DNA of 64,000 nucleotides from Spirochaetales bacterium (lineage in GTDB: Bacteria; Spirochaetota; Spirochaetia; Treponematales; Treponemataceae): contig JAQXNX010000010.1 of assembly GCA_029098225.1 (NCBI GenBank), forward strand, positions 1 to 64,000. The letters are read 5' to 3'. This document shows positions 1 to 64,000 of this stretch, in pieces. Below the pieces are notes generated by a model. It did not search any database and was not told the DNA's origin. It was given only the letters and a program-made list of their open reading frames with translations. Every line of letters starts with the position of its first letter. Position 1 is the stretch's first letter. A program made the position numbers and the translations under genes.

Positions 1-89
1 GCCAAAGCAGTGCCTTTAATAATTGGTTCACAGCATTCGCTGTATTTTTTTCCAGAGCCACAAGGGCAGTTTTCCATTTCTTTACTCAT
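1..89 (-). CDS. SEC-C / YchJ-type zinc-binding protein, N-terminal part
   Basis: The 29 visible codons from the ATG at 89 read MSKEMENCPCGSGKKYSECC, followed by EPIIKGTAL. This is the SEC-C zinc motif (CxCGSGKKYxxCC) and closely matches the N terminus of the UPF0225/YchJ family, where it is followed by an NTF2-like domain. The rest of the gene is outside the window. Zinc binding is known for the motif; the protein's role is not established. Confidence 0.85.
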   Translation of the reverse strand, partial: MSKEMENCPCGSGKKYSECCEPIIKGTAL

Positions 90-136
90 AGAATACAGTA
101 TACCAAATACAATGATGTCATTCCAGTATTTTTAAA

Positions 137-196
137 TCAACTAGCATTTAAACCGCGAGGGCTTGTTCCGAAGTCGGTTTTGAAATGCGTGTTATA
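137..196 (-). repeat. attC-like site A
   Basis: Read on the minus strand, GTATAAC is followed by GCATTT and AAAACCG, a loop containing CCGAC and CAAGCCC, then CGGTTT, AAATGC and GTTGATT. The outer AAC...GTT polarity, the imperfect two-block stem and the CCGAC/CAAGCC centre resemble integron attC sites (R'' RYYYAAC, R' GTTRRRY). It lies just downstream of the minus-strand gene ending at 268, as a cassette attC should. No integrase gene is in the window. Confidence 0.5.
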
Positions 197-267
197 CGTT
201 CATATCGCAGATGGATTTCCTGTTCCATCAACCAATTTTTTTTATCCCATATTTAAATCAATCTCTA

Positions 268-1029
268 TTAGGGTTGACAACCCTCCAAAAATTGCCGGTC
301 GTCATACGGAATCTTAAAGTATGCTTTATTAATTAAATTAAAATCTAACGGAAACTCCTTAATAATTGAACGTTGATTATATTTGTCTTTTAATATTCTT
401 TGCATATTTTTTGCATCCTTAAATGAATAATAAAAACCAATGTATATTTTTTTATCTATTTCAAATAAAGGTGAATAATAAATCTCGCCACCAGGGTAAA
501 AAAAGATAATATCTGTATCATTGTCTTCTGAAAAATCTATCTCCTGAATGCTTTTGATTTCTAGAGAATATAGTTTTCTGTTTTTTATTTTCTTTTCTGG
601 TATCTGTAATTTTAATTCTTTACATATAAATGATATAATGAAATCCGGGTTTGTATAATCCTCTGTAAGAGTATAATCCTTTTTAGAAGTTTGTATTTCA
701 GAAAGTCTCCTTTGCGAGACAAATAAATATTTTTTTTCACCAATTGTAAGTTCACTTAAATCATGCTCTGAATAAAAATAAATATTTGCATCAATTCTAT
801 TTGAAATTTCTATAAGAGTATCTGTAAAGTAAATAAAATCATAAAAATTCTTTTCAATATTTTTATATTTTTCATTTTCAGAAATGTCAGGAAGAAAGAT
901 TTCCTCTTGATAACCTAAAAAGTAATTAATTCTGATATTATCTGTCTTATAAGTTACTTCTAAAGAATTGGAAGCAAATATTCTAAATGATAAAATTATA
1001 AATATTAAAATAAAAAGTTTAGTTTTCAT
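268..1029 (-). CDS. Secreted protein of unknown function (253 aa)
   Basis: I do not recognise a family. The first 20 residues form a typical signal peptide (MKTK, hydrophobic core, ending RIFAS), so the mature protein is exported. The rest is acidic, rich in Ile, Tyr, Asp and Glu, with no internal membrane segment; one short stretch (DTDIIFFYPGGEIYY) looks like a beta-hairpin. The gene sits between attC-like sites A and B on the same strand, so it may be the cargo of a single integron cassette. Codon use is very AT-rich compared with the genes after 7.5 kb. Confidence 0.7.
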   Translation of the reverse strand: MKTKLFILIFIILSFRIFASNSLEVTYKTDNIRINYFLGYQEEIFLPDISENEKYKNIEKNFYDFIYFTDTLIEISNRIDANIYFYSEHDLSELTIGEKKYLFVSQRRLSEIQTSKKDYTLTEDYTNPDFIISFICKELKLQIPEKKIKNRKLYSLEIKSIQEIDFSEDNDTDIIFFYPGGEIYYSPLFEIDKKIYIGFYYSFKDAKNMQRILKDKYNQRSIIKEFPLDFNLINKAYFKIPYDDRQFLEGCQP

Positions 1030-1074
1030 ATTTAATCATTTATTTATCCTCAAAAAGCGCCCCAGTGCGGGCGT

Positions 1075-1135
1075 CCGTTTAACAACGGGTTGTACCGCAG
1101 CGGGCTTGACCCGTTGTCGGCTACGAACCTATGTG
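1075..1135 (-). repeat. attC-like site B
   Basis: The minus strand shows GTAGCCGAC, then the perfect 8-bp stem CAACGGGT/ACCCGTTG around a loop with CAAGCCC, then GTTAAAC, a perfect match to the integron R' consensus GTTRRRY. It shares GTAGCCGACA and GTCAAGCCCGC with site C. It lies a few bases beyond the BrnA stop codon. A short GC-rich tail (1055-1074) follows. Confidence 0.5.
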
Positions 1136-1138
1136 TTT

Positions 1139-1351
1139 TTATTTACTAAACGTAATTTCCAAATGTTTTTTTTCTTTTACACAATCCAGAAGATAATAAT
1201 TGATAATATTCTGATAAGGCATACCTGTTTCTTCTGCCATATTTTTGAAATAATCAATTACCTGATCATCAAGGCGAATTGTTATCTGTTTTTTGAGTCT
1301 GTCTGCATAAGGATTTTTTATCCCATTTGAAAAATCATAATTATCTCTCAT
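1139..1351 (-). CDS. brnA: BrnA-family ribbon-helix-helix antitoxin
   Basis: A 70-aa protein with a C-terminal ribbon-helix-helix DNA-binding fold: KKQITIRLDDQVIDYFKNMA, then ETGMPYQNIINYYL. This is the typical BrnA antitoxin, which binds toxin BrnT and represses the brnTA promoter. A longer frame runs to 1447, but ATG 1351 is preferred because GGAGG lies just upstream and the brnT stop codon is two bases before it. The antitoxin is intact while its toxin is frameshifted. In this family BrnT normally precedes BrnA, as here. Confidence 0.8.
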   Translation of the reverse strand: MRDNYDFSNGIKNPYADRLKKQITIRLDDQVIDYFKNMAEETGMPYQNIINYYLLDCVKEKKHLEITFSK

Positions 1352-1352
1352 T

Positions 1353-1636
1353 TTATTTTCCTCCATACTGTGCGGCTTCAAGGTTATTTGCTTTTCTTGC
1401 CGATATGATTCTAATTCTGTCATTTTCCCTGTAACAATGACAGACAACCAGCATATGTAACTCGGAACTTAAACCAAGCATTACAAACCTATCTTCGTCC
1501 ATACTTGAATGATCCGGATCTGCAATTAAAATTGCGTTTTCATCATAAAAAACACTTTTTACTCAAAAGTTACTTTGTGTTTCGTATAATTCAATCCAGC
1601 TTTTACAGGATCCCATTCAAAGATTATTTTATCCAT
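1353..1636 (-). pseudogene. brnT: BrnT-family toxin, frameshifted
   Basis: From ATG 1636 the first frame reads MDKIIFEWDPVKAGLNYTKH KVTFE and stops. The next frame continues with SVFYDENAILIADPDHS, then DEDRFVMLGLS, LVVCHCYRENDRIRIISAR and a stop at 1353. Together they give the full BrnT order (FEWD, KH, F-E, IxxARKA). The span of 284 nt is one base short of 95 codons, so a single-base loss has split the gene. BrnT is a ribonuclease toxin; this copy should be inactive unless frameshifting or a sequencing error rescues it. Confidence 0.8.
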
Positions 1637-1675
1637 AATTATATCATAATTATAAAATACTTCTTTTGTCAAATA

Positions 1676-1718
1676 AAAAGGCGGGCTTGACAGCGTGTCG
1701 GCTACGACCTTTGTTATG
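1676..1718 (-). repeat. attC-like site C (partial)
   Basis: On the minus strand ACATAAC is followed by GTAGCCGACA and GTCAAGCCCGCC, the same blocks as in site B. AAAGG...CCTTT could form the outer stem, but no clear GTT R' box follows, so the site may be degenerate. It lies directly downstream of the broken MazF-like toxin gene. Confidence 0.4.
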
Positions 1719-1720
1719 TG

Positions 1721-2064
1721 CTATTTCCTGTCTGAAATCAATTTTATGACCGCATCAACTAGCTTTTGATAGTTTTCTTCTGATAATTTTGAAACTTTTC
1801 TTTCAAATGAAAATTTATTCACGGCTCCAATAAGATGAATTACAGCCACAGAATCTTTTGAAAGTCCTGTTTCTTCTTTTTTAAAGAGAATATTCGGTTC
1901 GTACTCTAATGGAACCAAATTTGATGTGAAAGGAATGGCGACAACTGTATTCAAATCTTTTATGCCAAGCAATCATTCTGCATCACAACTGCTGGCCGGA
2001 TTTTTGAAGGGAGGCTTCCAACAGGAATACCGAAATCTATGAGCCATATTTCACCATGTGTCAT
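1721..2064 (-). pseudogene. MazF/PemK-type toxin, frameshifted
   Basis: ATG 2064 overlaps the end of the antitoxin gene by 14 nt, as is usual for such modules. It begins MTHGEIWLIDFG and continues KIRPAVVMQNDCLA before a stop. The next frame carries on GIKDLNTVVAIPFTSNL and the C-terminal half to 1721. These are the PemK/MazF landmarks (GEIW, RPxVV, QND, LNTVxxxPxTS). The 344-nt span is one base short of 115 codons, so a single-base deletion near 1970 disrupts it. The family consists of mRNA interferases. Confidence 0.8.
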
Positions 2065-2248
2065 TTTTTAGTTCCTCCCACATGGCATTCATTGAATTTC
2101 TAGCAATGTCTTTTTCCATTTCTGCGTAATTTTCTTCATTGCGCTTGGTTTTCAATGATTCAAGCATTTTTCCCATTAGAGCTATAGTCTGTTCATATGA
2201 AAGAGAAAGTACCTGTTCTGTAAAATCTGCATATGCGGAATCTGACAT
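2051..2248 (-). CDS. Antitoxin of the MazF-like module
   Basis: A 65-aa, mostly helical, acidic protein (MSDSAYADFTEQ..., ending KNDTW). The frame is open to 2326, but ATG 2248 is chosen because GGAGGTG lies directly upstream. No DNA-binding motif is obvious. The antitoxin role is inferred from its size, its position and its 14-nt overlap with the MazF-like toxin. It resembles in style the small antitoxin at 59960, including a central SLSYEQTIALMGKML helix. It is intact although the toxin is broken. Confidence 0.65.
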   Translation of the reverse strand: MSDSAYADFTEQVLSLSYEQTIALMGKMLESLKTKRNEENYAEMEKDIARNSMNAMWEELKNDTW

Positions 2249-2318
2249 AGTAACACCTCCAAATACAAGTATAGCATATTTGATGCAAAAAAGGTACTTC
2301 TTATTTTTTTGAGGATAT

Positions 2319-2457
2319 GGGCGCATTTTTGCTGGCGCAAAAACCAGGCTTTCCGCAGTTCCGCGCTAACCGCGCTCCAGCCTCCGCACTCGTCACTTCA
2401 TTCTCTCGCTTGCGGTGGCCGCCTTACGGCGCTGCTACAATCCTTTGCGCGCTTCGC
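2319..2457. repeat. GC-rich palindromic repeat, family 2 (copy a)
   Basis: This 139-bp GC-rich block is almost identical to 3739-3878. It starts GGGCGCATTTTTGCTGGCGC and carries CAGGCTTTCCGCAGTTCCGC, CGCTTGCGGTGGCCGCC and CTGCTACAATCC. The motif order matches the blocks at 23541 and 39194 (GGGCG, then GGGCTTTGCG, TTCCGCTA, CAATCC). It is non-coding and flanks minus-strand cargo genes. Confidence 0.75.
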
Positions 2458-2491
2458 TTTATATCATAGAACTGAGTCTGGTGAAATCAAA

Positions 2492-2890
2492 TCAGCAGTA
2501 TTTCTTTAAGTCTTCTATAAGTGGACGAACGTATTCCCAGCCGGTTTCTTCGGGCTTCTGACCTAATGGGATTGTAACTGGACCAAACCTGTCTGAATCT
2601 ACATGTGTTACCATTTTTCTTCTATTATAAAGTTCAAGACAAAATCCATCTGAACTTCTTTCATCTCCAAGACTATCAATCTCTATCTGATCCCATTTAT
2701 TTTTAATAATAAAAGATTTTAACAAATTGATACAGTCGCCTTGTTCTAATACTTTTATCAATTCAGGGAGACTTCGTTTGTCAAATTGAATTAAACGTCC
2801 TGCAAAATCTTCACTTCTATAAAGTCTATTGTGACAATTTATTTTAATATCTTTTTCTTTTAGCTCTATTTCATAATAAAAATCTTTCAT
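2492..2890 (-). CDS. Hypothetical protein, possible immunity protein (132 aa)
   Basis: No recognised family. It is a small soluble acidic protein without signal peptide or membrane segment, with a good ribosome site (AAAGGAG) 6-7 nt before ATG 2890. It lies 26 nt downstream of the Imm11-like gene on the same strand, in a zone of toxin and immunity remnants, and has the size and composition of polymorphic-toxin immunity proteins. That role is an inference from context only. Confidence 0.6.
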   Translation of the reverse strand: MKDFYYEIELKEKDIKINCHNRLYRSEDFAGRLIQFDKRSLPELIKVLEQGDCINLLKSFIIKNKWDQIEIDSLGDERSSDGFCLELYNRRKMVTHVDSDRFGPVTIPLGQKPEETGWEYVRPLIEDLKKYC

Positions 2891-2916
2891 TTCTTTTCTC
2901 CTTTGTCCGTATGATT

Positions 2917-3522
2917 TTACTCCACCGGAACCTCTTCAAAATCAATTCCGGTAAGGCCTGCTTCTTCTATAGCCTGTTTTGCGGTTTCTGTGCATAACAA
3001 AAATGTTTTCTTTTCTTCTAAATGAAATATATTATTTTTAAAATTTAATACATCAATCTTATTTTTATCAATAATCAGTTTATTTATACGGGTAACAATT
3101 GTTTTATTTATTTCATCATTATAATATTTTAAAAAGTCAGATTTATCCCAATTAAGCAAACTGTATGATGGAAATTGCATCGTATAATAAATATCCCAAA
3201 TCTCGTCACAGTCATTATGTTCTTGCATGAAAGCCATTTTATTCTTACCGTTATAGTGCATTTGACTTTCATAAGCATTAAAATCTGCGTTAAATTTTTT
3301 TATTACTTCCAGGAAATTTTTAGAAACTAAAATATTATGACAAACAGGAAAATCATTGGGAGGAATTTTATTATCTACATTATAAGGGATAGGTAATTCA
3401 TAAGTTTCAGTACATTCACTTATAAATAACTTTTGCTCACTCCATAGACTTTCTTCCATTACACCAGGATAACAATAATTAGTAGAAGCGGTTACACTTT
3501 CTGTAATTTTGTAAATTTTCAT
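2917..3522 (-). CDS. Imm11/DUF1629-like immunity protein
   Basis: A 201-aa soluble protein. The N terminus (MKIYKITES), a mid-protein ELPIPYNVDNK, an NILVSKNFLEVIKKF segment and the end GLTGIDFEEVPVE resemble immunity proteins of the Imm11/DUF1629 type. Its ATG overlaps (ATGA) the stop of an AHH-nuclease toxin remnant, the order expected for a toxin tail and its immunity gene. A paralogous fragment lies at 4762-4986 (shared ELPIPY and FPSY-LLN). The function is inferred: neutralising a nuclease toxin whose gene is now broken. Confidence 0.6.
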   Translation of the reverse strand: MKIYKITESVTASTNYCYPGVMEESLWSEQKLFISECTETYELPIPYNVDNKIPPNDFPVCHNILVSKNFLEVIKKFNADFNAYESQMHYNGKNKMAFMQEHNDCDEIWDIYYTMQFPSYSLLNWDKSDFLKYYNDEINKTIVTRINKLIIDKNKIDVLNFKNNIFHLEEKKTFLLCTETAKQAIEEAGLTGIDFEEVPVE

Positions 3523-3735
3523 AAATAATTCCTTTGGTAAGGCAAGAATACACCATTTTCAGGCGAATTTAAATCAATTCCATATTCGTGCAAGCTTGCA
3601 ACACTTGCTCTAGATTTTTCTGAATTAACTGCAACAATATGATGAGCAGCATTTGGTTTGTGTCAATTTTTATTATAGATTTCAACTCCAGTATCAATTT
3701 CTTCTTTACTTTTTACTTCGGGAATGGAATAATCA
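3519..3735 (-). pseudogene. AHH-type nuclease toxin domain, truncated remnant
   Basis: The minus strand reads KPNAAHHIVAVNSEKSRASV, then LHEYGIDLNSPENGVFLP and a stop overlapping the immunity start. AAHHIVA and GIDxNxxxNGVFLP define the AHH group of HNH/EndoVII nucleases, common as C-terminal domains of polymorphic toxins. An in-frame stop sits just before the motif, the upstream part is cut off by the repeat at 3739, and the end is short. It is a non-functional relic. Confidence 0.75.
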
Positions 3736-3738
3736 ATA

Positions 3739-3878
3739 GGGCGCATTTTTGCTGGCGCAAAAACCAGGCTTTCCGCAGTTCCGCGCTAACCGTGCTCCAG
3801 CCTCCGCACTCGTTCACTTCGTTCTCTCGCTTGCGGTGGCCGCCTTACGGCGCTGCTACAATCCTTTGCGCGTTTCGC
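3739..3878. repeat. GC-rich palindromic repeat, family 2 (copy b)
   Basis: A near-identical duplicate of 2319-2457 with only a few differences. It lies exactly at the upstream edge of the AHH toxin remnant, between it and the small frame at 3896, so its insertion or a recombination through it may have truncated the toxin gene. Confidence 0.75.
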
Positions 3879-3895
3879 ATCATATTTATCATTCT

Positions 3896-4048
3896 TTATT
3901 CAAATGTAATTATCATATGCGAACCGGTTGTTTTTTCGGTTACTTTTTGGATAATCTCTTTTTTTTCATCTTCAGTTAATGGTTCGTTTTCAGGAATAAG
4001 CAAGTTTTTCATTGAGCTTTTATAATATACAAAACCGCCGACTATCAT
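3896..4048 (-). CDS. Small ORF, probable immunity-gene fragment (50 aa)
   Basis: From ATG 4048 the frame reads MIVGGFVYYKSSMKNLLIPE, then NEPLTEDEKKEIIQKVTEKT and ends HMIITFE. The amphipathic C-terminal helix is protein-like, but there is no clear ribosome site and the frame could be the tail of a longer decayed gene. No family recognised. The 175 bp to the next gene (4049-4223) hold no further gene that I can see. Confidence 0.4.
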   Translation of the reverse strand: MIVGGFVYYKSSMKNLLIPENEPLTEDEKKEIIQKVTEKTTGSHMIITFE

Positions 4049-4223
4049 TATGTGTTTGTTCCGGTTATTTTTGTCATATTTATTCCTAAATTGATCATAA
4101 TTTAATTATAATTTTTTAATAGTTTTCCTTTTAATATTATAATAATTTACATAAAACCTTTCTATGGAACCTTAAGATGTAATTAATTACTATTCTTAAA
4201 ATACATTCATTGAAAACAATAGT

Positions 4224-4622
4224 TTATAAAAACACATCTTGAGGCCCAATATCATATTCTGGCATCACTTTAATACATAAACCATTTTCTATATCCCAGT
4301 CTACTTCACATAAAAGAATTGTTTCTCCATCTGATTTAATCAATATTTCTTTTAATATAACATTATTTGCAATTGTATAATTACCATCAACATATTTTTT
4401 AATATAATCATTTAATTGATTCGATGAAGAATTTGATAATTCATTTATATTCTCATAAAACTTCATAAATGTTTCTTTTTGAAATGTGTTTATTTTCTCT
4501 GATTCTGGATATGCCTCGAAAACAAATTGAACATTGTTTTCTTTACCAAAGAAATTTATAGTTTTACTATAACACCATCCAAAATTATAAAAAGGTTCTT
4601 TTAAAATAGAATCAAACTCCAT
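4224..4622 (-). CDS. Putative immunity protein, DUF6985-like (132 aa)
   Basis: A soluble acidic protein with a good ribosome site (TTAGGAG) before ATG 4622. The C-terminal strand pattern (ETILLCEVDWDIENGLCIKV) resembles small DUF6985/DUF2004-type proteins found next to toxin genes. It lies 19 nt downstream of a nuclease-toxin tail on the same strand, which supports an immunity role. Family assignment is tentative. Confidence 0.5.
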   Translation of the reverse strand: MEFDSILKEPFYNFGWCYSKTINFFGKENNVQFVFEAYPESEKINTFQKETFMKFYENINELSNSSSNQLNDYIKKYVDGNYTIANNVILKEILIKSDGETILLCEVDWDIENGLCIKVMPEYDIGPQDVFL

Positions 4623-4641
4623 ATTATATCTCCTAAAAAAA

Positions 4642-4761
4642 TTAATTAGTATTTACTTTCACAGAAATTCCTCCTGAATGTACAATATTTCCATGAAGTT
4701 CTGCTGGTATTTTCATTAGTGTTTTACAATCTTGACATTCATGCCAAGTATAATTGTTTTT
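4642..4761 (-). pseudogene. HNH (WHH-like) nuclease toxin tail remnant
   Basis: The frame reads NNYTWHECQDCKTLMKIPAE, LHGNIVHSGGISVKVNTN and stop. The spacing W-H-x-x-x-D-x-K-T-x-x-x-x-P-x-x-LH-x-x-x-x-H-x-GG is that of the C-terminal part of WHH-type HNH nucleases used as toxin tips. The start is lost: upstream the frame changes into an immunity-gene fragment. The downstream gene at 4224 is its likely immunity partner. Confidence 0.65.
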
Positions 4762-4986
4762 TTAAGCTTTCAATGTATATATATTCACAATCCGACACTT
4801 CTTCATTCAACAATTCATAACTTGGAAAAATAATTGTATAAAATAATATGGAATAGGTAATTCATGTTTTGATTTATACTCTCCGGCAAATAGATTCTCA
4901 TCTTTCCAAAAACTATTTTCGCAGATGTACGCACTTGCATATTTTTGAGGATTTTCAGCATTATAATTTATTAAATAAAATTTCAT
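4762..4986 (-). pseudogene. Imm11-like immunity gene, internally deleted paralogue
   Basis: ATG 4986 has GGGGAAAAA upstream and begins MKFYLINYNAENPQKY, reaching KSKHELPIPYYF. In another frame the sequence continues FYTIIFPSYELLNEE. Both pieces match the protein at 2917 (ELPIPY; YYTMQFPSYSLLN), so the middle has been deleted and the frame shifted; then it runs into a nuclease tail. A mosaic relic. Confidence 0.65.
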
Positions 4987-5160
4987 TTTTTCCCCTTTAA
5001 TCAATCACAATCATTTTATAATATGAACGTTATTAATTCAAAATGTTTATGAAGTACCAGTCAAAATCACTGAGAAAAACATGATGATAAAACCAATAGC
5101 AACTTATTTAGACTTAGAATAAAATAGCCGCTGTATGTAAATTTTAAAACTAAGCGACAA

Positions 5161-5190
5161 TAAACTAAAGAATAACTTCTTCCTGAATCA
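5161..5190. repeat. 30-bp direct repeat, SUKH gene tail (copy 1)
   Basis: These 30 bases match 6789-6818 with two differences. On the minus strand they encode the end of a SUKH immunity protein (IQEEVIL, stop at 5165), like the intact gene at 6793. The ATPase gene lies between the two copies. Apart from this tail and the promoter, 5005-5339 shows no gene. Confidence 0.75.
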
Positions 5191-5290
5191 TTTTAGAATA
5201 AATATCTATTTCTGCTCCTGCGGTCGGTCTAAGGAAGCAGATTTCAGAACGAAATATCCGTGCTGTTATTGATAGTACTCTTTTCTTAAC

Positions 5291-5333
5291 TGTCAAATCA
5301 AGATTTGACAAAACACGATTTTATGGTTATTGT
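5291..5333 (+). promoter_or_regulatory. Promoter and inverted repeat before the ATPase gene
   Basis: TTGACA (5305-5310), a 17-bp spacer and TATTGT (5328-5333) precede ATG 5340 by only 6 bases, so the mRNA is probably leaderless. The inverted repeat TGTCAAAT/ATTTGACA (5291-5310) overlaps the -35 box and could be an operator. Confidence 0.65.
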
Positions 5334-5339
5334 ATCAGT

Positions 5340-6752
5340 ATGACAAATTTTATTGGAAGAGAAGAGGAACTTTCATTCTTTAATGAGCATTATAACTCAA
5401 AATCTGGTGAACTTATTATTGTTTATGGTCGTCGCCGTATTGGTAAGACTGAAACCATAAGCCATTTTTGTGCTGATAAAAATCCCGTTTTTTTTACTTG
5501 TACTCAGACAGAAGATAGTAATCAGCTTAAAAATTTCAGCCAGAAACTGCTTTCATTTAATCTGCCTCAGAGCCAATATATTACGGAATTCTCAAACTGG
5601 GAACTGGCTTTTTTAGCAATCAAGGATATTCCTCACAAAGAAAATCGAAAGAACATTGTTGTTATAGATGAATTTCCCTACATGGCTCGTGTAAATGAAG
5701 AGATTCCTTCAATCCTCCAAAAACTGTGGGACACGGAACTAAAGAACCAGAATATTATGCTCATCCTGTGCGGCAGTTCAATGAGTTATATTGAAAAAGA
5801 AATTCTTTCAGAAAAGAATCCGCTTTATGGCAGGGCAACAGGCATATTCAAAATGCTTCCCATGCCATATTCTGATTCATCAAAATTTTTCCCAGGATGG
5901 GATTCAAAAGACAAAATCATTGCTCATTCCATTCTTGGTGGGGTTCCATTTTATTTAAGTCAGTTTGATGAATCTAAGACCTTAAAGCAAAACATCTGTT
6001 CAAACATATTGAAACGTGGCTCAATTCTTTATTCTGAGCCAGAATTTTTGATGCGACAGGAACTTCGTGAACCTACAACTTATAATACGATTATTCAGGC
6101 GATTGCGAACGGAAAAACTAAATTCAACGAAATACAGCAGTCAACGCTTATTGAAAAAGGAAAGCTTTCTGTTTACCTGAAAAATCTAATAGAGCTTGGA
6201 ATTGTAAGCAGGGAATTTCCGCTTTTTAGCACAGAAAAAGAAAAGCAGAATACACAACGAGGAATCTATAAGCTTAAGGATTTATTCTTTAGATTCTGGT
6301 ACAAGTTTGTATTTCCTAATTATTCTTCGCTTGAATTTGGAGATTGGGAAAATATTTATGATGCAATCGTAGAACCTCAGTTAAATACATTCGTATCCTT
6401 TCCGTTTGAAGATATTTGTATTGAATGGATGCGAATACAGAATAAAGAGAAAAATCTTCCTTTCATTTTTACGCATATTGGGTGCTGGTGGGATAAAAAT
6501 GTTGAGATAGATATTATTGCTGCTAATGAGGACAAATCAAAAATTATTTCCGCTGAGTGCAAATTCCATAACGATCCAGTGAATGATTCTGATTTGGAAA
6601 AACATATCAAAAAAGATTTGTCTACTTTGAAGAAAAAGGAAGGGGCCGAAATAGCATATTGGTATTTTTCTTGGAGCGGTTTTACTAAAGAAGCAAGTGA
6701 ATATGCTAACAAGAATGGAATTAGACTTGTTTTTGGTGGTGACTTCCTATAG
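5340..6752 (+). CDS. DUF234-type archaeal-style ATPase
   Basis: A 470-aa protein of the ATPase family common in archaea and spirochaetes. Walker A is GRRRIGKT at about residues 30-37 and Walker B is NIVVIDEFP at about 105-113. A winged-helix region follows near 240-290. The C-terminal DUF234 domain (about 305-465) has a PD-(D/E)xK-like core (EVDIIAA...AECKF). The family's role is unsettled; a link to mobile DNA or stress has been suggested. The gene is intact and the only plus-strand gene in the first 7 kb, bracketed by a 30-bp direct repeat of the SUKH gene tail. Confidence 0.85.
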   Translation: MTNFIGREEELSFFNEHYNSKSGELIIVYGRRRIGKTETISHFCADKNPVFFTCTQTEDSNQLKNFSQKLLSFNLPQSQYITEFSNWELAFLAIKDIPHKENRKNIVVIDEFPYMARVNEEIPSILQKLWDTELKNQNIMLILCGSSMSYIEKEILSEKNPLYGRATGIFKMLPMPYSDSSKFFPGWDSKDKIIAHSILGGVPFYLSQFDESKTLKQNICSNILKRGSILYSEPEFLMRQELREPTTYNTIIQAIANGKTKFNEIQQSTLIEKGKLSVYLKNLIELGIVSREFPLFSTEKEKQNTQRGIYKLKDLFFRFWYKFVFPNYSSLEFGDWENIYDAIVEPQLNTFVSFPFEDICIEWMRIQNKEKNLPFIFTHIGCWWDKNVEIDIIAANEDKSKIISAECKFHNDPVNDSDLEKHIKKDLSTLKKKEGAEIAYWYFSWSGFTKEASEYANKNGIRLVFGGDFL

Positions 6753-6788
6753 AGGCCTGTGTACTAAATGAAATATCACTATCAATAG

Positions 6789-6818
6789 TAAATTAAAGAA
6801 TAACTTCTTCCTGGATCA
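6789..6818. repeat. 30-bp direct repeat, SUKH gene tail (copy 2)
   Basis: This is the second copy of the repeat at 5161, forming the true C terminus of the SUKH gene. The pair encloses 1.6 kb containing only the ATPase gene. Confidence 0.75.
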
Positions 6819-7347
6819 CATCTTTATATTTTTCATATTGTTGTCTCCACATATCTCTTAATCCATCTGTAATAATACTTTCCCTTCCCCTTGCTATCAT
6901 ATCTTTTTCTATTTCATCTGGAGATTTCTTTGCATACTCATCAATTAAGCTGCTTTTACATTTACCAATGAATTCAATAAATGAATCTGAAATTTTAGAT
7001 TTGCTGAATCCTCTTTCATGGTCACAAAAATAGATAATACCATTATTGTCCTCTGAAATATCAATGGTATAAAAATTTCCAAAATTATCGATTCCTATCG
7101 GCAAACACTCTTTCTCTTTCCAATCAAAATATGCCATATTTTTTTCTAAGCATTCTTCAACTTCTATTCCATACAAATATTTTATTGTTTCTGTTTTTCT
7201 TCCGTTCTTAAAAATTGTATTTGGAGTTTCCCCTCCGTTATATTTTGCCAGAAACGCCCTGTAAGAATCTTCAAATTTGATTCCATATTTTTTCTCAAAT
7301 TTCTTCAACTTAGATAGTGTGCCATGACCGAATTTTGAAATTAACAT
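6793..7347 (-). CDS. SMI1/KNR4 (SUKH) family immunity protein
   Basis: A 184-aa protein with the SUKH pattern: an N-terminal helix (LSKLKKFEKKYGIKF), then SYRAFLAKYNGG (the family's L..YNGG signature), a central LPIGIDNFGNFYTIDI (family G-D-x-x-G-N block) and a C-terminal FIEFI helix. Bacterial SUKH proteins are mostly immunity proteins for nuclease toxins. An unusual helical extension of about 45 residues follows the fold. No toxin gene is adjacent, so it appears to be an orphan. Confidence 0.85.
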   Translation of the reverse strand: MLISKFGHGTLSKLKKFEKKYGIKFEDSYRAFLAKYNGGETPNTIFKNGRKTETIKYLYGIEVEECLEKNMAYFDWKEKECLPIGIDNFGNFYTIDISEDNNGIIYFCDHERGFSKSKISDSFIEFIGKCKSSLIDEYAKKSPDEIEKDMIARGRESIITDGLRDMWRQQYEKYKDVIQEEVIL

Positions 7348-7487
7348 TTTATATTTCTCCGTATAGTATGTGTTTGTTTCGCTTGGGCACTTTTTCCAAT
7401 TACTTTTTGTGTACCGTTGGATGTTATAATATTTTTTATCATAATTGTTCTTTTAAGAACTTTCTAGCCTGACTGACGAAACGCAGG

Positions 7488-7517
7488 TTGAAATTGATGT
7501 GGAGTCAATTGTACAAT
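7488..7517 (+). promoter_or_regulatory. Promoter of the 2H phosphoesterase gene
   Basis: TTGAAA (7488-7493), an 18-bp spacer and TACAAT (7512-7517) end 7 bases before ATG 7525, without a ribosome site: a leaderless start. The rest of 7348-7511 shows no gene. Confidence 0.55.
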
Positions 7518-7524
7518 AATATTT

Positions 7525-8079
7525 ATGTTTGATTCTTCCCTGATTACCTATGCCGTGTCTCTTCACTTTTCGCAAAAGGTCAATGAAATTGTTATCTCAA
7601 CCTTACAAGCCATTGCGGATGAAACTGGGAACTTCTTTATGATTGAAAATAAAATTCCACCGCATATTACAATCGGGGCTTTTCATGCAGCCAGGGAAGA
7701 AGAAGCAAAACTTCTGCAACTTGTAGAAAACTTTGCGCAAGGACAGAAGGCTGGAACAGTACAATTCAGTGGGGTAGGAGATTTCAACGGCAAAGTCCTT
7801 TTTTTGAAGCCAGAAAAAAATCTCTTTCTTTCCAAGATAAACAAGGAGCTCCATACACTGCTGCTTCCGGAATTTGAAAAAGCAGAAAACGGTTATTATC
7901 TACCGGATATCTGGTTTCCACACACAACCCTTGCAACAAGATTGAATCAAAACCAGTTTTCCGCGGCAGAAAAAATCGCAAATCAAATCTCTCTTCCACT
8001 GGAAGCTGCCATCGAAGAGCTTGCAGTTTACCAGTGTTCACCATTTTTAGAATTGAAGAAATTCGGATTGAACAGATAA
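7525..8079 (+). CDS. 2H phosphoesterase / 2'-5' RNA ligase-like protein
   Basis: A 184-aa protein with the two H-x-T/S motifs of the 2H superfamily: PPHITIGAF near residue 50 and PHTTLATR near residue 132. The superfamily cleaves or forms 2'-5' phosphodiesters or cyclic phosphates in RNA or nucleotides; the substrate here is unknown. A second, unrelated-looking 2H protein lies at 26042. It ends one base before the convergent FMN-binding gene. Confidence 0.85.
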   Translation: MFDSSLITYAVSLHFSQKVNEIVISTLQAIADETGNFFMIENKIPPHITIGAFHAAREEEAKLLQLVENFAQGQKAGTVQFSGVGDFNGKVLFLKPEKNLFLSKINKELHTLLLPEFEKAENGYYLPDIWFPHTTLATRLNQNQFSAAEKIANQISLPLEAAIEELAVYQCSPFLELKKFGLNR

Positions 8080-8451
8080 TTAGCGCAAAGCCTTATTCAC
8101 AGCGTTCTTTATTATTCCGCTGGAAACTGTTGCTCCGCTGACTGCATCAACATCCCAGGTATTCTGCTCTACCATCTTATCCACAATTACGTCTGCCGGA
8201 TGACCAAGACCGCATTCGTGACGCAACAACTCGACCCGCTTCAGCTTATGATTTTCGACCAGAACCTTTACATCAACTTTTACCGGACCGAGTTCACTAT
8301 GACCTTCGTAGCTTCCGTCCTCAACAGTTTCCATATCAATGTCTTCATTTTCAATTTTCGCAAGACTCTTTTTCATGGAAGCTGTTAAGGAAAGACATCC
8401 TATTGATCCAAGTAAGACTATTCCAAGAAGAACGTAAAATAATTTTTTCAT
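8080..8451 (-). CDS. FMN-binding domain protein, membrane-anchored
   Basis: A 123-aa protein. A short N-terminal hydrophobic segment with GCLS at residues 18-21 (lipobox-like) precedes an FMN_bind domain: DGSYEGHSELGPVKVDVKV, LRHECGLGHPAD and VDAVSGATVSSG. The SGAT motif is where the flavin transferase ApbE attaches FMN covalently in this family, so an extracytoplasmic electron carrier is likely. Its start overlaps (ATGA) the stop of the upstream membrane gene, forming an operon with it and with the flavodoxin-like gene. Confidence 0.85.
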   Translation of the reverse strand: MKKLFYVLLGIVLLGSIGCLSLTASMKKSLAKIENEDIDMETVEDGSYEGHSELGPVKVDVKVLVENHKLKRVELLRHECGLGHPADVIVDKMVEQNTWDVDAVSGATVSSGIIKNAVNKALR

Positions 8452-9290
8452 TTTGATTTTCTCCTTCTTCGGTCAAGAGCAGCTGCAAATAACCCAAGTA
8501 TAATAAAAATAACTGATTTTGAAATTAAAGCTGGTAATGGAATTTGAGCACCGGATGCAAATTGTACAGCAGATTGAGAAATCATCATTACAGCAACAAC
8601 AATAATTGACTGTAACAAAATCGCATACAAAACCAGGCCCAATGAATCCTTCTTTTTCATAAGAACCAAAGAAATAAAACATAATGGTGAAATGATGCCA
8701 AGATCTAACACATAAGTTGGCTCAGTCGTATAATTTTCTATCAGCTTCAAAGAAGTTCCCTTGAGGATAGTTGGAATTATATCCGGCCACCAGGCGACAC
8801 AGAGTGAGATTCCGGAAAATACCAGAAAAACTGCATCAGATTTTTTCATTTCAAAAGAATACTTGTTGCGGCTTAAATTACGCATCCTCTTAATCAGAGT
8901 AAAAAATAGCAGAGAAAAGAGAATCACATATAAAATAAAAATACGATTGTATTTTACACCGATACACAAACTTACTGCATAATACAGACTTATAGCTTCG
9001 ATTGAGACGAGACGTAACTGAGTATTTTCAATACTGTTTCGTAAATCCTTTATTAAAGAAATCACAAAAAGTGGCACAACGAAAAACAAAATACATAAAT
9101 CAGAACCTATAAAAATCGGAGCTTTAAAATATGAATCATCTTTATAGATTCCGCTTCCAAAAAGTTTTACTTCATCACCATATTGATTTATGTATGAACA
9201 GGAATTTGAAAAATCCAGAGAAAGGATTCCGCAAAGAGATACAATAATCAAAAGTAGAATGATCAGAATTTCCGGTATTCTTTTTTTCAT
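8448..9290 (-). CDS. Integral membrane protein (280 aa), partner of the FMN-binding protein
   Basis: About seven hydrophobic segments: one N-terminal, a pair near 60-80, a group near 100-170 and three at the C terminus. No family was recognised. It overlaps the FMN-binding protein gene by 4 nt and the upstream flavodoxin-like gene by 1 nt (TAATG), so the three are translationally coupled. A membrane electron-transfer role is inferred from that context alone. Confidence 0.7.
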   Translation of the reverse strand: MKKRIPEILIILLLIIVSLCGILSLDFSNSCSYINQYGDEVKLFGSGIYKDDSYFKAPIFIGSDLCILFFVVPLFVISLIKDLRNSIENTQLRLVSIEAISLYYAVSLCIGVKYNRIFILYVILFSLLFFTLIKRMRNLSRNKYSFEMKKSDAVFLVFSGISLCVAWWPDIIPTILKGTSLKLIENYTTEPTYVLDLGIISPLCFISLVLMKKKDSLGLVLYAILLQSIIVVAVMMISQSAVQFASGAQIPLPALISKSVIFIILGLFAAALDRRRRKSK

Positions 9291-9814
9291 TACTTCAACT
9301 CCGCAAGAATTGGTTCGATGTACTTTTTGTCAGAAATGTCGTAGGAATGAGAAATCATCTGAGCCATTTTCTTTTCTGCTTCGCTTGCATCTTTTTTGTT
9401 TGCTAACATTGTTGTAAACATTTTCATCATGAACTTAGAAAAACCGCTCATTTTCTCGTACTTAAAGCCACCAGGACAATAAAAGGCTTTCAGGCACTTC
9501 CATTCTTCTTCAGTAAAATTTCTGTGCATTGCACCAGGGATATCAGGACTTTCTGCAGGACTTCCCCCAACTCCATAAACAATGATTTTTTTGCCCGCAG
9601 CAGAAAGTTCCGGAATCTGATTTTTGAACCAGGCAAGATTCTTAATTCCACCGGCCATAAACCAGCCACCGAAAATAATTGCATCATAATCAGAAAGTTT
9701 GATTTTTTTAGCCTGCTTAAAATCTACGCATTCTGCCCCACTCGCCTCGCTGATCCACTCTGCGTACCTTTTTGTAAAGCCTGTCTGACTTGTGTAAATT
9801 ACGATTGTTTTCAT
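9290..9814 (-). CDS. Flavodoxin-domain protein
   Basis: A 174-aa protein starting MKTIVIYTSQTGFTKRYAEW, the phosphate-binding loop of flavodoxins (T-S-x-T-G-x-T). YDAIIFGGWFMAGG and VYGVGGSPAE are the next FMN-contacting loops. It matches the flavodoxin/protoporphyrinogen-oxidase-like group. First gene of the three-gene operon with the membrane and FMN-binding proteins; a flavin-based redox module is the natural reading. Confidence 0.85.
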   Translation of the reverse strand: MKTIVIYTSQTGFTKRYAEWISEASGAECVDFKQAKKIKLSDYDAIIFGGWFMAGGIKNLAWFKNQIPELSAAGKKIIVYGVGGSPAESPDIPGAMHRNFTEEEWKCLKAFYCPGGFKYEKMSGFSKFMMKMFTTMLANKKDASEAEKKMAQMISHSYDISDKKYIEPILAELK

Positions 9815-9860
9815 TTTGATTCCTCCAGATATAGAATAATGATTTCAGAATATTTTAAAT

Positions 9861-10733
9861 CTAACGAATAACTTCTCCATCAACGCTGCTGATTTTTCCA
9901 TCAAAGTAAATAAAGTCCTGATCCGGATATTTCCAGACCGCACGGAAAATTGACGGACGCTTTATGCCATCTGAATACAACTTGTATTCCCGGCACTGGG
10001 CTTCCCAAGGAATATTTTCTACGCTTCCATCGGAAGCAGTCTGACTTCGTTCATCTGTTGAAAAACAAAACATTTCATAAGCATCATTGAAGTGAAAAAC
10101 TCCGGACGCTTTTACTCCCTTGTATTCAATACAGGCTTCGACCCTATGAGAATCAAGCTGATTAAAACTCACAAAATCCTGCAACAGGGCTTCTGGAAGA
10201 AAAATAATTTCTGCAAGATAAGTAACAAGTGCAGCCTTATCCATCTGTTCGCCAGTCTGATCAAAAAGTTGGAAGGACTTTGCAAGAACTCCCTTCATTC
10301 CGCCTTTCCCGTTCAAAAAATAATCATAACCTTGAAATGGAACACCAAACATTTTACTGTCAATAAAAGCAAGCCTAACCGGAGCGTTTGCAAAATCAAC
10401 CTGACTATAATCAATCTTAAGCTTTGGACGGTTCTGGCCAAGAGCAAAATCAACCTTCTTATATTCCATTTGTAAAATTGATTTTCTTGGACTGCCGATA
10501 TAGCCGCACTCTTCAAGATAGGTCTGAATCAAAGGAGGAAGTGATTCAAATTCTTCTTTTGCATACACAGCATTCGAAGCTTCCCTTAAAAATTTTTCCG
10601 AAAGCTGTGTCTGTTTTGTAAGGTCTTTTTTAAACTGATTTTTAAAAGGAGAATAAGGAATATTAAACCAGAAAATCACAAGCACTATGAGTGCGAAAAT
10701 TATAAGCAGCAGAATCATTTTCTTTTTCCTCAT
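9861..10733 (-). CDS. DUF6544/DUF6920-like membrane-anchored protein
   Basis: A 290-aa protein with one N-terminal transmembrane helix (about 5-24) and a large extracytoplasmic domain. LPPLIQTYLEECGYIG, then GPxxDYFLNGKG-like and LVTYLAEIIFLPEAL segments, and FDGKISSVDGEVIR at the end, resemble the DUF6544 family. Function unknown. It overlaps the MarR-type regulator gene by 4 nt (ATGA), so the regulator probably controls it. Confidence 0.65.
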   Translation of the reverse strand: MRKKKMILLLIIFALIVLVIFWFNIPYSPFKNQFKKDLTKQTQLSEKFLREASNAVYAKEEFESLPPLIQTYLEECGYIGSPRKSILQMEYKKVDFALGQNRPKLKIDYSQVDFANAPVRLAFIDSKMFGVPFQGYDYFLNGKGGMKGVLAKSFQLFDQTGEQMDKAALVTYLAEIIFLPEALLQDFVSFNQLDSHRVEACIEYKGVKASGVFHFNDAYEMFCFSTDERSQTASDGSVENIPWEAQCREYKLYSDGIKRPSIFRAVWKYPDQDFIYFDGKISSVDGEVIR

Positions 10734-11200
10734 GAGACAAGCTCCGCTTTCATGAGATTCTTTTCCATCTTTGAGATAATTTTGAAAACACTGCGTATTT
10801 CATCTTCAGAAATGCCATCATATAAAAGCTTCAAAAAATCCATCTCTTTATTCTGATATTTTTTTGCAAGCTTTTTTTGCTTTGAAGTAAAATAAATCCG
10901 CTGCTTGCGTTTATCATTATCATCCTGCTTCAGAACAAGGATTTCTTTTTTTACAAGAGCGTTGAGAATCTCTTTTACGTTCTGTCTGGAACAGCCCATT
11001 GTCTCGGCGAGCTCATTTGCGGTAGGTGCCTCTTTTGAATAAAGATTCATACAAGCCAGAAGAAACCACTGCTTGCAGGTAATCTCTTCATAAAAAGAAT
11101 CCCCCGCTGCCTGCAGTCTGTTCATAAAAGCAAAGAGAAGCCCGAACAATCCAAACTGTGGCGGCATCATATTTAGAATCTTATCATTTGTTATCTGCAT
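10730..11200 (-). CDS. MarR-family transcriptional regulator
   Basis: A winged-helix MarR protein of 156 residues from ATG 11200. The recognition region is ANELAETMGCSRQNVKEILN, followed by a wing (LVLKQDDNDKRKQRIYFT). A longer frame begins at 11218, but the -10 box predicts transcription starting at about 11200, so the inner ATG is preferred. It is co-transcribed with the membrane protein downstream. A perfect 20-bp palindrome overlaps its promoter, the usual arrangement for MarR self-repression. Confidence 0.85.
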   Translation of the reverse strand: MQITNDKILNMMPPQFGLFGLLFAFMNRLQAAGDSFYEEITCKQWFLLACMNLYSKEAPTANELAETMGCSRQNVKEILNALVKKEILVLKQDDNDKRKQRIYFTSKQKKLAKKYQNKEMDFLKLLYDGISEDEIRSVFKIISKMEKNLMKAELVS

Positions 11201-11235
11201 ATATGCAATATATTGCATATTATTATAAATGTCAA
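11201..11235 (-). promoter_or_regulatory. marR promoter with 20-bp palindromic operator
   Basis: On the minus strand TTGACA (11230-11235), a 17-bp spacer and TATATT (11207-11212) form a strong promoter. The perfect palindrome ATATGCAATATATTGCATAT (11201-11220) covers the -10 box, so a bound dimer would block the polymerase. Transcription should start at or next to ATG 11200: a leaderless mRNA. Confidence 0.75.
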
Positions 11236-11269
11236 TTTTTTATAAACGTTTATTGAGACAAATAAATTT

Positions 11270-11806
11270 CTATCCTCTCAATTTGATTCTGACGTAATAT
11301 CCGCTTTGATCTTTATGATGAATTACACCGCCGTTTTTTACCATAACGCGGAGGCTCGCAGGATTATCAATATTGCAGTGAAGATAAAGTTCATTTTCAG
11401 GAACAATTTTACGCGCTTCTTCTATTAGAAGCTTAAGCCCCTGAGTACAGTAACCAAGTCCTCGATATTCTTTTTTAATGAATTGCCCAACGTGGCCGCT
11501 CCCATTTTCGAGTGCAGCATTCAGATGATGACGCAGCCTGAGTTCCCCGACAATTTTGTGATTTGCACGGTCATCAGCATTACCTTCATCACTCCAGAGA
11601 AAATAAAAAGTTTCAGGAACAAATCCCTCTGGCAGATTTTTACCAAGCGAAAAATCAAGCATACGAGGCAAAACTGTAGATTTAAAATCTTCTAACGAAA
11701 CATCATGGTATTCATTTAAAAATCCGTTTTCGTCAGCCGGCTCTGCAGCAACAAAGGCGTGAAGTTTTCCCAGGTCTTCATAGTTTGCGGGTTTCAAGTA
11801 TAGCAT
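11270..11806 (-). CDS. GNAT-family N-acetyltransferase
   Basis: A 178-aa GNAT protein. The acetyl-CoA loop region reads GQFIKKEYRGLGYCTQGLKL (Q/R-x-x-G-x-G/A) and is followed by LYLHCNIDNPASLRVMVKNG, the conserved motif B segment. The N-terminal part contains a typical ELRLRH strand (motif C/D). The substrate is unknown. It stands alone on the minus strand, with no partner gene. Confidence 0.85.
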   Translation of the reverse strand: MLYLKPANYEDLGKLHAFVAAEPADENGFLNEYHDVSLEDFKSTVLPRMLDFSLGKNLPEGFVPETFYFLWSDEGNADDRANHKIVGELRLRHHLNAALENGSGHVGQFIKKEYRGLGYCTQGLKLLIEEARKIVPENELYLHCNIDNPASLRVMVKNGGVIHHKDQSGYYVRIKLRG

Positions 11807-11825
11807 ATTTTTTTATTCATTTTAT

Positions 11826-12254
11826 CTACGCTGTAAACCAGTCTTCCAGGCGCAGAAAGGATTTTTCCTTAAACTGTTCAAAATCTGAAATATTGTGGGT
11901 TACCAGCACCATGCCGTTAGATACCGCTGTTGCTGCAATCTGAGAATCATAGTAAGGAACTGTTTTCCCGTTTTTTTCGGCAGCGGCCTGGATTTCGCCA
12001 CAGATTTGAGCAGAGAATTTGTCGAAAGAGATGACATCAAAATCTTCTTCATAATTTGCCAGGCATTTTTCCAGATACTGCTTTTTCCTTCCTTCGGGCA
12101 TTCGTGCAACACCTCGTGTTAATTCCTGCCAGGTAATCGCAGAAATTGCGCATAAATCTTTTCTGGCTCTGTAAAATTCCACAACCTGCTCATTCGGTTT
12201 ATCTTTTGAAAATTCAGAAACGATATTTGCATCTAATAAATAAGTCTTTTTCAT
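11826..12254 (-). CDS. vapC: VapC-type PIN-domain toxin
   Basis: A 142-aa PIN ribonuclease. It begins MKKTYLLDANIVSEF (catalytic Asp 8), with TWQELTRGV (Glu) in the middle and PYYDSQIAATAVSNG then VTHNISDF (Asp and Asn) near the end, the complete acidic metal site. The frame is open to 12350 but GAGGAAAAA directly before ATG 12254 sets the start. The Phd-type antitoxin gene ends 13 nt upstream. All catalytic residues are present, unlike the toxins at 1353 and 1721. Confidence 0.9.
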   Translation of the reverse strand: MKKTYLLDANIVSEFSKDKPNEQVVEFYRARKDLCAISAITWQELTRGVARMPEGRKKQYLEKCLANYEEDFDVISFDKFSAQICGEIQAAAEKNGKTVPYYDSQIAATAVSNGMVLVTHNISDFEQFKEKSFLRLEDWFTA

Positions 12255-12267
12255 TTTTTCCTCCGAA

Positions 12268-12543
12268 CTAAGCCCAAGGATCTTTGGCAGGATCCGGGCA
12301 TTCTCTTGATGGTGTAATATCAAATCCAACATCATCCACAACATCTGCATACTCTTTTTTCAGTGCTTGAAGTTTATCTAGTAAATTTGGTTTTTCATTG
12401 TCCATCTTCTCATATTCCTCATAGCTCATAATCACCGCCACCGGCTTATCATAACGGGTGAGCTCAACAACCTCGCCCTCTTCCGCACATTTTACCAGCG
12501 CTGAAAAATTATTACGCGCCTCATAAATAGAAGTTCTACACAT
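12268..12543 (-). CDS. Phd/YefM-type antitoxin
   Basis: A 91-aa antitoxin. The N-terminal Phd fold reads SIYEARNNFSALVKCAEEGE, then VELTRYDKPVAVIMSYEEYE, the family's diagnostic strand-turn-helix. The C-terminal tail is acidic and disordered and would wrap the toxin. A strong ribosome site (AGGAGG) precedes the ATG. It pairs with the downstream PIN toxin, and this dimer presumably represses the operon. Confidence 0.9.
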   Translation of the reverse strand: MCRTSIYEARNNFSALVKCAEEGEVVELTRYDKPVAVIMSYEEYEKMDNEKPNLLDKLQALKKEYADVVDDVGFDITPSRECPDPAKDPWA

Positions 12544-12603
12544 AGCGACCTCCTGTGTAAGGCTGCCGGTCAGAGCAGCCGGTGTTCAATAGCAAAGCGT
12601 TAA

Positions 12604-12629
12604 AAAAAATTGCGATGCAGCAATTTTTT
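12604..12629 (-). terminator. Terminator downstream of the LuxR gene
   Basis: A 10-bp stem AAAAAATTGC/GCAATTTTTT with a 6-nt loop, followed on the minus strand by a run of T. It separates the LuxR-membrane operon from the antitoxin gene. Confidence 0.65.
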
Positions 12630-12688
12630 AGCTTTACTTCCTTTCTAATTTCATAAGGATTATAACATGAGAAAATATTCTGGTCAAC

Positions 12689-13234
12689 TTAAAATATGTT
12701 AGCCAACTTTATTAATCGTTTTCGCGACTCAATCCCCAGCTTTTCAAAAATTGTAGACATATGACGTTTTACCGTTTCTGTAGAAATATAAAGTTCCTCT
12801 GCGATCTGAGCATTTGTGTAGCCTTTTGCTGCCAGGCGGGCAACTTCTTTTTCACGCCGGGAAAGAGCAGAAAATATTTCTTCTGTACCGGGTTTATTTT
12901 CCAAATCATTTATATTTTTTTTGGAAAAGGGATAAAGAATCAGCTTAATCAAAATACCAGATAGAGCTGGCCGGAACTTTACAAAAATCATTATAAAAAA
13001 CTCTGTGGATGAAATTGAAGAAACTTCTTTTCCATTCTGGCCAAGATTATTTTCCAAATCAGCAATCAAAACTACAAGCTTTACTATTGAAACAAAAAGT
13101 CCGCTTAAAACCGCCATTTTTGAAAGTTGACCTGGAAAATCATTTTTCAGTTGAGAAGGTTTTCTTTTTTGAAGGATTGCAGGAATCATAAAAACTACAA
13201 TTCCCGCAATCACAAGAATACAATCTTTTATCAT
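12689..13234 (-). CDS. Membrane-tethered LuxR-type regulator without receiver
   Basis: A 181-aa protein. Hydrophobic segments at about 3-20, 39-60 and 84-100 replace the usual receiver or ligand domain; the C-terminal 65 residues are a GerE/LuxR helix-turn-helix ([20 protein letters not shown], then [18 protein letters not shown]). A membrane-bound transcription factor is implied. It starts 3 nt after a 325-aa membrane protein, so the two are probably one unit, perhaps sensor and regulator. An autonomous one-component membrane regulator is the alternative. Confidence 0.8.
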
Positions 13235-13237
13235 AAA

Positions 13238-14215
13238 CTATTCAGAATCGCAAAGCAGAGAGATTTTACTTTCCATAGGAAGCAGAATCAAATTTACGAG
13301 CAGCCCATAAATCATAGGAACACAGGCAATAGTAAAACTAATTCCAAGCATTGAGCGGTCTTCAAGATTAAAAAGTATTCCAATAAAACCACACACTGTT
13401 GTCATAATTCCTTCAAGAAAAATAATTATTCGCAAAGTTGAAATTGCATTCACAGATATAGCTTTTTGTGTAACCGATAACTTTTTATTTTTAATAATAT
13501 AATTCATCGCTCTGAAAAAACTTTTAAAATTACCTGAAGCTAACAGCAATAAAAAGGTTGGAATAAAAGTATAAATAATTCCGGGAAGATCTCGAAGATA
13601 GTAAAAACTCAAGGGTTCTTCATTTGAAAGATTGGTGGTGCTGAAATATATTATCAAAAAATAAAGTCCAATTATAAATACAAGAGACACAAAGATTTTT
13701 ATAATACTAAGCACAAGCTTCTTTGTTGAAGATGCAGGTTTATCATTTTCTATCGTATTTTCTTCTGCCATATAGTTTATGATAAGGCTTCTGAGCTTTC
13801 CTTTCAGCGTCATAAACAACATACCAAAAAACGATAAATAAAATAATGATAAAAGTATAGTTGATAAATTAATACCTAATGTATTGGTTTTGTCAAAATT
13901 AAGGTAAAAATAAATGCCGCTAATTAGCATGAGGAAAATACAGATAAACCCTAAGGCCTTAAAGGCATAATCAAGTGAAGCTTCAGTTTTTTTAAGCTCT
14001 GCCAGGCTTGTGCTTTTAATTTTTTTTGCAGATTGAAAAATCCTGACAAAAGATTTGCCGTAGCCAGAAAGAACAATCATCATGACAAGAATTAAAAGAA
14101 TACCTGGTAGTAATGCATAATCAACTAATTCCCAGATAAGCCCGCCACTTGTAAGACTGCACACAGATGCTGTAATACAAAGAAGCATAAAAGATAAAAG
14201 AAATTCAATAATCAT
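13238..14215 (-). CDS. Multi-pass membrane protein (325 aa) paired with the LuxR regulator
   Basis: About eight hydrophobic segments spread over the whole length, with short loops; no enzyme motif and no known family recognised. AGGAGG precedes ATG 14215. It is followed after 3 nt by the membrane-tethered LuxR gene, so stoichiometric synthesis is likely. A sensor or transporter role is inferred only from that coupling. Confidence 0.7.
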   Translation of the reverse strand: MIIEFLLSFMLLCITASVCSLTSGGLIWELVDYALLPGILLILVMMIVLSGYGKSFVRIFQSAKKIKSTSLAELKKTEASLDYAFKALGFICIFLMLISGIYFYLNFDKTNTLGINLSTILLSLFYLSFFGMLFMTLKGKLRSLIINYMAEENTIENDKPASSTKKLVLSIIKIFVSLVFIIGLYFLIIYFSTTNLSNEEPLSFYYLRDLPGIIYTFIPTFLLLLASGNFKSFFRAMNYIIKNKKLSVTQKAISVNAISTLRIIIFLEGIMTTVCGFIGILFNLEDRSMLGISFTIACVPMIYGLLVNLILLPMESKISLLCDSE

Positions 14216-14315
14216 AAAATCCTCCTATGTAAGTCCGGTGGCAGCCGGCTTGCCTTCGAACATCTTAATTATCTACCTGCAAACTTATAAAAACAAGGTA
14301 TCAAAAGTTGTAATT

Positions 14316-14840
14316 TTAGTTGTAATTTTTCCAGATTGCTTTGATGATTTGAACTTCTTTCCCCTGATAATTTCCAGAGCCCTGATAGATTTGAGTAAAT
14401 CCGCATTTTTCAAGGACTCGCACAGAGGCAGTATTTTCTGCAAGGCAGATTCCGTAGACTTCTCTTAGGTTGAGTTTTTGGGCCATGGCGGGAAGAAAGG
14501 CTTTTACTGCTTCTGTTGCATAGCCCTTGCCGGTAAAGTCTTTTGCAATGTGATAGCCGATTTCCCAAGTCTCTTCTTTGTCGTGTTCAAGTTTGCATAG
14601 CTGAACATAACCGATATTTTTGCCGCTGTCATTAGTGATTATGGGATAGACAAAAGGACCGTCTGTGCTGTCATAGCGTGACATTAAAAACTCAATTGCC
14701 TCTTGGGCTTCTTCAACAGAATCATAAACTTCATCAGGCACAAAACGTCTGGTGTTGGTGTCTTGAGAATTTTCATAGACGGTCTGGGCCATATCTGGGG
14801 AGAAAGTTGTGATTGTTAGGCGTTCGGTTTTTATTTGCAC
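14316..14840 (-). CDS. RimJ/RimL-type GNAT acetyltransferase
   Basis: A 174-aa GNAT protein starting with a GTG codon (RBS AGAGG). ERLTITTFSPDMAQTVYE, then WEIGYHIAKDFTGKGYATEA (acetyl-CoA loop) and LAENTASVRVLEKCGFTQIY are the usual landmarks of the ribosomal-protein acetyltransferase group. Substrate unknown. It lies 12 nt downstream of the esterase gene. Confidence 0.88.
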   Translation of the reverse strand: MQIKTERLTITTFSPDMAQTVYENSQDTNTRRFVPDEVYDSVEEAQEAIEFLMSRYDSTDGPFVYPIITNDSGKNIGYVQLCKLEHDKEETWEIGYHIAKDFTGKGYATEAVKAFLPAMAQKLNLREVYGICLAENTASVRVLEKCGFTQIYQGSGNYQGKEVQIIKAIWKNYN

Positions 14841-14852
14841 GAATTTTCCTCT

Positions 14853-15764
14853 TTACAGTATATTCCTTATCCATTCAACTCGCCGCGACATACACTTTTC
14901 GACAATCGAACTTTTTAAGGCTGTTTCATAGCCGTGGCAGGTGCCTTTCATATCATGAACTTGAACGGTAATACCCTGGGCTTTTAACTTTTCTGCAAAC
15001 TCAATTCCTTCATCGTGGAGGCAATCGTATTCTGCAGCCTCGATATAGGTCGGTGGAAAAAATCGCAAATCTTCAATTTCTGAAATTGATGCATATTTTG
15101 TCTGGCTGTTCTCCACTCCTTTCAAATATATATCCCAGAAAAGTTTATTGCAATTCGAATCCCAGATTGGTGTGTCGCTAAAGCGTTTCATTGAAGTTGT
15201 ACACATTCTTTTATCAAGAACCGGATATATTAGCATTGCGCCTTTTGGAAGGGGCTGATTTCTGTCATGCAGCATAAGGGTTACCGCAGAAGAAATATTT
15301 CCTCCGGCACTGTCTCCGGTAACTATGATTTTTTCTTTGTTGATGCTCAATGATTCGGCATTTTGCAAAACCCACATATAAGTGTTGTAACAATCTTCAA
15401 TCGCAATAGGATAACGGTATTTTGGAAGAAGTCTATAATCTGGCATGACAACCTTACATTTCAATTCACGGGCATACCATTTTGCAATCTGATAATGAGC
15501 AGCCGATGCCCTCATCAAAAATCCGCCGCCATGGAAAAACATAATGCAGGGAAGCTCACCTTCATATTGACGCGGTTCTATTATCAAAGTTGAAAGCTTT
15601 GCTCCATCATAACCTGGCGTAGAATATTTTTTCACCGTAACAAAATCATCCGATTTACATGTAATAAAACCATAAGCAAAGTTCACCATCGGATATAAAC
15701 GCCCAACCATCGAGCCGCTGTAAATTGAGATGCTTTTTAATTCTTTAGATATTGGATATTTCAT
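14853..15764 (-). CDS. Alpha/beta hydrolase of the HSL esterase family
   Basis: A 303-aa esterase. The oxyanion-hole motif is IMFFHGGGFLM near residue 75-85 and the nucleophile elbow is VTGDSAGGNIS (Ser in GDSAG) near 148-158. An EAAEYDCLHDEG segment carries the acid and CHGYE the catalytic His. This is the hormone-sensitive-lipase group, acting on short-chain acyl or acetyl esters. No signal peptide, so cytoplasmic. The natural substrate cannot be read from the sequence. Confidence 0.9.
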   Translation of the reverse strand: MKYPISKELKSISIYSGSMVGRLYPMVNFAYGFITCKSDDFVTVKKYSTPGYDGAKLSTLIIEPRQYEGELPCIMFFHGGGFLMRASAAHYQIAKWYARELKCKVVMPDYRLLPKYRYPIAIEDCYNTYMWVLQNAESLSINKEKIIVTGDSAGGNISSAVTLMLHDRNQPLPKGAMLIYPVLDKRMCTTSMKRFSDTPIWDSNCNKLFWDIYLKGVENSQTKYASISEIEDLRFFPPTYIEAAEYDCLHDEGIEFAEKLKAQGITVQVHDMKGTCHGYETALKSSIVEKCMSRRVEWIRNIL

Positions 15765-15834
15765 AAATATATCTATATTCTAACATAAAAAATGAACAGC
15801 GCGTTGGAAAAGTTTAAATGATTTTTATCATCAG

Positions 15835-16761
15835 TTAGATTTCTTCAATAATCGAAGTTCCTGCTTCGCCATTAGTCCATTTCCATTTTTCATAGAACCT
15901 GAGTTTTTCATTTTCTATTTTTGGTTCAGAATCACAACTACCAGATTTCAATTGACCGCTGGTATTAATATGCTGATAGCTGAAATGCAGATTATGATTT
16001 TTATCCATAGTTCCAATCAACAATCCTTTTATAACACTTCCGCCAGAATACTCAGCCCATATTGTATTTTCTTTTTGGTGATATGCGAAAATAGTTTTTT
16101 CAGAAACTTCACCTGATTCTGAATTCTCTACAGCAGTAAAAAATTTGTCTTCAAGAGTAAATGCACCTTCATTTTCAGAGAAAAGACTTTTTCCCTTTTC
16201 ATAAGCTTTCTGAAGATTACTATCCCAGTTTTTATCACGAAGCTTATTTTCCCTTGAGGTATTATCAAATAAAACAAATTCGCTTTTCTTAATTCGTCCA
16301 AAAAGTCTGTCGCCAAACATAACTTTTTTCATGCTACTCAAAAGACCAAATTGTTCAAGTCTATCAACAGGATTACCGGCAGAACAAAGAATCATTCCTT
16401 TCTCAAGCATTTTCATTTTCTTATTGCCATATGCAAAGCCATAAGACCAGACTCTGTCAAACCACCCCACAAGTTTTGCAGGAGCTTCTGTCCAGAATAC
16501 AGGATAAATAAAAACAATTGCATCACAATCATTTATCTTTTTCTGCTCCGCAAGAACATCTTCTTCAAGATCTGGAGTATCCCTGTAATTCGAATCACGT
16601 AGATATTCTTTTTCTGACATATCAGATTTAAAATTCATCTTATACAAATCAGAAATTAAATATTCATTTCCTGAATCAACAATTCCCCTGATAAATGAAT
16701 CGCGGACATGACTTGTAAATGAATCTTCTGACGGATGACAGTAAACTATAAATGCTTTCAT
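15835..16761 (-). CDS. Flavodoxin-fold NAD(P)H oxidoreductase fused to a small C-terminal domain
   Basis: A 308-aa protein. Residues 1-200 are a Flavodoxin_2/NQO1-type NAD(P)H dehydrogenase (AFIVYCHPSEDSFTSH, AIVFIYPVFWTEAPAKL, WSYGFAYG). Residues about 225-308 are a separate domain (NTIWAEYSGGSVIKGLLIG, then FSYQHINTSGQLKSG and EKWKWTNGEAGTSIIEEI). That domain is normally a stand-alone protein, often labelled N-acetylglutamate-synthase-like although it is not an acetyltransferase by sequence. The fusion is unusual. It is last in an operon after the hydrolase-transglutaminase gene (10 nt gap). Confidence 0.8.
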   Translation of the reverse strand: MKAFIVYCHPSEDSFTSHVRDSFIRGIVDSGNEYLISDLYKMNFKSDMSEKEYLRDSNYRDTPDLEEDVLAEQKKINDCDAIVFIYPVFWTEAPAKLVGWFDRVWSYGFAYGNKKMKMLEKGMILCSAGNPVDRLEQFGLLSSMKKVMFGDRLFGRIKKSEFVLFDNTSRENKLRDKNWDSNLQKAYEKGKSLFSENEGAFTLEDKFFTAVENSESGEVSEKTIFAYHQKENTIWAEYSGGSVIKGLLIGTMDKNHNLHFSYQHINTSGQLKSGSCDSEPKIENEKLRFYEKWKWTNGEAGTSIIEEI

Positions 16762-16771
16762 AAGTGTCCTC

Positions 16772-18241
16772 TTACTTCAATTCAAAATCCGTTCGGATAT
16801 TCATCACAACATCAACTTCATTCAAGATTTTTATAAGGCGTTCATCAAGGTCTGAGTTGTTGTCGTGATAATCAATTTCTGAATATTGTTCGCGAGCTGG
16901 AAATGCCAGTTTTTCTTCTTCAAGGCTGAACTCTGCATGAACGGTTGCCTTGTTTCCGCGTGCATCCAGACGAATCCATTTCTGTAATTCTGGAATGTAG
17001 ACGGTGTTCAGGGCATGAATGATATAACCATCGCTGTCATCATCTGCTCGTGTTAGTTTTTGATAACTGATTCCCGCAGGAATTCCATTTCCACGAAGCA
17101 AGGCCGCAAGCAGACAAGATTTTGTCCAGCAGATTCCGGTTCCGTTTTTTAAAACCTCGGCTGCATTTTTTGAAACAACCTTTGCCTTTACGTCCCAGGA
17201 ATGTGTTATCTTGTCGCGGACAAACTCATAAGCCCTTTTGATGTAGCCAATCTGTGAATCTGATTGTTTACGAAGCTCTTTGATTTTTGCCTCAATCAGC
17301 GGATGAGAAAAATTTATGCTTGGTGTCTCTTTAAGATATTCACTCAGATTTTCATTCATCTCAAAAAACTCTTTAGCCCGCTCGCACACCTCAACCATCA
17401 CTTCATCAGAAGGTAAATGCTTGCTGTCTATTTCTACTGTAGTTACTGGTCCTGAAAAAATCTTTTTTGCTTTACTGAAAACTTTATTTGCCGGGAAGAA
17501 GATATCTCTTGGCGAAGCCATAATCAGAAGCGGTGCCTTGAATGCCACCATCTCTTTTTTGCTATATTCCTTTGGAGGCTTCATTTCCATTTTGTAGGAA
17601 GACATCATCAAATCAAAAAACTCACGCCAGGTCTCGTCACCCTTTCCGCCCATAGTTTCGATTACGGCATCAAGAGTTTTTTCTGACGGGCTGGAATAAT
17701 ATTTTATAAAAGGCACGACCATCTTTCCAAGCATTGGAAGAATCGGTCCATGAGCTATTCCTGATGGAACAAGAAGTAAGGCAGAACTAACTCTTTGAGG
17801 GTAATATTTTGCAAAAGACAGGAACATCGCAGAGCTATAAGACGACACAACAAAAGAGATTTTTTCTTCGTCATAATGATTCAGAACTTCATTAATCCAA
17901 AGCCCGTATTGATCTTTCCTGCTGCTGATATTTCTATAAGGAGCACTCTTCCCCGGCATACCGATAACATCCGGCGCAAGAATGCAGAAGTCTTTGAGCA
18001 GCGGTAAAAAGAGTTTGAGATTGAGAGTCGTGATTCCGTTGCCACCATGAATTGTACAGATTCGAGGCTTGTCTTTGTCGCCGACAAGAAGACAGTGAGT
18101 CTGCCCGAAAGAAGTTTCGAAATAATCTTCTGAATAAGGTACGCCAAGTGTAGCTAGAGTCTTGACGTAGAAGGCGTGCATCTTGTTCAGACTGTCCTGA
18201 TTTTTGTAAACAAATTTTCCCTTCTTAATTCCCTTGCTCAT
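16772..18241 (-). CDS. Alpha/beta hydrolase fused to a transglutaminase-like domain
   Basis: A 489-aa two-domain protein. Residues about 1-290 are an alpha/beta hydrolase: TIHGGNGITT (oxyanion hole), a nucleophile elbow that reads VSSYSSAMF instead of GxSxG, and DSKHLPSDE with the catalytic His. Residues about 325-460 are a transglutaminase-like thiol domain: GTGICWTKSCLLAALLRGNG (Cys), IIHALNTVYIP (His), WIRLDARG (Asp). The triad of the second domain is complete. The combination suggests a peptide or acyl-peptide processing enzyme, but the substrate is unknown. Confidence 0.8.
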   Translation of the reverse strand: MSKGIKKGKFVYKNQDSLNKMHAFYVKTLATLGVPYSEDYFETSFGQTHCLLVGDKDKPRICTIHGGNGITTLNLKLFLPLLKDFCILAPDVIGMPGKSAPYRNISSRKDQYGLWINEVLNHYDEEKISFVVSSYSSAMFLSFAKYYPQRVSSALLLVPSGIAHGPILPMLGKMVVPFIKYYSSPSEKTLDAVIETMGGKGDETWREFFDLMMSSYKMEMKPPKEYSKKEMVAFKAPLLIMASPRDIFFPANKVFSKAKKIFSGPVTTVEIDSKHLPSDEVMVEVCERAKEFFEMNENLSEYLKETPSINFSHPLIEAKIKELRKQSDSQIGYIKRAYEFVRDKITHSWDVKAKVVSKNAAEVLKNGTGICWTKSCLLAALLRGNGIPAGISYQKLTRADDDSDGYIIHALNTVYIPELQKWIRLDARGNKATVHAEFSLEEEKLAFPAREQYSEIDYHDNNSDLDERLIKILNEVDVVMNIRTDFELK

Positions 18242-18257
18242 ATTAAAGTCCCATCCC

Positions 18258-18926
18258 CTACTTTATCCTTGCAAAAGTCTTCTGACACCAGGAGATAACT
18301 GCCTCATAAGTTTTTTCAAAATCATAATTATCAGGCAGTTCCGGTATGCAAAGCATTGCGCGGTCCTGTGCCGACACGGCTGCCTTCAAGTCGCTCTTCT
18401 TTAAAAGAAATTCTCCACTTTCAAGATAATGCAGATTTTGAATTACAAAGTACAACTGCTTGCAGCTTGCGCGAAGCTTGTTGCGGCTTTTTTCTTCGCC
18501 ACCATGAATGTAGCGGTGACAGATTTCGTGATAAAAATTTCCAAGACTGATTTTTACATAATTCACTTCGTCCTGTCTTGTTGCAGGAGGAAGCAGAGTT
18601 TCAAGTTTGCCGAACAAATCTTTTGTCGTATATTTAAGCTGCAAAGCTTCCAAAGGATTCCAGTTTGTTAGTTCATCCTTACCGCAAATAAAACCGCATG
18701 ATTTTTCAAACCAGCCGATTTCCTTTAGAATGACACGGTAAGTTTTCATATCATCAACTGAAAATCCATCAATAACAATCATTACATCTATATCGCTGTT
18801 TTCAGTCGCCTCACCACGAAGCCAGCTTCCCTGCAGGCCCACATAAACAAGCCGCTCGCTAAAAGATTCTTTGCATCGCGAAATCAGATTTTCTAAGTAG
18901 TTATCAATATTAAAGCATTCCGTCAT
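18258..18926 (-). CDS. Nucleotidyltransferase-domain protein
   Basis: A 222-aa protein with the pol-beta-type motif LQGSWLRGEATENSDIDVMI (GS-x10-SDxD), which binds Mg-NTP. The C-terminal part is helical and resembles the substrate-binding HEPN-like half of antibiotic or small-molecule nucleotidyltransferases. It heads the operon with the hydrolase-transglutaminase and oxidoreductase genes (16 and 10 nt gaps). The substrate is unknown. Confidence 0.85.
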   Translation of the reverse strand: MTECFNIDNYLENLISRCKESFSERLVYVGLQGSWLRGEATENSDIDVMIVIDGFSVDDMKTYRVILKEIGWFEKSCGFICGKDELTNWNPLEALQLKYTTKDLFGKLETLLPPATRQDEVNYVKISLGNFYHEICHRYIHGGEEKSRNKLRASCKQLYFVIQNLHYLESGEFLLKKSDLKAAVSAQDRAMLCIPELPDNYDFEKTYEAVISWCQKTFARIK

Positions 18927-18959
18927 ATATACCTTGCATTAGTTTTTCATAAACTTTTA

Positions 18960-19571
18960 TTAATTCCCTGATGAAGAGCCACCTGAAGAACTGCCACCTC
19001 CACCACTGCTTTGTCTATCGCGAATCATATGCTGCAAAGCTACAAGAATTGCAACGATACTTTTTTCGTGTTCTTTTTGGTAAATATCAACACACCACTT
19101 GTCGTGAATTGAAAACATTTTCTGTGCAATAACTGCTATAACTTCATCCGAACTGTCATAAATCTCAAAGTTTAATCCAAGAAGATTTCCTCTGAGCTGC
19201 CAGCCAAGACCTTCAATATTTGTAATATCTTTTATGATGTGAAAAATCTCGTTTGAAAGCTGGAATTCTTTTCCGTCGTCCATAACAACAAACCGTCTTT
19301 CGTGCAGACTGAAAAGCTTGCGTCTGATATTTGCTACATGCTCACCATCTGCAGTATAAATATCAGTTGTATCATGCAGCGTAAGAATTTTGGTATCTGC
19401 TTTATAAAGAATCTTTTCTGAAGCATCCATAATATCAATATGATGATGAAGGGTAAAAACCTTGGTACTTGTAAAAAGCGAAATGGCCGGTGCTCCAAAT
19501 CTTTCAACATTATTTACATTTGCATTTTCTCCGGCATTACGATATCTGTGAATTTTTGAAAAGACTCCCAT
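18960..19571 (-). CDS. LURP-one-related (LOR) family protein
   Basis: A 203-aa protein built of repeated beta-strand units (ALISLFTS..., DIMDASEKILYKA, DIYTADGEHVANIRRKLFSL, FEIYDSSDEVIAVIAQKMFSIHDKW). This is the tubby/scramblase-like LOR fold. The last 20 residues are a Ser/Gly-rich disordered tail (SSGGGGSSSGG). Bacterial LOR proteins are of uncertain function. Good ribosome site AAAAGGAG before the ATG. Confidence 0.8.
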   Translation of the reverse strand: MGVFSKIHRYRNAGENANVNNVERFGAPAISLFTSTKVFTLHHHIDIMDASEKILYKADTKILTLHDTTDIYTADGEHVANIRRKLFSLHERRFVVMDDGKEFQLSNEIFHIIKDITNIEGLGWQLRGNLLGLNFEIYDSSDEVIAVIAQKMFSIHDKWCVDIYQKEHEKSIVAILVALQHMIRDRQSSGGGGSSSGGSSSGN

Positions 19572-19605
19572 TGTGTTTTCTCCTTTTAGTGACTTTCTTA
19601 TATTA

Positions 19606-20250
19606 TTATGATTTCTTTGTTTTTAAGAATATCCCAAGTATCAGCATATAGCACACAGTCTTAGGCAGCATGAGCATTCCAAGCAGAGGAAGAAGAGATG
19701 CAAAAACTGCTACAGGGATGTAAAAAAGAAAGGACAGACTAACATACAACCACATTCTTTTGAAAAGTGGATTTTCCCTTCGTGTCTTGAAGTAGATAAT
19801 CACAATCAGAATTCCAATTGCAATGAATGGGATATTTCTGAGACAGCCCCAAAGAACGGAACCTTCGCCTGTGAGCCAGTGATTTCCCGGTAAGAAACAG
19901 ATAAAAATTCGGCAGGCAGTCAGCAGCCAAAGACAAATGGCCATTGATTTTTTCTTGCCTTCTTCCAAATTAAAAAGCTTTGTATGCAGGAAGAAAATCA
20001 GGATATAAAAGAAGGTCATTGTGATTGATGTTACAAGTTTGCCAAACCCAAGCCAGGCTGTAAAATCACTTTCGATAAAATAGTTGAGAACCCGCGGCAC
20101 CAGATGAAAAGCATCGCCGCACCCAAGAATCAAAGCAGCGCTTCCCATCAGCTTACCAATACTGTCCCGGCGTTTTGCTAAAATCACAATTCCGGAAATT
20201 ATTGCAAACAGAAGATAAATAATGTCAAAAGTTGATTCACCGTATTTCAT
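19606..20250 (-). CDS. Seven-helix membrane protein of unknown function
   Basis: A 214-aa protein from ATG 20250, chosen because GGAGG is 6 nt upstream although the frame is open to 20280. About seven hydrophobic segments with small charged loops (RRDSIGK, KTRREN); GCGDAFHLVPR lies in the second loop. No family recognised with confidence. It follows the LOR gene's divergent neighbours without clear operon partners. Confidence 0.7.
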   Translation of the reverse strand: MKYGESTFDIIYLLFAIISGIVILAKRRDSIGKLMGSAALILGCGDAFHLVPRVLNYFIESDFTAWLGFGKLVTSITMTFFYILIFFLHTKLFNLEEGKKKSMAICLWLLTACRIFICFLPGNHWLTGEGSVLWGCLRNIPFIAIGILIVIIYFKTRRENPLFKRMWLYVSLSFLFYIPVAVFASLLPLLGMLMLPKTVCYMLILGIFLKTKKS

Positions 20251-20388
20251 CAAAGCCTCCACAATTATTTTAATGCACAACTTTAAAATTATGAAGATAA
20301 AGTTAATAGAAAAAATGCAGGACCCGTGCTATCATAAAAATATGGAACTTTGAGACGCATATAATTCTGACTTTGAACAATAAACTAT

Positions 20389-20880
20389 ATGAAAGTAATT
20401 ATCTTAAACGGGCCGATGGGAGTTGGAAAAACTGCCGTTGGAAAATACATTGCAGATGCTACTCCGGGAACAGCCTTTATTGATGGCGACTGGTGTCTCG
20501 ACATTCATCCCTTCATCGGAAATCGCGAGACTAAAACCATGGCCGTGGACAATATTCTTCATATGATTGGAAATTACAAAAAATGTTCCGAATGCAAAAT
20601 GATTGTTCTTGTCTGGCTGATGGATCAGCCCTGGGTATATGACGCAATTATTGAAGGAATCAAAAAACTGGATCTTGAAATAAAATCTCTTACTCTAACC
20701 TGCAGTAAGGCTACCCTAACCGACCGCTGGCAGAATGACAAAGCCTGCCCATGGCGAACTGATGAGTGGCTAAAACTCAGCACAGATTCACTCCCCTATT
20801 TTTCAACGCTGGACAATACGCTTGATACAAGTAATCTTTCGATTAAAGAAGTTGCTGAGAAAATACTGGCAACAAAATAG
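20389..20880 (+). CDS. P-loop nucleotide/shikimate-kinase-like protein
   Basis: A 163-aa cytoplasmic P-loop protein. Walker A is GPMGVGKTAVG at about residues 8-18, followed by an acidic FIDGDWCLDIHPF loop, which fits a kinase that binds a small hydroxylated substrate. It resembles AAA/zeta-toxin-like small kinases annotated as nucleotide kinases. No ribosome site is visible and a TATAAT lies 23 nt upstream. The substrate is unknown. Confidence 0.75.
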   Translation: MKVIILNGPMGVGKTAVGKYIADATPGTAFIDGDWCLDIHPFIGNRETKTMAVDNILHMIGNYKKCSECKMIVLVWLMDQPWVYDAIIEGIKKLDLEIKSLTLTCSKATLTDRWQNDKACPWRTDEWLKLSTDSLPYFSTLDNTLDTSNLSIKEVAEKILATK

Positions 20881-21046
20881 CGAAATACTTTCTTGTTGAG
20901 AGTGCATTTCCTTTTAAAAATTCTAAGCATTTTCTCATAAAACTCTCATTGTAGATTCATGATGATTTGATAAATTGGCATTAAAGTATGTTTGTAAACT
21001 TAGAAAATCAGCTGCCGGATAAGCAGCTTTTCACAAAGAGGTTCTT

Positions 21047-22471
21047 ATGAAAATCACAAAGAAGATTATAATATCACTTGTTGTAATTGCATTTATTACT
21101 ACTGCGGCATTATGCAAAAGCGTAACTAAAAAATCATCAACTTCAAAGAAATCACAAACTTATGAAGCTGGCAATCTATCGAAGGAAACACCCCCAGAAA
21201 AACCAAATGGGGCACCTCCTGGAGGCGGATTTGGCGGAGGCTTCGGCGGCGGTCATGCCAGTGCAGATATCGATTATTCTGGTGCTGTAGAAATCACTTC
21301 TAAAAAATCAGAAAAGAATGCAACTTATTCTACGTCTACTGTTGATCAGAGTGCCCTTCTTATTTCTACAAGCGACAAGGTTGAAATTGTAAATCCTACA
21401 GTTTCTAAAAGCGGCGATTCAAACGGCGGCGACAGCTGTAATTTCTACGGACTCAATGCGGCTGTTCTTGTAAAAGATGGAAGTACAACAACAATCACAG
21501 GCGGAACAATTTCTTCAAGCGCTAACGGAGCAAACGGCGTATTCAGCTACGGCGGAAACAGCGGTAAAAACGGAGCGACTGGAGACGGAACAACTGTCAT
21601 AATCAGTGATACCAAAATCACTACAACAGGTAATGGTTCTGGGGGAATTATGACAGCAGGAGGTGGAATTACAAAAGCTTCTAATCTCGACATTACTACC
21701 AGTGGAAGATCATCAGCTGCAATCAGAACAGACCGCGGCGGTGGCGTAGTAACCGTAGACGGCGGAACATATACTTCCAACGGGCTTGGTTCTCCTGCAA
21801 TTTATTCAACTGCAGACATCACAGTTTCAAATGCGACCCTTACATCAAATCTTTCAGAAGGCGTTTGCATCGAAGGAAAGAATTCCATTACTTTGAATAA
21901 TTCAGACCTTACCGCAAACAACACAAAATGCAACGGTAATGCAACCTTCCTTGATACGATTATGATTTATCAGTCAATGTCAGGTGATGCAGACAGCGGA
22001 ACCTCGAGCTTTACAATGAATGGCGGAAGTCTTACCAGCAAGAACGGACATATGTTCCACATAACAAATACAAATGCAATTATCAATCTTAATGGCGTTA
22101 CCTTGAAGAATGAAGATAGTGCAAACATTTTACTTTCAGTTTGTGCTGATGGATGGAAGGGCGCTTCAAATATTGCAACCCTTAATGCAGATAATCAGAA
22201 GCTGGAAGGCACACTGCTTGTTGGAAGTGATTCCACTCTTACCCTGAACCTTACTAATAATTCAAGCTTCATTGGAAGTGTAAGCGGCGAAATCACAAAC
22301 GCAAAGGGCAAAACTGTTTCATCAGATGTTGGAAATGTAACTGTAAAACTCGATAGCAGCAGCACCTGGACTCTTACCAGCAACACTTACATAACAGCCC
22401 TGGATGGTAATTTATCACAAATCAACACAAACGGCTACAAACTGTATGTTGGTGGAAAACTGGTAAAGTAA
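21047..22471 (+). CDS. Secreted beta-helix-type repeat protein
   Basis: A 474-aa exported protein with a signal peptide (1-23), a Lys/Ser-rich linker, a Pro/Gly-rich hinge (PPGGGFGGGFGGGH near 55-70) and a long Ser/Thr/Asn/Gly-rich body. Repeated units such as TTTITGGTISS, VVTVDGGTYTS and SSFTMNGGSLTS look like coils of a right-handed beta-helix. Such proteins are surface adhesins or carbohydrate-active proteins; no catalytic motif is visible. A good ribosome site (AGAGG) precedes the ATG. A hairpin (TCTAGAG/CTCTAGA, 22489-22513) lies after the stop. Confidence 0.75.
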   Translation: MKITKKIIISLVVIAFITTAALCKSVTKKSSTSKKSQTYEAGNLSKETPPEKPNGAPPGGGFGGGFGGGHASADIDYSGAVEITSKKSEKNATYSTSTVDQSALLISTSDKVEIVNPTVSKSGDSNGGDSCNFYGLNAAVLVKDGSTTTITGGTISSSANGANGVFSYGGNSGKNGATGDGTTVIISDTKITTTGNGSGGIMTAGGGITKASNLDITTSGRSSAAIRTDRGGGVVTVDGGTYTSNGLGSPAIYSTADITVSNATLTSNLSEGVCIEGKNSITLNNSDLTANNTKCNGNATFLDTIMIYQSMSGDADSGTSSFTMNGGSLTSKNGHMFHITNTNAIINLNGVTLKNEDSANILLSVCADGWKGASNIATLNADNQKLEGTLLVGSDSTLTLNLTNNSSFIGSVSGEITNAKGKTVSSDVGNVTVKLDSSSTWTLTSNTYITALDGNLSQINTNGYKLYVGGKLVK

Positions 22472-22548
22472 AGAAATAAATGAAACAAAATCTAGAGCTC
22501 TCATGAACTCTAGATCTTGTGTAAGACTTCTGTTAACAGTTTATTTTC

Positions 22549-23097
22549 CTATATTTCCAAAGTAGATATTTTTGATTGTAAAAGCTTTATTGCCTGATCC
22601 ATAGAAATTATCTTTGCGTAACGTTTTCCCCACATGAATTCATTAAAATATTTGTAGGCTGTTTCTTTATCAAAATAAGGATTGTCATAGGTTGAGTTTG
22701 TATATGCCGGGACAAAAATATTGAAGCCTCTTTCGAATCCACTTTTAATAGTTGCATCCATGCAATAGTCTGTTGATACCCCAATCGTAATAATATCTTT
22801 CTCACCCTTGGATTTCAGATATTCCGTCAGCCCGGTCATGGGATGAAAGGCACTGTTCACATTTTTTTCAAAACGCTTCTCGTCAGCTCTTGGGGCAAAT
22901 TCTTCATATACTTCATAACTATCTGTAAGCTTATCAAGAGAAGTTCCCGGGCCATCATCATGCTGGACATATGCAACTTCAACATTATTTTCTCTCGCTA
23001 CAGCAATCAACTTTTTGATATTGTTTTTGACAATTTCGAATGCATACAGATTTTCGTTAAAACATCCCTTTTGAGTATCTACAACTAATAATATCAT
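22549..23097 (-). CDS. Isochorismatase-family cysteine hydrolase
   Basis: A 182-aa hydrolase. Asp of LLVVDTQKGCF near residue 7, Lys of FEKNVNSAF near 80-85 and Cys of GVSTDYCMDATI near 112 form the D-K-C triad typical of nicotinamidase/isochorismatase-like amidohydrolases. The substrate cannot be read; metal-binding His residues of nicotinamidase are not evident. Start follows AGGAGAGG. It converges with the beta-helix gene. Confidence 0.88.
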   Translation of the reverse strand: MILLVVDTQKGCFNENLYAFEIVKNNIKKLIAVARENNVEVAYVQHDDGPGTSLDKLTDSYEVYEEFAPRADEKRFEKNVNSAFHPMTGLTEYLKSKGEKDIITIGVSTDYCMDATIKSGFERGFNIFVPAYTNSTYDNPYFDKETAYKYFNEFMWGKRYAKIISMDQAIKLLQSKISTLEI

Positions 23098-23139
23098 TAG
23101 CCTCTCCTAACATATTATTCCATTTAAAAAAACTGAATC

Positions 23140-23517
23140 TTATCGCTCCATAAAAAACTCAACCTGTTCTCCAAGCGGACCGTAACAGAAGGCCATGCGG
23201 ATTGGATAAGGCGGATTTGAAGCGATGACTTTATCATTCGGTTCTATAAAAACCTCATAGCCGGCAGCTTTCACCTTTGCCGCAATCTCATCAACATCAT
23301 CAGTAAGAAGTGCCATATGGCGGATAGCACCAAGACAGTGAGTTCCCTCGGCATTTGTAAAAATCTCGAGCAGGCCGTTTCCTGTATCAATCATCATACC
23401 CTCTGCCCATTCACGTATAATCTTCAAACCAAGAATATCTATATAAAACTTACGAACGTTAGTAAGTTCTTCTACTGTTCCGCATTTCATTGAAATATGA
23501 TGTATACCTTTAATCAT
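23140..23517 (-). CDS. VOC-superfamily (glyoxalase-like) protein
   Basis: A 125-aa single-domain vicinal-oxygen-chelate protein: IHHISMKCGTVEELTNVRKF, YIDILGLKIIREW, then GAIRHMALLTDDVDEIAAKV, and a final GPLGEQVEFFMER. The His and Glu positions (H at 5-6 and Glu in VEFF) fit a metal site. The family includes glyoxalase I and epimerases; the substrate is unknown. Confidence 0.88.
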   Translation of the reverse strand: MIKGIHHISMKCGTVEELTNVRKFYIDILGLKIIREWAEGMMIDTGNGLLEIFTNAEGTHCLGAIRHMALLTDDVDEIAAKVKAAGYEVFIEPNDKVIASNPPYPIRMAFCYGPLGEQVEFFMER

Positions 23518-23540
23518 TTTTGCCTCTCTTTTTTGATTTT

Positions 23541-23646
23541 GGGCGTTGCGTCAGCTTCGCTGCCGCCGGGCTTTGCGCACTTCCGCTATCGCTCCATACT
23601 TTGCTGCGCAAAGTACGCCTTCGGCGGTGCTCCAATCCCTAACGCA
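23541..23646. repeat. GC-rich palindromic repeat, family 2 (copy c)
   Basis: Begins GGGCGTTGCG and ends CTCCAATCCCTAACGC, with CCGGGCTTTGCGCACTTCCG in the first half. The ends have GTT...AAC polarity, opposite to integron attC sites. Same motif order as 2319, 3739 and 39194. Non-coding. Confidence 0.8.
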
Positions 23647-23705
23647 GTTAAAATCTACGTAAAGAAATAATATAACTTAATTCAGGCGAAATAGTAAGGG
23701 GAAAT

Positions 23706-23906
23706 CTAATGCCCAATCATAGTATTTGCACGATACTCTGCGTTGAGCTGGGCAATTTCTTTTTTGCCGTCTATGTACTGCTGATAGTCAATTTCCATGC
23801 CACCACAGGCACAGCACATGGAGCAATCACTTCCGCAGCCAAGAGCGTCTGCAACAATTTTTTCTCTTTCTTCCTTTGTGGTATCTTTTATCAGAATACT
23901 TTTCAT
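23706..23906 (-). CDS. Small Cys-rich conserved protein, paralogue 1
   Basis: A 66-aa protein: MKSILIKDTTKEEREKIVAD, then a Cys cluster (CGSDCSMCCACGG) and YQQYIDGKKEIAQLNAEYRA. It is clearly paralogous to the gene at 26701 (ILIKDTT, EQIV, YQ-YIDG-KE). The five-cysteine cluster could bind metal or Fe-S, but the paralogue keeps fewer cysteines, so that is uncertain. No known function. Confidence 0.75.
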   Translation of the reverse strand: MKSILIKDTTKEEREKIVADALGCGSDCSMCCACGGMEIDYQQYIDGKKEIAQLNAEYRANTMIGH

Positions 23907-23974
23907 TGACTGTCAGCCCCCTTATTTGTATTATATCCCTATCTACTTAATAGGTAAATATCTGGAGGCACACT

Positions 23975-24349
23975 ATGAAAACAATCGAAACAAAATCAGC
24001 ACCGGCAGCAATCGGACCTTATTCGCAGGCAATTCTCGCAAACGGATTTTTATATACCTCAGGACAGATTCCTTTGAATCCCGAAACTGGCGCAATCGAA
24101 GGCCAGACCATCGAAGCTCAGGCTGAACAGGCAATAAAGAACCTGGGCGAAATCCTAAAAGCCGCAGGCTCATACTTTTCTAAAGTTGTAAAAACTACCT
24201 GCTTCCTCGCCCACATTTCAGACTTTACAGCCTTCAATTCAATTTATGAAAAGTACTTTGTTTCAAAGCCTGCCCGCAGCTGTTTTGAAGTTGCAGCATT
24301 ACCAAAAGGCGCACTCGTTGAAATAGAAGCAGTGGCTGTTGTAGAGTAA
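23975..24349 (+). CDS. ridA: RidA-family reactive intermediate deaminase
   Basis: A 124-aa RidA/YjgF protein of normal length. IGPYSQAILANGFLYTSGQI, a central Arg region and the C-terminal PARSCFEVAALPKGALVEIE contain the conserved G-P-Y-S-Q, S-G-Q-I and Arg-x-x-x-x-V-x-x-LP motifs. RidA hydrolyses 2-aminoacrylate and other enamine/imine intermediates made by PLP enzymes. Strong ribosome site (TGGAGG). Confidence 0.95.
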   Translation: MKTIETKSAPAAIGPYSQAILANGFLYTSGQIPLNPETGAIEGQTIEAQAEQAIKNLGEILKAAGSYFSKVVKTTCFLAHISDFTAFNSIYEKYFVSKPARSCFEVAALPKGALVEIEAVAVVE

Positions 24350-24359
24350 AAAAACTGTT

Positions 24360-24899
24360 TTACATCTCCGCAATCTTTCGTAGCGTGTTTGCCGTTCGAA
24401 TTGTAATCATTTCTCCAATGCCAGGAGCCGCTGTCTTTTTCCACCAGTTGGCTTTTGCATAGAGTTTACGGTCAAAAGACCAGAAGGCCGCATTCCCGCA
24501 GAGTTCAACTTTTTCAAGTTCTGCAGTAGGCTCTCCGATTTTTTCGGCCACAGTTTCAATACTGTACGGCGCAATTGCAAATATCAGATTGTCGTAAATA
24601 TCTTTATTGTCACTTCCCCACCATGATGGTGCTTTTAAAAGTAGTTCTTTTAATTCATACTGAGAAATCACAAAAACTGGAATCTCAAGCTTGAAAATTT
24701 CAGAAATGATTTCACGAATACCTTCGGCAAGTTTTACAGCATCTGTCTCATCATAAGAAAAAAGCACATTGCCACTGTTCAAATAAGTTTTTATATCTGC
24801 AAAACCTTTTTCGGTAAAAGCAGTTTTCAATTCCGGCATGGAGATTTTATTTTTTCCGCTGATATTTATTCCGCGAAGTAAGGCGATGTATCTGGTCAT
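24360..24899 (-). CDS. DUF1697 family protein
   Basis: A 179-aa protein with the DUF1697 signature: RYIALLRGINISGKNKISMP, then GFADIKTYLNSGNVLFS and the C-terminal AFWSFDRKLYAKANWWKKTA and TIRTANTLRKIAEM. The family is widespread, cytoplasmic and of unknown function. Convergent with ridA, 10 nt apart. Confidence 0.92.
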   Translation of the reverse strand: MTRYIALLRGINISGKNKISMPELKTAFTEKGFADIKTYLNSGNVLFSYDETDAVKLAEGIREIISEIFKLEIPVFVISQYELKELLLKAPSWWGSDNKDIYDNLIFAIAPYSIETVAEKIGEPTAELEKVELCGNAAFWSFDRKLYAKANWWKKTAAPGIGEMITIRTANTLRKIAEM

Positions 24900-25021
24900 T
24901 TTAATCCCCTACTTTCTTTTCTTTTATAGATACCATTGTTAGCCTCGTAATAATTATAACAGAGATTTTCACACAAAGCACTGCATTAATTGAGCTTTCG
25001 TGATAGAATCTTTTTATAAAC

Positions 25022-25669
25022 ATGAACTCAATTTTTACAATCCGCGTGGAAGAGCCGCGCGATTTTAGGACTGTTGAAAATCTTACCAGAGATTCGTTCT
25101 GGAACGTTTACCATCCTGGCTGCACTGAGCATTATGTTCTTCGCTGCTTCAGAAACAATCCCGATTTTATTCCCGAGCTTTCGCTTGTGATGGAGAAAGA
25201 CGGGCAGATTATCGGGCATGTGATGTTTTCAAAAGCAGAGCTGAGCATTGAAGCTGATGGAAAAGCAACTGGCGAAAAGCTCCCAATCGGAACTTTCGGA
25301 CCAATCAGCATTCATCCAGATTTCAAGAGACAGGGCTACGGCCTTAAGCTCTTGAAGTATGCTCTTGAAAAAGCAAAGGCAATGGAAATCGGATTTATCT
25401 GCATAGAAGGCAATATCAACTTTTACCGTCATGCAGGTTTTGATCTGGCAAGTAAGCTGAACATTCATTACCACTGCGAGCCTAAGGATTCAGAAGTGCC
25501 ATACTTTTTAGCGCAGGAACTGATTCCCGGCTATCTCAATGGAATTGAAGCAACTTACACTCCCCCAAAAGGATACTTCATTGCAGAAGAAAATCCCGAG
25601 GACTTTGCTAAATACGAAGCAGAATTTCCCTATAAGGAAAAGCTGGTTCTGCCTGGTCAGTTAGGATAA
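25022..25669 (+). CDS. GNAT-family N-acetyltransferase
   Basis: A 215-aa GNAT protein: IRVEEPRDFRTVENLTRDSF at the start, then LPIGTFGPISIHPDFKRQGY and GLKLLKYALEKAKAMEIGF, the acetyl-CoA-binding core, and FICIEGNINFYRHAGF. This is the YhbS-like group. Substrate unknown. Confidence 0.9.
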   Translation: MNSIFTIRVEEPRDFRTVENLTRDSFWNVYHPGCTEHYVLRCFRNNPDFIPELSLVMEKDGQIIGHVMFSKAELSIEADGKATGEKLPIGTFGPISIHPDFKRQGYGLKLLKYALEKAKAMEIGFICIEGNINFYRHAGFDLASKLNIHYHCEPKDSEVPYFLAQELIPGYLNGIEATYTPPKGYFIAEENPEDFAKYEAEFPYKEKLVLPGQLG

Positions 25670-25675
25670 TTTGAA

Positions 25676-25900
25676 TTAGTATTCCACCCGGATATTTTCT
25701 ACACCGTAGGTGTCTTTGAATAATTTCTCATCTGCGGGAGAGCGGATGAGCATGATCTCGGTGAAGTGGCCGTCGGCTTTGTTTTTGAAGCCGGCGACTT
25801 TTTCGCCGGTGCAAATGGAAGAGCGGATTACGGCATCCTGTGTTTCTGGATCAAACTGTATTGTAGGTTCATGTTTCTTTTTTTGACCGAAAAGTTTCAT
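25676..25900 (-). CDS. Small conserved protein of unknown function (74 aa)
   Basis: Begins MKLFGQKKKHEPTIQFDPET, continues VIRSSICTGEKVAGFKN, then HFTEIMLIRSPADEKLF and ends GVENIRVEY. The pattern RSSICTGEK-AGF and ML-R-PAD is one I associate with short conserved proteins of anaerobes, but no function is known to me. A palindromic repeat follows on its 5' side. Confidence 0.7.
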   Translation of the reverse strand: MKLFGQKKKHEPTIQFDPETQDAVIRSSICTGEKVAGFKNKADGHFTEIMLIRSPADEKLFKDTYGVENIRVEY

Positions 25901-25920
25901 TTTGAACTTCCTTTAATTTT

Positions 25921-26038
25921 GGGGCGTTGCGGGGGTGCGCTCGAAACTGCGTCCTGCCGGACTTGTTGCGAATACCCCCGCAGAAGGGGTAGCGTAAGAC
26001 CGCTCGCGGGCTGAAGCGAGGGGAAGGCTTTCCCCTCC
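25921..26038. repeat. GC-rich palindromic repeat, family 1 (copy a)
   Basis: Starts GGGGCGTTGCGGGGG and contains CCCCCGCAGAAGGGGTAGCG and GAAGCGAGGGGAAGGC before the TCCCCTCC end. The same block order recurs at 31950, 53591 and, inverted, inside an ABC gene at 34122. Intergenic here. Confidence 0.85.
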
Positions 26039-26041
26039 TTC

Positions 26042-26602
26042 CTAAAGTTCCAGCGTAACTGCAGATTCCCACCTGCTTCCCCTGCGCTCAAAAATTGTAA
26101 TGTTATCAACCGGGAAAGTTTCAACGAGGTTGAGCTCATTCATTACCTGCAGTGCCTCTGTTGTTACTCCTGCAGGAATGTCGCGGTTGGCAACTGTTGC
26201 GTGTGGCTGAAAGGGACGCTGATCTTTTTTTGTGCAGCCGGGACAGGCGTTTAAAATTGCCTTTACGGTCTCATCACGGAGCCTTGTCCATTTTTCATTT
26301 GCAAGCACTTTACCGAAAAGAGTTCTGTCGCCAAAGGCGTCAAAGTTTTTAATATTTGCGGTAAAGCCCAGGCCCTTTGGAAGCACCTCTTTTTCAATTG
26401 CACGAGCCAGATCTTCCGTGGAATATTCTTCCTGAAATCTGAAAGGCGGAACAAGCGTTACATGAATCGGAGTGCCATGTCCGCTCTTACAACCGTAAGC
26501 TTCGTTCATATAACGACGGCAATCCTCCAGAGTCAGCGTCAAATCTTCCGGCAATAAAACGCCAATAAAATGTGTCTGTTGTGTAAAATTATTCTGTTTC
26601 AT
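26042..26602 (-). CDS. 2H phosphoesterase / 2'-5' RNA ligase-like protein
   Basis: A 186-aa protein of the LigT-like 2H group: GTPIHVTLVPPFRFQEEY (H-x-T) and FQPHATVANRDIP (H-x-T). The N-terminal FIGVLLPEDL strand is also typical. The family acts on 2'-5' or cyclic phosphodiesters in RNA. A TATAAT at 26611-26616 ends 8 nt before ATG 26602 with no ribosome site, so the mRNA may be leaderless. Confidence 0.88.
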   Translation of the reverse strand: MKQNNFTQQTHFIGVLLPEDLTLTLEDCRRYMNEAYGCKSGHGTPIHVTLVPPFRFQEEYSTEDLARAIEKEVLPKGLGFTANIKNFDAFGDRTLFGKVLANEKWTRLRDETVKAILNACPGCTKKDQRPFQPHATVANRDIPAGVTTEALQVMNELNLVETFPVDNITIFERRGSRWESAVTLEL

Positions 26603-26700
26603 CTTTTGATATTATAGCACAAAAAGGATTACTCAAAAAACATCCGGATAATGAATAAATAAATAATCCATGCTACAATATCTTCAGAAGGTAAAAACCT

Positions 26701-26928
26701 ATGGCAAGCATTTTGATTAAAGACACAACCCGTGAGCAGCGTGAACAGATTGTCCGCGAATCTCTCGGCGATGATTACGATGTTGGCTGCGGCTATGAAT
26801 CAACCGGAATCAACTATCAGCTTTATATAGACGGAATCAAGGAACTGCGGGAACTGAACATGGAAGCAAACTGCGGTTTTGAAGTTGCTCACCCGGAAGA
26901 ACGAAAATCCAGCTGTGGAATGGTGTAA
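26701..26928 (+). CDS. Small conserved protein, paralogue 2
   Basis: A 75-aa protein: MASILIKDTTREQREQIVRE, YDVGCGYESTG, then YQLYIDGIKELRELNMEANC. It is paralogous to 23706, but the central Cys cluster is reduced and the tail (SSCGMV) is different. Function unknown. Ribosome site GAAGG before the ATG. Confidence 0.75.
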   Translation: MASILIKDTTREQREQIVRESLGDDYDVGCGYESTGINYQLYIDGIKELRELNMEANCGFEVAHPEERKSSCGMV

Positions 26929-26931
26929 TAA

Positions 26932-27039
26932 ATGATGAACTGGACTATTAAAACTTTTGACGAACTTACATCCAAAAAAATCCCCGTAAGGCACGATTTA
27001 TTTTTTTATATTATTTTCGTTTGGAGTTCAATGTCTTAA
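26932..27039 (+). pseudogene. ElaA-like acetyltransferase, N-terminal remnant
   Basis: The frame begins MMNWTIKTFDELTSKK, which matches the start of ElaA-type GNAT proteins, but then diverges and ends inside the convergent secreted-protein gene. It looks like a truncated gene downstream of the small protein. Confidence 0.45.
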
Positions 27040-27943
27040 GCTTCTTTTTTAGAGAATCTGAAACCGAATCTTCTGTAATGCTGATATGCTCAAAAAACCA
27101 GCCCTTCAATTTAGAATCGTAAGCAACTATAACATACTCGTCCCTACTAAAATCAGGAAGCTTCCATAATTCAGAAATAATTGAATTAGCTGAAATATAA
27201 TCGTTATTGTATCTTACATAAAGAGGAAGACCTTCTATTTTTATCCCCTGCTTCAACTGAAGTTTATGTCCATTAGAATCTGTTCCTATCAAAGAAGAAC
27301 CGTTTTCAATAATTATAGATTCATTAATTTTTGTGCCCCAGGAATCCTGATTCGGCAAAATAACAACCTTTGATTTGTTTTTTACAATCAGTGAACGGCA
27401 TTCATTTTCAATTACTTTTGAAACGGACTGTGTAAATATAATATCGTAATCTTCATATAAGTTTTCATTAAAAGGATTTTGAAAGCGGATTTCATTTATT
27501 GAAACCCATCCCTTCAAAGACGAGCTGTAACAAAACTCAATGTTTCCAACATAATCTATAAGCTGCTGATTTCCACTTTTCCAAACCTCATCAAGAGTCA
27601 TCGGAATTTTTCTTGTAAATACAATATCATCAGAAACCCGAACCTTGTAGTATAACTCTATTCCCTCTACGTGAGTTCCCTCCGACAGAATCATATACCC
27701 CTGCCCATCTTTTGCCGCAATAAATGAACAACCTTTATCTACAATAATGCTTCCGTGCACAATAGCATCGGTCATTGTAAAAGTTGCACCATTTGTAACG
27801 TGTAGAGTTTTTCCTTTTGATATCGTATTAAATTCTGTATTTACCGTAAAATCCTTATCGTAAATACCGCTTAATTCAACAGCAAATAATCCGCAAATTC
27901 CAACAAAGAGAAAACATAAAACAAGAATAAATTTCTTCCACAT
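27011..27943 (-). CDS. Secreted protein with beta-helix-like repeats
   Basis: A 310-aa exported protein from ATG 27943 (signal peptide MWKKFILVLCFLFVG...LFA). The frame is open to 27979, but the promoter fixes the inner start. The body alternates short beta segments (TLHVTNGATFTMTDAIVHGS, SIIVDKGCSFIAA, SLIVKNKSKVVILP), like an irregular beta-helix. Unknown function. Gene pair with the BspA-like protein upstream. Confidence 0.75.
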   Translation of the reverse strand: MWKKFILVLCFLFVGICGLFAVELSGIYDKDFTVNTEFNTISKGKTLHVTNGATFTMTDAIVHGSIIVDKGCSFIAAKDGQGYMILSEGTHVEGIELYYKVRVSDDIVFTRKIPMTLDEVWKSGNQQLIDYVGNIEFCYSSSLKGWVSINEIRFQNPFNENLYEDYDIIFTQSVSKVIENECRSLIVKNKSKVVILPNQDSWGTKINESIIIENGSSLIGTDSNGHKLQLKQGIKIEGLPLYVRYNNDYISANSIISELWKLPDFSRDEYVIVAYDSKLKGWFFEHISITEDSVSDSLKKKLKTLNSKRK

Positions 27944-27950
27944 ATAAAAA

Positions 27951-27979
27951 ATTATATGTTCATAAATTAGAACTGTCAA
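27951..27979 (-). promoter_or_regulatory. Consensus sigma-70 promoter with leaderless start
   Basis: Minus strand: TTGACA (27974-27979), 17-bp spacer, TATAAT (27951-27956), then seven bases and ATG 27943. Both boxes are perfect. No ribosome site is present. Confidence 0.8.
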
Positions 27980-27993
27980 ATATGAGTATTTCT

Positions 27994-28989
27994 CTACTCA
28001 AACTTATATCCTAATTCCTGCAATCTTTTTCGTGATGTTAAAGAAATCTTTTCTTCCGGAATGATATAGCCGAACTGTCCACCAGCTTCAAAATCTATCT
28101 TAGCGCCGGCAGCAACTTCTATTTCAAGCTTTTGCTTTATATTTTCACCACACAAGGTATAACCATCACTAGCGTGTCCCCTGTAAATATATTTCATAGA
28201 TTTTGGAATTACCACTTTTTCCAGCACATTACATCTTCCCAAAAGACACTTTGTAACTTCTTCGCAGCCTTCTTCAAAAATGAATTCTTTAATAGAGTTA
28301 TATTCATCGCAAACCTTTGGAATATAATAACCTCCTTCATTCTGAAACCCTGCTTTTACATCGGACCATAAGCCCGTAACTTTTACCTGCTTATATTCCT
28401 GCCAGGATCCCGGATTACCAAGGGCAGCTATTCCAAAGTCTATCCGATCTCTAGGATGTGGATTTGTTTTCCAGTTTTTTGACCATTTAACTGAGCTGAC
28501 ATTTCCAAAGCAAATAGTTCCATTTACGTAAATATCTACATCATAAGGAAGTTTTCTAAAAAATTTAAAACAATCTCCATTCATAAGCAATAAGACTTTT
28601 CTGTTTCCAGTCAGCTCAATAGACGCACTTAATGGATTAGTATATGTTTCACTACGGCTTTGCCACATATATGGACAAGTAAGCCAGATGATTGATTCAG
28701 GTACAACTACCTTCGTAATTTTATTCTTACTTCCATCATTCTGAAAAACAGAAGCAATTACAGGATATCCTTCTATTTCTTTAGGAATTTCAACAACACT
28801 TGAATTTCCCTTATACTCTGTAATCATCAGATAATCAGAATTAACATTTACAGATTTTTCTACTTTAGCTAAAAAGCTTTTTTGTGATTTACTTAAAAAA
28901 CTATATTCAAAATCTTTATCTGAATATTCAGCAAAAAGTCCAGTTAATACAAAAGTTGATAATAATAATGATATTAAAAATTTTTTCAT
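27994..28989 (-). CDS. BspA-like leucine-rich-repeat secreted protein
   Basis: A 331-aa exported protein with a signal peptide (MKKFLISLLLSTFVLTGLFA). LRR_5-like units follow: VVEIPKEIEGYPVIASVFQN, KITKVVVPESI, FIFEEGCEEV and KVVIPKSMKYI. These T. pallidum/BspA-type repeats mediate surface binding in treponemes. It resembles the gene at 61515 but is divergent; some repeats are irregular. Confidence 0.8.
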   Translation of the reverse strand: MKKFLISLLLSTFVLTGLFAEYSDKDFEYSFLSKSQKSFLAKVEKSVNVNSDYLMITEYKGNSSVVEIPKEIEGYPVIASVFQNDGSKNKITKVVVPESIIWLTCPYMWQSRSETYTNPLSASIELTGNRKVLLLMNGDCFKFFRKLPYDVDIYVNGTICFGNVSSVKWSKNWKTNPHPRDRIDFGIAALGNPGSWQEYKQVKVTGLWSDVKAGFQNEGGYYIPKVCDEYNSIKEFIFEEGCEEVTKCLLGRCNVLEKVVIPKSMKYIYRGHASDGYTLCGENIKQKLEIEVAAGAKIDFEAGGQFGYIIPEEKISLTSRKRLQELGYKFE

Positions 28990-29035
28990 AGTTATCCTAT
29001 TTTACTAATTGTTTAGCTTTACAAAAAAAATGTCT

Positions 29036-29065
29036 TAAAAAAAACACTGGGAATAATCCCAGTGT
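29036..29065 (-). terminator. Terminator of the coiled-coil protein gene
   Basis: The 9-bp stem ACACTGGGA/TCCCAGTGT with a 4-nt loop is followed on the minus strand by a run of T. It ends the gene at 29081. Confidence 0.8.
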
Positions 29066-29080
29066 GCTGATTAAATAAAA

Positions 29081-29524
29081 TTACAGATTACAAAAAAAGA
29101 TCAAGGCAATTATTCCGCCAACTACTCCTCCAATAATTTTAATAATCTTTATTGTCTTTCTCTTTTTCTTTTCCTCATTAATCTTATTCTCGTAGAAGTC
29201 AGCCTTCATACTATCTGCTTTTTTCAAAGCCAAAAGACCAAGCTCAAGCTTATCTGCAACCACTTTCTTCTGATCTTTTTTCAAATCCTTTTTCATCCAA
29301 TACTGATAGATGATTTCGAAATCCTGTCCAATTTCTTCAGGATCTCCAGAGAATGTAATTTGAGCCATTGAATCAACAAATGCTGCATCAGCTGCCTGTT
29401 CCTGAGCTTTTGCTACGGCTTCTGCCTGCTTTTGTACGGCTTTAGCTGCTGCTAAATCTCTTGCATTTTCTGCTTTTTTTTCGGTTTCGCTTCTTGTATC
29501 AAACAAGCTACTCATCATTCCCAT
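29081..29524 (-). CDS. Tail-anchored coiled-coil protein of unknown function
   Basis: A 147-aa protein. The first half is Ala/Glu/Lys-rich and predicted coiled coil (EKKAENARDLAAAKAVQKQA). After a middle helical block, the last about 23 residues are a hydrophobic segment preceded by KKKRKT (IIKIIGGVVGGIIALIFF), which makes it a C-terminally anchored membrane protein. No family recognised. Confidence 0.7.
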   Translation of the reverse strand: MGMMSSLFDTRSETEKKAENARDLAAAKAVQKQAEAVAKAQEQAADAAFVDSMAQITFSGDPEEIGQDFEIIYQYWMKKDLKKDQKKVVADKLELGLLALKKADSMKADFYENKINEEKKKRKTIKIIKIIGGVVGGIIALIFFCNL

Positions 29525-29682
29525 ATTATTCCTCCGCGTTTATCGTCCGCCGACCAGAGTTTATGAATTAATTCTATCGCCAAACATTTCAGAAAAATAG
29601 TATGATTACTTTGTGAATATGTATGAGTTAACTCACTTTTTTTTAATGACTTTAATCTAGCCACAAGGAGCCCTCTTCGTGT

Positions 29683-29688
29683 TATACT
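29683..29688 (+). promoter_or_regulatory. -10 box of the response-regulator gene, leaderless
   Basis: TATACT at 29683-29688 is followed after seven bases by ATG 29696. The same spacing occurs at 62407 before the paralogous signalling operon. Confidence 0.6.
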
Positions 29689-29695
29689 ATGAACA

Positions 29696-30322
29696 ATGAA
29701 AAAACTGATTTTAATTGATGACCACAAAATGCTTCGAAAAGGAATTTCTTCCTATATAACAGAGAATTCAGATTGGAACATTTTTGCAGAAGCCGAAAGT
29801 ATTGAAGAAATTCCCGCAATTATAAAAAAGTTTGGAGACGAAAAAGAAGATCAGATTGTTGCTGTAGTAGATATTCAGATTAAGGGAAATGACGAAAATA
29901 CCTTCCGCGGCTTTGAGGCTGTAAGACTGTTTTCTAAGGCCGGAATACCGAGCGTAATTTTTTCAAGTCACGATACGGGAGCTCTTATTGAACGTGCTAT
30001 GAGTTCTGATGTTGGAGCCCGGGGCTTTGTTTCTAAATTAAGTGATGAAAAAATGCTGCTGGATGCAATCAATACGGTTGCAGCCGGAAAAACCTTTGTT
30101 CAGCCGGATCTTGTAAGCGCCTTTATGGAAGTTCATTCTCTTTTTTCTGTCCTCACAAAAAGAGAATTGCAGGTTGTTAAACTTATTCAGGATGGACTAC
30201 CAAACGAAGAAATTGCTGCAAAACTCGAAATTAAACTTTCTACTTTGGAAAATTATATCAGCGTAATTTACGATAAAATTGGCTGCCGGGATCGCAACAG
30301 CTTGCTTGAAAAACTAAAATGA
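29696..30322 (+). CDS. NarL/FixJ-type response regulator
   Basis: A 208-aa response regulator. Receiver residues 1-125 (ILIDDHKML, phospho-acceptor Asp in VVDIQIKG near residue 59, GARGFVSK) and a GerE/LuxR helix-turn-helix at about 145-205 (TKRELQVVKLIQDGLPNEEI). It controls transcription after phosphorylation by the kinase encoded 18 nt downstream. A paralogous regulator begins at 63844. Confidence 0.92.
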   Translation: MKKLILIDDHKMLRKGISSYITENSDWNIFAEAESIEEIPAIIKKFGDEKEDQIVAVVDIQIKGNDENTFRGFEAVRLFSKAGIPSVIFSSHDTGALIERAMSSDVGARGFVSKLSDEKMLLDAINTVAAGKTFVQPDLVSAFMEVHSLFSVLTKRELQVVKLIQDGLPNEEIAAKLEIKLSTLENYISVIYDKIGCRDRNSLLEKLK

Positions 30323-30340
30323 TTTTGTCAAAATAGGATT

Positions 30341-31201
30341 ATGAATCCTTCTGAAACAAATCTTGCAGTTTTTCAATTTATTGAGCTCCTTTCTATTATT
30401 TCATTCTTGTGTATTACCTTTTTGCTTTTTCTTCTTTCATATATTAAAAATAAAGATAAAAACAGAAGTCTTGAAGAGCAGAATAAAAAAGAACGACTTG
30501 TAACCGAAACAATTACACAGGTTCAGGAAAATGAACGAAGCCGTATAAGCCGAGATTTACATGACACAGTTACTCAAGATATCCGAACAGCCCTGCTCTA
30601 TATGCATAAACTCAATGAATCAAAAAATCTTTCCGATGAGCAGATAAATCTGCTGCAAAAAATTCAGAAAATTGAAGAAGAAAACCTTAAAAATATCCGA
30701 AACATCATAAGGAATCTTACACCAAGCGAAATAGAAAGTGCTTCTATTACACAACTGCTTTCTGAGCTGTGCGAAAACATAAATGAATCGGGCGATATTA
30801 AATGTAACCTTTATACCGAAGCTTCAGATTTTTTGACAAAAATCACTACTGAACAAAAGCTGCATATTTTCAGAATTGTTCAGGAAAGTATTAACAACGC
30901 AATTAAGCATTCAAAGGCAAGCGAAATAAGTGTAATTATGCGCGAAGAAAAAAGCTCAGATGCTCAGATTAAAACGAATCTTTTATTTTTGATTAGCGAT
31001 GATGGAATTGGAATGCCTGAAAATAATAAAACTGATTATGAGGAAAACGACAAAAACATTCCAACAGATATTCTTTCTGAAAATACACATCTGGGAATAA
31101 AAGGAATGAAAAGCCGGGCCTTGCTTTTAGGTGCAACGCTTGAAATAAAAAGTGATAAAGAAACAGGAACTCAAATTAAGCTTTATCTGCCAGTCCAATA
31201 A
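30341..31201 (+). CDS. HisKA_3 sensor histidine kinase
   Basis: A 286-aa kinase with a single N-terminal transmembrane helix (about 12-34) and no extracytoplasmic sensor domain. The H-box is RISRDLHDTVTQD (His 74), then an N-box FRIVQESINNAIKH and G-boxes DDGIGMP and LGIKGMKSRA. It is the cognate kinase of the regulator gene upstream. Because it lacks a sensor domain, its signal probably comes from the ECF-S-like membrane protein encoded convergently; the two 3' ends overlap by 26 nt. Confidence 0.9.
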   Translation: MNPSETNLAVFQFIELLSIISFLCITFLLFLLSYIKNKDKNRSLEEQNKKERLVTETITQVQENERSRISRDLHDTVTQDIRTALLYMHKLNESKNLSDEQINLLQKIQKIEEENLKNIRNIIRNLTPSEIESASITQLLSELCENINESGDIKCNLYTEASDFLTKITTEQKLHIFRIVQESINNAIKHSKASEISVIMREEKSSDAQIKTNLLFLISDDGIGMPENNKTDYEENDKNIPTDILSENTHLGIKGMKSRALLLGATLEIKSDKETGTQIKLYLPVQ

Positions 31202-31775
31202 GCTTTTTAATTCCCTTAAAACTTAACCAGCCAATACAAATACTTATTGCTTTATCAAGAATATTTACAGGAACTCTAGGCAGCCATGCAGAAATAAAAA
31301 CAGAAATGCTGTTGCTGCTTAAAAGTGCATACATAAACTTTACCTGAGAATCTTCGTTATATCCGGTAAAGACATTAAGGACTGTAAAAATTGTTGCACC
31401 TTCAATACTGACTATAAGCGAAATTAAAAATACAAGAAGAATAAGATCTGGTATTTCAATCTTTTTTCGTATTTTAATATACACCCTGATTATTAGTACA
31501 ATTGTAAGACTACAGATTGCCCATACAAGTGACCACAATGGAACTTTTGAATAAATAATTGTTGTCGTAATATGATAAAGCAGCCCGCTTATAATTCCGC
31601 AGATTCCTCCAAAAAATGAAGCGGAAATTGTAAAAATTGTATCCATGTAAAGAGGAACCGGATTAAAATTCTGCAGATAATTAACTCCAATATTTAGGCA
31701 GGCAAAAATAATTCCAAGCGGAATCTGCCATTTTAGAGAATATGTAAATGGAGATGATTTTATTTTTCCTTGCAT
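31176..31775 (-). CDS. ECF-S-component-like membrane protein
   Basis: A 199-aa protein with about five or six membrane helices and the DTIFTISASFFGGICGIISG block, which is typical of ECF transporter S components and also present (DTIFTVAVVFYCGLVPG) in the paralogue at 62420. ATG 31775 is preferred over TTG 31793 because a promoter (-35 CTGACA, 17-bp spacer, -10 TATATT at 31782) lies six bases upstream. It is linked in both loci to a HisKA_3 kinase and is probably its sensor; a vitamin-uptake S subunit is the alternative, but no AT module is near. Confidence 0.8.
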   Translation of the reverse strand: MQGKIKSSPFTYSLKWQIPLGIIFACLNIGVNYLQNFNPVPLYMDTIFTISASFFGGICGIISGLLYHITTTIIYSKVPLWSLVWAICSLTIVLIIRVYIKIRKKIEIPDLILLVFLISLIVSIEGATIFTVLNVFTGYNEDSQVKFMYALLSSNSISVFISAWLPRVPVNILDKAISICIGWLSFKGIKKLIGLADKA

Positions 31776-31913
31776 GTGAAAAATATAACACAAGAAACAA
31801 ATCTTGTCAGTGATTAATAAAAAGGCTTTCTTGCAAATATTAAAGTAAAAATTAATTGCAAAATAGAGTGTTTTTTGCTTTTTGGAGTAGTGACGAAATA
31901 TTTGAATTTGTAT

Positions 31914-31938
31914 TATATTATTGTTAGTCTTTACTAAC
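31914..31938 (+). promoter_or_regulatory. Metal box GTTAGT-N4-ACTAAC, AraC gene 1
   Basis: Perfect box at 31923-31938 directly after a TATATT-like -10 (31914-31919), so it covers the start of transcription. A GC-rich repeat lies between it and the gene. Confidence 0.8.
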
Positions 31939-31949
31939 TGTTTGCAAAC

Positions 31950-32033
31950 GGGGCGTTGCGGGGTGTCCCCGCTGGAAGGGGTAGCGTAAAACGCCGATGG
32001 CGGTTGAAGCGAGGGGGAGACTTCCCCCTCCCA
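31950..32033. repeat. GC-rich palindromic repeat, family 1 (copy b)
   Basis: GGGGCGTTGCGGGG, then CTGGAAGGGGTAGCG and GAAGCGAGGGGGAGAC, ending TTCCCCCTCC. It lies in the predicted 5' untranslated region of the AraC gene, between box and ATG. The 3' end can pair with itself (GAGGGGGAGACTTCCCCCTC). Confidence 0.85.
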
Positions 32034-32046
32034 ATAGGAAAAATAT

Positions 32047-33021
32047 ATGAATAAAATTCCGGCAGAAAAACTATTTCAGACATATTTGGATTTAATCAGC
32101 AAAAGGGAAAGCGAGGAAATTTACAGGCTGAACGAGCCGATTGGCGAAGGCATTATGAAGCACATGCATATTGCCAGGGGAATTGAGCTCGTTTATTCAG
32201 AACTTGAAAGCTACAGTCCTAACTATCAGGCAGAAAAGAAAGAAGTTGATGGGCTGGAGATTATGTACATCGTTGACGGCCACGGTGAATTTGAACTACA
32301 GAACAGACAATTTGCCAGTGGTGAAAAAGGCGACGTAATGATTTTTAATTGTAAGACTGCGGTAAAAAAAGCCATGCTGGGCAAAAGCGGAATGAACTGC
32401 ATCAGCATTATACTTTTTACCGATGACACAATTTCTTTTCTTAATGAGTTTCTTGGAACTAACGACTTCTGCAGTTCTGATTTTTTCAATGACATCAGAA
32501 AGAGTGACAGCGCCGTATCATTTCCCTGTGGTGAACTTCTGGAAAAACTTTTTCTGGAAACTATAAGACTGCCTGGAGCCTTTTCCAAATACACTGTGAG
32601 GCTTGCCGTGATTCATGCAATTATTCTTTTGATAAAAAAATTCACAGATAAAGACGGCTGCGATGTTCGGGTAAAAAATGAAAGCCAGGATTCTTACTTT
32701 AGCGGAACTACCGGTCGTAAGGTTCAGAATGTGCGCCGCATTATCAATGCAAATCTGGAAAAAGAAATTTCTATTGAAGAGCTGGCAGCTAAAGTTAATC
32801 TGAACCGCACCACTCTCCAAAAAGTTTTTAAGGAAATGTATGGTCTCACGATAAATGAATACCGCACAAAGTCTCGTCTTCAGCTGGCAAAAAATTTGTT
32901 AGTCTCGACTGACCTTTCCATAACCGAAATTGCCGGTCGCTGCGGTTATACAAATGCAAGTAAATTTTCTGAAGTCTTCAAAAAAAATGAAGGTGTTCTG
33001 CCAAAAGACTGGCGCAAATAA
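32047..33021 (+). CDS. AraC-family regulator 1
   Basis: A 324-aa regulator. An N-terminal cupin-like sensing domain precedes a C-terminal double helix-turn-helix: EISIEELAAKVNLNRTTLQK and LSITEIAGRCGYTNASKFSE. It stands just before two ABC half-transporter genes, the arrangement of siderophore loci with YbtA/PchR-type regulators. A metal box lies upstream. Confidence 0.88.
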   Translation: MNKIPAEKLFQTYLDLISKRESEEIYRLNEPIGEGIMKHMHIARGIELVYSELESYSPNYQAEKKEVDGLEIMYIVDGHGEFELQNRQFASGEKGDVMIFNCKTAVKKAMLGKSGMNCISIILFTDDTISFLNEFLGTNDFCSSDFFNDIRKSDSAVSFPCGELLEKLFLETIRLPGAFSKYTVRLAVIHAIILLIKKFTDKDGCDVRVKNESQDSYFSGTTGRKVQNVRRIINANLEKEISIEELAAKVNLNRTTLQKVFKEMYGLTINEYRTKSRLQLAKNLLVSTDLSITEIAGRCGYTNASKFSEVFKKNEGVLPKDWRK

Positions 33022-33055
33022 ATTATGTAAATGACGGATATAACTGGAGGTTTAT

Positions 33056-34900
33056 ATGTCTAATAAAAATCGTAAACCTGCAAAAAGAGGCCTTGTTGGC
33101 TGGATATTTTATTTTGCAGGTAGTAAAAAGGGGCAGTACATTGTCAGTGTATTCTTTGCCCTTTTAAGTGTGGCCTGCTGTATTGCACCATACTTCATTA
33201 TTGCACGGATTGTTCAGCAGCTTTTAGCTGGCGTTCGTGACTGGCAGCTTTTCTTGAAAGAGTGTGGAATCACTGCGCTCTTCTGGTTTGGCAATGTTCT
33301 CTTTCATGCAATTTCTACAAGCATGAGCCATGTTGCAACCTTTAATCTGCTTGGCAACATCAGAAAATCTATGTGCGACAAGCTGACTCGTCTTCCACTT
33401 GGAACTGTTCTTGACATGCCGTCCGGCGCGCTCAAGAGTACTATTATAGAAAGAATTGACAGCATGGAAACAACCCTTGCCCATATTGTTCCTGAATATA
33501 CTTCGAACATTATTTTATCGATTGTTCTTGTTATTTATCTTTTTGTTTTAGACTGGCGGCTTGCCCTTGCCTGTATGGCAGTTGTCCCTGTAGGTGTTAT
33601 TGCAATGTGCTTTATGATGAAGGATGGACCGGCTCGCTTTAAATATGCCCTCGATAAGACAAAGGCTTTGAACGATACCGCAGTTGAATACATTAATGGT
33701 ATTGAAGTTATTAAGGCTTTTGGAAAATCTAAGTCCAGCTATGAACGCTTTGTTGTTGCAGCTCAGGAGGGCTCTGCCTGCTATGTTGAATGGATGCGCG
33801 ACTGTATCTGGCCTCATGCCGTTGCAACTGTTGTAACTCCGACTTTGCTTTTTTCACTTCTTCCGATTGGCGGTTTTATGTTTTTGAAAGGCAGCATTGA
33901 TGCCTCGCTTTTTATAACTGTAATTGTTCTTGCAGTCAGCGCCATTCAGCCTTTCCTTGTTGCTTTTACCTATCATGATGATATTGCCAAAGCCGGTGCA
34001 ATTTTCGGTGAAGTTGGTGCTATCATGACTCTTGATGAACTTAAGCGTCCGGCAGTTGATGTTAAGAAGCCTGCTGATAATTCGATTGTGCTTAAGGATG
34101 TACATTTCTCATATCATAAGGCGGGGGAAGTCTCCCCCTCGCTCCAGCCTGCTTCGCAGTCTTCCACTACCCCCTCTGCGGGGAACACCCCCGCAACGCC
34201 CCCGTGTGACAATGAAATATTACACGGAATTTCGATGACATTACCACAAGGTTCATACAGCGCCTTCGTTGGTCCGAGCGGTTCTGGAAAATCTACCATC
34301 GCCCGCCTTATTGCTTCCCTCTGGGATGTCGATTCAGGTTCAGTTGAAATTGGCGGAGTGAACATTAAAGATTTGTCTCTCCAGGAATACAACAGCCGTG
34401 TTGCTTATGTCAGCCAGGATAACTTCCTTTTTGATATGAGCGTTCGTGAAAATATCCGACTTGGCCGTCAGAATGCGACAGACGCAGAGGTAGAAGAAAT
34501 TGCCCGTAAAGCCGGTTGTTATGATTTTATCATGTCGCTTGAAAATGGCTTTGATACAGTTGTTGGTGGCAGCGGTGCTCACTTGAGCGGTGGCGAACGT
34601 CAGCGAATTGCAATTGCCCGTGCCATGATGAAGGATGCGCCAATCGTAATTCTTGATGAAGCCACAGCTTATACAGATCCTGAAAACGAAGCAATCATTC
34701 AAAAGTCTGTTGCTCAGCTTGTAAAAGGAAAGACATTGATTGTAATTGCTCACCGTCTTTCAACTGTAAAAGATGCAGATAAGCTTTATGTAATTAAAGA
34801 AGGCGTGATTGACAGCGAAGGCACTCACGATGAGTTACTTGCCCAGAAAGGCTTGTATGCAAATATGTGGAAGGCTCATATTGAGTCTAAGGATGAATAG
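33056..34900 (+). CDS. ABC half-transporter A (permease-ATPase), set 1
   Basis: A 614-aa type-I exporter-fold ABC protein: six membrane helices (about 1-300), then an ATPase domain with GPSGSGKST, LSGGERQRIAIARAM and VILDEATAYTD. The D-loop AYTD is non-standard, as for one half of a heterodimer. Between strands of the ATPase core (FSYHK and DNEILHG) about 28 residues have been added, encoded by an inverted family-1 repeat (34122-34204). The pair with 34986 resembles YbtP/YbtQ and IrtA/IrtB, importers of ferric siderophores. The AraC gene ends 35 nt upstream. Confidence 0.88.
   Translation: MSNKNRKPAKRGLVGWIFYFAGSKKGQYIVSVFFALLSVACCIAPYFIIARIVQQLLAGVRDWQLFLKECGITALFWFGNVLFHAISTSMSHVATFNLLGNIRKSMCDKLTRLPLGTVLDMPSGALKSTIIERIDSMETTLAHIVPEYTSNIILSIVLVIYLFVLDWRLALACMAVVPVGVIAMCFMMKDGPARFKYALDKTKALNDTAVEYINGIEVIKAFGKSKSSYERFVVAAQEGSACYVEWMRDCIWPHAVATVVTPTLLFSLLPIGGFMFLKGSIDASLFITVIVLAVSAIQPFLVAFTYHDDIAKAGAIFGEVGAIMTLDELKRPAVDVKKPADNSIVLKDVHFSYHKAGEVSPSLQPASQSSTTPSAGNTPATPPCDNEILHGISMTLPQGSYSAFVGPSGSGKSTIARLIASLWDVDSGSVEIGGVNIKDLSLQEYNSRVAYVSQDNFLFDMSVRENIRLGRQNATDAEVEEIARKAGCYDFIMSLENGFDTVVGGSGAHLSGGERQRIAIARAMMKDAPIVILDEATAYTDPENEAIIQKSVAQLVKGKTLIVIAHRLSTVKDADKLYVIKEGVIDSEGTHDELLAQKGLYANMWKAHIESKDE
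34122..34204 (-). repeat. Family-1 palindromic repeat inserted in frame in an ABC gene
   Basis: Reverse complement of the family-1 blocks: GGGGGCGTTGCGGGGG, then GCAGAGGGGGTAG and GGAGCGAGGGGGAGAC, ending TTCCCCCGC. It lies wholly inside the gene at 33056, keeps the reading frame and encodes a Ser/Pro/Thr-rich insert (about 28 residues) absent from the homologues at 34986, 51863 and 53686. Confidence 0.9.
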
Positions 34901-34902
34901 AA

Positions 34903-34927
34903 ACGGTCATTGAGCCTGTTGAAATGA
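34903..34927. repeat. REP-like hairpin
   Basis: GGTCATT, loop TGAGCCTGTTGAA, then AATGACC. A related half (GACAAGCTCAACCACC) follows at 34951-34966. Other copies of the TTGAGC-TTGTCGAA core lie at 39261 and 40660. Confidence 0.6.
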
Positions 34928-34985
34928 CCTTCGACAAAAATGATGGTTTAGACAAGCTCAACCACCGTTGTTCAGGAGAAATTAA

Positions 34986-36755
34986 ATGTTTGGAACACTT
35001 ATAAAATTTTTCAAATTCTGTGATGAAGAAAACCGTAAAAAGTTTACAGGTTCGATTTTTGTAGGAATCTTGAACTCGCTTTTTATGGCATTTAGGATTG
35101 CTGCGGTTGCCGTTATGCTACGCGGAGTTATTGGAACTGCATTTGAAGGTCAGCCTTTTGAGACAAAAACAATCTGGCTTTCTTTTGCAATTATGTGTGT
35201 AAGTATTGTCGGTGGAATTATCACCCGCAAGGTTACTTCAATGTGGCAGTGTGAAGGCGGCTACAGAACCTGCGCAAAAAAGCGTATCGAAATTGCAGAG
35301 CACCTGCGCTATCTTCCAATGGGCTATTTCAACGAAAACAGTCTTGGAGAAATTACGTCAGTTACAACTAACACGATGGAGTCAGTTGGCGACGTTGCAA
35401 CCCGCGCAGTTATGATGGTTTTCCAGGGGCTGCTCGATACATCACTCATCATCGTAATGCTCTTTTTCTTTGACTGGAGGATTGCCCTTGTTGCCCTTGC
35501 AGGCTTTGGACTTTTTGAGTTCGTAAATCTTTTTATGCGTCTTGCAGTAAAGAATGTTTCTGCAGACAAAATCCGCGACGATGCCGCAGAAATCGGAAAG
35601 GTTCTTGAATACATTCAGGGAATCGCAGAAGTTAAAGCTTACAATCTTGTGGGAAAGCGTAGCCGCGAACTCAACGATGTAATCAACCGCAGAAAAAAGA
35701 CTCTTGTCAAAATGGAAATGCGTTGTATTCCGGTTTCAAACATCCAGTCCTTAGTTGCAAAGCTTAGCGGTGTTGCCATGATGATTACTTCTTTGTATTT
35801 TTATCTTGCGGGCAGCATGGCTCTTGCAGATTGTGCAACAATGCTTGTTTGTTCTTTCATGCTCTTTAATGCCCTCGAAGCCGGAGGAAACTATTCTGCA
35901 CTCCTGCGTGTAATTGATCTTGGCGTTACAAAGGCCAGCAAAATTCTCACCCTGCCTACTATGGATATTGAGGGTAGGGAGCGAACTGCGGAGCAGGGAA
36001 AAAAGGATGGGGCCTCATCTCTCATCCAGGCCAACGCTATCGACTTCGCCTACGATAAGCGCAAGATTATCGACAACATTTCCCTCTCAATTCCAGAGCA
36101 CAGCACTACTGCCATCGTTGGTCCAAGCGGCGGTGGAAAAACAACCTTCTGTCATCTTCTTGCCCGCTTCTGGGATGTAGATAAAGGAAATGTTACACTC
36201 GATGGAAAAGATGTCCGCGACTACAGCATGGATAACCTCATGAAAAACTACAGCTTTGTTTTCCAGAACGTTTATCTCTTCCATGATACAATCGCAAACA
36301 ACATCCGTTTTGGTCAGCCGGAAGCTCCAATGGAAAAAGTAATCGCCGCTGCCAAGAAAGCCTGCTGTCACGACTTTATCAGCGCCTTGCCAAATGGTTA
36401 CGACACAGTAATCGGCGAGGGCGGTGCAAGTCTTTCTGGCGGTGAACGTCAGCGAATTTCGATTGCCCGTGCCATCATGAAGGACTCTCCTATCATCATT
36501 CTTGATGAAGCTACAGCAAATGTCGACCCGGAAAACGAGCGTGATCTTATGAAAGCTATCGAAGAACTCACCCGCGAAAAGACAGTTATCATGATTGCCC
36601 ACCGCTTAAAGACTGTTCGCAATGCAGACCAGATTGTCGTAATCGACAAGGGGCGCATCGCAGAACAGGGTAAGCATGACGAGCTTGTAGCAAAGGGCGG
36701 AATCTATGCACGCTTTATTGATTCACGAAAGGAAGCTGTAAGCTGGAAGCTTTAA
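34986..36755 (+). CDS. ABC half-transporter B (permease-ATPase), set 1
   Basis: A 589-aa permease-ATPase. Six membrane helices (residues 1-310), then Walker A GPSGGGKTT, signature LSGGERQRISIARAI and Walker B IIILDEATANVD. It has the more canonical D-loop (ANVD) of the heterodimer. It would form one transporter with the preceding half (gap 85 nt holding a REP-like hairpin). Substrate unknown; a metal-chelate is inferred from the regulon. A good hairpin terminator follows. Confidence 0.9.
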   Translation: MFGTLIKFFKFCDEENRKKFTGSIFVGILNSLFMAFRIAAVAVMLRGVIGTAFEGQPFETKTIWLSFAIMCVSIVGGIITRKVTSMWQCEGGYRTCAKKRIEIAEHLRYLPMGYFNENSLGEITSVTTNTMESVGDVATRAVMMVFQGLLDTSLIIVMLFFFDWRIALVALAGFGLFEFVNLFMRLAVKNVSADKIRDDAAEIGKVLEYIQGIAEVKAYNLVGKRSRELNDVINRRKKTLVKMEMRCIPVSNIQSLVAKLSGVAMMITSLYFYLAGSMALADCATMLVCSFMLFNALEAGGNYSALLRVIDLGVTKASKILTLPTMDIEGRERTAEQGKKDGASSLIQANAIDFAYDKRKIIDNISLSIPEHSTTAIVGPSGGGKTTFCHLLARFWDVDKGNVTLDGKDVRDYSMDNLMKNYSFVFQNVYLFHDTIANNIRFGQPEAPMEKVIAAAKKACCHDFISALPNGYDTVIGEGGASLSGGERQRISIARAIMKDSPIIILDEATANVDPENERDLMKAIEELTREKTVIMIAHRLKTVRNADQIVVIDKGRIAEQGKHDELVAKGGIYARFIDSRKEAVSWKL

Positions 36756-36798
36756 GTACTTGCTTAAATAATAAAGCCAAAAGGAATTTTTAAAATTA

Positions 36799-36846
36799 AA
36801 GTCATTGTAAGAACAGCGAATTACTTTTCTTACAATGACTTTTTTG
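36799..36846 (+). terminator. Terminator of the AraC-ABC-ABC operon
   Basis: A perfect 13-bp stem (AAGTCATTGTAAG/CTTACAATGACTT) followed by a run of six T. Confidence 0.85.
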
Positions 36847-36870
36847 TCATTATTCATCTGTCTTTTTTTC

Positions 36871-36925
36871 TTGACACGTTAGTTATATCTAACTAAGATA
36901 TAACAAATTGTTAGTAACTACTAAC
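36871..36925 (+). promoter_or_regulatory. feoA promoter with two metal boxes
   Basis: TTGACA (36871-36876), a 17-bp spacer and TAAGAT (36894-36899). Box 1 (GTTAGT-N4-TCTAAC, 36878-36893) fills the spacer exactly; box 2 (perfect, 36910-36925) lies just downstream of the start. Binding would fully block the promoter. Confidence 0.85.
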
Positions 36926-36945
36926 TCAGAAAAAGGAAAAATCAA

Positions 36946-37173
36946 ATGAAAAAATTATCAGAACTCGCAAAGGACCAGAGCGGGGTTATTGCTTCGATTA
37001 ATGGCGATGCTCGCTTTGTCAGTAGAATCACTTCTATCGGCCTTACACCAGGCTGCAGAATTTCAATTATTAAAAATGAAAAACGCAGACCAATTCTTGT
37101 GTATTCCCGTGACACGATGATTGCTCTTAACCGTAATGAATGCGAAGACATTGAAGTGGAGGAAGCCGTATGA
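36946..37173 (+). CDS. feoA: Ferrous iron transport protein A
   Basis: A 75-aa SH3-like FeoA: KLSELAKDQSGVIASINGDA, RITSIGLTPGCRISIIK and VYSRDTMIALNRNECEDI. It assists FeoB in ferrous iron uptake. The stop overlaps the feoB start by four bases (ATGA). Controlled by the two boxes upstream. Confidence 0.95.
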   Translation: MKKLSELAKDQSGVIASINGDARFVSRITSIGLTPGCRISIIKNEKRRPILVYSRDTMIALNRNECEDIEVEEAV

Positions 37174-39194
37174 CAGATAATGGAGAAACAGTAATTGCGC
37201 TGCTTGGTCAGCCAAACTCAGGTAAATCAACATTGTTTAATGCTCTTACAGGCATGAAGCAGCATGTTGGTAACTGGCCTGGAAAAACAGTAGAAAAGAA
37301 GGAAGGTACATTTGAACACAATGGTAAAAAGTATCTGGTTGCCGATCTTCCCGGTACTTACAGCCTTAGTGCAAACTCAGATGAAGAAATCATTACCCGC
37401 GATTATATCGCCAGCGGCAAGGCAGACGTAGTATGTATTCTTGCAGACAGCTCACAGCTTGAACGCAGCCTTTATATGCTGGCAGATTATTCCGGCATTA
37501 CAGTTCCATGTTTTCTGCTCTTGAACCTTTATGATGTTGCAGAAGAACAGGGCAAGCAGATTGATTATGCTGCTCTTGAAAAGAAGCTTGGCATTCCTGT
37601 TGTACTCTTCTCTGCCCCGGACAGAAAAAAGTACGACGGATTTTATTCTGCTCTTGAACGTGCAATTGAAAAGAATACAATTCTTGATTCTTCAAGTCTT
37701 GATGCAAAATACAGTTCAATCGACACTTATAGTGAAATAAAAGCTCTTATTCCTTCAAATGTAATTCCGGGCTATTCAGAAATCTGGATGGCCGCAAAGG
37801 CAATTGAAGGAGATGCTCCAGTAACTGCAAAAATCAAAAATGTACTTATTGGAGAAAAGCGAACAGCATTCGAAACTGCTGTTGCAAAAATCAAAAATGG
37901 AGTTCTTCTTACAGGTGAAAAGAAATTTGCCTGGATTGATTCTCTCCTTGATGGTTCTGTCAAATCAGAAAAGAAAACCCGAAATCTCGGTAAGTTTGAC
38001 CACCTGATAACCCACCGCATCTGGGGAAAGCCAGTTGTAGTTCTTACAGTTTTGTTTGGACTTATTGCTTCATTTATTCCTGCCCTTCCATTTATGGGAA
38101 TTGGTGGAGCTGTGGGAGCACTTGCGGGCCCGGTAAGCTCAGGTCTGAATGCAATAGGCTGCCCTGCCTTCATCATTGCAATCATCTGCGATGTAATCAT
38201 CAACTCGCTCAGCTTTATCTTTAAGATGCTGGGCTTTGTATTTGGCGTAACTCTGGTATTCGGATTGCTGGAAGAAGTCGGCGTTATGGCCCGAATCTCT
38301 TACGTATTCGACAACACAATGTCTAAGCTGGGACTTCAGGGAAAATCAGTTATGCCATTCCTCGTAAGCTTTGGTTGTACAATGGGTGGTGCCGCAGGTG
38401 CCCGCGTAATCGACAACTGGGGACAAAAGGTTTTGACAATTGCTCTTGCCTGGGCAATTCCTTGTGGTGCTGCATGGGCCGTAGTTCCGATGCTTTCTAC
38501 CGTCTGGTTTGGTGCCGGTGCTCCGCTTGTAATTGTTGCGATTCTTGCGGTAATGGTTCTTCATATGTGGATTACTTCAAAAGTATTTGGCCGCTCTCTC
38601 GTAAAAAAAGAAGATCGCTGCGGTATGATTATGGAACTTCCTCCATATCACAAGCCACGCTGGGGAAGCCTTTTCCGCTATGTGCTTGGCCGCACAAAGG
38701 ATACCTTCTTCCGCGTACTCAAAGTAATTCTTCTGGTTTCCTTTGTATTCTGGCTGCTCACTTATACAAGCTCTGGCAAAATGGATACCTCCATCATGTA
38801 TAAGATTGGACAGGCAATAGAACCGGTTACAAAAATCTTTGGTCTTGGCTGGAAAACCTTTATGGCCTTCATTGTTTCTTCTCTTGGTAAGGAAGGCGCC
38901 ATCGGTGTTCTCAGCACTATCTTTACAGACCACAGCATGATTACAGTCGGTTCCGTAGTTGGTGGCGGTGCCGTTGCAAATATTAATGAACTGCTTGTTG
39001 CAAATGTTGCAAAACCAGAAGCTCTCGCCTTTATATTTGCAATTACCTTCAACATGCCGTGTATCGTTGCCCTTGCCGCAACTTATCAGGAAACTCACTC
39101 AGCAAAGTGGACTACACTGATTGCGCTTTATTATACAATCGGTGCCCTCCTCATTGCCTGTGTGGCTTATCATATTGGACTTTTGATCTGGTAG
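37170..39194 (+). CDS. feoB: Ferrous iron transporter B
   Basis: A 674-aa FeoB. G-protein domain residues 1-170: GQPNSGKSTLF (G1), GNWPGKTVE (G2), DLPGTYSLSANS (G3) and LLNLYD (G4, N-x-x-D). A helical GDI region follows, then a membrane domain (about 280-674) with the family's GFGCTMGG-like stretch (SFGCTMGGAAGARV) and SSLGKEGAIGVLSTIF. It imports Fe2+ under anaerobic conditions. Overlaps feoA; followed by feoC-like and FeoB-associated genes. Confidence 0.97.
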   Translation: MTDNGETVIALLGQPNSGKSTLFNALTGMKQHVGNWPGKTVEKKEGTFEHNGKKYLVADLPGTYSLSANSDEEIITRDYIASGKADVVCILADSSQLERSLYMLADYSGITVPCFLLLNLYDVAEEQGKQIDYAALEKKLGIPVVLFSAPDRKKYDGFYSALERAIEKNTILDSSSLDAKYSSIDTYSEIKALIPSNVIPGYSEIWMAAKAIEGDAPVTAKIKNVLIGEKRTAFETAVAKIKNGVLLTGEKKFAWIDSLLDGSVKSEKKTRNLGKFDHLITHRIWGKPVVVLTVLFGLIASFIPALPFMGIGGAVGALAGPVSSGLNAIGCPAFIIAIICDVIINSLSFIFKMLGFVFGVTLVFGLLEEVGVMARISYVFDNTMSKLGLQGKSVMPFLVSFGCTMGGAAGARVIDNWGQKVLTIALAWAIPCGAAWAVVPMLSTVWFGAGAPLVIVAILAVMVLHMWITSKVFGRSLVKKEDRCGMIMELPPYHKPRWGSLFRYVLGRTKDTFFRVLKVILLVSFVFWLLTYTSSGKMDTSIMYKIGQAIEPVTKIFGLGWKTFMAFIVSSLGKEGAIGVLSTIFTDHSMITVGSVVGGGAVANINELLVANVAKPEALAFIFAITFNMPCIVALAATYQETHSAKWTTLIALYYTIGALLIACVAYHIGLLIW

Positions 39195-39318
39195 GGCGTT
39201 CCCGTCCGCCTTCGGCGGCCGGTCGGGCTTTGCGGTGTTCCGCTAACGCTTCATTCTGGGGTAGTTTCGACAAGCGCAACCACCCCAGAACGCTTCGCGC
39301 CCCTCCAATCCCTAACGT
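39194..39318. repeat. GC-rich palindromic repeat, family 2 (copy d), with nested hairpin
   Basis: Starts GGGCGTTCCCG and ends CTCCAATCCCTAACG, containing CGGGCTTTGCGGTGTTCCGC. A separate hairpin (TTCTGGGGTAGTT/AACCACCCCAGAA around TCGACAAGCGC) is nested at 39252-39290. It separates feoB from the feoC-like gene. Confidence 0.8.
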
Positions 39319-39351
39319 TATAGGCTCGCAGGCGGGTCTATTGAGGTCTTA

Positions 39352-39672
39352 ATGGAAGAACTGTTAAACTTATTAACTGACGGACGTTCTCGAACTATCG
39401 AAATGCTTGCCGGCGAGTTAGGCACAACTACCGACGACATTCTGCGCAAAATCGATTTTCTGGAACGTTCAAAAATAATCCGCCGTGTCGCAACCTCCTA
39501 TCCTGAAAATGAGACTCTGCTCACGGCGGGCAAAAAACCGGCACCGGTTTGTTCAGGGCACTGCACATCCTGCGCCGGCTGCTCACACGGAAAGGGAAAA
39601 TCACACTGCGATTCCTGCATGCCAAAAGGCGGCTTTAAGAATATGGGAATCATGTGGGAAGTCATTAAATAA
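39352..39672 (+). CDS. FeoC-like winged-helix regulator with Cys cluster
   Basis: A 106-aa protein with a small winged helix (LLNLLTDGRSRTIEMLAGEL...TTDDILRKIDFLE) and a cysteine-rich segment (CSGHCTSCAGCSHGKGKSHC). FeoC proteins have this plan and usually four Cys, binding Fe-S; here there are about six. It is located in a feo locus, which supports the assignment. Confidence 0.85.
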   Translation: MEELLNLLTDGRSRTIEMLAGELGTTTDDILRKIDFLERSKIIRRVATSYPENETLLTAGKKPAPVCSGHCTSCAGCSHGKGKSHCDSCMPKGGFKNMGIMWEVIK

Positions 39673-39679
39673 ATCTGTC

Positions 39680-39700
39680 ATCCCGAACTCTGTTCGGGAT
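39680..39700 (+). repeat. Hairpin between feoC-like gene and FeoB-associated gene
   Basis: ATCCCGAAC/GTTCGGGAT, a 9-bp stem with a 3-nt loop, followed by CTCTTTT. It could attenuate transcription. The GTCATCCCGAAC form is a common small palindrome. Confidence 0.55.
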
Positions 39701-39719
39701 CTCTTTTACGGAGTTTTTT

Positions 39720-40091
39720 ATGGGAACAACAATCGTAATTTTTGTATTAGCAATAATCGTAGTTTGCGCAATCCTCAGCATCAGAAAAAGAATTAAATAC
39801 GGCTCTGCCTGCTGTGGCACCCACGATGCTGCACCAAAGAAAATCAAAGTAAAAGATAAAAACAAAGCCCACTACCCTTACACCTACAATCTCAACGTGG
39901 ACGGTATGCACTGCAGTAACTGCGCCCGCCGAGTCGAAAATGCATTGAACTCAAAAGAAGGTGTGTGGGCAAGCGTAAAGCTAGAAAACAATACAGTACT
40001 TGTGCGCTCAAAAAATCCTATGGGATGGGAAGACTTTTCAACAGTAATTACAAATGCCGGATATACTTTAATTGAATTTTCAGCTGAGTGA
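39720..40091 (+). CDS. FeoB-associated membrane segment fused to an HMA metal-binding domain
   Basis: A 123-aa protein. N terminus: one membrane helix (TTIVIFVLAIIVVCAILSI) and a CC motif (YGSACCGTH), as in FeoB-associated Cys-rich membrane proteins. C terminus, from about residue 55: a heavy-metal-associated domain with DGMHCSNCARRVENAL (CxxC motif) and VVTNAGYTLIE-like end. Fusion of these two is uncommon. It probably hands iron or copper to or from the inner membrane. Confidence 0.8.
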   Translation: MGTTIVIFVLAIIVVCAILSIRKRIKYGSACCGTHDAAPKKIKVKDKNKAHYPYTYNLNVDGMHCSNCARRVENALNSKEGVWASVKLENNTVLVRSKNPMGWEDFSTVITNAGYTLIEFSAE

Positions 40092-40182
40092 ACATAAGGT
40101 TCTGCGGCTCTTTTTTCATATTTGCTATTTTTCTGCCACGATATTTCAAAGTACTTCAACATGTCACTTTGAGAATAATTAT

Positions 40183-40453
40183 TTCCTACAAAACTGTGTA
40201 AAATGCTGTTTTTGTGGGAAGTTTTTCATGATAGAAATTATGAATTTACCTACAAAATCTTGTAAAACAAGATTTTGTAGGTATTTTTTTTGCTTAGGAA
40301 GCATATCTTGACTGTTTGAGAAACAAAAAAGTTAAAATCTGGTAATTTTTTCCTATAAAAACATCCAAATTCGATGTTTTGTAGGAAATTTGTGAAATTA
40401 TACTCTATGTTATTACCTACAAAAATTGAGATTCTCGTATTTTTGTAGGTAAT
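40183..40453. repeat. Array of four hairpins with stem CCTACAAAA/TTTTGTAGG
   Basis: Hairpins at 40183-40219, 40247-40283 (perfect 16-bp stem, 5-nt loop, then eight T), 40350-40387 and 40412-40453 (perfect 15-bp stem). The stem core CCTACAAAA...TTTTGTAGG is shared by all (hairpin 3 has CCTATAAAA, hairpin 1 TTTTTGTGGG) but the loops and inner stems differ. No ORF fits. The second hairpin could also terminate transcription from feo. Confidence 0.85.
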
Positions 40454-40586
40454 CATGCGGAGTTTTACAGATTTCTCGCGCAAGGGCATGGAGCTGCGCC
40501 GCAGGCAGCCACCGCAGGCGAAGCCGAGGAGGCTGGAGCGCCAGCGGAAGTTCGATAAATCTCACACCCCCATTTTTCGATGTTCC

Positions 40587-40615
40587 TAAACGACAGTCCC
40601 GATGGACTGTCGTTT
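40587..40615. repeat. Hairpin AAACGACAGTCC/GGACTGTCGTTT
   Basis: A perfect 12-bp stem with a 4-nt loop (CGAT) followed by TTAACGG. Together with the adjacent GC-rich block (40476-40560) and the hairpin at 40660 it fills the rest of the 613-bp gap between the HMA and MATE genes; no gene is seen. Confidence 0.65.
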
Positions 40616-40659
40616 TTAACGGAACTTCGATTAAGGGGGAACGCCCGACCCGAAGTGGT

Positions 40660-40684
40660 GGTTGAGCTTGTCGAAACCACCACT
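40660..40684. repeat. REP-like hairpin
   Basis: GTGGTGGTT, loop GAGCTTGTCGAA, then ACCACCAC, flanked by CCGAA/TTCGG. Same core as at 34903 and 39261. Confidence 0.65.
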
Positions 40685-40705
40685 TCGGGATGCGCCCAAA
40701 TATTT

Positions 40706-42061
40706 CTAATTTTTCTTAAATCCGGCGAAGGCTTTAATCATCAGGATAATTGCGAGCAGGAGGACAACAAGGTCTGTAATCAGCTGAGCATAGAAAACGC
40801 CCTTTACTTCAAGACCTGCGACGTGCGGCAAAATCACAACCAGCGGCAGGAAGAGAACTAACTGTCTTGCAAGAGCCAATACCGAAGCACCACCTGCCTT
40901 ACCAATTGCCTGGAAGAATGTGATCGAAAGAATCAGAACACCGTAGCAGATGTAGGCACCAAAAATTACACGGAGCATTGGAGCACCGGTCTGAACGATG
41001 GCTGCATCTGTAATGAACATGGAAAGCATCTTCACTGGGAAGCACATAATCGGAACGTAGAAGAGAAGAGCCACTACGGTTGCAGAAATCATAAAGGTGC
41101 GGGTGAAGGCACCAACGCGGTCAAAACGCTTTGCTCCGTAGTTTGTACCGATTGCCGGCTGGAAGCCCTGGCTGATTCCCCAGAGAGGAATAAAGGCAAA
41201 GGCCTGAAGGCTGAGGGCTGCACCTAAAATTGTCTGCCATTCGCTGCCGCCCCATTTTGCTGCTGTGTTGTAAAGGATTGTCTGCTGAACCATAGACATT
41301 ACCTGCATAAGCATTGCAGAAACACCGACTCCAAGAACAGGCTTTACAAGTTTTCCTTCAAAACGGATTTTATGGATGCGGACTGTATCACTCTTCTTAA
41401 TGAAATAGAAGAAAGACATGCACATCAAAACAAATTGCGAAATGATTGTTGCAGAAGCTGCTCCAAGAACTCCATTTTCTGCGCCGAGTACTTTGATAAG
41501 AATCGGATCGAGAATGATGTTGAGGATGGCGCTAGTTGCCATAATAATCATTGCTTTTTTGAGTTTGCCTTCGCCGCGCATAATCATGTTTGTTGACTGA
41601 CCAAGGTTTACAAAAAGTGAACCGCAGAAAACGACTCTCAGATAGCGGATTGCCTGCTCAAGAACTTCGCCTTCTGCTCCGGCAAGTGTCAAAAGCTGGC
41701 GGGTAAAAATCAAACCGACTACAATTACGATCGTAGAAAGAAGAGTTACAAATGAAATAAGATTTCCCATTATGCGGTCAACGGTATCTTTGTCTCGTTC
41801 ACCGATTGCTCGCGAAAGAACCGAAGCAGAGCCCTGCCCTATCAAAGTTGCAATTCCACTGTTTATGAGAGTAAAAGGATATGAAACCTTTACCGCTGTC
41901 ATTGCAACAGGGCCAACCATCTGGCCTACAAAAACGGCATCCATAAAATTATAGAGCCCTATAACAACCATACCGAGCACAGCCGGTATACTCAGAGTGA
42001 GCATTGTCTTAAAGACATTTCCGCTGACTAACATTTCGCGGGTGTCCTGCTTATCACTCAT
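40706..42061 (-). CDS. MATE-family multidrug efflux transporter
   Basis: A 451-aa protein with 12 membrane segments and MATE landmarks: MLTLSIPAVLGMVVIGLYNF, then MDAVFVGQMVGP near residue 40 and PVKMLSMFITDAAIV in the second half. MATE pumps export cationic drugs or chelates using Na+ or H+. Regulated by a metal box at 42092. AGGTTATT ribosome site (CTGGAGG) before the ATG. Confidence 0.92.
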   Translation of the reverse strand: MSDKQDTREMLVSGNVFKTMLTLSIPAVLGMVVIGLYNFMDAVFVGQMVGPVAMTAVKVSYPFTLINSGIATLIGQGSASVLSRAIGERDKDTVDRIMGNLISFVTLLSTIVIVVGLIFTRQLLTLAGAEGEVLEQAIRYLRVVFCGSLFVNLGQSTNMIMRGEGKLKKAMIIMATSAILNIILDPILIKVLGAENGVLGAASATIISQFVLMCMSFFYFIKKSDTVRIHKIRFEGKLVKPVLGVGVSAMLMQVMSMVQQTILYNTAAKWGGSEWQTILGAALSLQAFAFIPLWGISQGFQPAIGTNYGAKRFDRVGAFTRTFMISATVVALLFYVPIMCFPVKMLSMFITDAAIVQTGAPMLRVIFGAYICYGVLILSITFFQAIGKAGGASVLALARQLVLFLPLVVILPHVAGLEVKGVFYAQLITDLVVLLLAIILMIKAFAGFKKN

Positions 42062-42091
42062 AATAACCTCCAGTAACGTTTTGTTTTTAAT

Positions 42092-42107
42092 GTTAGTTAT
42101 TACTAAC
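42092..42107 (-). promoter_or_regulatory. Metal box GTTAGT-N4-ACTAAC, MATE gene
   Basis: Perfect palindrome 31 nt upstream of the MATE start, just after a TATTAT-like -10 on the minus strand. Confidence 0.8.
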
Positions 42108-42243
42108 GTATTTATAATACAAAAGAAGCATGGCCGTCACTACTCTAAATTGCAGAAAAGGCTCTATTCTGCAATTAACTTTTCATAGAATGTTGACCTG
42201 ACAGCAGATTTTTGCGATAATTCAAAATATTTTCAAATCACTT

Positions 42244-42362
42244 CCATGGGGGAGTAGCGGGCGTTTCTGGGATTCCAGATGCGTTACAAGTCAACATACT
42301 GGAATCTGAATTTGCCGATAGGCACTTCGATCCTGGCTTGTGTTAAATTGCGAGACTCATGA
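42244..42362 (+). ncRNA. yybP-ykoY manganese riboswitch
   Basis: The leader of mntP contains GGGGGAGTAGCGGGCGTTTC, GTCAACATACTGGAATC and GCGAGACTCATG in this order. GGGGAGTAGC, GTCAACATACT and GCGAGAC are the conserved elements of the yybP-ykoY motif, which senses Mn2+ and turns on manganese exporters such as mntP. The alternative stem near the start codon would block translation without metal. Confidence 0.85.
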
Positions 42363-42377
42363 TTAAGGACTCTTACT

Positions 42378-42971
42378 ATGGAATGGAATCTTATCTTTTT
42401 TGTAAACAGCGTTCTGCTTGGCGTAGGACTGGCTATGGACGCTTTCTCAGTTTCAATCGCAAATGCCTTAAGTGAATCCACAATGAAAAAAAGCCGCATG
42501 TGTTTTATTGCCGGCGTTTATGCATTTTTTCAGTTTTCCATGCCTATGATTGGCTGGATTTGCGTTCACACGATTGTTGAATATTTTGAAAGGTTTGATG
42601 ATTTTATACCTTGGATTGCGCTGGCTCTGCTCTTGTGGATTGGCGGCAAAATGATTTGGGAAGCGGTGCAGGGGGAAGAAGACGAAGCAGCAGATGTTGC
42701 CGCAAAGCTGACTTTCGCTACCCTGATGATTCAGGGAGTTGCAACTTCGATTGACGCACTTTCTGTCGGCTTTACAATTGCAGATTACGGATTGCTTATG
42801 GCGCTGGTTGCCTCACTGCTTATCGCCGGCGTGACTTTTGCAATCTGTATGACAGGGTTACTGATTGGCAAAAAAGCCGGCGACAAACTCGGCGCAAAAG
42901 CAACACTGGCGGGCGGACTCATCCTTGTAGGAATCGGCATCGAGATTTTTGTGAAGGGGCTTTTCTTTTAA
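42378..42971 (+). CDS. mntP: Manganese efflux pump MntP
   Basis: A 197-aa, six-helix protein of the MntP (DUF204) family: LLGVGLAMDAFSVSIANAL in the first helix and IQGVATSIDALSVGFTIADY in the fourth, the duplicated AMDAFSVS/SIDALSVG motifs. It exports Mn2+. The yybP-ykoY element upstream provides Mn2+ control. Here it lies in the metal island, opposite in direction of the uptake genes. Confidence 0.95.
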   Translation: MEWNLIFFVNSVLLGVGLAMDAFSVSIANALSESTMKKSRMCFIAGVYAFFQFSMPMIGWICVHTIVEYFERFDDFIPWIALALLLWIGGKMIWEAVQGEEDEAADVAAKLTFATLMIQGVATSIDALSVGFTIADYGLLMALVASLLIAGVTFAICMTGLLIGKKAGDKLGAKATLAGGLILVGIGIEIFVKGLFF

Positions 42972-42994
42972 GTTTTACGTTATCAAAGAATCTG

Positions 42995-43795
42995 CTATCC
43001 GAAAATTTCTTCTGCTTTTAGGGCTGTCTGTTTGCGCTTCTCAAGAGTTTTTTCAAAAAGTTCTCTGGCAATTGTGGGAAACTTTTCGTAAACAACTTTA
43101 GTTCCTTCTTCAGTAATGCCGCCCTTTGTCGCAACTCTGGTAACCACATCATTAAAGGACATCTTTTTTGTAAGCATTAATTCGCCGGTTGAGCAAAGAG
43201 TATTTAAAACCATTGAAACAATCTGCTCTTCAGGAATTGATGTATGCTCGCAGGCTGCAGAACAAAGAACATCAAAAATAGAAGCAATAAAGCCCGGCAT
43301 ACAGGAAACAAGTTCTGAGCCCATTCCCATTTCATTTTCAGGAAGAAGAATCACATCTCCCATGCACTTGAAAAGAGACTCGAGATTTATTTTATCATCC
43401 TCACTGGTCTTTTCATTAAAGCAGACCAGTGTCTGAGATCTTTCAATTTCCGCAGTGAGGCTTGGAATGACTTTTGCCATTTTATGATTTATGATTTTCT
43501 CCATAGATGCAAAAGACACACTTCCATTTAAAGAGACAATCAAAGTGTCAGCTCTTACAGATTCAGAAATTTCAGAAAGCACAAGTTTGATATCAAAGGG
43601 ACGTACACACATAATGATAATATCAGTCTTAGATGCCAGATCAGAATTGCTTGAGCAGATATAAATTTCAGGAGGCAGACTTTTCAGTTTTTCAATAGTT
43701 CTGTTATAAACATAAAGTCTGTTATCCTTGTTTCTCGATAATTTTTCAACAAGCATGCTCCCCATGCTGCCATAGCCGATAATTCCAATGTTCAT
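42995..43795 (-). CDS. Pyrroline-5-carboxylate reductase-like dehydrogenase
   Basis: A 266-aa ProC-like protein. NAD(P) motif MNIGIIGYGSMGSMLVEK and the P5CR signature TRVATKGGITEEGTKVV. Length and domain order fit pyrroline-5-carboxylate reductase (proline synthesis) or the ComER-like paralogues, which differ in substrate. It follows the racemase gene on the same strand (12 nt). Confidence 0.82.
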   Translation of the reverse strand: MNIGIIGYGSMGSMLVEKLSRNKDNRLYVYNRTIEKLKSLPPEIYICSSNSDLASKTDIIIMCVRPFDIKLVLSEISESVRADTLIVSLNGSVSFASMEKIINHKMAKVIPSLTAEIERSQTLVCFNEKTSEDDKINLESLFKCMGDVILLPENEMGMGSELVSCMPGFIASIFDVLCSAACEHTSIPEEQIVSMVLNTLCSTGELMLTKKMSFNDVVTRVATKGGITEEGTKVVYEKFPTIARELFEKTLEKRKQTALKAEEIFG

Positions 43796-43807
43796 TTCTT
43801 TTCCTTT

Positions 43808-44503
43808 TTACACAGCAAGCTCTATGAGTTTTTTGATATGGATTTCCACTGCATCAAGGCAAGGAAGTGGGCAGTTATTCTGATTCAAAAGCAGTGGTAA
43901 TTCCGTGCAGCCAAGAATAATCCCTTCGATACCGTTGCGTTCTTTCATCTTATTGATTATCTGGACAAACTCGACAAGTGTAGATTCTTTTACGATTCCT
44001 TTTTCGAGTTCTTCGAAAATTCGTTTTGCAATAAGCTCGCGTTCAGACTTCTCCGGAACGAAAACCTCTACACCGGCTTCAAGCAAATCCTTTTTCATAT
44101 AGTCTTCTTCCATTGTAAAAATGGTTCCAAGAAGGCCTATTTTTTTGATGCCACGCTTTACAGTTTCTTCAGCGACAGTCTTTGGGATACTAACTAACGA
44201 TAGTTTGCTTTTCGATTTTTTCATAATTTCATCAAAAACAATATGCATTGTCACAGCGGTGAGAGAAATAACCTCGCAGCCGGAAGCTTCCAGACATTTT
44301 ACCTTTTCTGCAAGATAATCAGACAGTGCATCATAATCTTTATTACAAACATATTCCCAGGCACGGCGAAAGTTTACGCTCTCAATCGCGATATCAGGCA
44401 TTGCCTTTTCGCCTGTCAAATTGTCTATCCGGGAATTGAGTTCTTTATAATACATTAAAGTTGATTCTGGTCCTGTACCACCAACGAGTCCGATTTTTTT
44501 CAT
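43808..44503 (-). CDS. Aspartate/glutamate racemase family protein
   Basis: A 231-aa racemase. KKIGLVGGTGPESTLMYYKE at the N terminus and IILGCTELPLLL near the C terminus (catalytic Cys). The first catalytic position reads LTAVTMH, with Thr in place of Cys, like the YgeA-type broad L-amino-acid racemases. Part of a run with the ProC-like gene and two upstream genes. Confidence 0.88.
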   Translation of the reverse strand: MKKIGLVGGTGPESTLMYYKELNSRIDNLTGEKAMPDIAIESVNFRRAWEYVCNKDYDALSDYLAEKVKCLEASGCEVISLTAVTMHIVFDEIMKKSKSKLSLVSIPKTVAEETVKRGIKKIGLLGTIFTMEEDYMKKDLLEAGVEVFVPEKSERELIAKRIFEELEKGIVKESTLVEFVQIINKMKERNGIEGIILGCTELPLLLNQNNCPLPCLDAVEIHIKKLIELAV

Positions 44504-44527
44504 TTTTAAATCCTCCAGATTTTATAA

Positions 44528-45319
44528 CTATTTCTTCTGCAAAACTGTGATTGCGCCATAGTGAAGAATATCAAACTTTTCGGGTGCGATTTCATCCATG
44601 AGAGCGCGGTGTTCTGCATCCCAGCGTGCGAGCTCTTCCGGATTAAGTGAAGCGCCGATTCCACGACTTGCCCTTACTCGGCCATGCCAGCTTTCTTTAG
44701 TAAAGGGAACTTTAAGATCATATTCTTCGTGGTCGATTTTATCAAAATATTTATAGGCAATATCCGGCACCCAGTTTTCATGACGCTTTCCTCCGCAGCC
44801 AGACCATTTTGGGCTGTACTTCAAAATCATCTCTTCACTCTTGCCGGCAATTTTATCTTCAAAAGGAAGCCAGGCCATATACAAGATTACAAGCTTGCCC
44901 TGAGGCTTAAGTAAATCAGCTAAAACCGGCATAACCTTTTCGTGGTCAAAATACCAGAAGCACTGGCAGGCTGTAATTACATCAAAGCTCTCTTTCGGAA
45001 AATCGAGCTGCTCAGTCGCGGCGGTAATGAAATCAATTTTCATACCGGCATCAGTTGCCAAGATTTTTGCCTGCTCAATCTGCTCTGGAGAAATATCGGT
45101 TCCGGTCCACTGAGCGCCGTATTTATACATATTGCGCGGCACAACACCGGTTCCTGTTCCAAGGTCCAGAACCTTCTGCCCCTTTATACAGAGTCCGCGG
45201 TCTACAATTTTCTTATAAAATTCTTCAGGATAAATATCGCGAAACTTTGCATATTCCTTTGAGGTCTTTCCCCAGTCAAAGGCTTTTCCGTCATCAATTC
45301 GTTTGTCTCTGATTTCCAT
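44528..45319 (-). CDS. SAM-dependent methyltransferase
   Basis: A 263-aa class I methyltransferase. SAM motif I is QKVLDLGTGTGVVP near residues 48-60, motif II WTGTDISPEQIEQA, motif IV FDVITACQCFWYF. Small-molecule methylation is likely; the substrate is not evident. It is followed by the racemase gene on the same strand. Confidence 0.9.
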   Translation of the reverse strand: MEIRDKRIDDGKAFDWGKTSKEYAKFRDIYPEEFYKKIVDRGLCIKGQKVLDLGTGTGVVPRNMYKYGAQWTGTDISPEQIEQAKILATDAGMKIDFITAATEQLDFPKESFDVITACQCFWYFDHEKVMPVLADLLKPQGKLVILYMAWLPFEDKIAGKSEEMILKYSPKWSGCGGKRHENWVPDIAYKYFDKIDHEEYDLKVPFTKESWHGRVRASRGIGASLNPEELARWDAEHRALMDEIAPEKFDILHYGAITVLQKK

Positions 45320-45331
45320 ATTCTTCTCCCT

Positions 45332-45955
45332 TTACTGCTTAACAGGCTTGCCGTGTCCAAAATAAAGTGTACGTGGGCCGAGCCCTTTTATTTTGTCATA
45401 GCTTTTTTTGATATCCTCAAGATTATAGTACAAGTGGCCCATTCCAGGAAATACCCAGTTATCCAGAGCATCTCCGACCAGCAGATGTTTTTCTTCAACA
45501 TCAACTCCAATCGAACCATTTGTGTGTCCCGGAAGTTCAACAATTATTGCATTTATTCCATACTCATTCAGACTGTCACCATCTTTTACATAAATGATGT
45601 TTGAAGGACGTTCAACTTTTGTTTCTCGCAGAACCTTAAGAGACAAACCGAGAACTAAGCGGCCGGTGAGTCCATAAGATTTGAGAGGCTGCCTGTCAAA
45701 GCTTTCAAAGAGTTCTTCATCTGCCTTATGAAAAGCAACCGGAACTCCGTAACGTTTGGAGAGTTCTGCGGCATTTTCGGCGTGGTCAAAATGAACGTGT
45801 GTCAGCACAATAAGCTTTAAGTCATATTTATCACATTCAGCAATTACCAAATCAAGACACTGACTGCTGCCGGTATCAACCAGAATAGCATTGCGGCCTT
45901 CAGAAATAAGATAACAGTTATCGGTTTTGCATTTTATTCTTGTTATGGTACTCAT
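45332..45955 (-). CDS. Metallo-beta-lactamase-fold hydrolase
   Basis: A 207-aa MBL-fold hydrolase with the metal motif VLTHVHFDHAENA (HxHxDH), a GHTNGSIGV His near residue 138 and LLVGDAL (Asp) downstream, and FGHGKPV at the end. The fold includes thioesterases and glyoxalase II-like enzymes. A perfect palindrome lies upstream. Confidence 0.9.
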   Translation of the reverse strand: MSTITRIKCKTDNCYLISEGRNAILVDTGSSQCLDLVIAECDKYDLKLIVLTHVHFDHAENAAELSKRYGVPVAFHKADEELFESFDRQPLKSYGLTGRLVLGLSLKVLRETKVERPSNIIYVKDGDSLNEYGINAIIVELPGHTNGSIGVDVEEKHLLVGDALDNWVFPGMGHLYYNLEDIKKSYDKIKGLGPRTLYFGHGKPVKQ

Positions 45956-45982
45956 AGAGTATTCTCCCTTACCTCCTTGAAT

Positions 45983-46000
45983 ATGTCACACTTGTGACAT
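45983..46000 (-). promoter_or_regulatory. Perfect palindrome ATGTCACA-CT-TGTGACAT
   Basis: An 18-bp palindrome 28 nt upstream of the MBL-fold gene. It has FNR/CRP-like TGTGA half sites in inverted order; regulator unknown. Confidence 0.6.
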
Positions 46001-46120
46001 TTATGTATTTATAATAGAATTAATAAGAAGTCAATTATTTTCAAAAAGAGACACCCTTTTACATATTTGTGTCATTTTCTAAGGAAGCCGTATGACAGAA
46101 TCAAAGCAAGGGAGAAAACT

Positions 46121-46810
46121 ATGTCAAAAATGTTCGATGTGTATCAAAACTTTTCAGACTTATATGATGAATTAGTAAATCATGAAGATTACGAAAGTAA
46201 TCTTTATAAGTTTCTGAGCAGCAAAATCCAATGGGAAAATAAAGTTGTCGGCGAATTTGGAATTGGAACCGGGCGGGTTACAAAGAACTACATAGACAAG
46301 GCACAGAAGCTTTATGCGTATGATAATTCGCAGCATATGATTGATAAGGCAAAAGAAAACTTATCAAAGTGGGCGGATAAAATAGAATATGAAGTTCTTG
46401 ATAACAGTAAAATCAATTCTATTGAAAATACATTTGACGTAATAATTGAAGGCTGGAGTTTCGGGCATCTGGTTGTTCAGGATGATGTAAATCGAAATCA
46501 GACTATTCAGTACCTTATCAGAGAAACTAAAAAACGTGCAAGGGAAATCATCTTCATTGAAACATTGGGAACGAATGTAGAACTTCCAAATCCACCTGGA
46601 GAAAAGCTTTCGCAATTTTATCATGCACTTGTTGAGGCTGGCTTTAAGGAGCACATAATTCAAACTGATTATAAATTCAGCAATTGCGAAGAAGCAGGAA
46701 ATATAATGGGCGCCTTTTTTGGTGACTCAATGAAAAATGATATCATTCAAAAACAATTAAATGTAATAAAAGAATTTACAGGAATATGGATTTATAGGGA
46801 TGCATATTAA
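46121..46810 (+). CDS. SAM-dependent methyltransferase
   Basis: A 229-aa class I methyltransferase from ATG 46121 (GGGAG ribosome site; frame open to 46067). KVVGEFGIGTGRVTKNYID is motif I, LYAYDNSQHMIDKAKE motif II and FDVIIEGWSFGHLV motif IV. Substrate unknown. The next gene starts inside its stop codon (TAATG). Confidence 0.88.
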   Translation: MSKMFDVYQNFSDLYDELVNHEDYESNLYKFLSSKIQWENKVVGEFGIGTGRVTKNYIDKAQKLYAYDNSQHMIDKAKENLSKWADKIEYEVLDNSKINSIENTFDVIIEGWSFGHLVVQDDVNRNQTIQYLIRETKKRAREIIFIETLGTNVELPNPPGEKLSQFYHALVEAGFKEHIIQTDYKFSNCEEAGNIMGAFFGDSMKNDIIQKQLNVIKEFTGIWIYRDAY

Positions 46811-46953
46811 TGAAAAAAATCAGCATCATCATTTTGTTTGCAATATTTTTCATAGGCTGTAGTTCAAATGATTATAAGCAGAATAGCATCCCGATGTCTG
46901 GAATACAACTGGCACAACAATTAAAGCGGCTTGAAAATATGGAAATGATATGA
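46810..46953 (+). CDS. Small lipoprotein (47 aa)
   Basis: Starts in the stop of the methyltransferase gene. A signal segment (MKKISIIILFAIFFIGC) with a lipobox cysteine at residue 17 is followed by SSNDYKQNSIPMSGIQLAQQ and stops. It may be an intact small lipoprotein or the N-terminal remnant of a longer one; 46954-47027 shows nothing. Confidence 0.55.
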   Translation: MKKISIIILFAIFFIGCSSNDYKQNSIPMSGIQLAQQLKRLENMEMI

Positions 46954-47027
46954 ACGGGCTAAAACTCCGAAAGTGTCAAAAAAAATATCGCCACATATCT
47001 TAAAAGAATGGCAAAGGTTCCGCTTTT

Positions 47028-47537
47028 TTAAGCAAGCTTTTTTGTAAACCAGCCCATCAGCTTTTGTGCAATGAAGATATTTACAAAAACAAGAATTGCT
47101 CCGAGTGCCATAAAGGAACCGGCAAAGAGTGCAGAATCTTCAATGCATAAAAGACACTTGCAGATAATCAGGGTGTTTACAGGAAGACAAATCAGACTTG
47201 TGATGCAGGCCGGAATGTAGCGGCGGTAAATGCTTACCTGAATCAGATGAATGAAAAAGTGAAAATCGCAGCCAAGGAAAGCTCCCAGCCAGATGTACCA
47301 GAGAAAATTGCGGTCTATAAAATAGGCAAGTGTTGAAATTGCGATGCACAAAATGAGTTCTTCGTATACGGCAAGTGCAAAGCCTTCTGTGGAAAAGTTT
47401 TTGTAGCGGCGGAGGATAAAAGGAAAACGCTGCTGGAGTTCTGCGGTGTTCTGTCGCAAAAAGTATTTAAAGCCGATTATTTCTTCCATGTCATGAAACA
47501 TAAAAATAATTGGAAAAAGCCAGACGTATTCTTTCAT
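47028..47537 (-). CDS. HXXEE-domain membrane protein
   Basis: A 169-aa protein from ATG 47537 (ribosome site GGAGG; frame open to 47564). Five or so membrane helices; IFMFHDMEEIIGFKYF carries the H-x-x-E-E motif, and FFIHLIQV lies in the middle. Family of unknown function, perhaps zinc-dependent. It belongs to the metal-box regulon. Confidence 0.85.
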   Translation of the reverse strand: MKEYVWLFPIIFMFHDMEEIIGFKYFLRQNTAELQQRFPFILRRYKNFSTEGFALAVYEELILCIAISTLAYFIDRNFLWYIWLGAFLGCDFHFFIHLIQVSIYRRYIPACITSLICLPVNTLIICKCLLCIEDSALFAGSFMALGAILVFVNIFIAQKLMGWFTKKLA

Positions 47538-47623
47538 AAGACCTCCATGTAAGCGACTTAACATGCTGAACTGTCATTCGTAAACGACTTGTCATGCTGA
47601 ACTTGTTTCAGCATCTGTTTTGT

Positions 47624-47659
47624 ATTATATCCTCTTTATATTGGTTAGTCAAAACTAAC
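47624..47659 (-). promoter_or_regulatory. HXXEE gene promoter with metal box
   Basis: Minus strand TTGACT (47647-47652), 17-bp spacer, TATAAT (47624-47629). The perfect box (47644-47659) covers the -35 element. Confidence 0.85.
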
Positions 47660-47680
47660 GTCTTTTTTTTTGAGATTCAC

Positions 47681-47887
47681 ACGGATAAAATACAGTAAGT
47701 GATGGATTTTATCCGTAGAATTTTTGGTTTATATTCGTTTTTATGTCAGAATCCGGCTTTATTTACGGATAAATTACACTCAAACTATGTTTTTATCCGT
47801 ATTTATTAATTATACAGCAGGGGATTTTAGTGAAAATCTCTTGTTGAATACGGATAAAATTCTGTGGGTAGTAGTATTTATCCGTAT
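47681..47887. repeat. Array of three hairpins with stem ACGGATAAA/TTTATCCGT
   Basis: Hairpins at 47681-47716 (11-bp stem, 14-nt loop), 47764-47801 (10-bp, 18-nt loop) and 47848-47887 (11-bp, 18-nt loop). All stems share ACGGATAAA/TTTATCCGT; loops are unrelated. Same plan as the array at 40183 with a different stem. No ORF covers it, and 47888-48076 shows nothing else. Confidence 0.85.
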
Positions 47888-48076
47888 AAATCCAGGTTTT
47901 CTCGAATAAATACGTCGAGTCTAGATATTCATACTTAAAGCCCTGTCCTTCTTTCAAAAATCTCTGAAAGCGACACCAACCGTGTTGTAAAAATCCATTC
48001 AAAAGGCGCAATCAAAGCTTTTCAAAAAACAATGGAAATATCTTAAAGGATAAAAGCAGTTTGCGGCGTTATAATT

Positions 48077-48136
48077 GTTAGTGGTTGCTAACATAATAAG
48101 AAAATGATATTATTAAACATATTAGTTTTTACTAAC
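48077..48136 (+). promoter_or_regulatory. Enolase promoter with two metal boxes
   Basis: TTGCTA (48085-48090), a 17-bp spacer, and TATTAT (48108-48113, with extended TGA). Box 1 (GTTAGT-N4-GCTAAC, 48077-48092) covers the -35; box 2 (ATTAGT-N4-ACTAAC, 48121-48136) covers the start. Each has one mismatch. Confidence 0.8.
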
Positions 48137-48154
48137 TTATATTCTGTAAAATGA

Positions 48155-49483
<1,329 letters not shown>

Positions 49484-49516
49484 AACACCCTAAAGATTTT
49501 TAAGTCCTATTATATT

Positions 49517-49554
49517 ATCCGCCCGGTTTCGTTGAAGTCTGGCGGATTTTTTTT
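49517..49554 (+). terminator. Enolase terminator
   Basis: ATCCGCC/GGCGGAT stem with a 17-nt loop and eight T. Confidence 0.85.
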
Positions 49555-50122
49555 AGGCAACTGTTTTTAAAGTCTGATATTTTGTAATTATCTGATTGAT
49601 GGAAAAACCTTCATCATACCATTTCTGGCATAATCTGCTGCATTCGGTAAATTTACAGTGACAATCTCTGGCATTTTCTACATCAGAATAAGATTTCCAG
49701 TAGCCGCAATATTTACAGTCGTGGCCCTGGTGATTTTCAAACTCAATCACATCTTCTACCGGATATCCTAGAATCACCCCTACTTCATGAGGAAATCCAG
49801 AATTATTTTTCATACGGAAAAGCAATTCCTCAACAAAATCAAAAACACTGCTTGTATGATATCCTTTTTCAACTAAGTAAGACTGAACAAAGATATCAGC
49901 TAAAATCTTTCTAATCCAGCAGACATTCAGAACAAGAATTGCAGTAGAAGTTTCTGATATTTGCGCAGAAAAAGCCATAAAGCCATAACTAAAAAAAGTT
50001 TTTTTCCAGGCATCAAAATCCTTCTTTGAAAAAATTTCATTTTTAACAAAAAACATATTTCCGGGTTTGATATTACAAAAAGTTGGCGAACTTGAACGTA
50101 TGATTATCTGATCAAAACTCAT
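49553..50122 (-). CDS. DUF3793 family protein
   Basis: A 189-aa protein from ATG 50122, with GAGGAT upstream (frame open to 50140). The DUF3793 signature HEVGVILGYPVEDVIEF, the Cys motif HDCKYCGYWKSYSD and RLCQKWYDEGFSINQI are clear. Function unknown; family members sit next to flavodoxin in anaerobes, as here, and carry a likely metal- or haem-binding Cys site. Confidence 0.88.
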   Translation of the reverse strand: MSFDQIIIRSSSPTFCNIKPGNMFFVKNEIFSKKDFDAWKKTFFSYGFMAFSAQISETSTAILVLNVCWIRKILADIFVQSYLVEKGYHTSSVFDFVEELLFRMKNNSGFPHEVGVILGYPVEDVIEFENHQGHDCKYCGYWKSYSDVENARDCHCKFTECSRLCQKWYDEGFSINQIITKYQTLKTVA

Positions 50123-50170
50123 TTTTAAATCCTCAAACAAGAATCCCCGGTCAAGCCGTGGAATGACACT

Positions 50171-50211
50171 AAAAAAAAGCCGCCTGGCTATGACATAAAA
50201 CCAGACGGCTT
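50171..50211 (-). terminator. Terminator of the flavodoxin gene
   Basis: Stem AAGCCGTCTGG/CCAGGCGGCTT on the minus strand (one mismatch) followed by eight T. It separates flavodoxin from DUF3793, so read-through is needed to co-express them. Confidence 0.85.
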
Positions 50212-50233
50212 AATATATTTATTTTATAAGAGC

Positions 50234-50653
50234 CTATTTTATTGCAGATACAGCCCAATCTTTACACTTTTCCATATCTGCTTCTTCCGGAGTAAGATGA
50301 ACCATAAGTGGTTCTGCAGCACTTACTGCACCTGCATTTGTCAAGCGGTCATTCCAGTCACGGAGCCACTGTCCGTCACCCCAGTCATAAGAACCAAAGA
50401 TTCCAACTTTTTTGCCATTGAGGGAAGCTTCAATTCCTGTATAAAAACCTTCCATTGTGTCCTCAAGAACTTCATCACCCATTGCAGGACTTCCAAGAAG
50501 AATCACATCACAGCCTGTAACAGCTGTTTTATCTGCACTGTCAGCAGTTCCAAAAATTACCTCTGCACCAGAGGCCTTCACTGCTTCGTTTATTGTATTT
50601 GCCATTGCTTCTGTATTTCCAGTTGTACTGGCGTATATAACTGCTACCTTCAT
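50234..50653 (-). CDS. Flavodoxin
   Basis: A 139-aa short-chain flavodoxin: KVAVIYASTTGNTEAMANTI (phosphate loop), DVILLGSPAMGDEVLEDTM and GKKVGIFGSYDWGDGQWLRD. The flavin-ring Trp/Tyr positions are present. It replaces ferredoxin as an electron carrier in iron shortage. It has one of the divergent metal boxes. Confidence 0.93.
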   Translation of the reverse strand: MKVAVIYASTTGNTEAMANTINEAVKASGAEVIFGTADSADKTAVTGCDVILLGSPAMGDEVLEDTMEGFYTGIEASLNGKKVGIFGSYDWGDGQWLRDWNDRLTNAGAVSAAEPLMVHLTPEEADMEKCKDWAVSAIK

Positions 50654-50680
50654 TGACGCACCTCTTTTATTAATCTATTT

Positions 50681-50740
50681 GTTAGTATTGACTAACTATG
50701 ATAGAATATATATTGTATTTCATAGTTAGTCAATACTAAC
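50681..50740. promoter_or_regulatory. Divergent flavodoxin/AraC promoters with two metal boxes
   Basis: Perfect boxes at 50681-50696 and 50725-50740; together with their flanks they form a 21-bp inverted repeat (50681-50701 and 50720-50740). Plus promoter: TTGACT 50688-50693, 17-bp spacer, TATTGT 50711-50716. Minus promoter: TTGACT (50728-50733), 17-bp spacer, TATATT (50705-50710). Each box covers a -35. Confidence 0.85.
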
Positions 50741-50773
50741 TTAATATTTTTTTTTAAAAAAAGGCTATCTAAA

Positions 50774-51766
50774 ATGCACACTCAGATTACCGTTCCAAAC
50801 GTTTATAATTCTTCTCCAGATGAATTCTTTAATGGCAGCGCCTATATTCCAAGAGAAATAGGCGATCTTAAGCTGTTACGCAAGGAATGTCGTAATCAGA
50901 TTGTTTATTATGACTGGAATCTAAGTTTTAAAGATAAAACTTTTGCAAGCCGTCCGGATAATTTTGGGAAAGATGAGATTCAGATTATCTTCAACATTAA
51001 TCAAAAAATTGACTGGCAGGTAGACAGTGCTCATGAAACTGTAAACATGCAGCCAGGTGAGGTTTGTGTTTTCAGAAACAAGAATTACGCAACTTCCATG
51101 AATTATGAGGGAGATAAAAACTTTCAGTTTAAAAGTCTTCAGATGACAACTGATTTTTTTGAAACTCTTCTTTCCCGCTATTTTGATTCGGATACAATCG
51201 AAATGGGGAAATCACTATTTCTGACCCACGTAACAAAAACTGCCATAACAGCAGACATGTACAAGGTTCTTTCAGAAATTGACAGTGCAGAAAAATATCA
51301 TGAGTTCAAGGGTGTCTACATAGAAGCAAAATTGATTGAACTGATTGCCCTTGTTCTTCACGGAATCTTTTACAACAAAACTTCCATGATAGAAAGAAAC
51401 AAAACTATAGCAGAAGGAAATCAGTCTGATATTGCTCAGATAGAAGCCCTGCACCATCGCATTCAATTTAATCCTGCAGATGATTACAAAGTTTCCAGGC
51501 TCGCAATAAATCTTTCCATGAGCGAAAGCAAGCTTACCCGCCTTTTCCGTTCCCTGTACGGAACATCAATTCACCAATATATACAAGACCAGCGTCTGGA
51601 AAATGCAGCCCGCCTTATTTCCAGTAAAGAAGTGAATGTTTCCGAAGCTGCCCTGCAGAGCGGCTACACAAATATGAGCTGGTTTTCAAAAGAGTTTCAG
51701 AAAAAGTTTGGGCTCTCACCAAAAAAATATTCAATGATGAAAGCCTCTGTTACCGAAAACTGTTAG
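50774..51766 (+). CDS. AraC-family regulator 2
   Basis: A 330-aa regulator. A sensing domain with a cupin-like pattern comes first, then the C-terminal double helix-turn-helix: YKVSRLAINLSMSESKLTRL and VNVSEAALQSGYTNMSWFSK. PchR/YbtA-like in placement: it precedes a second pair of ABC half-transporters. Its own promoter carries a metal box. Confidence 0.9.
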   Translation: MHTQITVPNVYNSSPDEFFNGSAYIPREIGDLKLLRKECRNQIVYYDWNLSFKDKTFASRPDNFGKDEIQIIFNINQKIDWQVDSAHETVNMQPGEVCVFRNKNYATSMNYEGDKNFQFKSLQMTTDFFETLLSRYFDSDTIEMGKSLFLTHVTKTAITADMYKVLSEIDSAEKYHEFKGVYIEAKLIELIALVLHGIFYNKTSMIERNKTIAEGNQSDIAQIEALHHRIQFNPADDYKVSRLAINLSMSESKLTRLFRSLYGTSIHQYIQDQRLENAARLISSKEVNVSEAALQSGYTNMSWFSKEFQKKFGLSPKKYSMMKASVTENC

Positions 51767-51822
51767 TTTTCTCCCGATTTTTAGTAGAAATCGATATTTA
51801 CAATAAAGTATACTCGAATATT

Positions 51823-51838
51823 GTTAGTTATTACTAAC
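51823..51838 (+). promoter_or_regulatory. Metal box GTTAGT-N4-ACTAAC, ABC set 2
   Basis: Perfect box 25 nt before ATG 51863, after a TATACT-like -10 (51809-51814). Confidence 0.8.
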
Positions 51839-51862
51839 ATAAAAAGTTATTTCGGAGGCCCT

Positions 51863-53587
51863 ATGTTAAAATCTGTTGCTCCGTATATTGGAAAATATAA
51901 AAAATATACGGTCATTGCTTCGGTGCTAACAACGCTTGGAATTATTGCCAACGTAGCACCCTATTTCTTTTTGTATCAGCTGATACTTCCGCTTACAAGA
52001 CATCAGCTGCCGGACTTTCATTTTGTTGTAGTCCGTGTTTTATTGATTTTTGTCTGCCTTGCTTTTTACGCAATCTCTTATACGACAGGCTTATGCTTTT
52101 CTCACGTGAGTGCCTATAACACGCTGAAGAATATCCGCATTTCTCTAAAGTCAAAGCTTGAAAATCAGCCTCTTGGAAATATAAAGGAAATGGGAACTGG
52201 TCAGATAAAGCGCGTTTTTACAGACGACATCGACCAGATTGAACTTCTGCTCGCCCACGCCATTCCAGAGGGAATTGCAAATCTTCTGGTTCCCCTCATC
52301 GTGTTAATTGCAATGTTCATAGTAGACTGGCGTCTTGCACTTTTGACTCTTGCAATAATTCCTGTCGGTGTTTTTGCAATGTCTATGATGATGAAGGCCG
52401 GAATGTCAAAAATGGGCGCTTATTACGAGTCCGCAAAAAAGATGAACAACACAATCATCGAGTATGTAAACGGAATGGAGGCCATTAAAGTTTTCAACAA
52501 AGACGGAGATTCCTTCCGCCGATTTGGGGATGCAGTTCGCGGCTATCGTGATTTTACTCTTGCCTGGTATAAGGTCTGCTGGCCATGGATGGCAGTTTAT
52601 AATTCTACACTTCCCTGCCTTGCATTTTTCACCTTGCCGGTTGGAGCCCTTCTTGTTTTGAACGGCACAATTGATTTGAGTCAACTGCTTTTAGTTTTGT
52701 GCATGTCCTTTTCAATTGGTTCTTCAATTCTTCGCGCCCTTAGCTTTGGCGGAAAGATTCCCCAGCTGGATTATAAAATTGCCGAACTCGAAAAAATGAT
52801 GAATGGCGACGCGATTAAGCAGGGCACTCACAGCTTTGAAGGCAAGAATTATGATATTGAGTTTAAGGATGTGAAGTTTAGTTATAAAGAAGATGAAGTT
52901 CTTCACGGTATAAACCTCACCCTCAAGCAAGGCACAACCACTGCCCTCATAGGTGAATCCGGCAGCGGTAAGTCTACTCTTGCAAAACTCCTTGTTCACT
53001 TTTACGACCTGGACTCAGGCAGCATAAAAATCGGCGGGCAGGACATTACCGACATGTCAATCGAAGCCCTGAACAATCAGATTTCTTATGTAGCTCAGGA
53101 ACAGTTCCTTTTCAATACCAGCCTTTACGAAAACATTCTGATAGGCCGGCCTAACGCAACCCGCGAAGAAGTTTTAGATGCCGCTCATCGTGCCCAGTGC
53201 GACGAGTTCCTTGCCAGATTCCCTAAGGGAATAGACACAATGGCGGGAGACAGCGGCAAGCAGCTTTCCGGTGGCGAGCGACAGCGCATTTCACTTGCCC
53301 GTGCAATTTTGAAAAATGCTCCGGTAATTGTGTTAGATGAGGCTACCGCCTTTATGGATCCGGAAAATGAAGAAAAGATGAATGCCGCAATTGCAGAAAT
53401 TGTCAAAGATAAAACTGTAATCGTAATTGCTCACAGACTTTCATCAATCAAAAATGCAGACAAAATCTGTGTTCTTAAAGCAGGAAATGTGATTGCCGAG
53501 GGCACACACGATGAACTTATAAAGAACTGCGAAGAGTTCCAGAAGTTGTGGCAGGCTTCTACTGCCGCTGCAAACTGGAAGATCTAA
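51863..53587 (+). CDS. ABC half-transporter A (permease-ATPase), set 2
   Basis: A 574-aa ABC protein from ATG 51863 (CGGAGG ribosome site; frame open to 51821). Six membrane helices, then ATPase with GESGSGKSTLAKLLVHFYD, LSGGERQRISLARAIL and VIVLDEATAFMD; non-canonical D-loop AFMD. Same family as 33056 but without the repeat insert: FSYKEDEVLHG is uninterrupted here. Likely one half of a chelated-metal transporter. Confidence 0.9.
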   Translation: MLKSVAPYIGKYKKYTVIASVLTTLGIIANVAPYFFLYQLILPLTRHQLPDFHFVVVRVLLIFVCLAFYAISYTTGLCFSHVSAYNTLKNIRISLKSKLENQPLGNIKEMGTGQIKRVFTDDIDQIELLLAHAIPEGIANLLVPLIVLIAMFIVDWRLALLTLAIIPVGVFAMSMMMKAGMSKMGAYYESAKKMNNTIIEYVNGMEAIKVFNKDGDSFRRFGDAVRGYRDFTLAWYKVCWPWMAVYNSTLPCLAFFTLPVGALLVLNGTIDLSQLLLVLCMSFSIGSSILRALSFGGKIPQLDYKIAELEKMMNGDAIKQGTHSFEGKNYDIEFKDVKFSYKEDEVLHGINLTLKQGTTTALIGESGSGKSTLAKLLVHFYDLDSGSIKIGGQDITDMSIEALNNQISYVAQEQFLFNTSLYENILIGRPNATREEVLDAAHRAQCDEFLARFPKGIDTMAGDSGKQLSGGERQRISLARAILKNAPVIVLDEATAFMDPENEEKMNAAIAEIVKDKTVIVIAHRLSSIKNADKICVLKAGNVIAEGTHDELIKNCEEFQKLWQASTAAANWKI

Positions 53588-53590
53588 GCG

Positions 53591-53669
53591 GGGGCGTTAC
53601 GGGGGCGGAGCCCCCGTTAGAAGGGGTAGCCCGCAACAAAGTGCGGGCGCAGGGGGAGACTTCCCCCTC
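53591..53669. repeat. GC-rich palindromic repeat, family 1 (copy c)
   Basis: GGGGCGTTACGGGGG, CCCCCGTTAGAAGGGGTAG and GCAGGGGGAGACTTCCCCCTC. It lies between the two ABC genes of set 2. Confidence 0.85.
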
Positions 53670-53685
53670 ATAATAGAGGTATATA

Positions 53686-55443
53686 ATGAAAAAACAAAAT
53701 AAATCAATGATTTCAATGATGCATCGACTGGTGGAATTTTGCGGAAAATACAAGGTTCCGATCCGCGTGTCTTACCTGCCGGGCTTTATTAAGGGGCTTG
53801 TGATGAAGTCGCCGCTTATGGCTTCTTTCTTTCTGGCCTGTGATTTTATGGCTGGCAGAATGACTAAAAAAAGCTGCCTTATTTACGGACTGATTATTCT
53901 CACCTGTGTAATTCTTCAGGCTGTGATGCAAAATATTACAGACCGTCTTCAGTCGGCTACGGGCTTTAAGGTTTTTGCCGACAAACGCATGGAAATGGGT
54001 GACCGCTTCCGTAAGCTTACCATGGGCTATTTTACAGAGGGAAACATCGGCAAGGTGAGCAGCGTTCTTGCAACCGACATGAACTTTATCGAAGAGAACT
54101 GTATGATGGTTCTGGAAGAGCTTGTTGGCATTATGATTTCGCAGGGACTTATGATTGCCTTTATGTTCTTTTTGAACTGGCAGCTGGGACTCACTGCTCT
54201 TGTCTGCCTCCTGCTCGTAATTCTTTTTGGAAATATCACTACAAGAATTTCAATTTCACATTCTATGCTTAAGCAGAAAACCGCAGAAAAAATGACCAGT
54301 GCTGTTCTGGAGTTTGCGGAGGGAATTGGAATTATCAAGACCTTTAATCTGCTTGGAGAAAAATCAAAAGAAGTGAGCGAAAGCTTTGAAGAAAGCAGTA
54401 AGAACTCAATCGGCTTTGAAATGGCTTATGCTCCATGGTGGGCTTCTATTCTGATTTCTTATGGAATCGTAACTGCTCTTACACTTTTTGTTTCCGGCCT
54501 GCTCTCTTCAAAAGGTATGATGACTAATGAATATTTTTTGGGAATGGTGCTTTTTGCATTTGATTTGTTTGCGCCAATAAAGGCTTACTACGGCAACATT
54601 GCCCGACTTACAGTAACAGATGCCTGTCTGGACCGTATTGAAAGTGTTTTTGATAAGGCAGAAATTGTAAATGAAGGCAAAGATACTTTGATGTCTGCGG
54701 AAGAAGCAGCCCGTAAAGGTCTGCCTGAAATCTCTTATCAGAATGTTAGTTTTGCCTACGGTGATAAAGAGGCTCTCCATGGAATTAATTTTGATGCACA
54801 GAAGGGCCAGATGATTGCGTTAGTCGGTCCTAGCGGCGGCGGTAAATCTACAATCGCAAATCTTCTAGCCCGCTTCTGGGATGTAAAAGATGGCTCTATA
54901 AAAATCCGTGGAACTGATATCCGCGATGTTCCGGTTGCAAATCTTATGGATAATATTTCGATGGTATTCCAGAGAGTCTATCTTTTCCAGGATACAGTTT
55001 TCAACAACATTGCTATGGGTAGAACAAATGCCACCCGCGAAGAAGTTATTGAAGTTGCAAAGAAGGCCCGCTGTTATGATTTTATCATGAAGCTGCCGAA
55101 TGGCTTTGACACTGTGATTGGTGAAGGCGGAGCAGATTTGAGTGGCGGCGAACAGCAGCGTATTTCCATTGCCCGCTGTATGCTTAAGGATGCGCCAATC
55201 GTAATTCTAGATGAAGCTACAGCCAGCGTAGATGCCGACAACGAGCATTTTATTCAGGAAGCAATTTCCGAACTTTGCCGCGGCAAAACTCTGATTGTAA
55301 TTGCTCACCGCCTCAACACTATCCGCAATGCAAACAAAATCCTTGTGATTAAGAATGGTCAGATTGTTGAAAGCGGAAGCCACGATGAACTGATGTCCAA
55401 GGGCGGCGAATACAGCATTATGGTCAGCAAACAGACTGCCTAG
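53686..55443 (+). CDS. ABC half-transporter B (permease-ATPase), set 2
   Basis: A 585-aa ABC protein. Six membrane helices, then Walker A GPSGGGKST, signature LSGGEQQRISIARCM and Walker B VILDEATASVD with canonical D-loop (SVD). It pairs with 51863. Start fixed by GAGGTATATA before the ATG. A bidirectional terminator follows. Confidence 0.9.
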   Translation: MKKQNKSMISMMHRLVEFCGKYKVPIRVSYLPGFIKGLVMKSPLMASFFLACDFMAGRMTKKSCLIYGLIILTCVILQAVMQNITDRLQSATGFKVFADKRMEMGDRFRKLTMGYFTEGNIGKVSSVLATDMNFIEENCMMVLEELVGIMISQGLMIAFMFFLNWQLGLTALVCLLLVILFGNITTRISISHSMLKQKTAEKMTSAVLEFAEGIGIIKTFNLLGEKSKEVSESFEESSKNSIGFEMAYAPWWASILISYGIVTALTLFVSGLLSSKGMMTNEYFLGMVLFAFDLFAPIKAYYGNIARLTVTDACLDRIESVFDKAEIVNEGKDTLMSAEEAARKGLPEISYQNVSFAYGDKEALHGINFDAQKGQMIALVGPSGGGKSTIANLLARFWDVKDGSIKIRGTDIRDVPVANLMDNISMVFQRVYLFQDTVFNNIAMGRTNATREEVIEVAKKARCYDFIMKLPNGFDTVIGEGGADLSGGEQQRISIARCMLKDAPIVILDEATASVDADNEHFIQEAISELCRGKTLIVIAHRLNTIRNANKILVIKNGQIVESGSHDELMSKGGEYSIMVSKQTA

Positions 55444-55457
55444 TTTAAAAAAAAGAG

Positions 55458-55491
55458 GACCGCCGTATTCTATAGTACGACGGTCATTTTT
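55458..55491. terminator. Bidirectional terminator
   Basis: GACCGCCGTA/TACGACGGTC stem (one mismatch), T-run on the plus side and A-run upstream for the minus side. Serves ABC set 2 and the convergent thioesterase gene. Confidence 0.8.
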
Positions 55492-55500
55492 CATTTCTTA

Positions 55501-56247
55501 TCAAAAACAAACGCAACATTCAAATACGCAGCGGTCACTTTCCTTAATATGAATAAAAGTTTTTCCCTTTGTTGCTTCATCATCACGGCGGAAAACTTTG
55601 AGGGTCTGCCCTTCCTTGCTTTCCCCTGTGTAATGAACTTCGAGATCTTTTATTTCATGAGACTGTAAAAAATCATCATCGAAAACACAAAGCGCAAGTT
55701 TTATGTACTCAATGTTATTCATATGATGGGACATATCAATATGGCAGGAACGGATAATCTGCTCAAAAACAAATTCTTCATCCTTAAAATCTGATGGAAA
55801 TCTTTCAAATGGTTCGTTGTAAACAGGTGAAGGGAAGTTTTCTTTTGGATATGGAAGATCTGTAAGTTTTTGCGGGCGGTGAGTTTCGAGACTCAATACA
55901 CAGGCTTCCTGATTCGCAATCAGAAGCTGCTTGCAATCTTTATCAAGAAGTTCTGTGTTGACGTGAGTTCTCATTCCTGCATTGTTAATTGGAAAAGTTT
56001 TTGCTGTTATAATTTCCCGCCAGTCCGGCCGCCTGAAAAAATGCACTTTCGTTTTTGTGAAAACCCAGAAGTCATTGAACTTTTCACGATATATTACACC
56101 GTCGCAGCCCATTGCATTAAAACACTCAGTAAGATTATCCTGAACCATAAGCACAGACTGGGCAATCCCCATGCGCACTGTAGAATCAATAAAAGCCGAA
56201 GATATTTCGCGCTCGCTTGTAAAAGTAAGATTATCAAAAGTTGTCAT
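55501..56247 (-). CDS. Acyl-ACP thioesterase-like protein
   Basis: A 248-aa protein with the duplicated hotdog fold of FatA/FatB-type acyl-ACP thioesterases: an N-terminal SSAFIDSTVRMGIAQSVLMV, FWVFTKTKVHFFRRPDW, and a C-terminal SHHMNNIEYIKLALCV (catalytic N/H region). It hydrolyses acyl-ACP and sets fatty-acid chain length. No nearby lipid gene. Confidence 0.85.
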   Translation of the reverse strand: MTTFDNLTFTSEREISSAFIDSTVRMGIAQSVLMVQDNLTECFNAMGCDGVIYREKFNDFWVFTKTKVHFFRRPDWREIITAKTFPINNAGMRTHVNTELLDKDCKQLLIANQEACVLSLETHRPQKLTDLPYPKENFPSPVYNEPFERFPSDFKDEEFVFEQIIRSCHIDMSHHMNNIEYIKLALCVFDDDFLQSHEIKDLEVHYTGESKEGQTLKVFRRDDEATKGKTFIHIKESDRCVFECCVCF

Positions 56248-56432
56248 ATATTTATTATATCAAATTTTCTTTAAAAAAAACACACATATCTGTCTTGCAA
56301 CTGATTGTAATCTTTTGAGTGTAAATGGCAAAAAAATATTTTCTGAACAAATTTTGATTTTTGTTCAGTTTCTTACAAAGAAGCTTATTTTGTGCTTAAA
56401 AATCCATAATTCCCGCGATATAGTGATAACAA

Positions 56433-56460
56433 ACAAGGTGTTCGATATCAGACACCTTGT
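56433..56460 (+). promoter_or_regulatory. Inverted repeat before the P-type ATPase gene
   Basis: Perfect 9-bp arms ACAAGGTGT/ACACCTTGT, 10-bp spacer (TCGATATCAG), 25 nt upstream of the ATG. A candidate operator for a metal-sensing repressor; a leader hairpin is the other reading. Confidence 0.6.
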
Positions 56461-56485
56461 GTTATATTTTGCAGGAGATTGAACA

Positions 56486-58378
56486 ATGTCAAATATTTTA
56501 GAATGGTACGAAAAACAGAGCGACAGGCTCAGACTTATTTTTGTAATAATTTCGGGAGTGGCACTAGCTACATCTTTAACTTTCAGCTGGACCGGAAATG
56601 CAGACAAAATTGCAGGCTTTGATCCGGCCTGGATTGCAATAGTTTTGTGCGGTGTGCCGATTGTTCTTGGGGCAATTGTTGGAGTCGTAAAAGACCACGA
56701 CATTACTGCGGACGTGCTTGTTGCCCTGGCTTTAATTGGTTCTCTGATTCTCAAGGAATTTTTTGCAGCCGGCGAGGTTGCTTTTATCATGCAGATTGGT
56801 TCCATCCTGGAAGATTTTACTTCGGACCGGGCAAAAAAGGGAATCTCAAAGCTTATTAAGCTCAGCCCTAAAAAGGCAAATCTCTTTGTGGATGGGCAGA
56901 TAAAAATCATTGAAGCTGATCAGGTAAAGCTTGGAGACATTCTGCAGGTGAGGGCAGGAGAGTCTATTCCTGTTGATGGAAAAATAATCGAAGGCAGCAC
57001 AAGTATTGACCAGAGTGCAATGACGGGTGAATCTATTCCTGTTGAGAAAAAGCCGGGTGACCTTGTGATGAGCGGAACTATAAATCAAAACGGAAGCATT
57101 TTGATTGAAGCCGTAAAAACTGCCGGCGACTCTTCCCTCCAGCGAATAATTATGCTTGCAGAAGCCGCTGATGCACAGAAGGCAAAAATTGTTCGCAAGG
57201 CAAATGTCTGGGCCGCCTGGCTTGTTGTAATTTCCCTTACTACGGCAATTATTGCAGGCTGTATAATCGGAAATACTCATAATGATTTCTGGCTGGGCTT
57301 TACCCGCGCTGTAACTGTGCTTGTTGTTTTCTGTCCCTGCGCCTTTGTGCTTGCAACTCCTACTGCAATTTCTGCGGGAATTGGAAATGCCTCTAAGCAT
57401 GGTCTTTTGATTCAGTCGGGAGAAGCGCTGGAAAGAATAGCTTCTTCTAACATTGCGGTTTTTGATAAAACAGGAACTCTTACAAAAGGAAAGCCAGCTG
57501 TTGTAAAAGTTCAAACTCTGTCCGATATCAGCGAGGACGAGTTGATCAAAATTGCCGCGTCAGGTGAGGCGCTTTCAAATCATCCGCTTGCAAAGGCGAT
57601 TATGGATTATAACAAAAGAGGCCTTTATGAAATTAAAAATCACAAAACTCTTGCAGGCAGCGGAATTGAATTTGAAATCAGCGGGAAAAAATATATGGTG
57701 GGAAAAATTCAGAATAATGATATTGCTCACTCCGCTATCTCTTCTGACATGGAATCCTCTTCCCTCGTCGGTCTTTACTGTGAATCAAAACTTTTGGGCG
57801 TAATTTTCATCCAGGACGCTATCAAAGAAAATGCCCGCAAAATGGTAGCGCAGCTTAAGGCTCTGAACATCCGCACCGTCATGCTTACAGGCGACAACGA
57901 GAATACGGCCCGCTATGTTGCTTCCCAGCTTGGCTTGGATGACTTTAAAGCCAACTGTTCTCCGGAAGATAAAATGAATTACATCAAAAATCAGGAGGCT
58001 CAGGGAAATAAAGTTGCAATGTTTGGTGACGGGGTAAACGATTCTCTTGCCCTGCGTTCAGCCTTTGCAGGAATTGCCATGGGCGGAATCGGCAGCGACG
58101 TTGCAATCGAAAGCGCCGACGCAGTAATTGTCCACGACAACCTTGATGCAGTTCCTTATCTCTTCAAGATTTCCAGAAAAACTCAGGGACGAATCACCTT
58201 CAACCTTTGTCTTTCTATGGTAATCAATTTTGCTGCAGTTGCACTTGCAATATCTGGCGTTTTGAATGCAGTCTGGGGCGCCCTTTTTCACAACTGCGGT
58301 TCTGTACTTGTAGTTATCAGCGCCTTCCTGCTGCTCTTTTATAAAGGTAGAGATTCAGGGCTTCCGCATTATAAATAA
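56486..58378 (+). CDS. P1B-type heavy-metal-transporting ATPase
   Basis: A 630-aa P-type ATPase without an N-terminal HMA domain. Actuator motif TGESIPVEK, transport motif VFCPCAFVLATPTAIS (CPC near residue 282), phosphorylation site FDKTGTLTKG (Asp near 326), HP-type SNHPLAKAI and hinge GDGVNDSLAL near 513. The CPCAFVLATPTAI form resembles zinc, cobalt or manganese exporters of the CtpC group; the metal cannot be fixed from the sequence. Confidence 0.92.
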   Translation: MSNILEWYEKQSDRLRLIFVIISGVALATSLTFSWTGNADKIAGFDPAWIAIVLCGVPIVLGAIVGVVKDHDITADVLVALALIGSLILKEFFAAGEVAFIMQIGSILEDFTSDRAKKGISKLIKLSPKKANLFVDGQIKIIEADQVKLGDILQVRAGESIPVDGKIIEGSTSIDQSAMTGESIPVEKKPGDLVMSGTINQNGSILIEAVKTAGDSSLQRIIMLAEAADAQKAKIVRKANVWAAWLVVISLTTAIIAGCIIGNTHNDFWLGFTRAVTVLVVFCPCAFVLATPTAISAGIGNASKHGLLIQSGEALERIASSNIAVFDKTGTLTKGKPAVVKVQTLSDISEDELIKIAASGEALSNHPLAKAIMDYNKRGLYEIKNHKTLAGSGIEFEISGKKYMVGKIQNNDIAHSAISSDMESSSLVGLYCESKLLGVIFIQDAIKENARKMVAQLKALNIRTVMLTGDNENTARYVASQLGLDDFKANCSPEDKMNYIKNQEAQGNKVAMFGDGVNDSLALRSAFAGIAMGGIGSDVAIESADAVIVHDNLDAVPYLFKISRKTQGRITFNLCLSMVINFAAVALAISGVLNAVWGALFHNCGSVLVVISAFLLLFYKGRDSGLPHYK

Positions 58379-58391
58379 AATATCACTATTA

Positions 58392-58536
58392 TAGTGGCTC
58401 CCAGTCACAAAACGGAGATCAAAACCGCGGCTAGCCGCTTGCCGCTGACTGTTGTAGAGGAACTATTAAATGCCGCTCCCGCGGCATCAACAGTCAGAGT
58501 CATTTTGCCCTCTGTTTTGTTCCTTCGCGCCACTAG
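58392..58536. repeat. 145-bp nested inverted repeat
   Basis: Outer arms TAGTGGC...GCCACTA, then ACAAAACGGAG...CTCTGTTTTGT (one mismatch), TGACTGTTG...CAACAGTCA, and TGCCGC...GCGGCA. A separate GCGGCTAGCCGC hairpin lies between. The element could fold as a multi-branched hairpin; no ORF fits. Rest of 58379-58625 shows nothing else. Confidence 0.75.
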
Positions 58537-58625
58537 ATTTTATTTTAATATTTATAATGCGGAAGCCCTGGGTAGAGATTAAATTACTAAGTTGTGTTAT
58601 GATGTTTTTCTAGAGACCAGATAAA

Positions 58626-59171
58626 ATGGACAGACGCCAGCAGAAAACAAAAATCGCAATTCATCAGGCAATGACTACGCTTTTGAAAAAGAAAAAATTC
58701 GAAGCCCTCACAGTTCAGGATATTATTGACGAAGCAAACATAGGCCGCAGCACTTTTTATTCTCACTTTGAAACAAAAGAAGAATTGCTGGAAGAAATCT
58801 GTCGGGAAATGTTTGCCCATGTTTTTTCAAAAGATCTGGCTCCGGAAAAAAGCCACGATTTTTCAAAAGGACGCAAGGGCTTTGCAAATCGCCTCACACA
58901 TATTTTGTATCACCTGCAGGATCACAAGGAAAACATCAAGGCAATCATGTACGGCGAAACTGAAAAGCTTTTTACCTCATATTTTCGCGATTACCTTGAA
59001 CAGACTTTTTGTGATGATTTGGTGGCTCATTCCGAAGTTCCAAAAGCCTTTGCTATACAATTTTTTACCGGGAGCTTTTGCGAAACAATCAAATGGTGGA
59101 TTAATTCCGACATGAAAATGTCCCCGGAAGAAGTTGTAGAAAATTATCAGAAGATGATTAAGTTCTGCTAG
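58626..59171 (+). CDS. TetR/AcrR-family regulator
   Basis: A 181-aa TetR protein: helix-turn-helix ALTVQDIIDEANIGRSTFYS, HFETKEELLEEIC in the N-terminal 60 residues, then a helical C-terminal domain with a TetR_C-like WWINSDM motif. Control of a neighbour is possible, but no target pump is adjacent. Confidence 0.9.
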   Translation: MDRRQQKTKIAIHQAMTTLLKKKKFEALTVQDIIDEANIGRSTFYSHFETKEELLEEICREMFAHVFSKDLAPEKSHDFSKGRKGFANRLTHILYHLQDHKENIKAIMYGETEKLFTSYFRDYLEQTFCDDLVAHSEVPKAFAIQFFTGSFCETIKWWINSDMKMSPEEVVENYQKMIKFC

Positions 59172-59226
59172 TGGCGGGACATACAGAAGAGATGAAGTTT
59201 ATTGCTGAATGGATCAGGAGTAAAAA

Positions 59227-59544
59227 ATGATAAGAGAATTTAATGAATATGTTCGCGAATGTTTTTCCGAAGCTGGTGAGATTGTCATAAAATCTATGAT
59301 GGGCGGATACCTTGTATATTTTAAGGGTAAGCTTATAGGTGACATTTGCGGTGATGAGCTGTTCTTAAAGAGAACGCCGACATCGGACAGACTGCTTGTA
59401 GATTCCGAACTGCGATACCCGTATGAAGAATCAAAAACCCTGATGCATGTATTTGATAGTTTTGATGATAAGGCTCTGATTCAGGAACTTCTGGAAGGTA
59501 TGTATGCTGAACTTCAGGAAAAGAAAACAAAGAAAGCCAGATGA
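59227..59544 (+). CDS. TfoX/Sxy N-terminal domain protein
   Basis: A 105-aa protein: VKSMMGGYLVYFKGKLIGDI, LFLKRTPTSDRLL and YEESKTLMHVFDSFDD. TfoX_N domain without the C-terminal domain. Related proteins regulate competence in gammaproteobacteria; alone its role is unknown. Ribosome site AGGAG. Confidence 0.9.
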   Translation: MIREFNEYVRECFSEAGEIVIKSMMGGYLVYFKGKLIGDICGDELFLKRTPTSDRLLVDSELRYPYEESKTLMHVFDSFDDKALIQELLEGMYAELQEKKTKKAR

Positions 59545-59550
59545 GAAATT

Positions 59551-59967
59551 TTATAAGTCACCAATATAAATAACATTAGCTTCGGTGACTTGTTTTAGTT
59601 GTTTATCATTAGTAAAAAATGTATCACAGCCACATTCAATACTTGCTGCCATCTGTAAAGCATCCCCAAGTTTTATATCATGGTATTTTGCTCTTATCCT
59701 TGCAGCTCTTTCGCCAACTTGTTCATTAATAAAACATTTTAAAAACTCTAATGATTTTAGGTAAGTATTATATTTTTCTACTTGTTCTTCATTCCCATCT
59801 TCAAATGGTTTTACAAGGAATTCAGCATCAGTAACAGTTGATGTGTAAAATTCTGCATCATCAGCAATACAATCTGACATGAACTTCATAACCTTGCTGT
59901 AAAAAGGTTCTTGTTGGCTAACGAGATAGATTAATGGATTTGTATCAATAAATACTCTCCTAGCCAA
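59551..59967 (-). CDS. PIN-domain toxin
   Basis: A PIN ribonuclease of about 138 aa: RRVFIDTNPLIYLVS (Asp), TVTDAEFLVKPFE (Glu), KLGDALQMAASIECG (Asp) and FFTNDKQL (Asn/Asp). The TTG at 59967, overlapping the antitoxin stop by 8 nt, is the likely start; an upstream ATG (60003) is an alternative. All four acidic positions are present, so the toxin appears intact. Confidence 0.85.
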   Translation of the reverse strand: MARRVFIDTNPLIYLVSQQEPFYSKVMKFMSDCIADDAEFYTSTVTDAEFLVKPFEDGNEEQVEKYNTYLKSLEFLKCFINEQVGERAARIRAKYHDIKLGDALQMAASIECGCDTFFTNDKQLKQVTEANVIYIGDL

Positions 59968-60205
59968 TTGTTCTTTCCTCTCTGAGTTTTTTTTGGTATT
60001 CAAGAGCGTCTACATCTTTCCAGGTTTCTTTCATGCTTCCAGCAAATTCTGAAAGGGCAGCCATTCTTTTCTGCTTTCTTGTTTCTTTCTGCATTGTTTC
60101 AGTGAGATTCTGCTGTTTCTGTAAAAGATACATCATAAAATCATAAGCTTCCTGTTGTGCAGTAAGAGTTAATGTGTCATAAAGTTCAGCAACTGGTTTT
60201 GGCAT
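59960..60205 (-). CDS. Antitoxin of the PIN toxin
   Basis: An 81-aa protein from ATG 60205 (CCAGGAGG ribosome site; frame open to 60247): MPKPVAELYDTLTLTAQQEA, then a long charged helix and a C-terminal LEYQKKLREERTIG. Mostly helical. Antitoxin role inferred from overlap with the PIN gene. Confidence 0.75.
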   Translation of the reverse strand: MPKPVAELYDTLTLTAQQEAYDFMMYLLQKQQNLTETMQKETRKQKRMAALSEFAGSMKETWKDVDALEYQKKLREERTIG

Positions 60206-60364
60206 TTCTATACCTCCTGGATAATTTCTAAAATTATTATACCACATGCCTCAAGTTCTGTCATTGATTAAAACAGGAGCTGGCGTAAGAGTGTTTATTT
60301 CGTGAGTCATATATAATATAAATACTTGATTTTCTAGCTCATATCCCACAAAACACACTTTCTA

Positions 60365-60725
60365 TGATGGATGAAAGCATGAAAAACTTCAAAGCCGGAA
60401 AAGCCGGGGATTCTATAGACTTTTCTGCATATTAAGCAATGATCCTCGCTATCCAGGCCTTTGCACTCACGATATTGAAGCTTTATCAAAACGTTACGGC
60501 CAGAAAGTTTGGGAATCATATCTGGAAAATCACAAACCTGCAGCCGGAAGAATCTTCTGGGTATATGGTCCGGATAAAAATGATATTACAATCATAGGAA
60601 TTGAACCCCACCCTAACGATAAAAAAGATGCTTATCAGAAAATCACACTTTCTTCAAAGCTCGAGACTCAGGTAGAAACAGAAACTGGCGAACAAAACAA
60701 AACTGACAAGAAAAAGAGAAAATAA
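60365..60725 (+). pseudogene. RelE-like toxin, frameshifted
   Basis: First frame MDESMKNFKAGKAGDSIDFS ends in a stop; the adjacent frame continues FCILSNDPRYPGLCTH, DIEALSKRYGQKVWE, GRIFWVYGPDKNDITIIGIE, PHPND and a charged tail to 60725. The GRIFWVYGPDKNDITIIGI part is the C-terminal RelE/HigB-type fold. Probably a third toxin lost by frameshift. Confidence 0.65.
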
Positions 60726-60881
60726 GAACTAAAAGACCTTCCGGGAACTGACCATCCTGCTCGTCCAGAGTTTCGCGGCTGTCCGGGTCATTTTGTTCCG
60801 GGTGATGGCTGTTATAAAATTCGACGACGTGAAGGTTTAAGTTCGACCATTTTAAAATCTACTCGTGATAATCACACTTAG
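60726..60881 (+). other. Short in-frame continuation after the RelE-like remnant
   Basis: After the stop the same frame stays open for about 50 codons (LPGTDHPARPEFRGCPGHFV, PGDGCYKIRRREGLSS). No start or ribosome site; may be a degraded gene. Confidence 0.25.
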
Positions 60882-61070
60882 CTTCAAAATTAGGCATGAG
60901 CTGGTCCTTGGCAAAAAGCTCTGCGGCTTCGTCAGCGCTTCCGGTGATTTCTGGGACTTCTTTTAATCCGCTTGCAGCAATTGCTTGTATGGCACCCTGG
61001 CCGCGGTTTCCAAGAATCAGAGTTTCTACTCCAAGGTTTTTCAGGTATGGAGGAATATCGTGATGACCGT
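60859..61070 (-). pseudogene. NifX/NifB-like (IPR003731) domain remnant
   Basis: Minus strand: GHHDIPPYLKNLGVETLILG, NRGQGAIQAIAASGLKEVPE, ITGSADEAAELFA and a stop at 60859. It is the C-terminal part of a dinitrogenase iron-molybdenum cofactor-type domain; the N-terminal part is missing. The 440 bp to the next gene (61075-61514) hold no gene I can support. Confidence 0.75.
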
Positions 61071-61514
61071 TAAGTTATTACCTTCTTACAGAAATAAGCA
61101 AAGCAAATAAAGAAAAAGAAATTCTTAAAAAAACGATTGAAAAAATCATAACTTTTTATGCAGTTTTTCATAAGTTATTGTGCTATTTATCATACGTCTC
61201 TTAAATGCTTATACCTTATAATTTACCCCAACGTTTTAATAAATTTTGTAGGAAAACATGAAAAGCCTTATAAATTCTTTTGAACAAAAACTTGAATACA
61301 TTTTTACTGGTTTTCAATTATATCAGAGAACGACCTTTGTCTGAAAGTCATGAAAAAAAAGTGTTGTTTTCAGTGAAAATTTCACAGATTTTAATGTGAT
61401 TTTTCATCTGTTTTTATGTAATAAATAAACCTCATTCTGATTTCCCGCACAGTATACTGACTGCAGATAAAACGGATTTTCCGTAAAAACTTATCAGCAA
61501 AAAGGAGTTTTAAA

Positions 61515-62315
61515 ATGAAAACATCAAAAATTAAAGCTAGAATTGCAGGAATAATTCTGGCAGGAATTACAGCACTTTCTTTTGCAGGCTGTAAAGAAAA
61601 GGGAGCAGAGACTTCTTCTAAGGGTGGAGCTTCAAATATTGAAAAGCTTAAGGCAGGCACTCCAGCTCCAGAATCAGATTTTGAAGTTACACTGACGAAT
61701 GATGGAAACGGTGTAATAATTAATGAATATAAGGGAAATGCAAAAAACATTGTAATTCCTTCAACCATACAGGGAATGCCTGTGATTGTAGCAGGCGGCT
61801 TTAGTAATAAGGAACTTAAATCTGTTGTAATACCGGAAGGCGTAAAAAAGATCGATGATTACGCATTTTTCGAGTGTGGAAATCTTACGACCGTAGTGCT
61901 GCCTTCAAGTTTAAGGGTAATAGATTATCAAGCTTTTAGCGGTTGTAAAAAATTGACTTCCCTGAATTTTCCTGAAGGTCTTGTCTGGATTAGAGCTGCA
62001 TTTTATGACTCCGGCTTAACATCTGTTACGCTTCCGAAAAGCCTTAAAATAATGGAACTCGGAGCTTTTGATGGCAGCGATGAGCTTTCTGAAATAAATA
62101 TTCCGGAAGGACTTAACATATATGCATTCTGGCCTGACATACTCAAAGACGAACCGGTAACTTTTGACAGGTTCTTTAGCGGCACAAAGATAGAAGAATC
62201 TATTGCACTTCAAAAACTTCTCAGGGAATACAGCACTGTAATACCAGGCGAAGAAGACGAAGAAAAGTTCTATGACTATCTTTTTAATAATGTTGACTAT
62301 AATATATTTGACTAA
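61515..62315 (+). CDS. BspA-like leucine-rich-repeat lipoprotein
   Basis: A 266-aa lipoprotein: signal peptide with lipobox ALSFAGC (Cys 26). LRR_5 repeats: IVIPSTIQGMPVIVAGGFSN, LKSVVIPEGVKKIDDYAFFE, LTTVVLPSSLRVIDYQAFSG, LTSLNFPEGLVWI and LTSVTLPKSLKIMELGAFDG. Treponemal and Bacteroides BspA-type repeats bind host or partner cells. Good ribosome site AAAAAGGAG. Confidence 0.88.
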   Translation: MKTSKIKARIAGIILAGITALSFAGCKEKGAETSSKGGASNIEKLKAGTPAPESDFEVTLTNDGNGVIINEYKGNAKNIVIPSTIQGMPVIVAGGFSNKELKSVVIPEGVKKIDDYAFFECGNLTTVVLPSSLRVIDYQAFSGCKKLTSLNFPEGLVWIRAAFYDSGLTSVTLPKSLKIMELGAFDGSDELSEINIPEGLNIYAFWPDILKDEPVTFDRFFSGTKIEESIALQKLLREYSTVIPGEEDEEKFYDYLFNNVDYNIFD

Positions 62316-62406
62316 GCTTTAAAAAAGGTATTTTATGCCGGCATTAAAAACATTTTCTTGCCGGCGAATTCAATATGATTTTCCCCACAAATTCAAATTT
62401 CTGTGA

Positions 62407-62412
62407 TATACT
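62407..62412 (+). promoter_or_regulatory. -10 box of the second signalling operon, leaderless
   Basis: TGTGATATACT ends 7 nt before ATG 62420, matching 29683 before the first set. Confidence 0.55.
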
Positions 62413-62419
62413 GAACAAC

Positions 62420-63019
62420 ATGTCTAAGCCTCTTAGAACAGTTATTATCTGTATTGTCGCAGAAATTTTGAATTTTCTTGCGGCGGATATTTTTTATCAC
62501 ACCTTAAAAATCCCTCTATTTTTTGACACCATTTTTACGGTGGCAGTTGTCTTTTACTGCGGGCTTGTGCCGGGCCTTTGCGTTTCAATCGGCTATAATC
62601 TTATCAATTCGCTAATCTGGGTTTTGCAGAAGGGAGTTGCAGACCCATTTATCTTTTTTTATACAATCTGCGGAATTCTGATTGTATTTTCAACATGGAT
62701 TATTTCGCGCCACAAAGCCGAATTTAAAATTTCGCCGGTGGTTACAATTTTGTATCTTGCCCTCATCGCTTTGATTTCTTCGTTCTGCACAATAATTTCC
62801 AGCGGAATCATAGATTACTTTCATTACATTTACTATGACGTGCCCGACATGATGAACCCCATTAAGAGCTTTACAGAATCTTTTGTAAATCATCGCTTCA
62901 GCCTGCTTGTTTCATGCATTCTGGCTCAGATTCCAATTTCATTCGCAGACCGCCTTATTGCGACTTTTGCCGGTTATGGAGTTTTCCGTCTTTGCGAGCG
63001 ATTTATTGAGAGAAGATGA
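62420..63019 (+). CDS. ECF-S-component-like membrane protein (paralogue of 31176)
   Basis: A 199-aa protein from ATG 62420 (frame open to 62375). Six hydrophobic segments; LFFDTIFTVAVVFYCGLVPG LCV matches the DTIFT...G...G block of the gene at 31176. It overlaps the following kinase gene by four bases (ATGA). Likely sensor of that kinase; an S component is the alternative. Confidence 0.8.
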   Translation: MSKPLRTVIICIVAEILNFLAADIFYHTLKIPLFFDTIFTVAVVFYCGLVPGLCVSIGYNLINSLIWVLQKGVADPFIFFYTICGILIVFSTWIISRHKAEFKISPVVTILYLALIALISSFCTIISSGIIDYFHYIYYDVPDMMNPIKSFTESFVNHRFSLLVSCILAQIPISFADRLIATFAGYGVFRLCERFIERR

Positions 63020-63840
63020 TTATGGGCCACACTCAAACTGTTGAAGAACTTGAACGCATAATCGAAAATTACATTACATTTTTTATTGTCTTTGACATTT
63101 TGTTTTTTGTGATGATTTTTATAAGCGTCCTGCTGTTAATCCGTTTTTTTAAATCAAAGAAAAGCTTAAAGGATTCAAACGAATATCTTATTTATACAAT
63201 TCACGGTCAAGAAGAAGAAAGGGCCAGAATCGCACGCGAGCTGCACGACACTATCGCCCAGGACTTGCGTTATTGCCGGAACCTTCTGGAAAAAAGCGAC
63301 GCGGCTTCAAATATAGCAGAGGCTACTGGAATTCTTGAAAAGTCCTTATCTCAGGTTCGGCTCATAAGCTACAATCTTTCGCCGGCCGACATTACTAAAA
63401 AAGACTTAAAGGCAAATCTTGTAAATCTTTGCGCTTCAATGTCTCAAACTTGCAGCGTAAAATTCCGCCTTTCAATGCCAGATGATACAGACACTTCTTT
63501 TCTAGATGAAAATGACATCCTGAACCTTTACCGCATCGTGCAGGAATCTTTTACAAACATCATAAAACATTCAAAGGCCGAAGAAGCGGTAATTTTGATT
63601 CGCAATGCCAGCGAAAATGAAGAAAAAGGCCTTTATATTTTTATAAGCGACGACGGCGTTGGTTTTGACAGCGAGACGGAACTGTATGGCGGCTTTTCAA
63701 ACAACAGCAGGCTTGGCGGCTCAAAGCATTTTGGACTTATAGGAATGGAAAAAAGATGCCAGCTTATAGGCGCAGATTTTTCTGTTTCTTCCGCTTCTGG
63801 TGAAGGAACTCAAATCAGAATTTTTAAACGGGAAAAATAA
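63016..63840 (+). CDS. HisKA_3 sensor histidine kinase (paralogue of 30341)
   Basis: A 274-aa kinase with one N-terminal membrane helix (about 19-42) and no sensor domain. H-box RIARELHDTIAQD (His 77), N-box YRIVQESFTNIIKH, G-boxes DDGVGFD and FGLIGMEKRCQL. Operon with the membrane protein upstream and the regulator downstream (3 nt apart). Confidence 0.9.
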   Translation: MIMGHTQTVEELERIIENYITFFIVFDILFFVMIFISVLLLIRFFKSKKSLKDSNEYLIYTIHGQEEERARIARELHDTIAQDLRYCRNLLEKSDAASNIAEATGILEKSLSQVRLISYNLSPADITKKDLKANLVNLCASMSQTCSVKFRLSMPDDTDTSFLDENDILNLYRIVQESFTNIIKHSKAEEAVILIRNASENEEKGLYIFISDDGVGFDSETELYGGFSNNSRLGGSKHFGLIGMEKRCQLIGADFSVSSASGEGTQIRIFKREK

Positions 63841-63843
63841 ACT

Positions 63844-64000
63844 ATGGAGCATGAAGTAACTTTTTTTGTAGTTGAAGACCACACTCTTACAAACAGAGGA
63901 ATCCGCGAGCTAATTCTTGAGCGCAATAAGTATTCCTGTATAGGTTATGCTTTTTCAAAATCAGAATGCCTTGAAAAACTAAACGAGCTTTCTAAAGAAG
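63844..64000 (+). CDS. NarL-type response regulator, N-terminal part
   Basis: The 52 visible residues start MEHEVTFFVVEDHTLTNRGI and continue RELILERNKYSCIGYAF, a receiver domain with the acidic EDH pocket. The phospho-acceptor Asp and the DNA-binding domain lie outside the window. Confidence 0.85.
   Translation, partial: MEHEVTFFVVEDHTLTNRGIRELILERNKYSCIGYAFSKSECLEKLNELSKE

Follow-up and report, generated by a model that had tools for sequence, protein, structure and literature searches.

The multi-operator arrays of repressors and partition proteins, like iteron arrays, are palindromic or direct repeats set in helical phase beside the gene of the protein that binds them. In REP/RAYT systems (TnpAREP, REPtrons), a chromosomal enzyme gene is flanked by its own palindromes of 20–50 nt; these also lie elsewhere in intergenic DNA, often in tandem, and their recognition differs between lineages (PMC8266576). 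In TIGR-Tas systems, short repeated units lie up- or downstream of one effector gene and are conserved within a locus but differ between loci; they are transcribed as guide RNAs with box C/D motifs around 8–12-nt spacers and with variable palindromic stems, and the protein has a Nop domain (PMC12045711).

Here we describe palindrome arrays, in a 64-kb stretch of spirochaete DNA (hereafter called the window) and in related genomes, that resemble each of these systems in part. As in REP/RAYT, an enzyme gene is flanked by its own private palindromes. However, the enzyme is modelled as a PD-(D/E)XK fold and not as an HUH (Y1) tyrosine enzyme, and a Pfam scan of nuclease family members contains no HUH transposase family. 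REP palindromes are preceded by a conserved tetranucleotide, usually GTAG, whereas the 46 distinct stems that we compared have no common flanking tag; REP copies are dispersed in their hundreds, whereas we find few arrays per genome; and here a variable interior lies between conserved arms, with spacing in whole helical turns. As in TIGR-Tas, arrays lie beside one effector gene, repeats are locus-specific and the unit size is near 36 nt. By contrast, the stems here are constant, the interior drifts, the spacing follows the helix and the repeats lack the box C/D arrangement; moreover, a Nop domain is not among the families listed in a Pfam scan of 63 nuclease family members. The proteins of multi-operator and iteron arrays are not nucleases, whereas here dozens of lineages, each with another half-site, share the same geometry. 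The C-terminal fold of the array-linked protein is modelled as like that of I-Bth0305I (an EDxHD homing endonuclease), Bax1, TnsA and Hjc, and its N-terminal half is different. We know of no private palindrome array that accompanies any of these PD-(D/E)XK nucleases.

We propose that the array at position 47681 of the window is a DNA-level binding platform for a cognate predicted nuclease encoded elsewhere in the same genome. From the sequence and model evidence set out below, we give this reading a probability of about 0.72.

Results

Two palindrome arrays in the window

Positions 47681–47885 hold three perfect 36-nt inverted repeats with identical arms, ACGGATAAA and TTTATCCGT, in the arrangement ACGGATAAA-N18-TTTATCCGT. 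The 18-nt loops are unrelated among the three repeats, and the start-to-start steps are 84 and 85 nt. A sequence-only reading of this DNA had described a three-hairpin array here with a shared stem and unrelated loops; the array is real, although its end had been placed at 47887, two bases too far. The same reading pointed to an array of the same plan and another stem at 40183. That array is indeed present, and has four repeats at steps of 64, 103 and 64. The repeats, to which no strand is assigned, are:

47681..47716, inverted repeat 1 of the 47681 array, ACGGATAAA-N18-TTTATCCGT; arms identical in the related genomes G240 and G118
47765..47800, inverted repeat 2 of the 47681 array, 84 bp (8 helical turns) after repeat 1
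47850..47885, inverted repeat 3 of the 47681 array, 85 bp after repeat 2
40183..40220, inverted repeat 1 of the 40183 array; its stem core, CCTACAA, is shared with the array beside the nuclease gene on contig C33
40247..40283, inverted repeat 2 of the 40183 array; kept in G240, G242 and G003
40350..40387, inverted repeat 3 of the 40183 array; from the palindrome scan and relatives
40414..40451, inverted repeat 4 of the 40183 array; from the palindrome scan and relatives

A scan for clusters of at least three similar palindromes returned exactly these two arrays in the window, and no cluster in 30 order-3 Markov shuffles of it (30 × 64 kb). The exact ACGGATAAA-N18-TTTATCCGT repeat has five copies genome-wide: the three at 47681 and two in a single array on contig C14. 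A reversed control pattern has no match genome-wide.

Arrays lie upstream of genes for a predicted nuclease

The C14 array (C14:87450-87816) comprises five repeats directly upstream of a gene encoding 286 aa; two repeats have perfect ACGGATAAA arms and the rest have ACGGAGAAA or mixed arms. Relatives of this gene are found in 27 of the 69 genomes of the genus, several per genome (up to 10 matches); many of the compared genomes are incomplete metagenome assemblies, so that failing to find a gene or array in them counts for little. Nearly all near-full-length relatives examined have an upstream palindrome array, each lineage with another stem (CTTACGTAT, TACGGCTAA, GGGCCTGCT, GGCCTACAG, TTTCACATA, ACACGCGAA, GTCATATAA, TTCCGACTT and others). 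The sequence-only reading had suggested a recurring system and advised looking for a shared neighbouring gene. Both ideas are borne out: many genomes contain groups of short, nearly identical stems whose loops vary, stems do not vary freely within one array, and the shared neighbour encodes a predicted nuclease of PD-(D/E)XK fold.

A scan of bacterial genomes found at least 585 stretches encoding relatives of the C14 protein, the best 80 of which belong to Treponema, Fibrobacter, Lachnospiraceae and other Clostridia. An array lies no more than 900 bp upstream of the gene at 54 of the 70 testable loci (those with at least 500 bp of upstream sequence), and the scan detected none at the other 16. 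Farther from genes there are nine array-like clusters in 598 kb, which sets the expectation at 0.014 per 900 bp; five of the nine carry the stem of the local gene or a near variant.

Individual loci vary. The largest array, at L313:426-1427 in G238, has 14 palindromes (TTCCGACAA) at 73–75 bp steps upstream of a nuclease gene and is probably young. Nuclease relatives with no detectable array include those at L195/L326 (G015:C11:133372), L296 and L302, which could reveal the consequences of losing the array or of its divergence. We set aside the clusters at L021, L023, L173, L183 and L339, which differ in geometry or consist of coding sequence or tandem repeats. Two of these, L173:11371-11842 and L021:1152-1310, are tandem repeats (111-nt and 90-nt periods) with short inverted repeats in a different geometry.

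Stems are private to nuclease lineages

Paralogues within one genome have different stems: there are seven such stems in G015, and the diversity in G003 and G238 is similar. To this extent the stem acts as a tag, as the sequence-only reading supposed. However, it is private to a nuclease lineage and not, as that reading had it, to an array, because the 47681 stem recurs at C14:87450-87816, and CCTACAA, the stem core at 40183, is also found in a gene-linked array on C33 and in an orphan array on C12.

The more similar two of the proteins are, the more similar their stems tend to be (Mantel r=0.48, p=0.0005), a correlation of which shared descent could be part of the cause, since it inflates such a test. 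In a joint regression of stem against protein, the N-terminal half takes 0.74 and the C-terminal half 0.10.

Spacing follows the DNA helix

Steps between neighbouring palindromes are integer multiples of 10.55 bp, a period equal to the helical repeat of B-DNA (150 steps, 46 distinct stems; R=0.907, phase near zero, array-level p about 1e-17). They fall into classes of 63–64, 73–75, 84–86, 94–96, 104–106 and so on. Across the 46 distinct stems, pairing and identity are limited to arms of about 9–11 bp and are at background level just outside them, and no interior position is conserved across arrays as a motif. Mismatches within arms comprise 29 G·T and 34 A·C, so that wobble pairing is not favoured; that A·C is as frequent as G·T argues against selection for an RNA hairpin. 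Judged by these features, the window palindromes are probably DNA-level sites and not RNA hairpins. We also considered loops as replaceable guides and ruled this out: orthologous loops drift gradually, site by site.

Orphan arrays keep their arms

Our census of the genome that contains the window covered 1.67 Mb by scan, and the whole genome by pattern searches for three stems. The scanned part holds six arrays, two gene-linked and four orphan. There are two intact nuclease genes, one on C14 (stem ACGGATAA) and one on C33 (L172:10593-11633, stem CCTACAA). A fragment at C10:345703, which retains the C-terminal part of such a gene, has its nearest relatives in the GTCATATAA lineage. The orphan stems are ACGGATAA at 47681, CCTACAA at 40183 and at C12:75446, and TCATATAA at C14:73840. 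All four orphan arrays have stems of resident nuclease lineages, and the two in the window match the genome's own two intact nucleases. Whole-genome searches with CCTACAA and TCATATAA gave matches in arrays only, and each stem searched has one to three arrays in this genome. No nuclease remnant was found within about 4 kb of the orphan arrays at 47681, 40183, C14:73840 and, in G015, L200; for the C12 array, the check was an inventory of open reading frames up to 1.5 kb away.

The 47681 array occupies the same position in G240 (92% across the region) and in G118 (89%). In G221 (72%) it has altered, partly mismatched arms, and the nuclease of that genome has a different stem, ATTACGGAC. G015 and G003 have no array upstream of enolase; in G003 this is so although a nuclease with TACGGATAA is present. 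The array's unchanged location in G240 and G118 shows it to be older than a recent insertion. We dropped a recent clean insertion upstream of enolase as a candidate origin, the flanks being different in G015, G003 and G043. The 40183 array persists in G240, G242 and G003. No gene with exactly its stem was found in G003 or G240, both incomplete assemblies, though both keep the array.

Arms are conserved both at orphan arrays and beside the gene. Between the window genome and G118, 0 of 54 arm positions of the 47681 array have changed, against 23 of 152 in loops and linkers (p=8e-4). The corresponding figures for the 40183 array are 4/72 and 80/197 (against G003, p=3e-9), and for the gene-linked C14 array 5/90 and 132/276 (against G240, p=5e-15). 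As far as these alignments tell, the arms alone are retained in older orthologous arrays, and loops and linkers drift.

Some arrays are built of near-identical tandem units of 74, 85 or 95 bp (L130, L103 and L097). Some genes have array copies on both sides, with identities of 98% (L140), 95% (L155) and 80% (L110). These three are Fibrobacter loci, at which the flanking arrays, as direct repeats, could allow gene excision.

The neighbours of the 47681 array are:

47028..47564, minus strand, HXXEE-domain gene (PF13787), left neighbour, pointing away from the array; still adjoins the array in G240
47947..48048 (approximate bounds), plus strand, remaining 3′ end of an otherwise deleted HEAT-repeat gene, which in relatives comes after the array; from BLAST to G043, with intact PadR-like and HEAT genes in G240 (L284:1451-2640)
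48164..49483, plus strand, enolase gene, right neighbour; enolase orthologues in L063-L091 have no upstream array

In G240 the order is HXXEE, array, PadR-like gene and then HEAT-repeat gene. Measured against that order, the window genome has lost the PadR-like regulator and most of the HEAT-repeat gene between array and enolase, and has kept the array and the HEAT tail.

Palindromes that look like DtxR/Fur-type boxes lie near the HXXEE and enolase genes (GTTAGTCAAAACTAAC at 47641–47656, GTTAGTGGTTGCTAAC at 48078–48093 and TTAGTTTTTACTAA at 48123–48136), and the GTTAGTCAAAACTAAC box is conserved beside enolase in G015 and G003. The sequence-only reading had remarked on metal-box promoters near both arrays. 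The boxes near the 47681 array are real sequences and do not depend on it; we treat their proximity as coincidence because gene-linked arrays elsewhere do not depend on such boxes.

The linked protein

By sequence, the nuclease has no significant family in Pfam, NCBIfam or PDB, and PADLOC gives partial similarity only, confined to the C-terminal region of PDC-S68, a large candidate protein. Modelling is more informative. The whole-protein model has a pLDDT of 92.7, and an AlphaFold2 model of the C-terminal domain alone has 95.6. The C-terminal model aligns with the catalytic domain of I-Bth0305I (VIA-align Z 9.1, rmsd 2.6, 89 aligned), and also with Bax1 (Z 8.3), VRR_NUC (7.2) and TnsA (7.0); Foldseek returns Bax1 at E 6e-4. 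On the strength of these models, the C-terminal half is a PD-(D/E)XK core fold. Residues E179, D214, E229, H230 and E266 are invariant in 63 sequences, and include the conserved acidic residues expected of a PD-(D/E)XK enzyme. Catalytic activity of the linked protein is likely.

The N-terminal half is modelled as a helix, a β-hairpin and a long helix. Its matches are non-specific coiled coils (TasH, at Z 9.0, covers the coiled-coil helices only, as do Rad50 and prefoldin), and there is no recognised DNA-binding domain among them. Both intact genes are under purifying selection, with dN/dS of 0.09–0.17 for the C14 gene (four genomes) and about 0.22 for the C33 gene, and these low values indicate that both proteins are functional.

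The C-terminal nuclease domain also ends large proteins of about 900–1240 aa (L047-L058, PADLOC PDC-S68), one set of which is listed as candidate phage defence (PDC-S68). No arrays were found at these distant partial homologues, or at enolase loci other than the window's own.

Discussion

The stem tracks the protein, the steps are multiples of 10.55 bp and G·U is not favoured in the arms; together these findings make it probable that the cognate nuclease recognises the palindromes as DNA. That the palindromes are bound by the linked protein is, from the pattern of sequences, very likely. A dimer would occupy each palindrome, contacting the two half-sites that the conserved arms provide. Since palindromes lie whole helical turns apart, bound dimers would sit on the same face of the DNA and could act cooperatively. 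The reader of the stem would most likely be the N-terminal half, with the C-terminal PD-(D/E)XK domain as the putative catalytic part. Beside its own gene, the array would most plausibly serve as an autoregulatory operator that keeps a dangerous nuclease low; going by the position of the array alone, autoregulation has about an even chance of being right. At the orphan arrays, including both in the window, the same protein would bind in trans, and selection would maintain these sites. Arrays may grow by tandem duplication of a whole-turn unit, after which the arms alone would be retained.

The main rival is a selfish element of the REP/RAYT kind, in which the nuclease would cut at or near the palindromes and so spread or expand the arrays, the orphans would be dispersed copies, and any regulation would be secondary. 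Much of what such an element would produce is seen. The genes are patchy and expanded, young arrays consist of near-identical tandem units, and arrays flank some genes on both sides. Both the orphan arrays with stems of resident lineages and the clusters away from genes that carry the local gene's stem could be read as dispersal. However, the orphan arrays open to comparison are old and in place in several species, and their loops are unlike the gene-linked ones. Flank comparisons turned up no clean boundary of an insertion, and there are very few copies. Nor is the full-length family found on viral contigs, which contain no relatives of the C14 protein, or on plasmids, whose records give only partial matches. 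(Phage records contain two relatives, one of them near full length at 28% identity.) We regard the selfish element as possible but unlikely.

An RNA-level function, with arrays transcribed and the hairpins acting as guides, processing sites or 5′ leader structures, would explain why the plus strand folds strongly (z −7.2) and why arrays usually lie just upstream of a gene. It has precedents in TIGR-Tas and CRISPR, where arrays also accompany nucleases (PMC12045711). This explanation sits badly with steps quantised to the helical repeat of B-DNA, with arms in which G·U is not favoured over A·C and with loops that drift site by site in orthologous arrays. Some arrays, moreover, lie downstream of the nuclease gene or far from it, and Rfam 15 at gathering score has no match anywhere in the window. 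The helical phasing and the lack of a G·U bias also speak against processing of the arrays to RNAs of about 36 nt. An RNA function is thus very improbable.

Alternatively, the palindromes could be operators of some other regulator that controls the nuclease genes and a few other promoters, and several arrays do lie between divergent genes. On that view, every nuclease lineage and stem would have to come with a co-inherited regulator of its own. As it is, the stem follows the nuclease, mainly its N-terminal half, and no other gene is common to the arrays examined, which makes a separate regulator a very remote prospect. Ordinary terminators or chance hairpins, to which isolated occurrences of the same arm sequence at the ends of genes in relatives (L026 and L027) might point, are contradicted by the regularity of the arrays, the shuffles, the conservation and the phasing, and can practically be discounted.

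The cognate nuclease is the reading that we prefer, and a broader proposal goes with it. REP/RAYT probably has an unrelated second natural class of enzyme and private-palindrome system beside it: PD-(D/E)XK nucleases with evolvable DNA addresses, laid out as one-face palindrome arrays in cis and in trans, in Spirochaetota, Fibrobacterota and Clostridia. We found no earlier description of a nuclease with a private palindrome array in the open-access literature, which was the scope of the search (subscription journals lay outside it). The three hairpins at 47681 are a member of this apparently undescribed system of rumen and gut bacteria, one that is detached from its gene and has been preserved in evolution.

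Should the stem be read by the protein, the nuclease family, a large one with at least 585 matches, is one in which specificity shifts by lineage, the geometry stays fixed and the target lies beside the gene. The preserved orphan arrays raise the question of what the cell, or the element, gains from nuclease sites near unrelated genes. If our reading is true, the family would be an independent counterpart to REP/RAYT, and with so many natural pairs of protein and half-site its recognition code would be learnable directly from sequence.
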